This document shows positions 1-38,166 of a DNA stretch of 38,166 nt, piece after piece. The stretch's first letter is position 1, and the number at the start of each line of letters is the position of its first letter. The DNA lies in the IMG/VR virus record IMGVR_UViG_3300017709_000009, positions 1 through 38,166 of that record. The stretch is one strand, 5' to 3'. This DNA is from a virus. A program made the position numbers and the translations under genes. The notes under the pieces are model-generated. The model searched no databases. It was not told the DNA's origin and saw only the letters and a program-made list of their open reading frames with translations.

Positions 1-1
1 A

Positions 2-136
2 GAAGTTTGGATAGGTTCACATTCTAAAGGAAATCATTACATATCAGATGGAATTTATATATATACTGCTAAAGGGGTAGGTTATAATCCTAATAACACA
101 TTCCAGAAATCAGGATATATAACTATTTTTAGATAA
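2..136 (+). CDS. C-terminal fragment of an unidentified protein (5' end outside window)
   Basis: An open frame enters from the left edge and stops at TAA 134-136, leaving 44 codons. The visible tail is rich in Gly, Tyr, Ile and Asn (for example GIYIYTAKGVGYNPNN), which suggests beta-structure such as the end of a beta-sandwich or fiber-like domain. There is no start codon in the window, so the true length is unknown. A 38-base gap separates it from the next gene. No family is recognised. Coding is supported by the open frame, by a composition like its neighbours and by the same strand as all other genes here. Confidence 0.5.
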   Translation, partial: EVWIGSHSKGNHYISDGIYIYTAKGVGYNPNNTFQKSGYITIFR

Positions 137-174
137 AATTTGGGTTTTATAAAAGAGGACCATACACTTAGTAT

Positions 175-708
175 ATGGAATCTTTTTATTATAGATACGG
201 ACCTGTAGGAACCACAAAACCTTGGTATAACCCTATTCCTATAGACTTAGTAAATAAATGGGTTGAGGATTTTAAAAAATTAGATTTAGGTGAATACGAA
301 ATTTATTTGGGGGGCAAATATGTGATAGACCCACTCAATACAGATGATGTAGATATTTGTATAACAGGTCCTATCTATGATTATGTAAAATTATATGAAA
401 TTATGGTAGAGGGCTATGAGTTAGCACTAAATAAATATAACTTCTTTATTGATATCAAACATTATGACAATTTAGATTTTTTTAAATACCCAAGAATAGA
501 TGGGTTTCAAAGATACCATATCATGACTGAATTAGCAGGTATAGAACAAAAAATAGTTAATGGAATAGAAATTTTAAAAAACATAAAAAAAACATATATA
601 CCCCAATCAGATTTTATCCCTAAGGAACTTGCCGTAAACATAGCAACATTTCCTATGAAAAAACAAATTAAAGATGGAAGGGTATATAATCCTATTAAAT
701 TAAATTAA
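175..708 (+). CDS. Nucleotidyltransferase-fold protein (MNT-like)
   Basis: 177 residues. The centre reads LGGKYVIDPLNTDDVDICI (about residues 45-63). This fits the nucleotidyltransferase superfamily pattern of a glycine pair followed by Asp-x-Asp (D58, D60), and a third acidic position is plausible at D93 in the FFIDIKHYD strand. Such proteins transfer a nucleotide to a protein, RNA or small molecule; the substrate cannot be told from sequence. No signal peptide or membrane segment is visible. The gene starts at ATG 175 and its TAA directly abuts the thyX ATG at 709, so the two are probably cotranscribed. The fold call comes from motif spacing only; a non-catalytic relative is possible. Confidence 0.6.
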   Translation: MESFYYRYGPVGTTKPWYNPIPIDLVNKWVEDFKKLDLGEYEIYLGGKYVIDPLNTDDVDICITGPIYDYVKLYEIMVEGYELALNKYNFFIDIKHYDNLDFFKYPRIDGFQRYHIMTELAGIEQKIVNGIEILKNIKKTYIPQSDFIPKELAVNIATFPMKKQIKDGRVYNPIKLN

Positions 709-1356
709 ATGAAAGTTACTTTATTAAATGTTACTCCAAACGCTGAAGACCACATTGTGGAGGTGGCACGTGTATCTAGTTCACGTAAGAATAAGAAAGA
801 TAAACCAGAAGGCCTTCTTAAATACCTGGTACGACACAAACACTGGTCGCCGTTCGAGCACGGTCACGCGACGTTCGAGATTGAAACTTCCAAAGCCATC
901 GGAATCCAACTCATCCGTCACCGTTCTTTCGCTTTTCAAGAATTTAGTCAACGATATCAAGATGTTAATCGTTTGGGAGATATATTCGAACCCATTGAAT
1001 TACGGGCACAATGTGAAGATAACAGACAGAGCTCAACAGAGGTAATTGATCCTAAGATTCAAATGGAAACCAACCTATCTGCGTCTGAAACTATTGATGC
1101 TTTCTTAGGTAAAGCTCATTCACTTTATAATAAATTATTAGAAGCAGGTGTTGCACGTGAACAAGCTCGTATGGTCCTCCCATTAGCTACTACTACTAAA
1201 ATTCATATGACAGGTAGTATTCGCTCATGGATTCACTTTTTAGAATTACGAGATGATGATCATGCACAAAAAGAAATTCAAATGGTTGCTAAGGAAATAA
1301 AGCGTATATTTATCAGGGAATTTCCTATAATCTCAAAAGGATTAAATTATGAATAA
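709..1356 (+). CDS. thyX: FAD-dependent thymidylate synthase ThyX
   Basis: 215 residues, a normal length for ThyX. The enzyme makes dTMP from dUMP using methylenetetrahydrofolate, FAD and NADPH, and phages use it to supply DNA precursors. The signature RHR-x7-S is present as RHRSFAFQEFS at residues 70-80, followed by QRY. The upstream HKHWSPFEHGHATFEI segment (about 43-58) is also typical of the family. The ATG follows immediately after the previous stop. The downstream gene overlaps by 8 bases if its first ATG is used. A patch at about 828-930 is visibly richer in G+C than the rest of the gene, with codons such as TCG, CCG, GAG, GCG and ACG, which hints at mosaic ancestry. Identification is confident. 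Confidence 0.95.
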   Translation: MKVTLLNVTPNAEDHIVEVARVSSSRKNKKDKPEGLLKYLVRHKHWSPFEHGHATFEIETSKAIGIQLIRHRSFAFQEFSQRYQDVNRLGDIFEPIELRAQCEDNRQSSTEVIDPKIQMETNLSASETIDAFLGKAHSLYNKLLEAGVAREQARMVLPLATTTKIHMTGSIRSWIHFLELRDDDHAQKEIQMVAKEIKRIFIREFPIISKGLNYE

Positions 1357-1840
1357 AAAAGAAATGAATTTAGAAGTTGTAAGATTCTCAAGCGAATCTG
1401 ATTCAACAAGTGGCTTATTATTTGATATAACTGGTGGTAAGCGTAAATTTTTAGCCTATACTCTTGAAGATGAGTATAGGGAAGAAAAAATAATGCATGA
1501 AACACGTATCCCTGCAGGGACTTATGAAATAACCCTCCGCACAGTAGGTGGATTTCATACTAAGTATACCCACAAATATGGTGAAATGCATAAAGGTATG
1601 CTCTGGGTACGTAATGTTCCTGGGTTTGAGTATATCTTAATCCATACAGGTAACACAGATGAACATACTTCAGGATGTTTACTTTTAGGTGATACACAAA
1701 CAAATAACCAAACCAAAAAAGGTGGTTTTACGGGTTCTTCAGTTCAAGCCTACAAACGAGTCTATCCTCCTATTGCAGAAATTTTAGATAATGGGGGAAA
1801 AGTAAATATAACTTATACTGATTACGATTCAATAGATTAA
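1349..1840 (+). CDS. DUF5675-like protein
   Basis: 163 residues. The order of motifs fits the DUF5675 family common in phages of Bacteroidetes: AYTLEDEYRE near residue 36, RIPAGTYEI near 53, then VPGFEYILIHTGN (90-102) and HTSGCLLLG (106-114). The His...Ser-Gly-Cys arrangement resembles the H...SxGC active site of L,D-transpeptidase-like proteins, so a cell-wall role is conceivable but unproven. ATG 1349 overlaps thyX by 8 bases. A second ATG at 1364 (MNLEVVRF) avoids the overlap and may be the real start. It is the last gene before the terminator at 1862-1889. Confidence 0.75.
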   Translation: MNKKEMNLEVVRFSSESDSTSGLLFDITGGKRKFLAYTLEDEYREEKIMHETRIPAGTYEITLRTVGGFHTKYTHKYGEMHKGMLWVRNVPGFEYILIHTGNTDEHTSGCLLLGDTQTNNQTKKGGFTGSSVQAYKRVYPPIAEILDNGGKVNITYTDYDSID

Positions 1841-1861
1841 AAGTATGTATCAGATTAAAAG

Positions 1862-1889
1862 AAAAGCGACCTTTTGGTCGCTTTTTTTT
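1862..1889 (+). terminator. Rho-independent terminator
   Basis: A perfect 10-bp inverted repeat, AAAAGCGACC (1862-1871) and GGTCGCTTTT (1876-1885), encloses a TTTT loop and runs into an eight-T tract (1882-1889). It lies 21 bases after the stop of the DUF5675-like gene and should end the nucleotidyltransferase-thyX-DUF5675 transcript. It is the only strong intrinsic terminator I see in the window. Confidence 0.9.
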
Positions 1890-1918
1890 GTTTTTTTAAA
1901 AATTTTTTCGTATCTTAC
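1887..1918 (+). promoter_or_regulatory. Bacteroidetes-type promoter candidate
   Basis: TTTG (1887-1890), exactly 20 bases, then TATCTTAC (1911-1918). This resembles the Bacteroidetes housekeeping promoter (TTTG, about 20 bases, TAnnTTTG), differing in the last two positions of the -7 box. It starts inside the T-tract of the terminator and points toward the gene at 1941, so it would restart transcription after termination. The same spacing and TATCTT core recur at 12921-12952. Confidence 0.5.
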
Positions 1919-1920
1919 GT

Positions 1921-1940
1921 GTGTATCAAAAAATATACAC
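1921..1940 (+). promoter_or_regulatory. Inverted repeat abutting a start codon (operator or RNA hairpin)
   Basis: GTGTAT (1921-1926) and ATACAC (1935-1940) are perfect reverse complements separated by 8 A-rich bases. The right arm touches the ATG at 1941, and the left arm begins 3 bases after the promoter-like TATCTTAC. It could be an operator over the transcription start or a small hairpin affecting translation. The stem is short, so the functional claim is tentative. Confidence 0.35.
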
Positions 1941-2516
1941 ATGAAAAATTTATGTCTAATTGTATTAATGGGGTTAGTATTTAATGTTAAATCCCAAGAA
2001 GAAATTCCTGTAAATTATAGTTTACAGCTTAATTATATTAATTTCTTAAATCAAGGAGAATATAACTTACAAGGGTTTAGAATAGCATATTGGCCCAGAG
2101 AATATAGAACCCCTTACTACTATAGTGCTTCACGTAGTCTAGCGGGGCAGGGATTATATAGTAATGGGTCTGTGCGTAGAATATACCCTAATGATAATAA
2201 TATTGGTTTTTTTCTAGATGTAGCTTTTACTCCACCAGACATTATTAAGGCAAATGAAAAGCAAACATTATCTTTAGGAATTATATTTCCTGTATTTAAA
2301 GAATTTATGGTTCATTTTGGTATAGGTTCTAAATGGAATAATGGAGAAGGAGATAATTATGAATCGGATTTAATATCTACTTATGGAATATCTTATTTAT
2401 TAAGTAAAAGAGGATTAACCTTTACTTTAGCAAGACAACCCGAAAGATTTAGAGAATTATTTACTAGAGGTAATTCTAGTACAATGGTTGGGGTAGGATA
2501 TACATTTATACGATAA
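1941..2516 (+). CDS. Exported, probably outer-membrane beta-barrel-like protein
   Basis: 191 residues from ATG 1941. I prefer this start because it opens with a clear signal peptide (MKNLCLIVLMGLVFNVKSQ), follows a terminator and a promoter-like element, and the frame upstream of it translates the terminator itself. After the SQ cleavage site the protein shows alternating polar/aromatic strands, Tyr- and Gly-rich, and ends in GVGYTFIR, as small outer-membrane barrels do. There is no lipobox cysteine. It is the first gene of a new transcription unit and is followed 3 bases later by the metallopeptidase-VWA gene. A phage-made envelope protein could alter host-surface properties or assist lysis; the specific role is unknown. 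The barrel call rests on the strand pattern only. Confidence 0.65.
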   Translation: MKNLCLIVLMGLVFNVKSQEEIPVNYSLQLNYINFLNQGEYNLQGFRIAYWPREYRTPYYYSASRSLAGQGLYSNGSVRRIYPNDNNIGFFLDVAFTPPDIIKANEKQTLSLGIIFPVFKEFMVHFGIGSKWNNGEGDNYESDLISTYGISYLLSKRGLTFTLARQPERFRELFTRGNSSTMVGVGYTFIR

Positions 2517-2519
2517 ACA

Positions 2520-4274
2520 ATGAATAAAGGAGCAGCTTATTGGATGGATCTAAAATATTTTGATGATGAAGATCCAATTTTTTTAGCACAAGTTCAAAGA
2601 GGGATAACTAACTTTGTAAAAATCCTAACAGGAAAAGATATTCCTGTAGAATATGCTACATCAGGTGATTCTATGACTGATGGAGAAATAGTTTATATTG
2701 CTTCTAATCTTAAGGAAGATACAATAGATTATACAGTAGGGTTAGCTCTTCATGAAGCTTCTCATGTTTTATTAACAGATTTTGAATATCTTAATAAAGA
2801 AAAAGGAACCGTACTAAAAAGAGTACATAATATACCTGAAGAAGATCATGATAATGTATTTACTTTGATTAATTTTGTTGAAGATAAACGCATAGATAAT
2901 TTTGTGTACTCAACCGCTCCTGGATATCAGTTTTATTATGAACAACTTTACCGTAAATCTTTTTATAATGAAATTGTAGATGAAAATCTCCAAAATGATA
3001 TATTTAGAACTCCATCTTGGGATTCATATTTTTTTAGAATAATTAATATATTTAATCGTAATTCTAATCTTGACGCCCTACCTGGCTTGAGAGAGGTACG
3101 CGATTTACTCACGTTTAATCGCATAAGATCAATGCAATCTACGCGTGATGCTGTAGAAGTAGCTGTTAAAATTTATAACATAATTAAACCACATATTCAA
3201 GATGAAGAAGAAAAGGAAGATGGAGAAGATAAACCTTTAAACAATCAAGAATATAAAACTCGTGAACAGGTAGAACGTCAAAAGAATTTTATTAACTCGC
3301 AATATAGAAAAAAACGTGTTCATAAGAAGGTAAAAGAACAAGTTAATAAATTAGCTAATTCAGATACTAAAATTAATAATTATCCTTTATCTAAAACTAC
3401 ATCTATCCCAACTCTAATCACTAAAAACTGGGAAGAATATTTTACAGGTCCCTTTGGTCATAATGAAGAATCAGTTAATAAAGGGTTATTTTTAGGAAAA
3501 CAGCTTCTTAAAAAACTTAAAGCTAGAAATACAGTTAAAAAAGATATTTTCGAAAACCAAAAAAAAGGTAAACTAAATTCTTCTAAATTATACCAAGCAC
3601 CTTTTAATGAAAACCTATTTTACAGGATAGAAAAAGAAGATTACAAAAATGTTTTTATCCACATATCATTAGATCTTAGTGGTAGTATGAGGGGAGAAAA
3701 ATTAGCCCAAACTATCCAAACAGCTGTAGCTATAGCTTATGCTGCTTGTAATATAAAAGGATTTGATGTAGAGATTTCTTTAAGAGGTACTATTGATCCT
3801 AATAAATCTAAATCTATGCATTCGTCTAATCAAGTTCCTATATTAGCTTATGCTTTTAATTCTAAAAAGGATTCTACAAAAAAATTAGAAAAATTTAAAA
3901 AACTTACTGTGTGCGGTATGACACCCGAAGGAATATGTTTAGATCAAATTAGAAAAGATTTGCCTTCTCCTTCTTACAATCAAGAAGTTTATTTAGTAAA
4001 TATATCAGATGGGTTGCCTAATATAAGTTCAGCTTCTTATAATTTTAGTACAGCTATTAATCATACGGCTAAAGTAGTTAATGAATATAAAAAGGATAAT
4101 ATTGGATTATTGAGTTATTTTATTCATGATACTTGGGATAAAACACAAAAATCAGAATCAACATTTAAAAAAATGTATGGAAAGAGTGCTAAATATATTG
4201 ATGTTAATAATGTATCTTTAGTAGCTAATACAATTAATAATCTTCTTCTTTCAAATACTATTAAGTCTTTTTAA
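2520..4274 (+). CDS. Metallopeptidase-like and von Willebrand factor A (VWA) domain protein
   Basis: 584 residues. The N-terminal part carries HEASH (residues 78-82) in LALHEASHVLLTDF, an HExxH zinc-binding motif, with nearby EEDH and FVEDKRID segments that could supply further ligands. A charged linker (about 225-290) leads to a VWA domain. Its MIDAS motif is DLSGSM (385-390), with a later conserved Thr in GMTPEG and Asp in ISDGLPN. The architecture recalls CobT/VWA proteins that partner MoxR-type AAA ATPases; no such ATPase is in this window. No signal peptide is seen, so it is probably cytoplasmic. A chaperone, maturation or host-takeover role is possible. Domain calls are good; function is open. 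Confidence 0.8.
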   Translation: MNKGAAYWMDLKYFDDEDPIFLAQVQRGITNFVKILTGKDIPVEYATSGDSMTDGEIVYIASNLKEDTIDYTVGLALHEASHVLLTDFEYLNKEKGTVLKRVHNIPEEDHDNVFTLINFVEDKRIDNFVYSTAPGYQFYYEQLYRKSFYNEIVDENLQNDIFRTPSWDSYFFRIINIFNRNSNLDALPGLREVRDLLTFNRIRSMQSTRDAVEVAVKIYNIIKPHIQDEEEKEDGEDKPLNNQEYKTREQVERQKNFINSQYRKKRVHKKVKEQVNKLANSDTKINNYPLSKTTSIPTLITKNWEEYFTGPFGHNEESVNKGLFLGKQLLKKLKARNTVKKDIFENQKKGKLNSSKLYQAPFNENLFYRIEKEDYKNVFIHISLDLSGSMRGEKLAQTIQTAVAIAYAACNIKGFDVEISLRGTIDPNKSKSMHSSNQVPILAYAFNSKKDSTKKLEKFKKLTVCGMTPEGICLDQIRKDLPSPSYNQEVYLVNISDGLPNISSASYNFSTAINHTAKVVNEYKKDNIGLLSYFIHDTWDKTQKSESTFKKMYGKSAKYIDVNNVSLVANTINNLLLSNTIKSF

Positions 4275-4309
4275 AATATTACATATGTACCTCTAGAAAA
4301 ATTAATGTA

Positions 4310-4486
4310 ATGGGTTTAGAGGATATTTTATCTTATATTGAAAATATAATTGAAACTATTGAATTCGATGAGACCACTTTATCAGAAGTGCATGATAAAC
4401 TTCAAGAACTAGCTATAGATCTTGAAGATAATTTAGTGACATCTGGGGAGGAAGAAGAAGAATTTGATTTTGGTGATTTTATATAA
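4310..4486 (+). CDS. Small acidic protein, function unknown
   Basis: 58 residues, from ATG 4310 to TAA 4484-4486. The sequence is helical and strongly acidic, ending in a run of five glutamates and FDFGDFI. No domain is recognised. It fills the space between the VWA gene and the membrane protein at 4546. Its composition (Leu/Ile/Glu/Asp-rich amphipathic helix plus acidic tail) is that of a real small protein rather than chance frame. A partner-binding or DNA-mimic role would be speculation. Confidence 0.6.
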   Translation: MGLEDILSYIENIIETIEFDETTLSEVHDKLQELAIDLEDNLVTSGEEEEEFDFGDFI

Positions 4487-4545
4487 TATGTATTAACGTC
4501 TTTTAAAAAATAGGTTATGGTTAAATTATTGAAAGTAATCTATTT

Positions 4546-4830
4546 ATGGCTAAAGAATTAAATGAAAATACTGGGTTTCACGTTAGTATTAAGACCCTAG
4601 GAGGAATAGGGGTAGGTATAGCAACAGTTATAAGCATGTGGTTTGCACTTCAGGCAGATATAGCTGAAGCTAAAGAACTCCCCGCACCAACAGCCCCTGA
4701 AATAACGAGAATGGAATTTGACATGAAGGACCAATTAGTCCGTCAAACCATTATGACAACCCAGGAAGATGTCCAAGAACTTAAAGAAGATCTAGACAGA
4801 ATTGAAGCTAAAATAGATAAATTAAATTAA
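4546..4830 (+). CDS. Single-pass membrane protein with coiled coil
   Basis: 94 residues. One hydrophobic Gly-rich segment (about 17-36, LGGIGVGIATVISMWFALQA) follows a short polar N-terminus. After a Pro-rich hinge (LPAPTAP) a heptad-rich helix runs to the end (DVQELKEDLDRIEAKIDKL). The layout is like small phage envelope proteins such as holin- or spanin-like factors, but no diagnostic motif is present. The stop is followed one base later by the ATG of the exported thioredoxin-fold gene, so they are likely cotranslated. A lysis role is only one option; an anchor for a membrane complex is another. Confidence 0.65.
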   Translation: MAKELNENTGFHVSIKTLGGIGVGIATVISMWFALQADIAEAKELPAPTAPEITRMEFDMKDQLVRQTIMTTQEDVQELKEDLDRIEAKIDKLN

Positions 4831-4831
4831 G

Positions 4832-5197
4832 ATGAAGTATCTTGTTTCGATTTTATCTTTTTTACTTGTTTCTACTAATGCAAGTAAACCCATATTAGAA
4901 GAAAAATCACCTTTATGTGGTGATGATATATGTGTTGTACAATTTAATGCAGCATTTAATTCAGCAAATGAAGTAAATTGGTTAAGTGAATTAACAGACT
5001 GTTCTACATCAACAGTAGATATTATGGCTGACCCAAGTTTACCACAAGATTATAAAATAGTTGTTGTACCTACCATTCTAGTCCTAGAGGACGGGGAGGA
5101 AGTAGCGAGGTTTCAGGCTAACATTATGATGACGATGGAAGCAACTCGTGAAGAGGTGCAAGAATCCATAGACGAAATCATAATGAGCAAATTTTAA
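4832..5197 (+). CDS. Exported thioredoxin-fold protein without CxxC
   Basis: 121 residues. A signal peptide (MKYLVSILSFLLVSTNAS) is followed by a thioredoxin-like pattern: a beta-strand CVVQFNAAF, a helix, then VVVPTILVLEDGEEVARF, which matches the cis-proline strand-turn-strand of thioredoxins. The position where WCxxC should sit reads FNAAFNSAN, so the redox pair is missing. Cysteines occur instead as CGDDIC near the mature N-terminus and one in LTDC. The stop overlaps the next start (TAATG at 5195-5199), coupling it to the large Cys-rich exported protein. It may chaperone or bind that protein rather than oxidise it; this is inference. Confidence 0.6.
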   Translation: MKYLVSILSFLLVSTNASKPILEEKSPLCGDDICVVQFNAAFNSANEVNWLSELTDCSTSTVDIMADPSLPQDYKIVVVPTILVLEDGEEVARFQANIMMTMEATREEVQESIDEIIMSKF

Positions 5198-8100
5198 TGA
5201 AACATTTATTAACCTCCCTCTTATTACTTATTGGTCTTACATGTTTGGCTCAGCCAACATACTTAGATCTTACAATCCAACTTGATCAATATCCACCAGA
5301 AACTGCTTGGATAATAACTCAAGGAACTGATACAATTATTACTAGTCCTAGTTATGCTAATACACCTCCTAATACTTTAGTTGAACAAAGAGTATTCTTA
5401 AATTCTAATACTGATTATACATTTACAATTGTTGATACCTTTGGGGATGGTATTTGTTGTGAATTTGGAGATGGATTTTTTATAACTGCTAATAATTGTG
5501 ATGGTGTAATATTTGAAGAATATGAATTTGGATCATCCATAGCTAGCTATGATTTTAATTTAACTCCTTGTGAATTACCTACCTCAGATATAACATTTAG
5601 GGTTAATTTAGCTAATGCACCACCAGAAATAGAAACCCCAGGTGTATTAGGTAACTGGAATGGTTGGCAAGTTATTCCTATGATTTATGATGAAGATGAT
5701 GAATGGTTTGTAACAATTCCTATCCAATCAGGAAATTATATTTGGAAATTTGCTGACTTCAATAACCCAGATTTACAGGAATTACCTGTTGGTGTCGGTG
5801 AAAATTCATGTTTTTTATTTGATGGTAATGGATTTGTAAACAGAACTCTAGAAGTAATTGAAGAAGAAAATCAAATGCTTCTTAACTATTGTTGGGAATC
5901 ATGTTTACCTTGTGGTGCTATTCCTGGATGTTCTAACCCTAGTGCTATTAACTGGAGTCCTTGGGTTAATTTTGATGATGGGTCATGTGTAACACAAAAT
6001 ATTGATTGTCCTTTAGGTGAAGCACCAATTGAAATAGTAGTTACTCCTGATAACTTCGGACCAGAAACTAGTTGGATTTTATTTGGGGACCAAGGAGGTA
6101 TAACTTCCGCTCCTATAGGCACGTATTCAGGAGCAGCACCAGGTATCCCAATTTCTACTGCTATATGTCTACCTATAGGAGCTGATTATGATGTAGTAAT
6201 AGCTGATTCCTATGGTGATGGATTATGTGCTTCATGCGCTACTAATAACCCTAACTTAGAGAGTGGTAATGTTCAAATATTCAACTGTAATGGAGATACT
6301 TTATATAACCTCCAAGATGAATTTCCTGATGGAGATTTTGGATACGAAACTTTATCTACTATGTTTACCCCAACAGTATGTGGTGATATAACTGATATAG
6401 TAGGTTGTACCGATCCTGATTTTATAGAATACAATCCAGATGCTATTATAGATAACCCACTTGAATCTTTTTGCGTTACTCCTATTGTATTAGGATGTTT
6501 AGATGAAACCCAATTTAACTATAATCCTGAAGCTAACACTGAAGATGTTATTCAATTTTGTGATTATACTTTAACTATTACAGATGGTGTTGGAGATGGT
6601 TGGTTTGGTAGTTGGATTGGAATACACCAGCAATGGTATTTTTCACCCCAATACCAAATGGGTCCTAATGATGGTACTGAATTATCATTTAATGTACCCG
6701 GTTTAGATGCTTCTAAAAAAACTTATATATATTTCTTTACTACTCCACAATCAATTAATACTATTCAACAGTGTGGATTTACTTTAACCAATCCTGGGGG
6801 TGATGTTATTTTAGATATTCCTTTCTTTAGTGCAGTTCCTTTTACTGAAGAAAGTGGATGGTATGTTTATGAAATAGATTTATATTGTGGTAATACATGT
6901 GAAGAATTTATTTATGGTTGTTTAGATAATATAGCAGTTAATTATAATGAAGAGGCAAATACTGAAGATGAAAGCTGTTATTATCAACCAGGTTGTACTA
7001 GTGCTGGTTATTTAGAATATTATACTCAAGGATTTGAAGCCGATTTTGATAATGGTAATTGCCAAACATTAGCAGTATTTGGTTGCACAGATATAGATGC
7101 CTTTAATTTTGATGAAGGAGCTAATGTAGACAATGAAACATGTGTTGATAAAATATTTGGTTGTACTAATGAATTAGCATTCAACTATGATCCATTAGCT
7201 AACACTGATGATAACTCATGTATACCCATTATAGAAGGTTGTACTAACCCTGAGGCATTAAATTACACCCTTGAAGCCAATACAGAAGACTTCAGCTGTA
7301 TACTTCCAATTTTAGGTTGCACTGACCCAACATCATTTAATTATAACCCACTAGCTAATACAGATGATAATTCATGTATAGAAGTAGTATTTGGGTGCAC
7401 AGATGAAACTGCGTTTAATTATGATCCTCTAGCTAATACAAATGTAGGATGCGAATCTATAGTTGAAGGATGTACTGATATAGAAGCCTTTAATTTTAAT
7501 GTTAGTGCTAATGTAGACGATGGATCATGTGAATCTATAGTATTTGGTTGTACAGATGAAACTGCTTTTAACTACAACCCAAATGCTAATACGAATGTTG
7601 GTTGTGAATCCGTAGTTGAAGGTTGTACTGATGAAGAAGCTATTAATTATGACCCCCAAGCCAATACTGATAATGGTACTTGTGAAGCTGAAATATTTGG
7701 TTGTACCGACCCTACAGCATTTAATTATGATGAGTTAGCAAACACAGATAATGGATCTTGTGAAGAAATAATATTTGGATGTATAGATGAAACAGCCTTT
7801 AATTATGACCCATTAGCTAATACAAATATAGGGTGTGAATCCTTTATTGAAGGTTGTACTGACCCATCAGCATTTAATTATAACCCAGAAGCCAATACTG
7901 AAGACTTTAGTTGCATTGAAGTAATATATGGTTGTACTGATCCACAAGCAGCTAATTATGATGAAGAAGCAAATACAGATAATGGTACATGTGAAACAGT
8001 ATATGCTAACTGTGTAGATTCAGTAGTTGAAACTTATAATTTATTAGAATTAGAAAGTGAATGCTTTGCTTGGGTAATTGATGTTAGCCCAAGTTGTTGT

Positions 8101-8400
8101 AATAATGAATGGGCAGATGGGTGTCAAACCATTTATAATTACTGTGATGAAAATACAGTAACTAATATAGTAGAGTTTGGTGAAACCCAAATAATTGTAT
8201 TCCCTAACCCAACAAGAGATCGCATAAATATCGCAAGTAATTTGCGTATAAACGCAGTCCTCTATAACTCCATAGGACAGCCCGTGTTACAAGAAACTAA
8301 CGTAAATCAATTAGATTTAAGTCAATTTGAGGCAGGTATTTATAATTTAATCCTAACTTATAATGATCTTATGTTTACTAAAAAAATTGTTAAACAATGA
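5197..8400 (+). CDS. Large exported Cys-rich repeat protein with T9SS type A sorting domain
   Basis: 1067 residues. A signal peptide (MKHLLTSLLLLIGLTCLA, then QP) is followed by a beta-sandwich module (about 20-127). Next comes a CBM/starch-binding-like module containing GVLGNWNGWQVIPM (about 145-205). A second copy of the first module follows, the two sharing PET(A/S)W and D(T/S)(F/Y)GDG(I/L)C. There are then about 17 GC(T/S)D-x-xAFNY-x-x-xANTDDGSC-type repeats, twelve contiguous at residues 629-932. A CCNNEW...C segment precedes a C-terminal domain starting VFPNPTRDRINI at 1001 and ending FTKKIVKQ, the hallmark of type IX secretion cargo. The product should cross the inner membrane by Sec and be displayed or released by the host T9SS. 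A role in adhesion, surface masking or superinfection exclusion is inferred. Confidence 0.88.
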   Translation: MKHLLTSLLLLIGLTCLAQPTYLDLTIQLDQYPPETAWIITQGTDTIITSPSYANTPPNTLVEQRVFLNSNTDYTFTIVDTFGDGICCEFGDGFFITANNCDGVIFEEYEFGSSIASYDFNLTPCELPTSDITFRVNLANAPPEIETPGVLGNWNGWQVIPMIYDEDDEWFVTIPIQSGNYIWKFADFNNPDLQELPVGVGENSCFLFDGNGFVNRTLEVIEEENQMLLNYCWESCLPCGAIPGCSNPSAINWSPWVNFDDGSCVTQNIDCPLGEAPIEIVVTPDNFGPETSWILFGDQGGITSAPIGTYSGAAPGIPISTAICLPIGADYDVVIADSYGDGLCASCATNNPNLESGNVQIFNCNGDTLYNLQDEFPDGDFGYETLSTMFTPTVCGDITDIVGCTDPDFIEYNPDAIIDNPLESFCVTPIVLGCLDETQFNYNPEANTEDVIQFCDYTLTITDGVGDGWFGSWIGIHQQWYFSPQYQMGPNDGTELSFNVPGLDASKKTYIYFFTTPQSINTIQQCGFTLTNPGGDVILDIPFFSAVPFTEESGWYVYEIDLYCGNTCEEFIYGCLDNIAVNYNEEANTEDESCYYQPGCTSAGYLEYYTQGFEADFDNGNCQTLAVFGCTDIDAFNFDEGANVDNETCVDKIFGCTNELAFNYDPLANTDDNSCIPIIEGCTNPEALNYTLEANTEDFSCILPILGCTDPTSFNYNPLANTDDNSCIEVVFGCTDETAFNYDPLANTNVGCESIVEGCTDIEAFNFNVSANVDDGSCESIVFGCTDETAFNYNPNANTNVGCESVVEGCTDEEAINYDPQANTDNGTCEAEIFGCTDPTAFNYDELANTDNGSCEEIIFGCIDETAFNYDPLANTNIGCESFIEGCTDPSAFNYNPEANTEDFSCIEVIYGCTDPQAANYDEEANTDNGTCETVYANCVDSVVETYNLLELESECFAWVIDVSPSCCNNEWADGCQTIYNYCDENTVTNIVEFGETQIIVFPNPTRDRINIASNLRINAVLYNSIGQPVLQETNVNQLDLSQFEAGIYNLILTYNDLMFTKKIVKQ
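7081..7992 (+). repeat. Twelve tandem ~25-residue GCTD...ANTDDGSC protein repeats
   Basis: Within the T9SS-type gene, a unit of about 76 bases is repeated twelve times, each encoding GCTDxxAFNYxxxANTxxxxC. Two sub-types alternate in places: an A unit ending ANTNVGCES and a B unit beginning VEGCTD and ending DDGSC or similar. The protein sequence is well kept while third-codon positions differ between copies, so these are not recent DNA duplications. Five more divergent copies lie upstream in the same gene. Confidence 0.9.
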
Positions 8401-9440
8401 AAAAGCTTTTAATCACTTTATTATGTTGTGTACCTCTTTTAGTACAAGCCCAACAACTTAAAGATTGGGGTAAAAAACAACTCAAATTTGCTACTTTTTA
8501 TACCGCTGTAACGGGTAATAATTCATTAGCAGATATTAGTATTTACTCTATAAATCCTGCCACTGGTATTTTAGAAGAAAACATTGAGTCTACCCCTTTT
8601 GATTATACCCTAGCTTTTGGTGTTAGAAAAATAGCTCGTTTGGATTATGAAAATAGAAAAAATGTATTCTACAATGGTACTGAAACATCAGTTTCAGATG
8701 CTGCTACAGTAGGTAATGTAGAAGGCTTAGAATATTTATTTGAATTTGATTATAAAAGACAACAAGGAAGTAAATTTGTTGATCAACAGCACTTTTTAAG
8801 ATATGTTCATGATCATTGGATTTTAAAAGTAGAGTATGTGCAAGATGGCTTTGCTGATCTAAGATATTTTGAAGCTTCACAACGCTATAGATATAATATA
8901 GCTAAAGAATTTTCTCTAAACATTGGTTTAGTTCAACGTTTTTCTGAACCCTATGGATTTGATCCCTTATCTGAATTAGCGGGAGCTGATTTTACAAACA
9001 TAGCTATTGAACAAGGTTATGGTACTAATTTTGAAGGAGAATGGATTAACCCAAGTGGAGATATAGTGGCCGAAAATAATATAGTATGGAATGCTGTTAC
9101 TCTTCCTAACGTATTAAATGAATATGTTGATCAAGAAAGAGCTTTGTTACCCTATCAATGGAATCATTCATTAGTATTAGGATATGATTATTATCACTAT
9201 ACTAAATCATTTTGGCTCCACTCTTGGGCAAGTGTATTACCTCTCCATGTAAGTGCTAAAAACGAATACTCATATACCAACTTTGTTGATGGTAATACTT
9301 GGTTTGACTACACAGGCGGTTTGATTTTAGGGTGGCAAGTAAATAAACAATTAGGATTATTTTCCCAAGGAAAATACCATAAATACTGGAATAGATCGTG
9401 GCATGATTTTTCAGTCGGTTTTAATTATAGAATAATTTAA
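8397..9440 (+). CDS. Outer-membrane beta-barrel protein
   Basis: 347 residues with a signal peptide (MKKLLITLLCCVPLLVQA, then QQ). The rest is a series of amphipathic strands rich in Tyr, Trp and Phe (FLRYVHDHWILKVEY, WFDYTGGLILGWQV), ending HDFSVGFNYRII, a typical barrel terminus. The N-terminal WGKKQLKFATFYTAVTGNNS region is a short periplasmic or plug-like lead. Its ATG overlaps the TGA of the T9SS-type gene (ATGA at 8397-8400), so the two are translationally coupled. It could anchor or display the repeat protein, or change the receptor landscape. I do not recognise a named family. Confidence 0.75.
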   Translation: MKKLLITLLCCVPLLVQAQQLKDWGKKQLKFATFYTAVTGNNSLADISIYSINPATGILEENIESTPFDYTLAFGVRKIARLDYENRKNVFYNGTETSVSDAATVGNVEGLEYLFEFDYKRQQGSKFVDQQHFLRYVHDHWILKVEYVQDGFADLRYFEASQRYRYNIAKEFSLNIGLVQRFSEPYGFDPLSELAGADFTNIAIEQGYGTNFEGEWINPSGDIVAENNIVWNAVTLPNVLNEYVDQERALLPYQWNHSLVLGYDYYHYTKSFWLHSWASVLPLHVSAKNEYSYTNFVDGNTWFDYTGGLILGWQVNKQLGLFSQGKYHKYWNRSWHDFSVGFNYRII

Positions 9441-9452
9441 AACAACACAATC

Positions 9453-9671
9453 ATGGCATTTAAAGATATTTTTAAAGACGAAAACGACATTAACGAAAAA
9501 TCAGTAGTTGGCTTTGCAGCATTTGCTATTATGGTTTTATTTGCTATAGCGGATTTAACCACAGGATATATAGGTAAAGATTTAATAATTAATGATTATA
9601 TTTATAATTCATTTGTTATTATAACACTGGGTAGCTTTGGTATAGCGGGGCTAGAAAAATTTGCTAAATAA
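9453..9671 (+). CDS. Two-TM holin-like membrane protein
   Basis: 72 residues with two hydrophobic segments (about 17-35, VVGFAAFAIMVLFAIADL, and 50-67, IYNSFVIITLGSFGIAGL). They are separated by a short loop containing GYIGKDLI, with a charged N-terminus and a short Lys-containing tail. Size and topology fit a class II-type holin, which makes the inner-membrane lesion at lysis. Its stop overlaps the start of the nuclease gene (TAATG at 9669-9673), and a GH16 gene follows. There is no holin-specific motif, so another small membrane protein is possible. Confidence 0.6.
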   Translation: MAFKDIFKDENDINEKSVVGFAAFAIMVLFAIADLTTGYIGKDLIINDYIYNSFVIITLGSFGIAGLEKFAK

Positions 9672-10051
9672 TGTATGAATACAAAGCAATAGTAGATAAA
9701 GTAGTTGATGGTGATACTATCGATTGTACTATTGATTTAGGTTTTAAAACCTGGAAAAAAATAAGAGTTCGAATGGCGGGTATTAATACCCCTGAATCGA
9801 GAACAAGAGATTTAGAAGAAAAAAAATTAGGCCTTGCCGCTAAAGATAGATTAGTAGAAATCCTAGAATGTAATAATAATAAGTGTGTATTAAAAGTTTC
9901 GGGTGTAGGAAAGTTTGGGAGGGCTATAGCTACGGTTTTAGTTGATTCAATTTCCCCCCTAAATGGTAGTGATGGTATAACATTAATTAATGTTAATCAA
10001 CAATTAATTAAAGAAGGACATGCTGTTGAATATCATGGGGGAAAAAGATAA
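9671..10051 (+). CDS. Staphylococcal nuclease-like (SNase) endonuclease
   Basis: 126 residues. The OB-fold SNase pattern is complete: VVDGDTID (11-18) with calcium-binding aspartates, IRVRMAGINTPESR (31-44) supplying Arg34 and Glu42, and GKFGRAIATV (80-89) supplying Arg84. These correspond to the Arg35/Glu43/Arg87 triad of staphylococcal nuclease. The enzyme cleaves DNA and RNA in a calcium-dependent way. No signal peptide is visible, so it should act in the cytoplasm, perhaps in host DNA breakdown. It is coupled to the holin-like gene upstream. Confidence 0.88.
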   Translation: MYEYKAIVDKVVDGDTIDCTIDLGFKTWKKIRVRMAGINTPESRTRDLEEKKLGLAAKDRLVEILECNNNKCVLKVSGVGKFGRAIATVLVDSISPLNGSDGITLINVNQQLIKEGHAVEYHGGKR

Positions 10052-10078
10052 TATACGTATGTATATAACTAATGTATT

Positions 10079-10807
10079 ATGCATAAAACTATTAATTGGT
10101 CAGGTTACGAGTGGATAACTAGAGAAAGGTGGGGTAATGTCCATGCTGATAAGCTTTATTGTTATTATAATCCCAGTTGTGTTTTTATAGATAACTATAA
10201 ATATTTACATCTTTTAACTAAAAAAGAGCCCAAAAAATTTAAAATCAGACAGGGTGATCAACAAACCGTTATTGAATCTCCTATAGGAGTAGGTTTAATT
10301 TCATCTAAAGAAAAATTTGGGTATGGTTATTATGAAATAGAAGCTAAATTACCTTTAGGAGAAAATTTATGGCCCGCATTCTGGATGTGGAGTTGGGAAG
10401 GATGGCCTCCAGAAATAGATGTTTTTGAAGGTTATACTGATAATCGTAAAGGATATTTAAAATTTAATCGTTTTAACCCCTTTGGATTTTATAATTTAAA
10501 CTCGAATTTTCATTATAAAGATATTAAAACTAGTAAAAATGCCAATGTTAAAGCAAAAACACATTTTTTTGGTTTTAAAAACCCCGCTACTAATTTTATT
10601 AAATATGGTCTTAAGTACTTAGAAGATGAAATTACTATTTTCTATAATGGAAAGGCTGTAAGATCTTTACCTAAAGATTTATTACAATATTTCAAAGGAC
10701 ATTCAATGAATGTTATCATTAATAATCATGTAACTAAAGAAGTAGATGTAACCAAAGAAAATTACTCAGATTTTATTATTAAAAACTTTAAGCATGAGCC
10801 TTTGTAA
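10079..10807 (+). CDS. Glycoside hydrolase family 16-like protein
   Basis: 242 residues. The GH16 active-site signature E-x-D-x-x-E is present as EIDVFE at residues 112-117, preceded by the family-typical EKFGYGYYEIEAKLPLGENL and WPAFWMW. E112 would be nucleophile and E117 acid/base. GH16 enzymes cut beta-1,3/1,4 glucans and galactans such as laminarin, agar or carrageenan, so a marine polysaccharide or the host capsule is the likely substrate. The length is close to a bare catalytic domain. There is no signal peptide, so release would need lysis or attachment to the virion. It lies just downstream of the nuclease gene. Confidence 0.85.
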   Translation: MHKTINWSGYEWITRERWGNVHADKLYCYYNPSCVFIDNYKYLHLLTKKEPKKFKIRQGDQQTVIESPIGVGLISSKEKFGYGYYEIEAKLPLGENLWPAFWMWSWEGWPPEIDVFEGYTDNRKGYLKFNRFNPFGFYNLNSNFHYKDIKTSKNANVKAKTHFFGFKNPATNFIKYGLKYLEDEITIFYNGKAVRSLPKDLLQYFKGHSMNVIINNHVTKEVDVTKENYSDFIIKNFKHEPL

Positions 10808-10813
10808 TTTTTC

Positions 10814-10822
10814 TATATTTAT
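10814..10822 (+). promoter_or_regulatory. TATATTTAT element, candidate late promoter
   Basis: TATATTTAT lies 17 bases before the ATG at 10840, inside the only non-coding gap between the GH16 gene and the next gene. The same nonamer (or one mismatch) precedes genes at 13317, 15263, 18607 and 28562. It resembles the AT-rich box read by T4-type late sigma factors but also occurs inside coding sequence. Confidence 0.35.
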
Positions 10823-10839
10823 AACAAAATAACCAACAG

Positions 10840-11295
10840 ATGGCTAACAAACTGACTGAAAATAATGATAATTTTTATGGGTATAAAAGAAGCCCTAAAA
10901 AACGTGCTAAGGCTTCTGAGTCTTATAAGGGTGTAGATATGGAATTTGAATCAGTAAATCCCTATGAATTTAAAAAAGGAATGTATTGTGAGTTAGAAAA
11001 AATGGGTACTTCTCTTAGGGAGTCTGAATCTGATCAAAGAGAAAAGGCTACTGAAACTGTTCTTAAAAATTTAAAAGATGTTCCTGCTTATTATTCTTAT
11101 ATGGAACATTATGAAGCAACTACTCGTAATATGGATAGAAAACCTTCTTTTAAAACTTTCTTAAAAGAATTAGAAGGCCATTCAATGAAAGAAGTAGGTG
11201 AAACCTTTACTGAAGATAAAATGAAAGAAATTAAGCTTAAAGAAAATATTAGAGCTGAGGTTAGAAATAAGATTAACGAACTTTTTAAAAAATAA
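10840..11295 (+). CDS. Conserved-looking phage protein, function unknown
   Basis: 151 residues, highly charged and helical after a polar N-terminus (NNDNFYGYKRSPKKRAK). The C-terminal half has helices rich in Lys and Glu (FLKELEGHSMKEVGE, then KLKENIRAEVRNKINELFKK). No signal peptide, membrane span or known motif is seen. It heads a run of three closely spaced genes (gaps of 6 and 5 bases) after a TATATTTAT element, so it is probably the first gene of a late transcript. A structural or assembly role is possible but not shown. Confidence 0.65.
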   Translation: MANKLTENNDNFYGYKRSPKKRAKASESYKGVDMEFESVNPYEFKKGMYCELEKMGTSLRESESDQREKATETVLKNLKDVPAYYSYMEHYEATTRNMDRKPSFKTFLKELEGHSMKEVGETFTEDKMKEIKLKENIRAEVRNKINELFKK

Positions 11296-11301
11296 AATAA
11301 A

Positions 11302-11742
11302 ATGACTATTGAAGAATTAAACAAACTTATTAAAGAAGAGCTTGATGCTTTTCTTGAAGCTGAGGGTGATGATGATACCGAAGGGGGTGATGATATTGAG
11401 GTAACTACTGATGAACCTGCTATTGACACTGGTGAAGAAGCCATGGATTTACTCCGTCAAATTTATGATATGATTAAGCCACAGGTTGAACCCGAAGGTG
11501 GGGATGATATGGATATGGATATGGGTGACGAGGAAGCTCCTGTAGATGATGAAGCTGCTGATGAGGAGCCAGAAGAAGATCTTGATGAAGCCGTTGATAA
11601 CCATACATTCTTCAGAGGTGATAATGCTAATCGTGTTGTTCCTAAAGCAAAAGATGTACAAGGTACACGTGAAAAAGCTTCTTTAAAAGAAGGATTTGAA
11701 GGAGCAGCCCGCCTTAAAAAACTTGCTAATATTAAAAAATAA
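11302..11742 (+). CDS. Very acidic protein, possible scaffold or DNA mimic
   Basis: 146 residues. An amphipathic N-terminal helix (MTIEELNKLIKEELDAFLEA) leads into a long Asp/Glu-rich, low-complexity stretch (about 21-98, with DDMDMDMGDEEAP). A basic C-terminus follows, ending LKKLANIKK. Extreme charge separation of this kind occurs in phage head-core or scaffold-type proteins and in DNA mimics, but nothing specific identifies it. It lies 6 bases after the previous gene and 5 before the next. The reverse-strand frame opposite it is a by-product of its GAT/GAA-rich composition. Confidence 0.6.
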   Translation: MTIEELNKLIKEELDAFLEAEGDDDTEGGDDIEVTTDEPAIDTGEEAMDLLRQIYDMIKPQVEPEGGDDMDMDMGDEEAPVDDEAADEEPEEDLDEAVDNHTFFRGDNANRVVPKAKDVQGTREKASLKEGFEGAARLKKLANIKK

Positions 11743-11747
11743 TTTCA

Positions 11748-12920
11748 ATGGTCAATATAGACGCTTTATTGTCAGAATGGGCGTATAGATGTGAGAAGGG
11801 CTATCCAGATATGGATAGCCCCTCTGATCTTAAGGTTCTTAAGGATATCCTTAATGAATGGGAAATTTCACTGCCCGAGTTTCAAGAACAAATTATTACA
11901 GAACAAGAAAAACCTTCAAAAAGATCATCTGCCTCAGTAGTTCAGTTAATTCAAAAAATGGCTAAGGAAGGGGTATTAAAGGATAATCATATAGAATTTT
12001 TAACTAGATATCTTAATAGCAGGCCATTCCAAGAAAATATTGATGAGTATTTAGGTACTAAAAATATTGATGGAAATACTTTTGGTAAAGACGAAACTGC
12101 CGCTAACGAAAAGGTATTTCAAGTATTACAATCTGAAGAACAAGTAGATAAATTTTCAGAGTATATAAAAAATCCACTTAAACTCTCTAATTTGCCCGAG
12201 AGAGGTAATTTATTTGATGAAGTTAAAAAAGCATCTGGGCTTACAGATTTAGTAATACAAAAATTACTCCATATAAAAGGCCAAGAAGAAGGAAGAGGTG
12301 TTGGTAAAGCAGAGATATTCTTATCTATGTTTTTTGGTGATGTTAAAATGAGAGTAGTAGGGAAAGGTGATTTAACATGGAACGGAAAATATCTAGAAGT
12401 GAAAGGATCTTCTGCTAGATTAGGGGGAAGAGGTACCCCATGGCAAGGATTTAAAAATTCTATTTTAGGTCAATTAGCACAAGAATACGATAAAAGTGAT
12501 AGAAATCTTTCTAGTTTAATTAAAAACCTAGCAGATGAAGTTGACCCACCTACTGATATCCCAAAATTAAGAGATGGTATTAAGGAATTTGCTAATGCTG
12601 TTTATGGGAAAAGTGATATAATCGATAAAGTAGTTGATGAATTATCTGAAGAAGATTTAAAAAATGGAGAGAAAGTTAAAAAAGCTTTAATTAAATTATA
12701 TTATACCCATTATACTAAAGCAGAAAATGTTGATCACTTTATATTTGTAAATACTTCTATTAAGAAAAATAAAGAGGGGGAAAAAACATTTGCGCCTGCT
12801 AATTCTAGGTATCGCTTATTTAGTGCAGATGATATAGAAAAACTTATAGATACTAATCAGATGATAACAACATCATCTCCTGCTGTAGATAACCTATATC
12901 CATCTCTCAATACAATTTAA
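11748..12920 (+). CDS. Phage protein with PD-(D/E)XK-like nuclease core
   Basis: 390 residues. The central region reads GKAEIFLSMFFGD, then GKGDLTW, then KYLEVKGSSARLGG. An upstream Glu (E189), a strand ending in Asp (D208) and an E-V-K strand (E217, K219) reproduce the order of the PD-(D/E)XK nuclease active site. The N-terminal 150 residues are helical, with an ALLSEWAYRC start; the C-terminal third is helical with HFIFVNTSI near the end. It could be a phage nuclease or a packaging/processing factor. It has the last stop before the promoter-like region at 12921. The nuclease call rests on motif spacing and is moderate. Confidence 0.6.
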   Translation: MVNIDALLSEWAYRCEKGYPDMDSPSDLKVLKDILNEWEISLPEFQEQIITEQEKPSKRSSASVVQLIQKMAKEGVLKDNHIEFLTRYLNSRPFQENIDEYLGTKNIDGNTFGKDETAANEKVFQVLQSEEQVDKFSEYIKNPLKLSNLPERGNLFDEVKKASGLTDLVIQKLLHIKGQEEGRGVGKAEIFLSMFFGDVKMRVVGKGDLTWNGKYLEVKGSSARLGGRGTPWQGFKNSILGQLAQEYDKSDRNLSSLIKNLADEVDPPTDIPKLRDGIKEFANAVYGKSDIIDKVVDELSEEDLKNGEKVKKALIKLYYTHYTKAENVDHFIFVNTSIKKNKEGEKTFAPANSRYRLFSADDIEKLIDTNQMITTSSPAVDNLYPSLNTI

Positions 12921-12952
12921 TTTGGCTTTTCATCTTTCTTTATGTATCTTCC
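12921..12952 (+). promoter_or_regulatory. Second Bacteroidetes-type promoter candidate
   Basis: TTTG (12921-12924), exactly 20 bases, then TATCTTCC (12945-12952). Spacing and TATCTT core are the same as at 1887-1918. It lies immediately after the stop of the preceding gene and directs transcription to the gene at 13006, leaving an untranslated leader of about 50 bases. Confidence 0.5.
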
Positions 12953-13001
12953 CTTACTGTAGGGGGTAAGGGTAAGGGTCGCAACGGATCGCACAGTCGC
13001 A
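12951..13001 (+). promoter_or_regulatory. GC-rich structured leader with hairpin and TCGCA repeats
   Basis: CCCTTAC (12951-12957) pairs with GTAAGGG (12966-12972), followed by another GTAAGGG copy and then three TCGCA pentamers (12979-12983, 12989-12993, 12997-13001), just before the ATG at 13006. The segment is strikingly GC-rich for this genome. No T-tract follows, so it is not an intrinsic terminator. An operator array or a structured leader RNA is possible. Confidence 0.4.
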
Positions 13002-13005
13002 TATT

Positions 13006-13284
13006 ATGTCATTAAACAGTTTTTTCGATAGTATAGATACAGACGCACAGTTCGATGTGTGGCGTGATTCTATCAAGCAAAAATTAATTCACTTAAAAAA
13101 CACAATTCCCTTAGAAAATAGAAGGGAATTGCACTATGTTGGTGAAACATTAGAATTCCTTGATTCACTTAATATTTTAAGTAGTGATTTTTTAGCCCAT
13201 AACCCTGAAGCACAAAGTAAAACCCATTTTAAAGAAAGATTAAGAGTGTGTAATTCTTATTATGAAAAATTTGGAAAACGGTAA
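13006..13284 (+). CDS. Small soluble protein, function unknown
   Basis: 92 residues, mostly helical (IDTDAQFDVWRDSIKQKL, then RRELHYVGETLEFLDSL), with a basic C-terminus ending YEKFGKR. No signal peptide, membrane segment or known motif is visible. It is the first gene after the promoter-like element and the GC-rich leader, which suggests it is separately regulated from the genes upstream. Coding is supported by codon usage like its neighbours and by the spacing to the next gene. Confidence 0.6.
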   Translation: MSLNSFFDSIDTDAQFDVWRDSIKQKLIHLKNTIPLENRRELHYVGETLEFLDSLNILSSDFLAHNPEAQSKTHFKERLRVCNSYYEKFGKR

Positions 13285-13293
13285 AATGGTTCG

Positions 13294-13302
13294 TATATTC
13301 AT
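13294..13302 (+). promoter_or_regulatory. TATATTCAT element (one mismatch to TATATTTAT)
   Basis: TATATTCAT lies 14 bases before the ATG at 13317, in the 32-base gap after the previous stop. It differs from the TATATTTAT element seen elsewhere by one base and is followed by TAAAAATATTTA. Confidence 0.25.
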
Positions 13303-13316
13303 TAAAAATATTTAAT

Positions 13317-13520
13317 ATGGCTTATAAACAACAATTACAAACGGCATTAGACCGTTTAGATCAAGGATTAGCTCGTGTACACAGTTTAGTAAAACGTGGA
13401 GAAAATGCAAAAGCACTTCATTTTATGGAAAATGATTTAAAAGAACTATATGAAGAGTTGCAAAATATAATTTCAATTCAACCTTCAAATCATAACCCAC
13501 AAGTAGGATTCTTAGAATGA
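13317..13520 (+). CDS. Small helical protein, function unknown
   Basis: 67 residues, predicted as two helices with heptad character (LQTALDRLDQGLARVHSLV and MENDLKELYEELQNIISI) and a flexible tail. No domain is recognised. The ATG of the next gene lies inside its last codons (4-base overlap at 13517-13520), so the two are translationally coupled, and the small protein may work with the HD-fold protein. Confidence 0.55.
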   Translation: MAYKQQLQTALDRLDQGLARVHSLVKRGENAKALHFMENDLKELYEELQNIISIQPSNHNPQVGFLE

Positions 13521-14299
13521 TAGGAGCAGATCAAATTAAAGCTAATTTTGAATCTTTTAATAAGGTTTTAGAAGCAAATTTTAAGGACGAACGTCTTAAA
13601 AAATTAAAAACCCTTACTGACTGTCTAAAGGAACGAATGATGTTTGCTCCTGCGTCTACTAAGGATTGGTTTAATAACGCATTCCCTGGTGGTTATTTAG
13701 ATCATGTTTTACGCGTAAATAAAATAGCTAACCAACTACATAAATTATATATGTTTCATGAGGCTAATGAGTCTTACACAGAAGAAGAACTTAATTTTGT
13801 ATCTTTATTCTGTCAATTAGGTAAATTAGGTGATTGGGATAATGAATATTTTACTAAAAATGATTCTGACTGGCATGTTAAGAATTTAGGTATGGTATAT
13901 AAATTCAATGAAAATGTACCAGCTATGAAAATTTATGACCGCACTATGTATCTACTACAGGATGCTGGTATTAAAATTTCACATAATGAATATCTATCTA
14001 TTCGTAATCAAGAGGGTTTATTTGATGAAAGTAATAAGTTTTATTTTTACAGTGGACAGAAAGAAACTAAATTTAGAAGCCACCTCCCATTATTAATTCA
14101 TCAAGCTATTCAAACAGCTCAAGAAATTGAATATCAAATGTGGAGTTCTGGAAATTCGGTCATACAACAACCGTCTAAACCTGCAAATGCTTCCAAAGCT
14201 GATAAAAGTATAAGGAAAGCTAAAGCAATTAATACTGAAAATAACCCCAATTTCAACGAAAAAACAAAATCAATCATTGATTCATTCTTCACAGACTAA
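13517..14299 (+). CDS. HD-domain-fold protein with metal ligands apparently lost
   Basis: 260 residues. The framework matches phage HD-domain hydrolases: NAFPGGYLDHVLRVNKIA (54-71), LFCQLGKLGD (97-106), DRTMYLLQDAGI (141-152), IRNQEGLFDESNK (162-174) and LPLLIHQAIQTAQEIEYQ (190-207). In the active family, as I recall it, the second segment reads HDLGKLGD, the fourth contains HDG and the fifth contains H-x-A-D. Here these are CQ (99-100), QE (165-166) and Ile198, so most metal ligands are gone although H63 and H195 remain. It is probably a pseudoenzyme or has a new role. The C-terminal 50 residues are Lys/Ser/Asn-rich and disordered. It overlaps both neighbours by 4 bases or fewer. Confidence 0.7.
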   Translation: MIGADQIKANFESFNKVLEANFKDERLKKLKTLTDCLKERMMFAPASTKDWFNNAFPGGYLDHVLRVNKIANQLHKLYMFHEANESYTEEELNFVSLFCQLGKLGDWDNEYFTKNDSDWHVKNLGMVYKFNENVPAMKIYDRTMYLLQDAGIKISHNEYLSIRNQEGLFDESNKFYFYSGQKETKFRSHLPLLIHQAIQTAQEIEYQMWSSGNSVIQQPSKPANASKADKSIRKAKAINTENNPNFNEKTKSIIDSFFTD

Positions 14300-14547
14300 T
14301 GGAAATTATAATAGGAATATTAGTAGCACTTTTAATAGTAGCTGGCTTTGCACTTCGTAATCTCGTAAAGAAAAACGAAATATTAGAGGACTTTATATCA
14401 AAACAAAGCGAAGCTATTGATTATTGTGATAAAAGATTAAAGCAAATAGATGATAAAGGATCATTTATTGCTGATGATGAGGTAGGTTGGTTTTTTACCG
14501 AACTTGGGAATATACAGGAGGCACTAAATGAATTTCGCCTTCGCTAA
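14299..14547 (+). CDS. Membrane-anchored small protein
   Basis: 82 residues. An N-terminal membrane anchor (about 2-20, EIIIGILVALLIVAGFALR) is followed by a charged helix and the segment FIADDEVGWFFTELGNIQEALNEF, which looks like a conserved binding helix. The start overlaps the HD-fold gene stop by one base (TAATG), and the sigma factor gene begins 5 bases after it. I do not recognise a family. It probably tethers a partner to the inner membrane. Confidence 0.6.
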   Translation: MEIIIGILVALLIVAGFALRNLVKKNEILEDFISKQSEAIDYCDKRLKQIDDKGSFIADDEVGWFFTELGNIQEALNEFRLR

Positions 14548-14552
14548 CTTAC

Positions 14553-15245
14553 ATGCCCCGAAAAAAAAGCAAAAGACTGTATTTTACAGAGGATACCGAA
14601 CTAGCAATTGTAGAATATTTAGCTAGTGAAGATCAAAGTGAAAGAAATAAAATCTACAATTCAAGGATCCATTATTCCTTTTATAAATTAGCTGAAAATC
14701 TTATTCATACTTTTAAGTTTTATTATACTGAGGTTGAAGACTTAGAGGATTTAAAACATGAAGTTGTAACATTTCTGTTAGAAAAATTACATTATTTTAA
14801 AGTTGGGAAAGGAAAAGCTTTTTCTTATTTTAGTATAGTAGGAAAAAATTATCTTATATTATATAATAATAAGAATTATGCTAAAAAGAAAGCTAAAGTA
14901 GATTTACTAGAAGCTGATACTGATAATGGTGTATTAAACACTATGGAAAATAAAGAAAGGCTAAAAGAAAAAGTAGAATTTTTAGACCTTTTTATAGATA
15001 AAGTTGATCGTAAATTGCATGTTATTTTTAATAAACAGGATGATTTAAAAGTAGCTGATGCGGTCTTAACTCTTTTTAAAAAAAGAGAATCTTTAGAAAT
15101 ATTTAACAAAAAAGCACTTTATATTTATATTCGTGAGATTACGGGATGTGATACACCTGCTATTACTAAAGTAACTAAGGTCCTTAAAAAATATTATATT
15201 AAGGCCTATGGACAGTGGGAATCTGGAAAACCAATAGTTCTATAA
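14553..15245 (+). CDS. T4 gp55-like late-transcription sigma factor
   Basis: 230 residues. The N-terminal half follows the sigma-70 region 2 layout of T4-type late sigma factors: YFTEDTELAIVEYLASED, IHYSFYKLAENLIHTFKFYY (about 37-56), DLEDLKHEVVTFLLEKL and GKAFSYFSIVGKNYLI, then the basic YNNKNYAKKKAK. The C-terminal half is helical and unlike region 4 of host factors. It would redirect host RNA polymerase to late promoters with sliding-clamp and co-activator proteins, which are not in this window. It lies directly before the tail module. TATATTTAT elements near the following late genes are candidate targets. Confidence 0.8.
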   Translation: MPRKKSKRLYFTEDTELAIVEYLASEDQSERNKIYNSRIHYSFYKLAENLIHTFKFYYTEVEDLEDLKHEVVTFLLEKLHYFKVGKGKAFSYFSIVGKNYLILYNNKNYAKKKAKVDLLEADTDNGVLNTMENKERLKEKVEFLDLFIDKVDRKLHVIFNKQDDLKVADAVLTLFKKRESLEIFNKKALYIYIREITGCDTPAITKVTKVLKKYYIKAYGQWESGKPIVL

Positions 15246-15249
15246 CTCA

Positions 15250-15258
15250 TATATTTAT
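15250..15258 (+). promoter_or_regulatory. TATATTTAT element before tail module
   Basis: TATATTTAT lies only 4 bases before the ATG at 15263 and just after the sigma factor stop. If used as a promoter, transcription would have to start at or within the next gene, so it may serve the genes downstream of it. Confidence 0.25.
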
Positions 15259-15262
15259 TATT

Positions 15263-15625
15263 ATGAGTAACCCACTTGATATATTATTATTTAATGGAAA
15301 AACATCATCTGATGTATTTAAGGAAATATACGATAATAGTAAGAAAAAAGATAAACAAATAAATTCTTTAATTGCTGAGTTAAAACCCTTAATACAAAAT
15401 ATAGGAGATGCCCCAGTAGTAGTTCCTCTTATTAAAGAATATTTAGAAGTAAGTGTTAAAAATGATGAACATCTTATAAAGATGATGGCGGTCATTCAAA
15501 GAATGCAAAACAATAATGGTTCTAGTGGGGGTGATTCATTACTAACAGATGAAGAACTTAAACAACTTCAACAAATAGCAGAAGAAGTAGCAACTGATGG
15601 CAAGAAACCAACTACAAAGTCTTAA
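15263..15625 (+). CDS. Small phage protein preceding baseplate genes, function unknown
   Basis: 120 residues from ATG 15263 (MSNPLDILLFNG). An upstream in-frame ATG at 15215 would overlap the sigma gene by 31 bases and add an unlikely N-terminus, so I chose 15263. The protein is helical (YDNSKKKDKQINSLIAELKP, then IKEYLEVSVKNDEHLIKMMA), with a Gly/Ser linker (NNNGSSGGD) and a short C-terminal helix. Its last 29 bases also encode the N-terminus of the baseplate spike protein in another frame. A role in baseplate assembly is suggested by position only. Confidence 0.65.
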   Translation: MSNPLDILLFNGKTSSDVFKEIYDNSKKKDKQINSLIAELKPLIQNIGDAPVVVPLIKEYLEVSVKNDEHLIKMMAVIQRMQNNNGSSGGDSLLTDEELKQLQQIAEEVATDGKKPTTKS

Positions 15626-17279
15626 AGGACAATCTTTTAATGGAACTGTTACTTCTCCCAATACTCCTTCTATTTTTATAGGAAGGGTTTTTGATATTAT
15701 ATTAGATGATAAACATCCATTTTTTTCTAAAAAATTAAATGGGTTTGATTCGTCTTACATAGGATGTGTTTTTTGGGGGTCTCTTGCATTAAAAGAGGGG
15801 AAAAAAGAAATAGACCCATTAACTCTTAATATAGCTAAACCTTATTTTAATTCGTTTTCTTATTTTCCTATAAAAAATGAAATTATAAGTTTAATATTAG
15901 CTCCTAATAAAAACCATTATGAACAAACCCAGGGCTTTACTTCTAATGCAGAATATTATTACTTTCCCCCTGTAAATATTTGGAATAGTAGTGGATATAA
16001 TCCTTTACCATTAGATAGTGATACTAAAACTAAAGGCAAAAAAGTTAATCAATATATTAATAGTATTAATAATATTAATATCCAGCAGGAAGAAACACAA
16101 ATTGATTTAGGACAATATATAAACGAAGATAAAGTATCTAATACAAAAAATATGGTTCCTTTTGAGGGAGATATGATTTTAGAAGGCCGATTTGGTAATA
16201 GTATTAGATTTGGGTCATCTAATCCTCGTGGAAAAAATGCTTGGTCTGAAAATGATAGCGAAGGAGAACCCATTACTATTATATCTAATGGTCAAACTAA
16301 TAATGGCGATATAATTGTAGAAGATATAAATAATGATGCAAGTTCAATATATCTAACCTCAAATCAAAATATATCTAATATTTCTTTATCTACCAATAAT
16401 TTTAAAAGTCTAAATGCTAATTTTAATGAATTAGAAAGCGCAAATAATACTATTAAATCATATGGGTTAAGCGAAATCCCTAATACTAACAGTATTGGGT
16501 ATAATGAAACTTCTATTGAAAACGAAACAGGACCCGATGACCAATCCAATGATAGAGACGATATTGGTTCTCCTGAAGAATATACAGGTCCAGAAGAATT
16601 AACTAAATACCCGGGATTATATGAAGATAATTCTAGGGGATTAAGAGAAGTATATGCTATACCTCAAAGATTTACCCAAAGAAATGGTCTTAGATTTGTT
16701 ACTGATTTACTTATTAATCCCCTTATGGAAATGTTATTAGCCGCTGAAACAGAGGGGGTTACTCTTACAGTTAATAGTGGATTTAGACCTCCTATTAATA
16801 ATATAATAGATAAAGATGGGAAAATTGTAGGTACAAGCCAAAAAGATTTGAGAGTACAAAATTTAAAAAATAAATTTAAAGAAAAATTAGCTGAACCATG
16901 GTTATATAGAACAACAGTCACATCTCCCTTTACTCTTAATGACATATCATATAATATAGGGGATACTTATACGTTAAGTCCTCAAAAAACACACTTCTCT
17001 CCTTTAACAGCACCCTCGTATACCTCAGGTCATGGAGCTTCTACCGCAATAGATTTTCAAACAGGTGGTGGGAATAATTCTAAATTTGATTGGTTATGTT
17101 TTAATGGATGGAAATATGGATTTATAAGAGTTGTAGCATCTGAATCTTGGCATTTTAAGTATTCCCCAAGTCAGGCTAAAAATGGTCCAACAGCTGTATT
17201 ACCATATACTTATGGTAGTGATAAGAATAATTGGAACGATGTATTTGGACCTAATGAACCTAATTGGAATATAGTATAA
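15597..17279 (+). CDS. Baseplate spike/hub protein (gp5-like) with M15 peptidase domain
   Basis: 560 residues. The N-terminal part (SLKGQSFNGTVTSPNTPSIF onward) and the central VPFEGDMILEGRFGNSIRFG, then SIYLTSNQNI, match the spike/hub proteins of marine T4-like phages. The C-terminal third is a zinc D,D-peptidase (M15/VanY type): SGFRPP near 391, SGHGASTAID (477-486) with H479 and D486, and ESWHF (516-520) with E516 and H519. The enzyme would cut peptide cross-links of peptidoglycan during tail penetration, replacing the lysozyme domain of T4 gp5. It begins inside the previous gene, and its TAA overlaps the next ATG. Confidence 0.85.
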   Translation: MARNQLQSLKGQSFNGTVTSPNTPSIFIGRVFDIILDDKHPFFSKKLNGFDSSYIGCVFWGSLALKEGKKEIDPLTLNIAKPYFNSFSYFPIKNEIISLILAPNKNHYEQTQGFTSNAEYYYFPPVNIWNSSGYNPLPLDSDTKTKGKKVNQYINSINNINIQQEETQIDLGQYINEDKVSNTKNMVPFEGDMILEGRFGNSIRFGSSNPRGKNAWSENDSEGEPITIISNGQTNNGDIIVEDINNDASSIYLTSNQNISNISLSTNNFKSLNANFNELESANNTIKSYGLSEIPNTNSIGYNETSIENETGPDDQSNDRDDIGSPEEYTGPEELTKYPGLYEDNSRGLREVYAIPQRFTQRNGLRFVTDLLINPLMEMLLAAETEGVTLTVNSGFRPPINNIIDKDGKIVGTSQKDLRVQNLKNKFKEKLAEPWLYRTTVTSPFTLNDISYNIGDTYTLSPQKTHFSPLTAPSYTSGHGASTAIDFQTGGGNNSKFDWLCFNGWKYGFIRVVASESWHFKYSPSQAKNGPTAVLPYTYGSDKNNWNDVFGPNEPNWNIV

Positions 17280-17740
17280 TGGTATCTCCTAATCAATATC
17301 AAGGAAAACAAGTAATAATTACTTCAGATAGGTTATTATTTAATAGTAGGGAGGATTCCTTGCTTACTTCTAATGGTCATGTAGTTTTTAGTACTAATAA
17401 GGATTTTCATTTTAATACTGATGATCTTAATAATGGTAAATTTGCAGTAAACAGTGCTAAAATTCATTTAGGTATTATAAAAGACAGTAATCCTGGATTA
17501 GCTAATAACCCTGCAGTAAAGGGCAAAGAATTAGAAGATTTACTAGAAGGGTTATTAAACCACCTTAATACTCTATACACAGCAGTTTTACCATTGTTAA
17601 ATGGGTTAACTACTGTACCTGGGGCACCAACAGTTCCCAGCCCTTCAAACCCGGCATTAATATCACCTCTTATAAGTGAATTAAATACTTTAAAGGCACG
17701 GATTAAGACAATTAAAAGTAATAATGTTTACATAAAATGA
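17279..17740 (+). CDS. Baseplate hub-associated structural protein
   Basis: 153 residues from ATG 17279 (MVSPNQYQGKQVIITSDRL), which overlaps the previous TAA by one base; an in-frame ATG at 17264 would overlap by 16 bases and is less likely. The N-terminal strands QVIITSDRLLFNSREDSLLTS and VVFSTNKDFHFN look like spike beta-helix repeats. The C-terminus is a helix-Pro-rich-helix (LEGLLNHLNTLYTAVLPLL, then SPLISELNTLKARIKTIKS). Position directly after the spike gene suggests it extends or caps the spike. Confidence 0.65.
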   Translation: MVSPNQYQGKQVIITSDRLLFNSREDSLLTSNGHVVFSTNKDFHFNTDDLNNGKFAVNSAKIHLGIIKDSNPGLANNPAVKGKELEDLLEGLLNHLNTLYTAVLPLLNGLTTVPGAPTVPSPSNPALISPLISELNTLKARIKTIKSNNVYIK

Positions 17741-18582
17741 CTGAATCATTTAAAACTACTATATCGTCTATGGTTAGAAAAACTAATGAGATTAGAAATA
17801 AAACTTATTATTTTTCAGAAATAGTACCTTTTGTTGATGGACAAATTACTACAAATATCCCTAGAATGGGGGTTGTTGGTGCTATATTATCTTCAACCAT
17901 TGAAACCGAAGCTGAACTTTTAAGTCTCCAAAATAAATTTATAAAAATTAAAAGGGACTGTCATAAGTTAGAATCACAACTATTTAAATACCAAGGGGAT
18001 GTTCAAAATATATTAAATACAACTAACCTAATTAGAACTAGATTAAATAACCTATACTCACTTATAAATACATTATCCCAAACAGTCCCTTTTATTAGAA
18101 ATATCGTAAGGTTAGCTAGAGGAATTATAGCTTTACAAGTATCAGTTCCGGTTGCCGGGGGTAATGTTTCAGGTGCTCTTATAATAAAACAAAAAGAAAT
18201 TATTGATAGGGTATTAGCCAAATTAGAAGAAATATTAGCACTACAAAAAGTATTTAATAGTGTTGCTGGTCCTTTGATAGTAGTAGCTGAAGAAGTAGAT
18301 GAAATTTTAATACCAGTATCTAATAAATTATCAGAATTAGGTGTAATTTTGGCCGCAAGGTGTAGAGATATTGATCTTTTACTTCTTCAAGTATTAGCTC
18401 AATCTAATGTAAATAATGATCCTAATCTTGTTGTTACTTCTGATGGTACACCTACTTTTAATATTATTTCTAATTTTGATATAGAAAGAGTAATAGATAA
18501 TTTAGAAATATCTTCAAAACCTAAATTTATTGAATATCTTCGTGAAAATGGTAACACTGGATATCAAATAACTAAAAATTAA
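17737..18582 (+). CDS. Helical structural protein of the tail/baseplate
   Basis: 281 residues, almost entirely helical with heptad patterns (LLSLQNKFIKIKRDCHKLES, then RTRLNNLYSLINTL). A hydrophobic Gly/Val-rich middle (LQVSVPVAGGNVSGALII, about 132-149) could be a membrane-interacting loop. It overlaps the preceding gene by 4 bases (ATGA). No family is recognised. Position between the spike and gp25 implies a hub or tail-tip role. Confidence 0.6.
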   Translation: MTESFKTTISSMVRKTNEIRNKTYYFSEIVPFVDGQITTNIPRMGVVGAILSSTIETEAELLSLQNKFIKIKRDCHKLESQLFKYQGDVQNILNTTNLIRTRLNNLYSLINTLSQTVPFIRNIVRLARGIIALQVSVPVAGGNVSGALIIKQKEIIDRVLAKLEEILALQKVFNSVAGPLIVVAEEVDEILIPVSNKLSELGVILAARCRDIDLLLLQVLAQSNVNNDPNLVVTSDGTPTFNIISNFDIERVIDNLEISSKPKFIEYLRENGNTGYQITKN

Positions 18583-18591
18583 TATATTTAT
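18583..18591 (+). promoter_or_regulatory. TATATTTAT element, candidate late promoter
   Basis: TATATTTAT immediately follows the previous stop codon and lies 15 bases before the ATG at 18607, followed by TAAAAACTAATAATT. Spacing is like that at 10814 and 28536. Confidence 0.35.
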
Positions 18592-18606
18592 TAAAAACTA
18601 ATAATT

Positions 18607-18960
18607 ATGAAAGCTAAACAATTTGAAAAATTTATTAGAACAGTTGTGCGTGAAGAGATAGATTCTGCTTTACGTAGAGAAATTTCCTTTTTAAAAGAAG
18701 AACTTTTATCTTCCCCTACTAAACCTATTAATAATAGGGGAAATGTAGAAGAATTTAGAAACAAATTAAGAGAACAGGTAGCTCCTCCTCCTAATTTTAA
18801 CACAGGAGATAATACTTTAGACTCTTTACTCCAAGAAACTGCAACTACCCCTTCTTGGGAAGATAAAATGGCTGCTAATGATCCTGTAACTCAATTTATA
18901 AATAAAGATTACAGACCCGTTATGGACGCGATAGAAAAGAAAAAAGACTATAGACCCTAA
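18607..18960 (+). CDS. Small phage protein upstream of gp25-like gene
   Basis: 117 residues. An N-terminal amphipathic helix (AKQFEKFIRTVVREEIDSAL) continues into a charged helix and then a Pro/Asn-rich flexible half ending KKKDYRP. The DYRP tetrapeptide occurs twice near the C-terminus (NKDYRPVMD and KKDYRP). Its stop overlaps the gp25-like start (TAATG). No known family; probably a baseplate assembly component by position. Confidence 0.6.
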   Translation: MKAKQFEKFIRTVVREEIDSALRREISFLKEELLSSPTKPINNRGNVEEFRNKLREQVAPPPNFNTGDNTLDSLLQETATTPSWEDKMAANDPVTQFINKDYRPVMDAIEKKKDYRP

Positions 18961-19382
18961 TGGCTATTATTAAAAAAACAGGATATAGAATAGATCCCCT
19001 AGACCTTAATACACGTAAGGCTTTAGGGGTAAAAGTTCCATTTAATAAAAAAAATATTTTTGATTTTAATTATACTACTAAAGATCAAATTAAATCTAAT
19101 TTAATTAACTTACTTTTAACATCTCCCGGGGAACGTTTTCATGAACCTACTTATGGTGTAGGATTAAGAGATTATTTATTTGAACAAAGTACTGATGATT
19201 TTAATAGTAAAATTTCTAGGCTTAAACAATATATTAACCAAAAAATTGGGGTACATATACCCCAAATAAGATTAAATAATCTAAAAGTATCACCTATTAA
19301 AGATAATAATAATTTATTAATTAACTTAAGTTATACCATATTATTAGATAATGATACTAATCAAATATCCCTACAATTATAA
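18960..19382 (+). CDS. Baseplate wedge protein, gp25-like
   Basis: 140 residues, close to T4 gp25 (132). The family core is clear: IKSNLINLLLTSPGERFHEP (about 45-64), then TYGVGLRDYLFEQ. Gp25-like proteins share the lysozyme-like wedge fold and form the base on which the sheath is initiated. The start overlaps the previous stop and the stop overlaps the next start (TAATG at 19380-19384), giving a tightly coupled wedge operon. Confidence 0.92.
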   Translation: MAIIKKTGYRIDPLDLNTRKALGVKVPFNKKNIFDFNYTTKDQIKSNLINLLLTSPGERFHEPTYGVGLRDYLFEQSTDDFNSKISRLKQYINQKIGVHIPQIRLNNLKVSPIKDNNNLLINLSYTILLDNDTNQISLQL

Positions 19383-21271
19383 TGGCTTATTCTAAAATAA
19401 ATAATACCCCACAAAAAGATATAAAATATCTTAATAAAAATTACAACCAATTAAAACAAAATTTAATTGAGTTTAGTAAAAATTATTTTCCTGATCAATT
19501 TAATGATTTTTCGGAAAGTAACCCGGGTATGATATTCTTAGAATTAGCAGCTTACGTGGGCGATGTATTATCCTTTTATACTGATACTCAAATTCAGGAA
19601 ACCTTTATAGAAACTGCTCAGGAAAAAACTAACCTTTTAGCATTAGCATATACTTTAGGATATAAACCTAATATATCATCCCCTTCTACTACTGAATTAG
19701 ATTTATTTATAGAAATTCCTGCTAAGGGTAATTCCCCTTATGCCCCAGATTATGACTATGCTATAACTATTAATAAAAATTCATCTTTTTTAACTACTGC
19801 AGGGGGGAATGGTACATCATTTTTAATAGAAGGTGATGTAAATTTTCAAACTAGTTCTTCTTTATCACCCACCTCAGTTACAATTCACCAGTTAAATGGT
19901 AGTAATCCAGAATATTATCTTCTTAAAAAAACCGTAAAAGCTATTTCGGCTGAATTAAAAACCAAATCTTTTGAAATAGGTAATGCACAAAGATTCCTAA
20001 CCTTAGAATTAAATGACACTAATATTATAGGTATAGAATCCATAGTTGATAGTGATGGTAATAATTGGACTGAGGTTCCTTATTTAGCACAAGAAACCAT
20101 ATTCGAACAGGTACCTAATATTGAAGCTAATAATCCTAACTTAAAACAATATGGTAATGATACTCCTTATCTATTAAGGTTAAAAAAAGTACCTAAAAGA
20201 TTTGTAACTAGATATACTTCTAACAATATATTACAAATTCAATTTGGTGCTGGTATCAGTGGAAACGCTGATGAAGAAATAGTTCCTAACCCAGATAATA
20301 TTGGTTTAGGAGTTAGAGATGGAAGATCTTTAATAGATTTTGCATATGATCCTTCTAATTTTCTTTATACTAAAGCCTATGGTGAGCCTCCTTCTAACAC
20401 AACCTTAACCATAACCTATTTAATAGGTGGTGGAATTTCATCTAACATAGACACTGGTATTATAACTCGAAAAGGTGTAGTTAATACTAGTTCTAATCAA
20501 GGAAATTTAACCCAATCTACATTAGATGATGTAGTAAGTTCAATAGCAGTTAATAACCCTATCCCTGCTACTGGGGGTGGGCCTGGTGATTCTTTAGAAG
20601 ATATAAGACTAAATGCTGCTGCTAATATGGCAGCCCAATTAAGAACCGTATCTAAAGAAGATTATATTATAAGAACTTTAAGTATGCCCCAAAGATTAGG
20701 TAGTATATCTAAGGCGTATGTTATTAAAGATGATCAAATTACTGCTGATTCATCTGCCCGTATAGAAAATCCTAATGGTTTAAATTTATTTGTGCTAGGA
20801 TTAAATAAAAATAAACAACTTACTACTATTAATGCCGCTACTAGACAAAATTTAATAACATATCTGGAACAATATAGAATGTTAACAGATTCTATTAATA
20901 TTAAGGATGCAGCTATAATTAATTTTAATGTTGATTTTGAAATAACTGCTTTTAAAGATTTTAATAATAATAAAGTAATTTTAGAGTGTATACAATCACT
21001 TAAAAATTATTTTGACATAGATAACTGGCAAATTAATCAGCCTATTATTATTAATGAGGTATATAACGTTATAGGTAAAGTACCTGGTGTTCAAAACGTA
21101 GAATATGTTAGTATTAATAATAAAGCAGGAATATCCTTAGGATATTCACCGTATTCATATGACTTTGATTCAGCAACTATAAATAATGTTATATATCCCT
21201 CTCTTGATACTAGTATTTTTGAATTAAAATATCCTAACTCTGATATAAAAGGTAGAGTAACTAATTATTAA
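19382..21271 (+). CDS. Baseplate wedge protein, gp6-like (baseplate J family)
   Basis: 629 residues, near the length of T4 gp6 (660). The N-terminal ESNPGMIFLELAAYVGDVLS and FYTDTQIQETFIETAQEKTN with LGYKP (about 43-98) are diagnostic of gp6/gpJ-like wedge proteins. Further along come an AGISG segment, a typical GGGISSNIDTG turn, NAAANMAAQLRTVSKEDY (domain I of the family) and a C-terminal segment with GKVPGVQNVEYVSI. These proteins form the iris ring that links the wedges and triggers contraction. Confidence 0.9.
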   Translation: MAYSKINNTPQKDIKYLNKNYNQLKQNLIEFSKNYFPDQFNDFSESNPGMIFLELAAYVGDVLSFYTDTQIQETFIETAQEKTNLLALAYTLGYKPNISSPSTTELDLFIEIPAKGNSPYAPDYDYAITINKNSSFLTTAGGNGTSFLIEGDVNFQTSSSLSPTSVTIHQLNGSNPEYYLLKKTVKAISAELKTKSFEIGNAQRFLTLELNDTNIIGIESIVDSDGNNWTEVPYLAQETIFEQVPNIEANNPNLKQYGNDTPYLLRLKKVPKRFVTRYTSNNILQIQFGAGISGNADEEIVPNPDNIGLGVRDGRSLIDFAYDPSNFLYTKAYGEPPSNTTLTITYLIGGGISSNIDTGIITRKGVVNTSSNQGNLTQSTLDDVVSSIAVNNPIPATGGGPGDSLEDIRLNAAANMAAQLRTVSKEDYIIRTLSMPQRLGSISKAYVIKDDQITADSSARIENPNGLNLFVLGLNKNKQLTTINAATRQNLITYLEQYRMLTDSINIKDAAIINFNVDFEITAFKDFNNNKVILECIQSLKNYFDIDNWQINQPIIINEVYNVIGKVPGVQNVEYVSINNKAGISLGYSPYSYDFDSATINNVIYPSLDTSIFELKYPNSDIKGRVTNY

Positions 21272-21273
21272 TT

Positions 21274-22422
21274 ATGGCATATTATTTTTTATTTCCTGAA
21301 AAGGATACAACAATATATTCACATCCTAATAGACAAGACCTTAATACAGGTATTGTAGAAAATTTAGAATTAACTTCTGAAAAGGGGATTACTAATAATC
21401 TATATTATCCTTCAAGATTTTTAGTCCAATTTAAAGATTCTGAAATAAATGATATTATTAATAATAAAACTAACGGATCAATTTCAGCAGATTTAAAAAT
21501 ATTTTCTACTGAATTTAGCAAAAATATACCCCAAACCCAAACATTAGAAATATATGCTATTTCCCAATCATGGACTAATGGCACTAACAGATATAATGAA
21601 AATCCTAACTTTAATAATATAACTAGCAATGGGTGTTCTTGGTTATATAGTGACAATGGTACAGATAAAACCTCTTGGACTACTTCATCTTTTAATACTG
21701 GAACTACAGGTAGTTTTAGTGGTAGTGATAAAGGAGGAGGTGTATGGTATACAGGAAGTGGATTTGAATATAATCAAACATTTAATTTAGTAAATGATTT
21801 TGATATAAATGTTAATATAACAGATACTGTACTAAAACATTATTCATCATCTCACCTATCGTCAAATTACCCTAATGGAATTCCTAATAACGGGTATATT
21901 ATAAAAAAAGAAAACGACATATTTAATAATTCTACAGATCAAGGTACTTTAAAATACTTTTCATTAGATACTAATACTATTTTTTCACCTGCTTTAGCTA
22001 TTAAATGGGATGATTCAAGTTATGTAACAAGTAGTGGGGCTACAATATTAAATAGTGGTAAATTACAAATAAACATTAATAATAATAGGAAAGAATACAA
22101 ACAAAGTGAAGAAAAAACATTTAGAATTAGTTCTAGAAAACAATATCCTACAAGAACTTTTACTACATCTTCAAATTACTTAGATATTAATTACCTAACT
22201 ACATCTTCTTATTATAGTATAGAAGATTACTCTTCTAAGGAAGTAATTATACCCTTTGATACTAACTATACAAAATTAAGCGCAGATTCTGAAGGTATGT
22301 ATTTTAAAATATATATGAACGGATTACAACCCGAAAGATATTATAAAATCCTTATAAGGCATGATAACAATGATGGTATTGCCATATATGATGATAATTA
22401 CTATTTTAAAGTAACTAGGTAA
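21274..22422 (+). CDS. Baseplate/tail structural protein with DNRLRE-like domain
   Basis: 382 residues, beta-rich. The N-terminal half reads DTTIYSHPNRQDLNTGIVEN, SRFLVQFKD and LEIYAISQSWTNGT. This order (tip of first strand, fiber-exposed strand, then SW.NGT) resembles the DNRLRE beta-sandwich common in surface proteins. The C-terminal half has an immunoglobulin-like pattern ending ERYYKILIRHDNN and YYFKVTR. It sits between gp6 and a glycine-rich tail protein, as a wedge-periphery protein would. The DNRLRE comparison is by eye. Confidence 0.7.
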   Translation: MAYYFLFPEKDTTIYSHPNRQDLNTGIVENLELTSEKGITNNLYYPSRFLVQFKDSEINDIINNKTNGSISADLKIFSTEFSKNIPQTQTLEIYAISQSWTNGTNRYNENPNFNNITSNGCSWLYSDNGTDKTSWTTSSFNTGTTGSFSGSDKGGGVWYTGSGFEYNQTFNLVNDFDINVNITDTVLKHYSSSHLSSNYPNGIPNNGYIIKKENDIFNNSTDQGTLKYFSLDTNTIFSPALAIKWDDSSYVTSSGATILNSGKLQININNNRKEYKQSEEKTFRISSRKQYPTRTFTTSSNYLDINYLTTSSYYSIEDYSSKEVIIPFDTNYTKLSADSEGMYFKIYMNGLQPERYYKILIRHDNNDGIAIYDDNYYFKVTR

Positions 22423-23885
22423 TGGATAAACAAACTATTGAAATATCTAAAGATCTTTATAATAACTTGCAATATAAGCAAGTAATAGATACTTCTTTTT
22501 CTGAATTAAAAAATAGTAAAGAACCCTTATCTTTAGATAAATTTTTTAATGACTTTGATAGAATATTTTTAGATATCCCTATTGAAGGGAAACAAAGTCT
22601 TAATAGTATTTTTACTAGGATTAATGAAATTTTAAACCAGGGGATCGATCCTAAAGACCAAGAAATAGAAGATTTATTAAACCAAATTTCTTCTTTACAA
22701 GAAGAACTTAATAAAATTAAAGATGTTAGTGAAGAAGAAAGCCACCCATTATTTGAAAATGGAAAACTAATAAAAAATTCTTCTACAGATGAAAAATACA
22801 TAATGGAAAGGGGTAAAAAACGCCAAATATTTGATGGAGATACTGAAAAAGTATTAATCCAATTAAATGGTGGTAATGTTAGTACTCCTTTTAATGAAGT
22901 TTGTATTCAATTACCTCCTTCTATAATAAATGGGATTGAAGATGGAGTACCTATAAATGATAGTAATTTCAATTTAGCCAACTCTACTATAGATCCCGAA
23001 ATACAACGCCAGATATGGAATAGAGATTGGTCAGACCCCATCTTAAATATAGATTTTGCCAGGACAACTTATGGAGATATAGATGAATACCTATCATCTT
23101 TAGCTAGAGATTTAGATGCTAAAGATAGTGTAATTGAATTTATAGATGAACAAATAGAAAAACGTCTCGAAAATATACGAATTCTTCGTTCTGAAAAAAA
23201 TCCTAATAATGAAGATAGAATTAAAGAATTAAGACAAGAAGTTGATGATTTAGATGGTAGTCTTGAAAATACTTCTTTAAGAAGAAATGAAGTACAATTA
23301 GCATATACTAGCCTATCTACGGATAGAAATTTATGGTTAGTAGCTGAAAGTAGCGGAGTTAGTACTCTTGATCCTTATAATAACCCTCTTATAAAATATA
23401 GTACACTAAGAGCTAATGCTAAATTTATGGCCGAAAATGATGTTACCCGTAAAAACTGGAAGAGACTAGATGAGGCCCTACAAGATATAGCTAATAGGCA
23501 TAGAGGTGGATCTACATTAAGAACCGCAGAAGAATGGATAGCAGATACTATTGAAGAAATAGGAGGATTATCACCCTTAGCAGTAATAGGAGCAATAACT
23601 GCAGTAGGTGCCGCTACTATATTAACGGGTGGCGCCGCTTTAGCGGGAAGTGCTGCAGCAGTTACTGCAGGAGCCTCAGCAGCTGCAGGAGCCGCTTATA
23701 CAGCGGGGGCTGCTGCGACAATTGCGGGTGCTGGTGGTGCTGGGATAACAGCGGCATTAGAATCTATGGGAGTATCAAATAAAAAGGCTGAAGATATTAT
23801 TTTTATAATAGATGGCACTGTTAGAAAAGCCCAAGTTACAGGTTTTGATGGTACTGAACCTTTATTTACAGATATTGACATTTAA
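22422..23885 (+). CDS. Tail/baseplate protein with Gly/Ala-rich hydrophobic segment
   Basis: 487 residues. The N-terminal part is coiled-coil (IEDLLNQISSLQEELNKIKD, about 81-100); the middle holds another heptad stretch (IEFIDEQIEKRLENIRIL). Residues about 386-446 form a long hydrophobic Gly/Ala run (AVIGAITAVGAATILTGGAA and more), like glycine-zipper membrane segments of pore or tape-measure proteins. A short beta C-terminus follows. The DNA for the run (about 23580-23750) is visibly GC-richer than its surroundings. It could insert in the host membrane during DNA entry. The start overlaps the previous stop (TAATG). Confidence 0.65.
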   Translation: MDKQTIEISKDLYNNLQYKQVIDTSFSELKNSKEPLSLDKFFNDFDRIFLDIPIEGKQSLNSIFTRINEILNQGIDPKDQEIEDLLNQISSLQEELNKIKDVSEEESHPLFENGKLIKNSSTDEKYIMERGKKRQIFDGDTEKVLIQLNGGNVSTPFNEVCIQLPPSIINGIEDGVPINDSNFNLANSTIDPEIQRQIWNRDWSDPILNIDFARTTYGDIDEYLSSLARDLDAKDSVIEFIDEQIEKRLENIRILRSEKNPNNEDRIKELRQEVDDLDGSLENTSLRRNEVQLAYTSLSTDRNLWLVAESSGVSTLDPYNNPLIKYSTLRANAKFMAENDVTRKNWKRLDEALQDIANRHRGGSTLRTAEEWIADTIEEIGGLSPLAVIGAITAVGAATILTGGAALAGSAAAVTAGASAAAGAAYTAGAAATIAGAGGAGITAALESMGVSNKKAEDIIFIIDGTVRKAQVTGFDGTEPLFTDIDI

Positions 23886-26800
23886 TGGATATCAAAAAAA
23901 CTATATTAGAACAAATTAGACCTGAAGATCTGGCACTTTTAGAAGGTAAACCTTTAAAAAGAAAATTCGGTAGGGAAGAAGACAATATTGAAATTCATGT
24001 ATATAGCATGGATGATCAACATTTGATTACATTAAAGGATTTTACTGAATATGAAATTCCTGATGTCATAGATGACAATAAGGGGTATTTTAATGAAATT
24101 ACTTTTAATCCTGATAATATTCTAAGAAAATTAGGATTAAATAGTGGGCAATATAAAATTAAGGTTAATTTTCACAGAAAAAAAATTCAAAATAATTTCG
24201 ATAGAATATTTTTTATAGATGAAATATCACCCAGTAGAACAGAAATAAGAGCCAAACTTAACCCTAATATAAATTCTGCACCTTTAATAAAAGGTATAGA
24301 GGAATTAATAGTAGAATCACAGGGGGCTGACACCCCCTATTTTAAAGATTTTGCCCTTAACTTTGGAGAAAACATAATCCTAACGGGAGTTAATTTAGAA
24401 ACAGAACCTAATCCTAACTTTAGTTTTTTAATTAAATTATATGAACCCATTCCTAATTCTATTGATTTAAAATCAAAATTTAGAATAATAGAAGAATTAA
24501 CTAATCCTATAGAATACATAGTTGACTTAGGTATACCTGAAATCGAAATAGAAACTACAGAACTTAGAGGTCCTAATTTACGAATAGATACTCGTCTTAA
24601 TTCTAGTATTCCTTCTAAATATAAATCCTATAATGAAATACTTAGATCTAATATTACATCATCCCTAAATAATGTTATAAATTCAATATCTGAAAGTATT
24701 CCTATATCGGTGGAATATGATAACTCCAACACTGACTCCGGATTTACATTTGAAAGTTTTACCCATTTTGGATCTGCAGAAGAAAAAATAAAAAATTTCA
24801 ATTATAAATTAGAATTAATAGAAACCTATAATTCTCAAAGTAGTTATATTGAAACTATTAGTAATTATAACTCTAATCCTACATTAACCATAGAAAGACA
24901 AAATAATTTAAATTTAGCTAATAAAATTATACAAAACTTTAATGGTTATGAAAAATTTTTATACTTTGAAAGTGGAACCTATGCGTGGCCTAAATCCGAC
25001 TCTAGTAAACCTTATAATAATAGACCAACTACTTCTTCAGAAGCACTAACTTGGTTTGGTAGTAAAATCCCCACAGATTCCAATTATGGAGGTCAAATAT
25101 TAAGTGCTTCCCAATTTGATGACCAAAATCTTTATATACTAAGAAATACTATCCCACAATATATCCTTGATAACGATCAAAACAGTGAATTTATTACTTT
25201 TGTTGATATGGTAGGTCAACATTTTGATAATATATGGTTATATATTGAAAATATTACTGATAAAAACATAGCTGATAATTCCCTTAATAGGGGTATTTCT
25301 AAAGAATTAGTATTTAATGCTTTAAAAGAACGTGGTATCCCTGCTTTTGACCAATTCGAAAATTCAAGTTTATTTGAATATCTTATAGGGGGGGATATTA
25401 ATGGTAATTTTCAATATCAAGCACCCACATCACAAAGTATGGTAAGTGCCTCTAATGATGGTTCAATCCCCAAAGAAGATATTACTAAAGAAGTATGGAA
25501 AAGATTATATCATAATACTCCTTATCTTTTAAAAACAAAAGGTACTGAACGTGGTATTAAAGCTTTACTTGCTTGTTATGGTATACCCGAAACCATCCTT
25601 CACGTTAAAGAATATGGGGGACCCGTAGCCGATAAATCTACATTTAGAACATTTAGTTATGAAAAAACTACTAAGGCCCTTTATTTTAATAATGCAACGG
25701 CAACTAGTTTAAATGTTATTACTTCCCCTACATCAGGAAACGGAAAAAAACATTTTGAATTTACTATTATACCTAATAAAATAAACAGAATTAATCCTAT
25801 ATTAAGTTCTTCTACAGCTATAACTTCTATTATATCAAGTTCAAATAATTCTAAAGGTGGGTATTTTTCAGGATCTTTTGGAACTAGTTCGAATTTTCCC
25901 GTCTATAGTGGAAGGCCCCTTACATTTTATGTAGATATAAACTCATCTACTGAATTATCCATAACAGCCTCTACTTATTTAGATAATAATATCCATAACA
26001 TATCATTTACATCCTCATATAGTGGAGATAATTTTAATATAGGAACTTATGGTGTTAAAAATAACTTTTATATTCATAATTTTAAAACATATACAAGTTC
26101 ACTATTTCAATCTGTAAAAGATATACATACTAAAGATCCTAACATAGTAGCTGGTAATAATACTTCATCATATTTTAATGATCTATTATACTATTCACCC
26201 CTAGGGGCTAACCTTAAAACAGAATCCTTATCTGATGGATATCATTTTGAAGATTATTCTCCTAAAAATAATAATTCAGGAAGACTTACTTTAAATGGTG
26301 ACTTAGTTAGAACTAGTTATGGTAATATTCAGTATACCCACCACTTAAATACACCTGATACTGTAGGGGTAAGCATGGCATCTGAAAAAGTTAGATATGA
26401 TAATGGTACTATTAATGATAATATATTATCACCTTTTATTAAAAGTGAAGAATCTTCTTTAGACCGCCAACCACCCGATTATTCTACTTTAGGAGTATTT
26501 TTTTCACCTACATTTGAAATTAATGAAGACATAATATATACCCTAGGAGGATTCAGAATGGACGATTATATAGGTAATCCTAGACATTTATCTAGTGGTA
26601 GTTATCCTGATTTAAAATCATTAAGAGATATATATGCTAATAAGGTAGATCGTAGATATAATTTCTTTGATTATATTAAAACTATTCAATATTTTGATCA
26701 TACTATATTTAAGATTATTGAAGAATTTACTCCCGCTAAAGCTAATCTAAAAACTGGTTTAGTAATAGAACCCCACTATTTACAGAGGGATAAATTTCCA

Positions 26801-27166
26801 TATGCTAATACAGATTTTTCTAATGTAGAAATTAATAATGCCAACTATTGTGGAACTGGATCAATTTCTGCTGATTATATTTTAAATGAAACAGATATTA
26901 ATGTTATTAATACTTTTGATGGATCTGCGGGGAATATTGAAAATAATTTCATATATGGCGGGTATAGCAACAAATATTATAAAATAACTTCTAAATATAA
27001 CCACCCAACAGAAGATAATGCTATAAATGATACAACCCAGAATTCAACATTTGCGGGAGCGGATTTTAATATAGATTCTAATAGGTCTTCAGGAGCAATA
27101 TCTAATAATTTTTATCAAGGTCCTACCACATCTGCGGATTCGGATAGTGCACCCGCAGGTGATTAA
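23885..27166 (+). CDS. Large baseplate/tail protein (gp7-like position) with lectin-like region
   Basis: 1093 residues. The N-terminal 150 residues form two small beta domains (DLALLEGKPLKRKFG, IRPEDLA). A central helical domain contains ITKEVWKRLYHNTPYLLKTK and GTERGIKALLACYGIPETIL (about 540-580), which I recall as strongly conserved in large tail proteins of marine T4-like phages. After residue 597 a beta-sandwich region like a LamG/concanavalin fold follows (HFEFTIIP, NNFYIHNFKTYTSSLFQ). The last 100 residues are Asn/Ser-rich. Size and place after gp6 suggest a wedge protein (gp7-like) that also carries receptor-facing domains. Confidence 0.7.
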   Translation: MDIKKTILEQIRPEDLALLEGKPLKRKFGREEDNIEIHVYSMDDQHLITLKDFTEYEIPDVIDDNKGYFNEITFNPDNILRKLGLNSGQYKIKVNFHRKKIQNNFDRIFFIDEISPSRTEIRAKLNPNINSAPLIKGIEELIVESQGADTPYFKDFALNFGENIILTGVNLETEPNPNFSFLIKLYEPIPNSIDLKSKFRIIEELTNPIEYIVDLGIPEIEIETTELRGPNLRIDTRLNSSIPSKYKSYNEILRSNITSSLNNVINSISESIPISVEYDNSNTDSGFTFESFTHFGSAEEKIKNFNYKLELIETYNSQSSYIETISNYNSNPTLTIERQNNLNLANKIIQNFNGYEKFLYFESGTYAWPKSDSSKPYNNRPTTSSEALTWFGSKIPTDSNYGGQILSASQFDDQNLYILRNTIPQYILDNDQNSEFITFVDMVGQHFDNIWLYIENITDKNIADNSLNRGISKELVFNALKERGIPAFDQFENSSLFEYLIGGDINGNFQYQAPTSQSMVSASNDGSIPKEDITKEVWKRLYHNTPYLLKTKGTERGIKALLACYGIPETILHVKEYGGPVADKSTFRTFSYEKTTKALYFNNATATSLNVITSPTSGNGKKHFEFTIIPNKINRINPILSSSTAITSIISSSNNSKGGYFSGSFGTSSNFPVYSGRPLTFYVDINSSTELSITASTYLDNNIHNISFTSSYSGDNFNIGTYGVKNNFYIHNFKTYTSSLFQSVKDIHTKDPNIVAGNNTSSYFNDLLYYSPLGANLKTESLSDGYHFEDYSPKNNNSGRLTLNGDLVRTSYGNIQYTHHLNTPDTVGVSMASEKVRYDNGTINDNILSPFIKSEESSLDRQPPDYSTLGVFFSPTFEINEDIIYTLGGFRMDDYIGNPRHLSSGSYPDLKSLRDIYANKVDRRYNFFDYIKTIQYFDHTIFKIIEEFTPAKANLKTGLVIEPHYLQRDKFPYANTDFSNVEINNANYCGTGSISADYILNETDINVINTFDGSAGNIENNFIYGGYSNKYYKITSKYNHPTEDNAINDTTQNSTFAGADFNIDSNRSSGAISNNFYQGPTTSADSDSAPAGD

Positions 27167-27180
27167 AAAATAAATACATA

Positions 27181-28518
27181 ATGCCACAAGATAATACACA
27201 AGGTACTTTAAGTTCAATGATCCCACAAGGGACCCCTGCTGCTCCTGTACAAAAGCCCCCTTCATTTGGTGCTAAATTATTAGGAAATAAAGAATTTTCT
27301 GTAGAACTAAATGATGCTGTTTTTGAAACTAAAGCTTGGAAAGGAAGTAGATATGATGGTCACCAATTGGAAGCCACTAAAATAAATACTTTTACTGCGG
27401 GTGATGTTACCTATGGTAAAACTCCTGTAATTGAAAAATATAGTAGAAATCTTTATGTTGGGAATAGAATTATAGGACATGATACTAATCCTACATTTGA
27501 TAATCCTAACCCAGGTTTTAGTAAAAAATCTTTTATTAATGTTGAAGGTTATTATACTATAAATTCAGATGATACTGTAAGTAGAGTTGGAGTAAATTTT
27601 AATGATGTTAATTCTAGAAAAGGATTTGAAAGATCATTTAGAGAAGATTTTTTTATGGGATCCCAAGCATCTATTATGGTTTTAGATAAAGGTGTAGAAC
27701 ATAAATTAAAAAACACATATAACGTAGACTTTAATGAAGGTTTACTTTCTAGAGTAATCCAAATAAGCGGATCAGCAGTTAGTGATATATTTACCTTTGG
27801 CTCAGATACTTCTACTATTAATAATGATGGCACTATTCTTCCCGCTGTAGTTTTTTCTATCCAAATTTCTAATACTTCACTACCTAACACTACTATTACA
27901 GTTTTTGATAATAATCAAAGTAAATATTATTCTGATGTTAATGGTAGTGGAACAAATGTAATTTTAGGACCAACAGTTATTGAAAAATTTAATACATTTT
28001 TTGATACTGCTAAAAGTGAGCATCTTAAGTCTCCTTCTTCAAATAAATTTTATATGGAATTTATTTCTTCTAACCCATATAAATTTAATACTTTTTCAGA
28101 AGGATTAAAGCAAGTAAACACCTTTGAAATTGATTTTAACTCAACTATTACAGGATCTACTAATGCTGAATTTTCGGGGAGATTTAAAAATATCCCCCAA
28201 TTTACTAATCCAAATGCTATAGGTAGTTTTCATTTTTATTCATTTAATGACCCAAATGCAACACCGGGTAATGTAAATATTTATAAACTAAATCCAATAC
28301 CATCATTATTAGTTGATATGATAAAAGAAGAAGATTTACCAAATGGTATTGGAGATGAAGGGTTTATAATTATACCTGAAAATTTTGACCCCAGACTAAG
28401 ACCCCAAATTAATAAAATTTTAAAAGATAAATTAGGTTTTGATGTTGAAGGGGGTTTTAATAGAAATGATGATTTTAATCCATTTGATGGAAGATTTTTT
28501 GGGTTTAGAGGAAGTTAA
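27181..28518 (+). CDS. Tail structural protein, function unknown
   Basis: 445 residues. A Pro/Gln-rich N-terminus (SMIPQGTPAAPVQKPPSFGA) precedes beta-rich sequence with WKGSRYDGHQLEATKIN and YSRNLYVGNRIIG. The C-terminal 110 residues contain EEDLPNGIGDEGFIIIPENF and a Phe/Gly-rich end (FDGRFFGFRG). No signal peptide or enzyme motif. Located inside the tail operon 14 bases after the large tail gene, it is almost certainly a virion protein; its position in the particle is unknown. Confidence 0.65.
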   Translation: MPQDNTQGTLSSMIPQGTPAAPVQKPPSFGAKLLGNKEFSVELNDAVFETKAWKGSRYDGHQLEATKINTFTAGDVTYGKTPVIEKYSRNLYVGNRIIGHDTNPTFDNPNPGFSKKSFINVEGYYTINSDDTVSRVGVNFNDVNSRKGFERSFREDFFMGSQASIMVLDKGVEHKLKNTYNVDFNEGLLSRVIQISGSAVSDIFTFGSDTSTINNDGTILPAVVFSIQISNTSLPNTTITVFDNNQSKYYSDVNGSGTNVILGPTVIEKFNTFFDTAKSEHLKSPSSNKFYMEFISSNPYKFNTFSEGLKQVNTFEIDFNSTITGSTNAEFSGRFKNIPQFTNPNAIGSFHFYSFNDPNATPGNVNIYKLNPIPSLLVDMIKEEDLPNGIGDEGFIIIPENFDPRLRPQINKILKDKLGFDVEGGFNRNDDFNPFDGRFFGFRGS

Positions 28519-28535
28519 AATAAGTATAAAAGATA

Positions 28536-28544
28536 TATATTTAT
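28536..28544 (+). promoter_or_regulatory. TATATTTAT element, candidate late promoter
   Basis: TATATTTAT lies 17 bases before the ATG at 28562, in a 43-base AT-rich gap, followed by AAACAAATAAAATAAC. Its spacing to the ATG is the same as at 10814. Confidence 0.35.
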
Positions 28545-28561
28545 AAACAAATAAAATAACT

Positions 28562-29254
28562 ATGGGATATTTAAATAATAATACAATAATAGTAGATGCT
28601 ATTTTAACTAAAAAAGGAAGAGAAGCCTTATCAAAACAGGATGGATCTTTCAATATAACCCAATTTGCTTTAGGGGATGATGAAATAGATTACACATTAT
28701 TTAATGAAAATCACCCTAACGGATCACAATACTCGGGGGAAGCTATTGAAAATATGAGTATATTAGAAGCTATCCCTGATGATCGTTATATTATGAAATC
28801 TAAATTAGTTACTCTTCCTAGAGGAACCTCCAAGATGCCCGTAGTAACCGCTAATACATCTAAAATTACTCTTTCTTTAGGATCTACTACAAATGTTAAT
28901 CCTACTACCCTTAATTTTAATGGTACTAGTAATTTAAAAGAACCAGGAGGATATATAGCTACTATAGGAGATCGCCGTTTACTCCAAACATTCACAGGAA
29001 CCGCTGCAAAAGGAGCACGCGTGTCTAGAAGACGTCCTTATTCAAATACCCCTATAGCAGAATCAGTAGTAGGTCAGTCTTTTACTCTTACTGCTATTAA
29101 TTCCCAAACACTATTTGGTACTTCTAATAAACTATTAACCTCTATTATTATAGAAGGTAGGGATAGCGGAGCTAGAGTTACGATCCCTGTAGAAATTAGT
29201 AAAGAAGTTATAGCAATAACTGCTGATCAAAATGTATCAGGAACTGTAAAATAA
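28562..29254 (+). CDS. Virion structural protein (tail/fiber network)
   Basis: 230 residues. The N-terminus (MGYLNNNTIIVDAILTKKGR, then ALSKQDGSFNITQFALGDDE and IDYTLF) is a pattern I recall from structural proteins of marine T4-like phages. The middle has a small beta domain with a basic patch (GDRRLLQTF, RVSRRRPYS). The end resembles an immunoglobulin-like strand set (SIIIEGRDSGARVTIPVEIS). It starts a group of three fiber-type genes. Exact role unknown; it may attach fibers to the baseplate. Confidence 0.7.
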   Translation: MGYLNNNTIIVDAILTKKGREALSKQDGSFNITQFALGDDEIDYTLFNENHPNGSQYSGEAIENMSILEAIPDDRYIMKSKLVTLPRGTSKMPVVTANTSKITLSLGSTTNVNPTTLNFNGTSNLKEPGGYIATIGDRRLLQTFTGTAAKGARVSRRRPYSNTPIAESVVGQSFTLTAINSQTLFGTSNKLLTSIIIEGRDSGARVTIPVEISKEVIAITADQNVSGTVK

Positions 29255-29264
29255 AAAATTAATC

Positions 29265-30305
29265 ATGTCAACATTTGTACGTTTAACATCCGACGATATA
29301 GTAATTAACACTGAAAAGGTCTCTACTTCAACTTGGAGTAATAATGTTAATAATTTAACCACTGCTCATACTTCAAGTACCCAAGCAGTATTTACTAGTG
29401 CTACTTCTAGCGGCCAATTTTATATTGACGTATTTAATGTTGCTACTGATTCTACTTCTATTACCCCCGAAGTTCAATATTCAATATCATATGGCCATAA
29501 AAATGGAAGTGGTTCATTAGATTTTACTAATGAAACAGGATCTTTTGGTTTAAGTGCTACAAGAGATATATATGGGCAATATAGATCATTAGTATTTGGT
29601 ACTGAAACTCGTAATTTTAGTTTTGATAACCACACACCAGATGATATTTATGTTTTAAATGTAGAACGAGCTAGATATAAACAATCCCTAAAACCGGGTT
29701 CTTTAAATTTTAAACTTAAAAAAGGATCTGCTGAATTATTTTTAACCGACGATTCAGTTACTACTACAGGTAGCGCAGTATTAACGAATTTAGGGAGACA
29801 ATATAATATAGTTTCTGGATCTAATGGAACCATGTTAGGAACAAATCTAACAAGAGTAACAGATTCAGGTAGCTATGGATTATTTTACCCAGATGCTGGT
29901 GTAATTATCTTAAATCCAGATGCCTTAGATGCCGCTACTGCTGATAAGGGTTTAAATTTAGGTACAGCTACTAATGCTAATACTTCAGATAAGAATAATG
30001 AAAAACTGTTTAATGCTGTTTCTTCATCGGGTTATTTTATAGTAGATTCAGAAGAAACTATCTCATCTCAATTCTATTTTATAAGGGCACGTAATAAAGA
30101 ATTTAACTATTCTACAAATCCTACTTTCATAGATAATAATGGTAATTTAAACTTTGATTCTATGATTGATGCTCCTAAGTCATATATTACTACAATAGGG
30201 TTATATAATGATGCTAATGAATTGCTTGCAGTAGCAAAATTAAGTCAACCTATAACTAAGGACTTTACTAAAGAAGCACTAATTAAAGTTAAACTTGATT
30301 ATTAA
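29265..30305 (+). CDS. Fiber/baseplate protein sharing a C-terminal module with the next gene
   Basis: 346 residues. The N-terminal MSTFVRLTSDDIVINTEKV leads to a long Ser/Thr/Asn-rich beta region. Near the end, EFNYSTNPTF is followed by the module YITTIGLYNDANELLAVAKL with SQPITKDFTKEALIKVKLD. A related version (YVTTIGLYNEEGELLVIGKL with GQP) ends the neighbouring 1599-residue protein, so both probably share an attachment domain. The stop overlaps the next start (TAATG at 30303-30307). Confidence 0.7.
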   Translation: MSTFVRLTSDDIVINTEKVSTSTWSNNVNNLTTAHTSSTQAVFTSATSSGQFYIDVFNVATDSTSITPEVQYSISYGHKNGSGSLDFTNETGSFGLSATRDIYGQYRSLVFGTETRNFSFDNHTPDDIYVLNVERARYKQSLKPGSLNFKLKKGSAELFLTDDSVTTTGSAVLTNLGRQYNIVSGSNGTMLGTNLTRVTDSGSYGLFYPDAGVIILNPDALDAATADKGLNLGTATNANTSDKNNEKLFNAVSSSGYFIVDSEETISSQFYFIRARNKEFNYSTNPTFIDNNGNLNFDSMIDAPKSYITTIGLYNDANELLAVAKLSQPITKDFTKEALIKVKLDY

Positions 30306-33300
30306 TGTTTGTATACAAGAAGCTAAAAGCTTCAGATGTGAGCCGAACTCCATTTGAGGCTCATAAACAATACAACATAACGGCTAATAATACTAGCTCG
30401 TTAGGTATAGATTTTTTTAGTGCACGTTTTAGTTCAGAAAGTAAAGATTTATTTTCTTTAAATGACCCCAATGAAACCAAAAAATATTTTCAATTAGATA
30501 AATTTTATTATAATAAAGATTTTGGTAATAATATAGGGGGATTAGAGTATGAAGATCAGGAAACTCGTTTATATAAAGAATTAAATATAATTTCTATACC
30601 CCAGGGATTATTTGGGAGTGGAATCCAAAAAAGTACCTTAAACTTATTTGAAACTTATATAGATGACTCTAAAGGAAACCTTTATGATTCTTCTATTGCC
30701 CTTACAAACTACCCTACAGATAAAGAAAGAGTTCTATATATTGCCCCTGTTAAAGGATTTAAATTAAGTAATCTTAATAAAGATTACAACACAGGATATT
30801 CCATAGTGAATGCCCCATCTACTTTAGATAAAGTCATTTATGATGATTCTCTTTATTTAAACACTGTAGAATATATTAGTAGTTCTATAACTCATTTATC
30901 TGATTTAAATTGTACTGGTATAAATTTAGAAAGCGGATATGTAAAATCACCCCATTCAAATAATATAAATTTTGGATCTAACCAAGATTTTACAATTAGT
31001 TTTTATTATAAAACCCCTACACTTTCAGGAACCAAATATTTAATAGCTAAATCTTATAGCAAAACCGTTATTAATAGTCCTGAAAATGGTAATACTAGGA
31101 TAACAGGTAGTTTACAACCAACAGAAATAGATGCTGGAACCTCATATCCTTTTGAAGTTTACCTTACAGATAATCAAATTAATTTTGCTAGAGCCGATCA
31201 GGATATAACTTCTTTAGCTACTAGTTCGGCAGTTTTAAGTGATGATACTTTATATCATATAGCCTGTGTTAAAACCGGTAGTAATTTACACATATACTTA
31301 AATGGTAATTTAACGGGAAGTGATAGTGATAATACTAATATTACTAAAAATAAAGCTAATCTATATATAGGTAATAGAGGAGGAACTCGTAGTGAATATA
31401 ATTCAGCGGGGGGTAATATTTCACAGTTAATGATTTTTAATAAAGGTCTTAATAATACACAAATATCTAATGTTTCTTCTTCTATAACTGGGTTGCCTTA
31501 TATAGGAAATGTTTTTTATGAAAACGGATTAATAACTATTACTTCACCTAAATTTACTAATACTTTAGGTAATATAAACGAAAGTGCTTATGGTCAAGTA
31601 ACTATAGGACCCACCTATGGAGTTCCAAGTGATTTTGATTTAAGAGTACTTAAGAGTGAAGGTGGTATTATATTTTCTTCTTCATTTAGGGCTTATGAGT
31701 TTTCTTTAGAAGAGGATAATGTATTTAGTGACACACTTTATAATACTATTGATTTTCAAAATACGGGGTCTTTAGGATCATTTATATCTTCCTCAAACCA
31801 AACAGGGGACTCTGTTGTAGGGAATTTTTCATTATTTGAACCCCAACCTTCCCAAGAAAGAAGTGAGACATTTTCTATAACGGCTTTTAAAACTTTCCCC
31901 CAACATAATGGGGGTATTTATAATACCCCACAAACCGTAGATATATTATCAACTAGTCAATTTCTTCACCCCTCCTCTTCTACGGGTGGTTTTAATCCTA
32001 CAGACTCTACAAATATAGAAGCTAAAACAACAGTGTGGGCTGTAAGTGCATCCGAATCATCAACCCTAGTCAATACTAATATAAAAGCAAGTGCATCTCA
32101 ATTTTTAATTGATGAATCCTTCCCTACATCAGATTCTTCTATATCAGATACTGAATTTTCTTACGATCAAAACACAGCAAACTCAGGGGCCTTATATATA
32201 AACAATTATGCTATTGATGGATTAGTTCTAACAGGAAGTTTAAACAATATGCCTAATTATCTTGGGTTTATAAAAAACACAGTAGGTGTATCAGGTATAA
32301 ATGCTAATGGGGATACTAGAATAGGTATTCCTATTGGTGGAACCTCCGGTGGGGGAAATGGATTTATAAATTTTAGAGACGGAGGATATACATTACTTAA
32401 TGCTAATGCTGATATTCAGATTGTTGATGTGCCCGAAGGATCTAATGCGTCTCTTTCATTTAAAATGACTCCTAAATTTACTAATAGTGATTCAGGGACA
32501 TTTAAACAAGTTACTTATAAAATACGTTCGGGATCTGTTGTTATAGCAAGTGACTCTGCTACTATACCATTCGCTACAACCCCCCTTAGCGTAACTCCAT
32601 TAACAGTGACACGTTTTATATCTGCTAGTGATGAATATGATATGACTATAGATATGGGGGGTGATCCTTCATTAGAAATGACTGAAGCTACTCTTGAGGT
32701 AATAAGCCAATTACCTGAAGAAGGAAAACTTAATAAAGTAGCTTTAATAAATAATTCTATAGTATTAGATGATAGAGATAATGATCGAACTAAAAAATAT
32801 ACAGTTCAAATAGATGAAATTCATACTAGTGCTTCTAACCAAGCTACAGGTCCTAATTTTAATAGTATAACTGAGGGAACTTTAAAAATAACTTTAGAGA
32901 GAGTATTTCAAGGAGTAGCTACTAATATTACAAGTTCATTATATGGTCCCGCAACAGTGTCAGGTTCTTTCTTTAAATTTATAGATCTTGATAATATAGA
33001 TGGTAATGGTACTATAAATACTCATTTAAGTTATTTACGTACTAAAATAGAGTTAATTGATACTTCCTCAGAAAATACATTACAAGCTTTTAGTCCAGGT
33101 GAAGGTTTTTACATTAAAAATTTCCGAGTTAAAGAAATCAGTGGATCTATAATAGCACAAACAACAGCAAATTTAGGTTCATCTACTTCATTTATTACAA
33201 ATGAACCTGTTCCTTACATGAATACATTAGGTCCAGTAAGTGAATATACTAATTCTACTTTTAATATAACCAGTGTTACTAGTCCCACACAAATAGTTTC

Positions 33301-35104
33301 ACAATTTCCTTTGTTAACTATAGATGCTACAGGTTCTTTAGTAGAAATAGGGGCTACTGGTTCAGTACCTTCAACACCTTCTCAACTTAGTGCTAGTTAT
33401 GAAACCACAGCTAGTGCAGATGGAATATATGTCTTTAGTGGGTTAAATATCAGTAATAATTTTTCTTCAGCATTTCCTCGAATTAGAATATACTCAGGAA
33501 GTACATTAGTAACTGCTTCATTTGGGGATATAAATCTTCTTGGCGCTGGATCTACCCACACTGGAATATTATTGGCATCTAGTCCTATTGGTAATGATAC
33601 AAATACATTACCCACAAATAATTCAGTTGAAGTAGGGTATTTTAAAGCAGGCGATTCTATGAAAATAGAATTAGATGCTGTAGAGTCGGATGGTAATACA
33701 TTAAAACCCACTCCCTCAACTGAATCTGCTAGTTTTGCACAATTAGGTGTATATTATATTACATCAAGTACCCAAGTGCTTGATCAAGAAGCTACATTAC
33801 CTAATTTTTTACCAGCATATAATAAACTCCAAATACAAAGCCCCCATACTAGTTTTCCCTTCACCACAGGGAATCTTACAGCTAGTATAGTAAGTACTAG
33901 TACTAATGTTGTATATGCTACTATAGATCAACATTTATTTATTACAGCTTCGGCCCCTTCAACTCAATCAAACACATTTATAAATGTTCCTTTTGTAGTT
34001 GAAAAAACATATGATTTTAGTGCTAATTCAAGATATATAATTTCTCAGTCTTTAAACTATAATTTTACTAATGGTAATAAATTAATTTGGAGAATTGCCA
34101 GAACAGAAGACGAAGGAACCTTAAGTAATATACTTGACCACAATTACGATTTTATATCGGATAGTAATAATATTTTCAGTAGTGAAAATCAATGGGTAAC
34201 AGCATCAGCTACTATAGATACTACCACTGGTGGTGAATATAAATCCCAATTCTTGTTATATAATCTTGTCCCTAATTATACTGATAATGCCTCTGTAGGA
34301 GACTTTTTAAAGTTAGCTAGTGCCTCCTTAGAAGAATATAAACCTTCAAATAGTATAGTTCGCACAGGGGGTCAATTATTTGATTCATCTAGTTTAGTAA
34401 AAATTAAATTAAAAATATCAGATAACACACCACCATTTAATGTGGGTAGTACAAACCCCCAAACTTATACTTCAACCTCTATAGAGGAAAATCCACCCTC
34501 TACTGATGAATTTACAGTCCAAAATCCATCACTTATTCAATTAAATTCTCCCATATTAGTAATAGATGGTGGTGAAATCACAGGATCTAGAGATAATGAA
34601 TATAATTACTACAAGTATACATCTTCATTAAATGTAATAAGTGGCTTTAATAATGCTATGGAAGGTGGTATTCTAAATAATTTAGGAGCCTATTCTAATG
34701 CATTTAATATAAATACCGCCACTTCTAATACAATGTCTGTTGATAATGAAGTATTATTATTAGAAAATACCACTGCCAATGTTAATTATGTAACAGATAG
34801 TAATATAGATAATTTTAACCTTCAGTTTAAAAATAGTCATTTAATATTTGAGCATGAATATCAATGTACTGTTGGAGAAGATGAGTATAATTTTACACTA
34901 AATCCTTCAGCTAGAATACAGAAAAATACTACAGAAGATGGAGAATTAGCTAATTTTGCAACTGGTTCAAATTTTAAACCATATGTAACTACTATTGGTT
35001 TATATAACGAAGAAGGAGAGTTATTAGTAATAGGTAAATTAGGTCAACCAATTAAAATGTCGGATGAAACCGATACCACATTTATTGTAAGATTCGATAC
35101 ATGA
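30305..35104 (+). CDS. Giant tail-fiber-like protein with LamG/lectin domain
   Basis: 1599 residues. The N-terminus (MFVYKKLKASDVSRTPFEAH) is probably the virion attachment end. Residues about 210-395 form a LamG/concanavalin-like domain: SGYVKSPHSNNINFGSNQDF, FTISFYYKTP, YHIACVKTGSNLHIYLNGNL, ANLYIGNRGG and GNISQLMIFNKGL. Then come several Ser/Thr/Asn-rich beta domains with no enzyme motif, and a C-terminal module shared with the preceding gene. It is the best candidate for host glycan or surface recognition. Its stop overlaps the next ATG (ATGA at 35101-35104). Confidence 0.75.
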   Translation: MFVYKKLKASDVSRTPFEAHKQYNITANNTSSLGIDFFSARFSSESKDLFSLNDPNETKKYFQLDKFYYNKDFGNNIGGLEYEDQETRLYKELNIISIPQGLFGSGIQKSTLNLFETYIDDSKGNLYDSSIALTNYPTDKERVLYIAPVKGFKLSNLNKDYNTGYSIVNAPSTLDKVIYDDSLYLNTVEYISSSITHLSDLNCTGINLESGYVKSPHSNNINFGSNQDFTISFYYKTPTLSGTKYLIAKSYSKTVINSPENGNTRITGSLQPTEIDAGTSYPFEVYLTDNQINFARADQDITSLATSSAVLSDDTLYHIACVKTGSNLHIYLNGNLTGSDSDNTNITKNKANLYIGNRGGTRSEYNSAGGNISQLMIFNKGLNNTQISNVSSSITGLPYIGNVFYENGLITITSPKFTNTLGNINESAYGQVTIGPTYGVPSDFDLRVLKSEGGIIFSSSFRAYEFSLEEDNVFSDTLYNTIDFQNTGSLGSFISSSNQTGDSVVGNFSLFEPQPSQERSETFSITAFKTFPQHNGGIYNTPQTVDILSTSQFLHPSSSTGGFNPTDSTNIEAKTTVWAVSASESSTLVNTNIKASASQFLIDESFPTSDSSISDTEFSYDQNTANSGALYINNYAIDGLVLTGSLNNMPNYLGFIKNTVGVSGINANGDTRIGIPIGGTSGGGNGFINFRDGGYTLLNANADIQIVDVPEGSNASLSFKMTPKFTNSDSGTFKQVTYKIRSGSVVIASDSATIPFATTPLSVTPLTVTRFISASDEYDMTIDMGGDPSLEMTEATLEVISQLPEEGKLNKVALINNSIVLDDRDNDRTKKYTVQIDEIHTSASNQATGPNFNSITEGTLKITLERVFQGVATNITSSLYGPATVSGSFFKFIDLDNIDGNGTINTHLSYLRTKIELIDTSSENTLQAFSPGEGFYIKNFRVKEISGSIIAQTTANLGSSTSFITNEPVPYMNTLGPVSEYTNSTFNITSVTSPTQIVSQFPLLTIDATGSLVEIGATGSVPSTPSQLSASYETTASADGIYVFSGLNISNNFSSAFPRIRIYSGSTLVTASFGDINLLGAGSTHTGILLASSPIGNDTNTLPTNNSVEVGYFKAGDSMKIELDAVESDGNTLKPTPSTESASFAQLGVYYITSSTQVLDQEATLPNFLPAYNKLQIQSPHTSFPFTTGNLTASIVSTSTNVVYATIDQHLFITASAPSTQSNTFINVPFVVEKTYDFSANSRYIISQSLNYNFTNGNKLIWRIARTEDEGTLSNILDHNYDFISDSNNIFSSENQWVTASATIDTTTGGEYKSQFLLYNLVPNYTDNASVGDFLKLASASLEEYKPSNSIVRTGGQLFDSSSLVKIKLKISDNTPPFNVGSTNPQTYTSTSIEENPPSTDEFTVQNPSLIQLNSPILVIDGGEITGSRDNEYNYYKYTSSLNVISGFNNAMEGGILNNLGAYSNAFNINTATSNTMSVDNEVLLLENTTANVNYVTDSNIDNFNLQFKNSHLIFEHEYQCTVGEDEYNFTLNPSARIQKNTTEDGELANFATGSNFKPYVTTIGLYNEEGELLVIGKLGQPIKMSDETDTTFIVRFDT

Positions 35105-35526
35105 TAGTACCAAATAGTTATGAAGAATTTCCAGAAGGTACATATGGGTATGTTTATCAAACAACCCACATCCCCACTGGTAAAAAATATATTGGTAAAA
35201 AATCGCTAATATATAATTTAAAGAAAAAATTAGGTAAAAAAGAACTAGCACTCCACGAGGGTAAAGGTCGACCACCTAAATTTAAAATGGTTCAAAAAGA
35301 AAGCGATTGGAAAACCTATTATGGTTCACACCAATTTATTAAGGAAGAAGTTAAAAAAGGTAATCAAGCTGATTTTAAACGTGAAATACTCCAACCAGCT
35401 TTCTCAAAAAAGGAACTAACTTATTTAGAAAATAAATATCTATTTAGTTTAGAGGTTTTAGAAAGTAATGAATATTTAAACGACAACATTGAAGGACGAT
35501 ATTTTAAGAAGGATTTTGATATTTGA
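35101..35526 (+). CDS. GIY-YIG-like endonuclease-fold protein
   Basis: 141 residues. YGYVYQTTHIPTGKKYIGKK (about 14-33) has the paired motifs of the GIY-YIG family (here GYVY and KYIG), followed by WKTYYGSHQFIKEEV, FKREIL and LTYLENKYLF, in which E may be the metal-binding glutamate. The segment order is that of Seg-like phage endonucleases, though the first motif is not a perfect GIY. It is coupled to the fiber gene by ATGA and to the primase by TTGA. It could be a free-standing homing endonuclease or a domesticated nuclease. Confidence 0.7.
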   Translation: MIVPNSYEEFPEGTYGYVYQTTHIPTGKKYIGKKSLIYNLKKKLGKKELALHEGKGRPPKFKMVQKESDWKTYYGSHQFIKEEVKKGNQADFKREILQPAFSKKELTYLENKYLFSLEVLESNEYLNDNIEGRYFKKDFDI

Positions 35527-36470
35527 GCTCCCCTTCGTACCTTGGGAATATGAAGGAAGATCAATTGGTATATTTGCTCGAAAGTCTCCTAGGAAGAAGC
35601 AAAACAGCCCGAGGAGGAGACGAAGCAGTTTTTACATGTCCCAACTGTAATCACCATAAGAAAAAATTAACCCTAAATAAATTAACCCAAAAATACCAAT
35701 GTTGGGTTTGTGGGTTTAAGGGAGCTAGAGCGTTACAACTCCTTAAATTTATTAAGGCCCCATATACAGCGTTTCAAGAACTACAGAGTATTGATACCCA
35801 GTATAGTTTTAAAACCAAACGGGTAGAAAAACCTAAAGACCAACTTCAATTACCTGAAGGGTTTACTACATTAATTAAAGGTAAAGGCTTAACTAGAGAT
35901 AAGGCATACCATTATTTGTTATCTAGGGGGGTTACTGCCCAAGATGTGGTTAAATATAATATAGGGTATATTGAAAATGGCCCTTTAAATAATTTTATTA
36001 TTATCCCTAGTTATGATAGAAACGGTTTTCTAAATTATTGGGTTGGACGTTCATTTGACCCAGATGCATACCATAAACATAAATTGCCCCCTACATCAAA
36101 AGATATTATTGGGTTTGATATGTTAGTTAATTTTAATTTACCTTTAATTTTATGTGAAGGTGCATTTGATGCTATAGCACTTAAACGTAACGCTATACCT
36201 TTATTTGGTAAACGTATTAGTAAAACTTTATATAAAGAACTTGTTAGAAGTAAAGTAAAACAAATATATCTTGCTCTAGACCAGGATGCTATTAATGATT
36301 CCCTTAAATATGCTAAGGAACTTATGGCATATGGTAAAGAAATATTTTTATTAGAGCTCCAAGATAAAGATCCAGGTGAAATAGGATTTACTGAAATGAC
36401 ACACATCCTACAAAATGCAAAACCACTAACTTTCCAAGGCTTAGTAGAAAAGAAAATCTTGTATCAATAA
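35523..36470 (+). CDS. DNA primase, T4 gp61-like
   Basis: 315 residues from a TTG start that overlaps the previous stop (TTGA); an in-frame ATG at 35550 (MKEDQLVYLLESLLG) is a good alternative start. An N-terminal zinc finger is seen as CPNCNHHKKKLTLNK...YQCWVCGFKG. A TOPRIM domain follows with LILCEGAFDAIALKRNAIP (E metal site) and YLALDQDAIND (DxD). These make short RNA primers for lagging-strand synthesis with the replicative helicase. Length is near that of T4 gp61 (342). Confidence 0.88.
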   Translation: MSSPSYLGNMKEDQLVYLLESLLGRSKTARGGDEAVFTCPNCNHHKKKLTLNKLTQKYQCWVCGFKGARALQLLKFIKAPYTAFQELQSIDTQYSFKTKRVEKPKDQLQLPEGFTTLIKGKGLTRDKAYHYLLSRGVTAQDVVKYNIGYIENGPLNNFIIIPSYDRNGFLNYWVGRSFDPDAYHKHKLPPTSKDIIGFDMLVNFNLPLILCEGAFDAIALKRNAIPLFGKRISKTLYKELVRSKVKQIYLALDQDAINDSLKYAKELMAYGKEIFLLELQDKDPGEIGFTEMTHILQNAKPLTFQGLVEKKILYQ

Positions 36471-36498
36471 TTAATATGTATTAATAAACTATAGTTTA

Positions 36499-38166
36499 AT
36501 GAAAATAGCTTTATTGCCGGGTGGATTTAAACCACCTCATTTAGGTCATTATAATATGGCAAAATATTTAGCGGATTTTGCCGATAAAGTTATAGTTCGT
36601 ATTGGGCAAAAAGAAAGAGAGGGTATAGGGTCTAAATTAGCTTTAGAAGTATGGAATTTTTATAAAGAGTTTGATCCTGACTCACGTGCTAAAAAATTAA
36701 TTATAAGTGTAGCACAATCACCTTCTCCTGTAAAAGATGTGTATGATTTTGTAGAAACAATAGCCCCTGAAGGATCTACAGTTATTTTAGGTATGGGTGA
36801 AAAAGATGCTAAAGATGGGCGTTATAATAATATCCCTAAATTTGCTGAACCTCGCAATATTAATGCAGAAATTGAATTAGTTCCACCACAAGCCGGGGGT
36901 ATTTCAGGTACTCGTATGAGAGAAATTATTAAATCTAATAATAAAAAAGAATTTTTTAAATATATTCCAGAATTTTTACCCGAAGAAATTAAAGAAGAAC
37001 TTTGGACTAAACTAGTAGATAGTACTATGCCTACTAAGGTAGATGAAATGATGATGGGTACTATGAATAGAGAGGAAATGGCCAAACATATGGCTAATAT
37101 GAAAAAGTTACGTAAATTCTTTTCTAAACAAGGAGACCAAATGTATCAAATTCCTGATAAGTTAACCAAAGGATTACGCAGAAAATTATATGAAGGTAGC
37201 AAATATGATGAAGGTACTGTAAAGATACAACGCCTTATATTTACTGAATTTAAAGACCAATTAGGTAAGTCTTTTAAAAACAAAGAATGGTCTGAATATT
37301 GGTTAGAGGGACCAGAATATGTGATATTTTTTGATATAGGTGTAGAATTTATACCTAAAAAAATGTTAATCCCATATTCCATAGAAGGTGATGCCGGTGA
37401 GGATGATATACAAATCAAAATTACCTATAATCCCGAATCATTCCCTGAATCATTTAATGACCTTAATGCAGAAATTAAAGAAACAGTAAGACACGAATTA
37501 GAACACTTAGCTCAATATAATTTTCCTAATAAAGAATCATTTGAAAAATATAAAGGTAAAATACCATTTTATAAATATCTCATTTTAAACCATGAAACCC
37601 CAGCATTTGTTAGAGGCTTAAATAAAAGAGCTAAATTTAAAAAAATTAGTTTAAGTGCTGCATTTGAAGAATTTTTTGATGATTTTGTAGATCAATTTAA
37701 GAGTGAAGATGAAATTAACACTGTAAGACAAACTTGGACTAATTACGCTCAAGAAAATCTACCGGGGGTTAATTTAAAAGAAGGTGATACCTACGAAAAA
37801 ATGGCTGCTAAAGGTAAAAAAGCGGGCAATTTAAAACAGGGTACAGTTAGAAAACGTTTAAATATCCCTAAAGGCGAAAAGATACCTTTATCATTAATCA
37901 ATAAAGAGTTATCACGTCTTAAAAAAATGGATAAAAGGAGTGCTAAAAATCAAAAATATTATAAAGCACTTACATTAGCTAAGACGCTGAAAACTACAAC
38001 TCATAAAGAAAACATAGACCCTAAAGCTCAAAAGAAACATAAAGGTAAAGCTGCCCCCTATGGTTCCGCTTATGAACCCGTAGATGAAAATTTCCCACCA
38101 TATAAGGCAAACCAAGTATCCCAAGTTAGATATAAAGCAAGCGATACATTTACTAACGATCGTAAA
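36499..38166 (+). CDS. Nucleotidylyltransferase and metallopeptidase-like fusion (3' end outside window)
   Basis: An open frame of 556 codons from ATG 36499 to the window edge. Residues 1-145 are a HIGH-type nucleotidylyltransferase: LPGGFKPPHLGHYNMA with H14-L-G-H17, and ISGTRMR (135-141), the T/HxGH and ISxTxxR motifs of NMN/cytidylyl transferases. A helical linker follows. Near 320-345, VRHELEHLAQYNF supplies an HExxH zinc motif (332-336). A basic C-terminal region contains AAKGKKAGNLKQGTVRKR and KNQKYYKALTLAKTLK. The transferase could act in NAD metabolism or capping; the peptidase could process phage or host proteins. It follows the primase after a 28-base gap. Confidence 0.8.
   Translation, partial: MKIALLPGGFKPPHLGHYNMAKYLADFADKVIVRIGQKEREGIGSKLALEVWNFYKEFDPDSRAKKLIISVAQSPSPVKDVYDFVETIAPEGSTVILGMGEKDAKDGRYNNIPKFAEPRNINAEIELVPPQAGGISGTRMREIIKSNNKKEFFKYIPEFLPEEIKEELWTKLVDSTMPTKVDEMMMGTMNREEMAKHMANMKKLRKFFSKQGDQMYQIPDKLTKGLRRKLYEGSKYDEGTVKIQRLIFTEFKDQLGKSFKNKEWSEYWLEGPEYVIFFDIGVEFIPKKMLIPYSIEGDAGEDDIQIKITYNPESFPESFNDLNAEIKETVRHELEHLAQYNFPNKESFEKYKGKIPFYKYLILNHETPAFVRGLNKRAKFKKISLSAAFEEFFDDFVDQFKSEDEINTVRQTWTNYAQENLPGVNLKEGDTYEKMAAKGKKAGNLKQGTVRKRLNIPKGEKIPLSLINKELSRLKKMDKRSAKNQKYYKALTLAKTLKTTTHKENIDPKAQKKHKGKAAPYGSAYEPVDENFPPYKANQVSQVRYKASDTFTNDRK

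Follow-up and report, generated by a model that had tools for sequence, protein, structure and literature searches.

The window analysed here is a 38,166-nt stretch of viral DNA that makes up the entire record IMGVR_UViG_3300017709_000009, and because the window is the whole record, the polyprotein gene at its 3′ end is cut by the contig end. The full gene, whose recovery the initial annotation had advised, was obtained from contig L002, which is 100% identical to the window open reading frame (ORF) across all 556 aa and encodes a complete protein of 1045 aa (L002 4209-7346); beyond the window's end, it continues with a DPKxGTGKK cassette, a WW leader and a ligase-like domain. The gene is more than a two-domain fusion enzyme, and the window holds the start of a large marine-phage polyprotein, with the following features (slash, cut position).

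36499-38166, plus strand: truncated polyprotein ORF, 556 aa, open at the 3′ end
36499-37047, plus strand: cassette 1 (aa 1-183), NMNAT/PPAT-like nucleotidylyltransferase, from HxGH and ISxTxxR motifs, Foldseek, weak NCBIfam matches and the structure model
37045-37047, plus strand: predicted cut after E183 (KVDE/MMMG), from upstream contexts and predicted disorder
37048-37194, plus strand: cassette 2 (aa 184-232), short basic segment MMMGTMNREEMAKHMANMKKLRKFF..KLYE, a conserved block with variable neighbours
37192-37194, plus strand: predicted cut after E232 (KLYE/GSKYD), from contexts and an LxE likewise placed in stand-alone zincins
37195-37782, plus strand: cassette 3 (aa 233-428), zincin-like metallopeptidase domain, from invariant residues, the model and 429 relatives
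37492-37506, plus strand: HELEH zinc motif (aa 332-336) within helix 319-341, from sequence, conservation and the model
37780-37782, plus strand: predicted cut after E428 (NLKE/GDTYEKM), from upstream contexts
37783-38010, plus strand: cassette 4 (aa 429-504), small basic cassette GDTYEKMAAKGKKAGNLKQGTVRKRL.., whose position differs among members, always after E
38011-38088, plus strand: cassette 5 (aa 505-530), short segment NIDPKAQKKHKGKAAPYGSAYEPVDE, with E before it in every context
38086-38088, plus strand: predicted cut after E530 (PVDE/NFPPYKA), from upstream contexts
38089-38166, plus strand: cassette 6, cut by the contig end, NFPPYKANQVSQVRYKASDTFTNDRK, continuing in L002

A Bacteroidota host is probable, since relatives occur in Flavobacterium phage immuto and in a contig assigned by binning to a Flavobacteriales genome. 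The relative in immuto (vB_FspM_immuto_2-6A), a cultured phage, has 907 aa. Elsewhere in the window, positions 5197-8400 encode a secreted-looking protein of 1067 aa in which many repeats of the form GCTDPTAFNYNPLANTDDNSC were seen by eye, and its C terminus (FPNPTRDRINI..KKIVKQ), also judged by eye, resembles a type IX secretion sorting domain, which fits a Bacteroidota host. Both PHROGs (phrog_447) and the phage immuto annotation give the 141-aa product of 35101-35526 the name "NAD synthetase"; Pfam identified it as a SegE GIY-YIG endonuclease (2.7e-23), and the NAD synthetase label looks like a misannotation. This gene adjoins the polyprotein gene in all four relatives with listed neighbourhoods. 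At 2520-4274 lies a 584-aa protein of von Willebrand/CobT-like appearance that matches phrog_1576 and phrog_5298, "cobalamin biosynthesis protein".

Domain assignments in the open reading frame

An AlphaFold2 model covered aa 1-428, and a second structure prediction covered the C-terminal domain. The NMNAT-like part of the ORF contains GGFKPPHLGH and ISGTRMR motifs, and its model, with pLDDT mostly 71-92 through residue 170, matched NMNAT/PPAT structures in Foldseek (best E 6.6e-6). The domain HMM comparison proposed in the initial annotation gave partial support: nucleotidylyltransferase models matched only below cut-off, both for PF01467 in Pfam (E 0.012) and for coaD, cyt_tran_rel and NMNAT in NCBIfam (6e-6 to 9e-5 across the first ~40 residues), and Pfam searched with the zincin domain alone returned chance matches only. 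Motifs and modelled fold place the N-terminal ~180 residues, by prediction, in the NMNAT/PPAT nucleotidylyltransferase superfamily, whose substrate here may be NMN, pantetheine or CTP.

For residues 233-428, comparison of 16 sequences with identity to the window down to 25% revealed that RHExEH and a downstream Glu were invariant. The initial annotation had raised the possibility that HELEH lay in a coil with no zincin fold; in the model, the motif occupies a confidently predicted helix (319-341, local pLDDT ~76-91) behind one helix and four strands, and C-terminal helices complete the predicted zincin-like domain, which is mostly of high pLDDT. No zincin structures appeared among the 50 fold matches listed by Foldseek, in which the NMNAT domain filled every place, so the assignment rests on motif, conservation and topology, and a PDB sequence search with the zincin profile gave no match. 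This evidence from sequence and model points to a zincin-like metallopeptidase domain. Relatives of the domain numbered 429 in viral contigs, and it also occurs in other phages as a stand-alone ORF of 213-239 aa, with which tblastn against cultured phages found no match.

In the window's relatives, a second zincin, of HELIHH/HEMIHH type, has a 131-aa gene of its own located downstream of the polyprotein gene; in phage immuto it sits inside the polyprotein, indicating exchange between gene and cassette (L022 17497-17892; L024 9119-11842).

These assignments bore out the original reading of one polypeptide that carries both a nucleotidylyltransferase and an HELEH motif, with an NMNAT-like N-terminal domain and a separate zincin-like domain. 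The basic C-terminal region described alongside them does contain small basic cassettes, but it is not the protein end, consisting of two small cassettes and the start of a truncated third.

Cassette architecture and residues at the borders

Scanning with the N-terminal domain recovered 518 relatives encoded on viral contigs, and the 47 near-complete members ranged from 609 to 1410 aa. The shortest members (L058) hold little beyond NMNAT, a basic segment and the C-terminal domain, and longer members have cassettes inserted between NMNAT and the C-terminal domain in changing order. Pfam identified Fe/Mn superoxide dismutase (1e-28), plastocyanin (4e-16), DUF192 (1e-22), SET (4e-7), GNAT (5e-5) and DUF5661 cassettes, and HAD-like and Pol-beta-like segments were recognised by motif only. 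As in polyvalent proteins, single polypeptides join several unrelated enzymatic domains, drawn from SOD, plastocyanin, GNAT, SET, DUF192, DUF6267 and NMNAT. Plastocyanin-type and superoxide-dismutase cassettes within phage polyproteins were seen in L057, L074 and L010; should the processing model set out below be correct, they would count as injected redox proteins.

The C-terminal domain belongs to one of two families, a GGAAGHMAHPF type with conserved ligase-like motifs (VKIDGVN, HEGVVIRD and FKxTGKF) or DUF6267, which carries VKWDGAP, and alignment of the two (hhalign probability 94) is confined to the first KxDG motif and a leader that both have. Pfam RNA_ligase matched the C-terminal domain with E 0.077. 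A Foldseek search with the GGAAGHMAHPF-type domain gave nothing significant, several of the best-ranked entries being RNA ligases, and PDB sequence searches returned nothing meaningful for the ligase-like profile and only chance-level lipase and KaiC matches for DUF6267. These observations suggest that the GGAAGHMAHPF-type domain may be RNA-ligase-like. Parts of the architecture also occur separately: in cyanophage S-PM2 (L112 3447-5226), the DUF6267 region spans two annotated genes, the second fused to a cytidylyltransferase, and in Pelagibacter phage HTVC033P (L195 1495-1785), a DPKxGTGKK-type cassette forms a stand-alone protein of 96 aa.

Nearly every cassette border reads [L/I/V/M]-x-E with the predicted cut point after E, whatever lies upstream. 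For eight recurrent cassettes with 165 distinct upstream contexts, P1 was Glu in 154 and [ILVM]xE was present in 139, against ~3 expected by composition. At the borders of the window ORF, E stood at P1 in 19/19 distinct contexts before MMxGTM (18 with ILVM at P3 as well), in 24/24 before GDTYEKM (19 with ILVM at P3) and in 16/16 at the E530 border (9 with ILVM at P3), and upstream of the zincin, [ILVM]xE was found in 18 of 24 distinct contexts. Some borders lacked the P3 hydrophobic residue (THKE/N, MRKE/G and KKE/), which counts against a polyprotein account, and the upstream border of cassette 5 (THKE, cut after E) is a weaker site for this reason. Since [ILVM]xE also occurs inside folded domains in L002, the motif alone is insufficient to define a cut.

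Considering that the eight anchors had been picked after the pattern was seen, we performed an anchor-free test with 1157 alignment-breakpoint contexts among 69 distinct polyproteins and 2000 nulls of random positions. The motif lay within 3 residues of 44.2% of breakpoints, compared with 11.5% in the null (maximum null 15%), the breakpoint counts, like the border counts, being of non-independent events because contexts share descent. Enrichment was 3.8 for Glu and 0.4-1.4 when ten other residues were substituted for it.

These data bear on whether the protein is left intact, its Glu-containing borders serving as flexible linkers or as points of recombination through which domains shuffle more easily. 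Shuffling is evident and linkers are predicted to be disordered: junctions 183 and 232 both lie within predicted disorder, with pLDDT <50 at residues 177-197 and 200-234, and the whole of residues 177-234 between the domains is disordered in the AlphaFold2 model. Against this, P1 and P3 are constrained and P2 is free, P1 entropy being 0 for most cassettes and P2 entropy usually ~2.5 bits, and the enrichment is for Glu only. Codons differ at P3, P1 and P1′, and therefore the constraint acts on protein rather than DNA; this codon variation ruled out a DNA-level recombination signal at the borders. Neutral linkers or DNA homology would yield neither a protease-like profile nor the matching site seen in stand-alone zincins, and we regard an intact multidomain protein as unlikely. 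The borders instead fit the substrate motif of the gp21/S77 prohead protease, with V and M also used at P3, which would make them sites of cleavage.

The distribution of the zincin speaks to what might cut such borders. A polyvalent protein could be processed by its own zincin, which would autocleave the chain either ahead of injection or afterwards, a mechanism suggested for P1 DdrB and N4-like proteins; zincins are the commonest polyvalent-protein domain and proposed processors (PMC5512222), and the zincin catalytic residues are conserved in the window's family. However, the RHExEH zincin is optional, missing in 29 of the 47 near-complete members, and LxE/GGAAG is kept in all 24 zincin-less members that end in the GGAAG type; the GDTYEKM cassette is still present in 8 zincin-less members. 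In addition, gp21-type serine proteases are known to be specific for LxE, and a site of this type is present in the capsid protein as well. With sites kept where the zincin is gone, it cannot be the general processor, and we rejected self-processing as the main mechanism, rating the idea as quite improbable.

The same counts undercut two proposals of the initial annotation. A functional pairing of nucleotide transfer and proteolysis is not supported, the zincin being optional and two predicted cleavage sites lying between the domains, and neither is an NAD enzyme with its own processing domain, as border sites remain where the zincin is missing. A simple bifunctional NAD enzyme was likewise rejected.

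Prohead protease, capsid protein and virion proteins

T4 prohead protease gp21 cuts after L/I-x-E (PMC9026906). An S77 protease (PF03420) was detected in Flavobacterium phage immuto and in each of the three longest contigs that carry the gene. Of 18 further contigs, 8 also encode it, some of them alongside a zincin-less polyprotein. In the remaining 10 of these 18, S77 was not detected; many are fragments, but one is 214 kb. Two S77-positive contigs, of ~280 and ~290 kb, carry the stand-alone zincin. The window record ends short of the head module; in one relative (G003), ~14 kb separate the polyprotein from the S77 gene further downstream.

The major capsid proteins of four such phages have V-x-E followed by A (QLVNE/A, QLVQE/A or QIVSE/A) aligned with FLTE/A of T4 gp23. 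The T4 gp23 cut falls at FLTE/A, after residue 65. A cut after residue 65 of T4 gp23 agrees with its 65-residue propeptide (PMC9026906). Because the capsid protein of this lineage has a V-x-E/A site, V appears to be accepted at P3.

Leader peptides may offer a link to the capsid. Nearly all of 25 short stand-alone zincin ORFs have an N-terminal leader, with LxE directly before the polyprotein-type zincin start (for example, MIKLRNILSE/GKYD, and MRQQIIESLIGRITNRLINE immediately before RKSD), and these leaders resemble T4 capsid-targeting sequences. The leader KLKDILNE is common to two unrelated genes of one phage in the group. The window protein begins directly with NMNAT and has no N-terminal targeting leader, which counts against the polyprotein account; a conserved LFSxxWW..ITEEILxE segment, cut after E, precedes both C-terminal domain types and may serve as the capsid-targeting leader of the window's family.

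By mass spectrometry, cytidylyltransferase T4-GC190 was found in S-SM1 virions (PMC3037559) and a cytidylyltransferase in S-CREM2 virions (PMC10665884). Both are related domain types in T4-like cyanophages, other than the window's protein. The virion-delivered effector suggested in the initial annotation thus gains indirect support from prohead-protease-type sites, capsid-targeting-like leaders on free zincins and related cyanophage cytidylyltransferases in virions. A metabolic fusion outside the virion, which would join NAD synthesis to RNA repair inside infected cells and give the zincin an unrelated effector role, would accord with the adjacent genes for the DUF6267 ligase-like protein and cytidylyltransferase near replication genes in cyanophages, and both activities are known phage themes (PMC9503650). 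It accounts poorly for the related cytidylyltransferases in purified virions and for relatives' leader peptides that resemble T4 capsid-targeting sequences, and we hold it to be very improbable.

Taking together the modular architecture, border motif, conserved active-site residues, protease in relatives and homologous capsid-protein site, we infer cleavage, packaging, ejection and enzymatic roles for the cassettes, and consider it probable, for the account as a whole, that members of the family are polyproteins which are packaged in the capsid, split by the prohead protease where cassettes meet, and injected at infection. The gene of a T4-type marine phage would be translated as a single chain of ~1045 aa, which would enter the prohead core, probably via the LFSQxWWLDVITEEILNE segment preceding the C-terminal domain. 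A gp21-type S77 protease would then cleave after [L/I/V/M]-x-E at the borders to produce NMNAT, zincin, several small basic proteins and a C-terminal ligase-like nucleotidyltransferase, and the released proteins would remain with DNA in the head and be ejected at infection, where NMNAT might restore NAD or change nucleotide pools and host-cleaved RNA might be repaired by the ligase-like part. Because every cassette carries its own cut site, payloads could be swapped among phages.

A broader proposal, for which we see the case as evenly balanced, is a general capsid-delivery system in which any segment between two [L/I/V/M]-x-E sites is packaged, freed and injected, with cassette-wise payload exchange among phages of marine Bacteroidetes and other hosts. 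If the polyprotein account is right, tailed phages use a true polyprotein strategy in which the capsid-maturation protease also releases swappable injected proteins, and the hundreds of very large "cytidylyltransferase" proteins seen in marine viromes would be accounted for. Annotation would then mean splitting such proteins at [LIVM]xE borders before naming the pieces, and the injected effector repertoire of uncultured phages would become readable from sequence.

Comparison with known systems

In content, the family most resembles polyvalent proteins (PMC5512222); in processing, its nearest counterparts are T4 internal head proteins. Like the window's family, polyvalent proteins are large, combine unrelated enzymatic domains, frequently include zincins and are predicted to be injected with DNA (Iyer et al. 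2017, PMC5512222), and the analogy to viral polyproteins was already made for them in that work, in which the terms NadR and marine are absent. Their processing is credited to an embedded zincin or, rarely, to fused assemblin-like peptidases (PMC5512222), whereas the borders in the window's family are of gp21 type and independent of the zincin, cassettes shuffle as motif-bounded units, and NMNAT stands at one end with a ligase-like domain at the other. Our literature search, whose scope left most subscription papers outside, returned no earlier account of phage polyproteins cut by prohead proteases.

The T4 internal proteins IPI-III and Alt are likewise cut at L/I-x-E by the S77 protease and have short N-terminal leaders, and T4 internal head proteins include many small basic proteins that are packaged and ejected (PMC9026906). 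Each of them has a separate gene and one leader (Alt is trimmed at both ends), whereas the window's family joins many units into a single chain and has a site at every border. In giant phages such as SPN3US and phiKZ, too, a gp21-related protease cleaves certain head proteins after Glu, and these ejection (E) proteins leave the head at infection; the accessible text of the reports describes cuts that remove propeptides and does not report a multi-enzyme chain split into units (PMC10052503, PMC7411985). Finally, cyanophage cytidylyltransferase T4-GC190 and DUF6267 (T4-GC71) are of the same domain types as those of the window's family; in cyanophages they are mostly encoded by separate neighbouring genes, whereas the window's lineage joins them with a variable store of cassettes.
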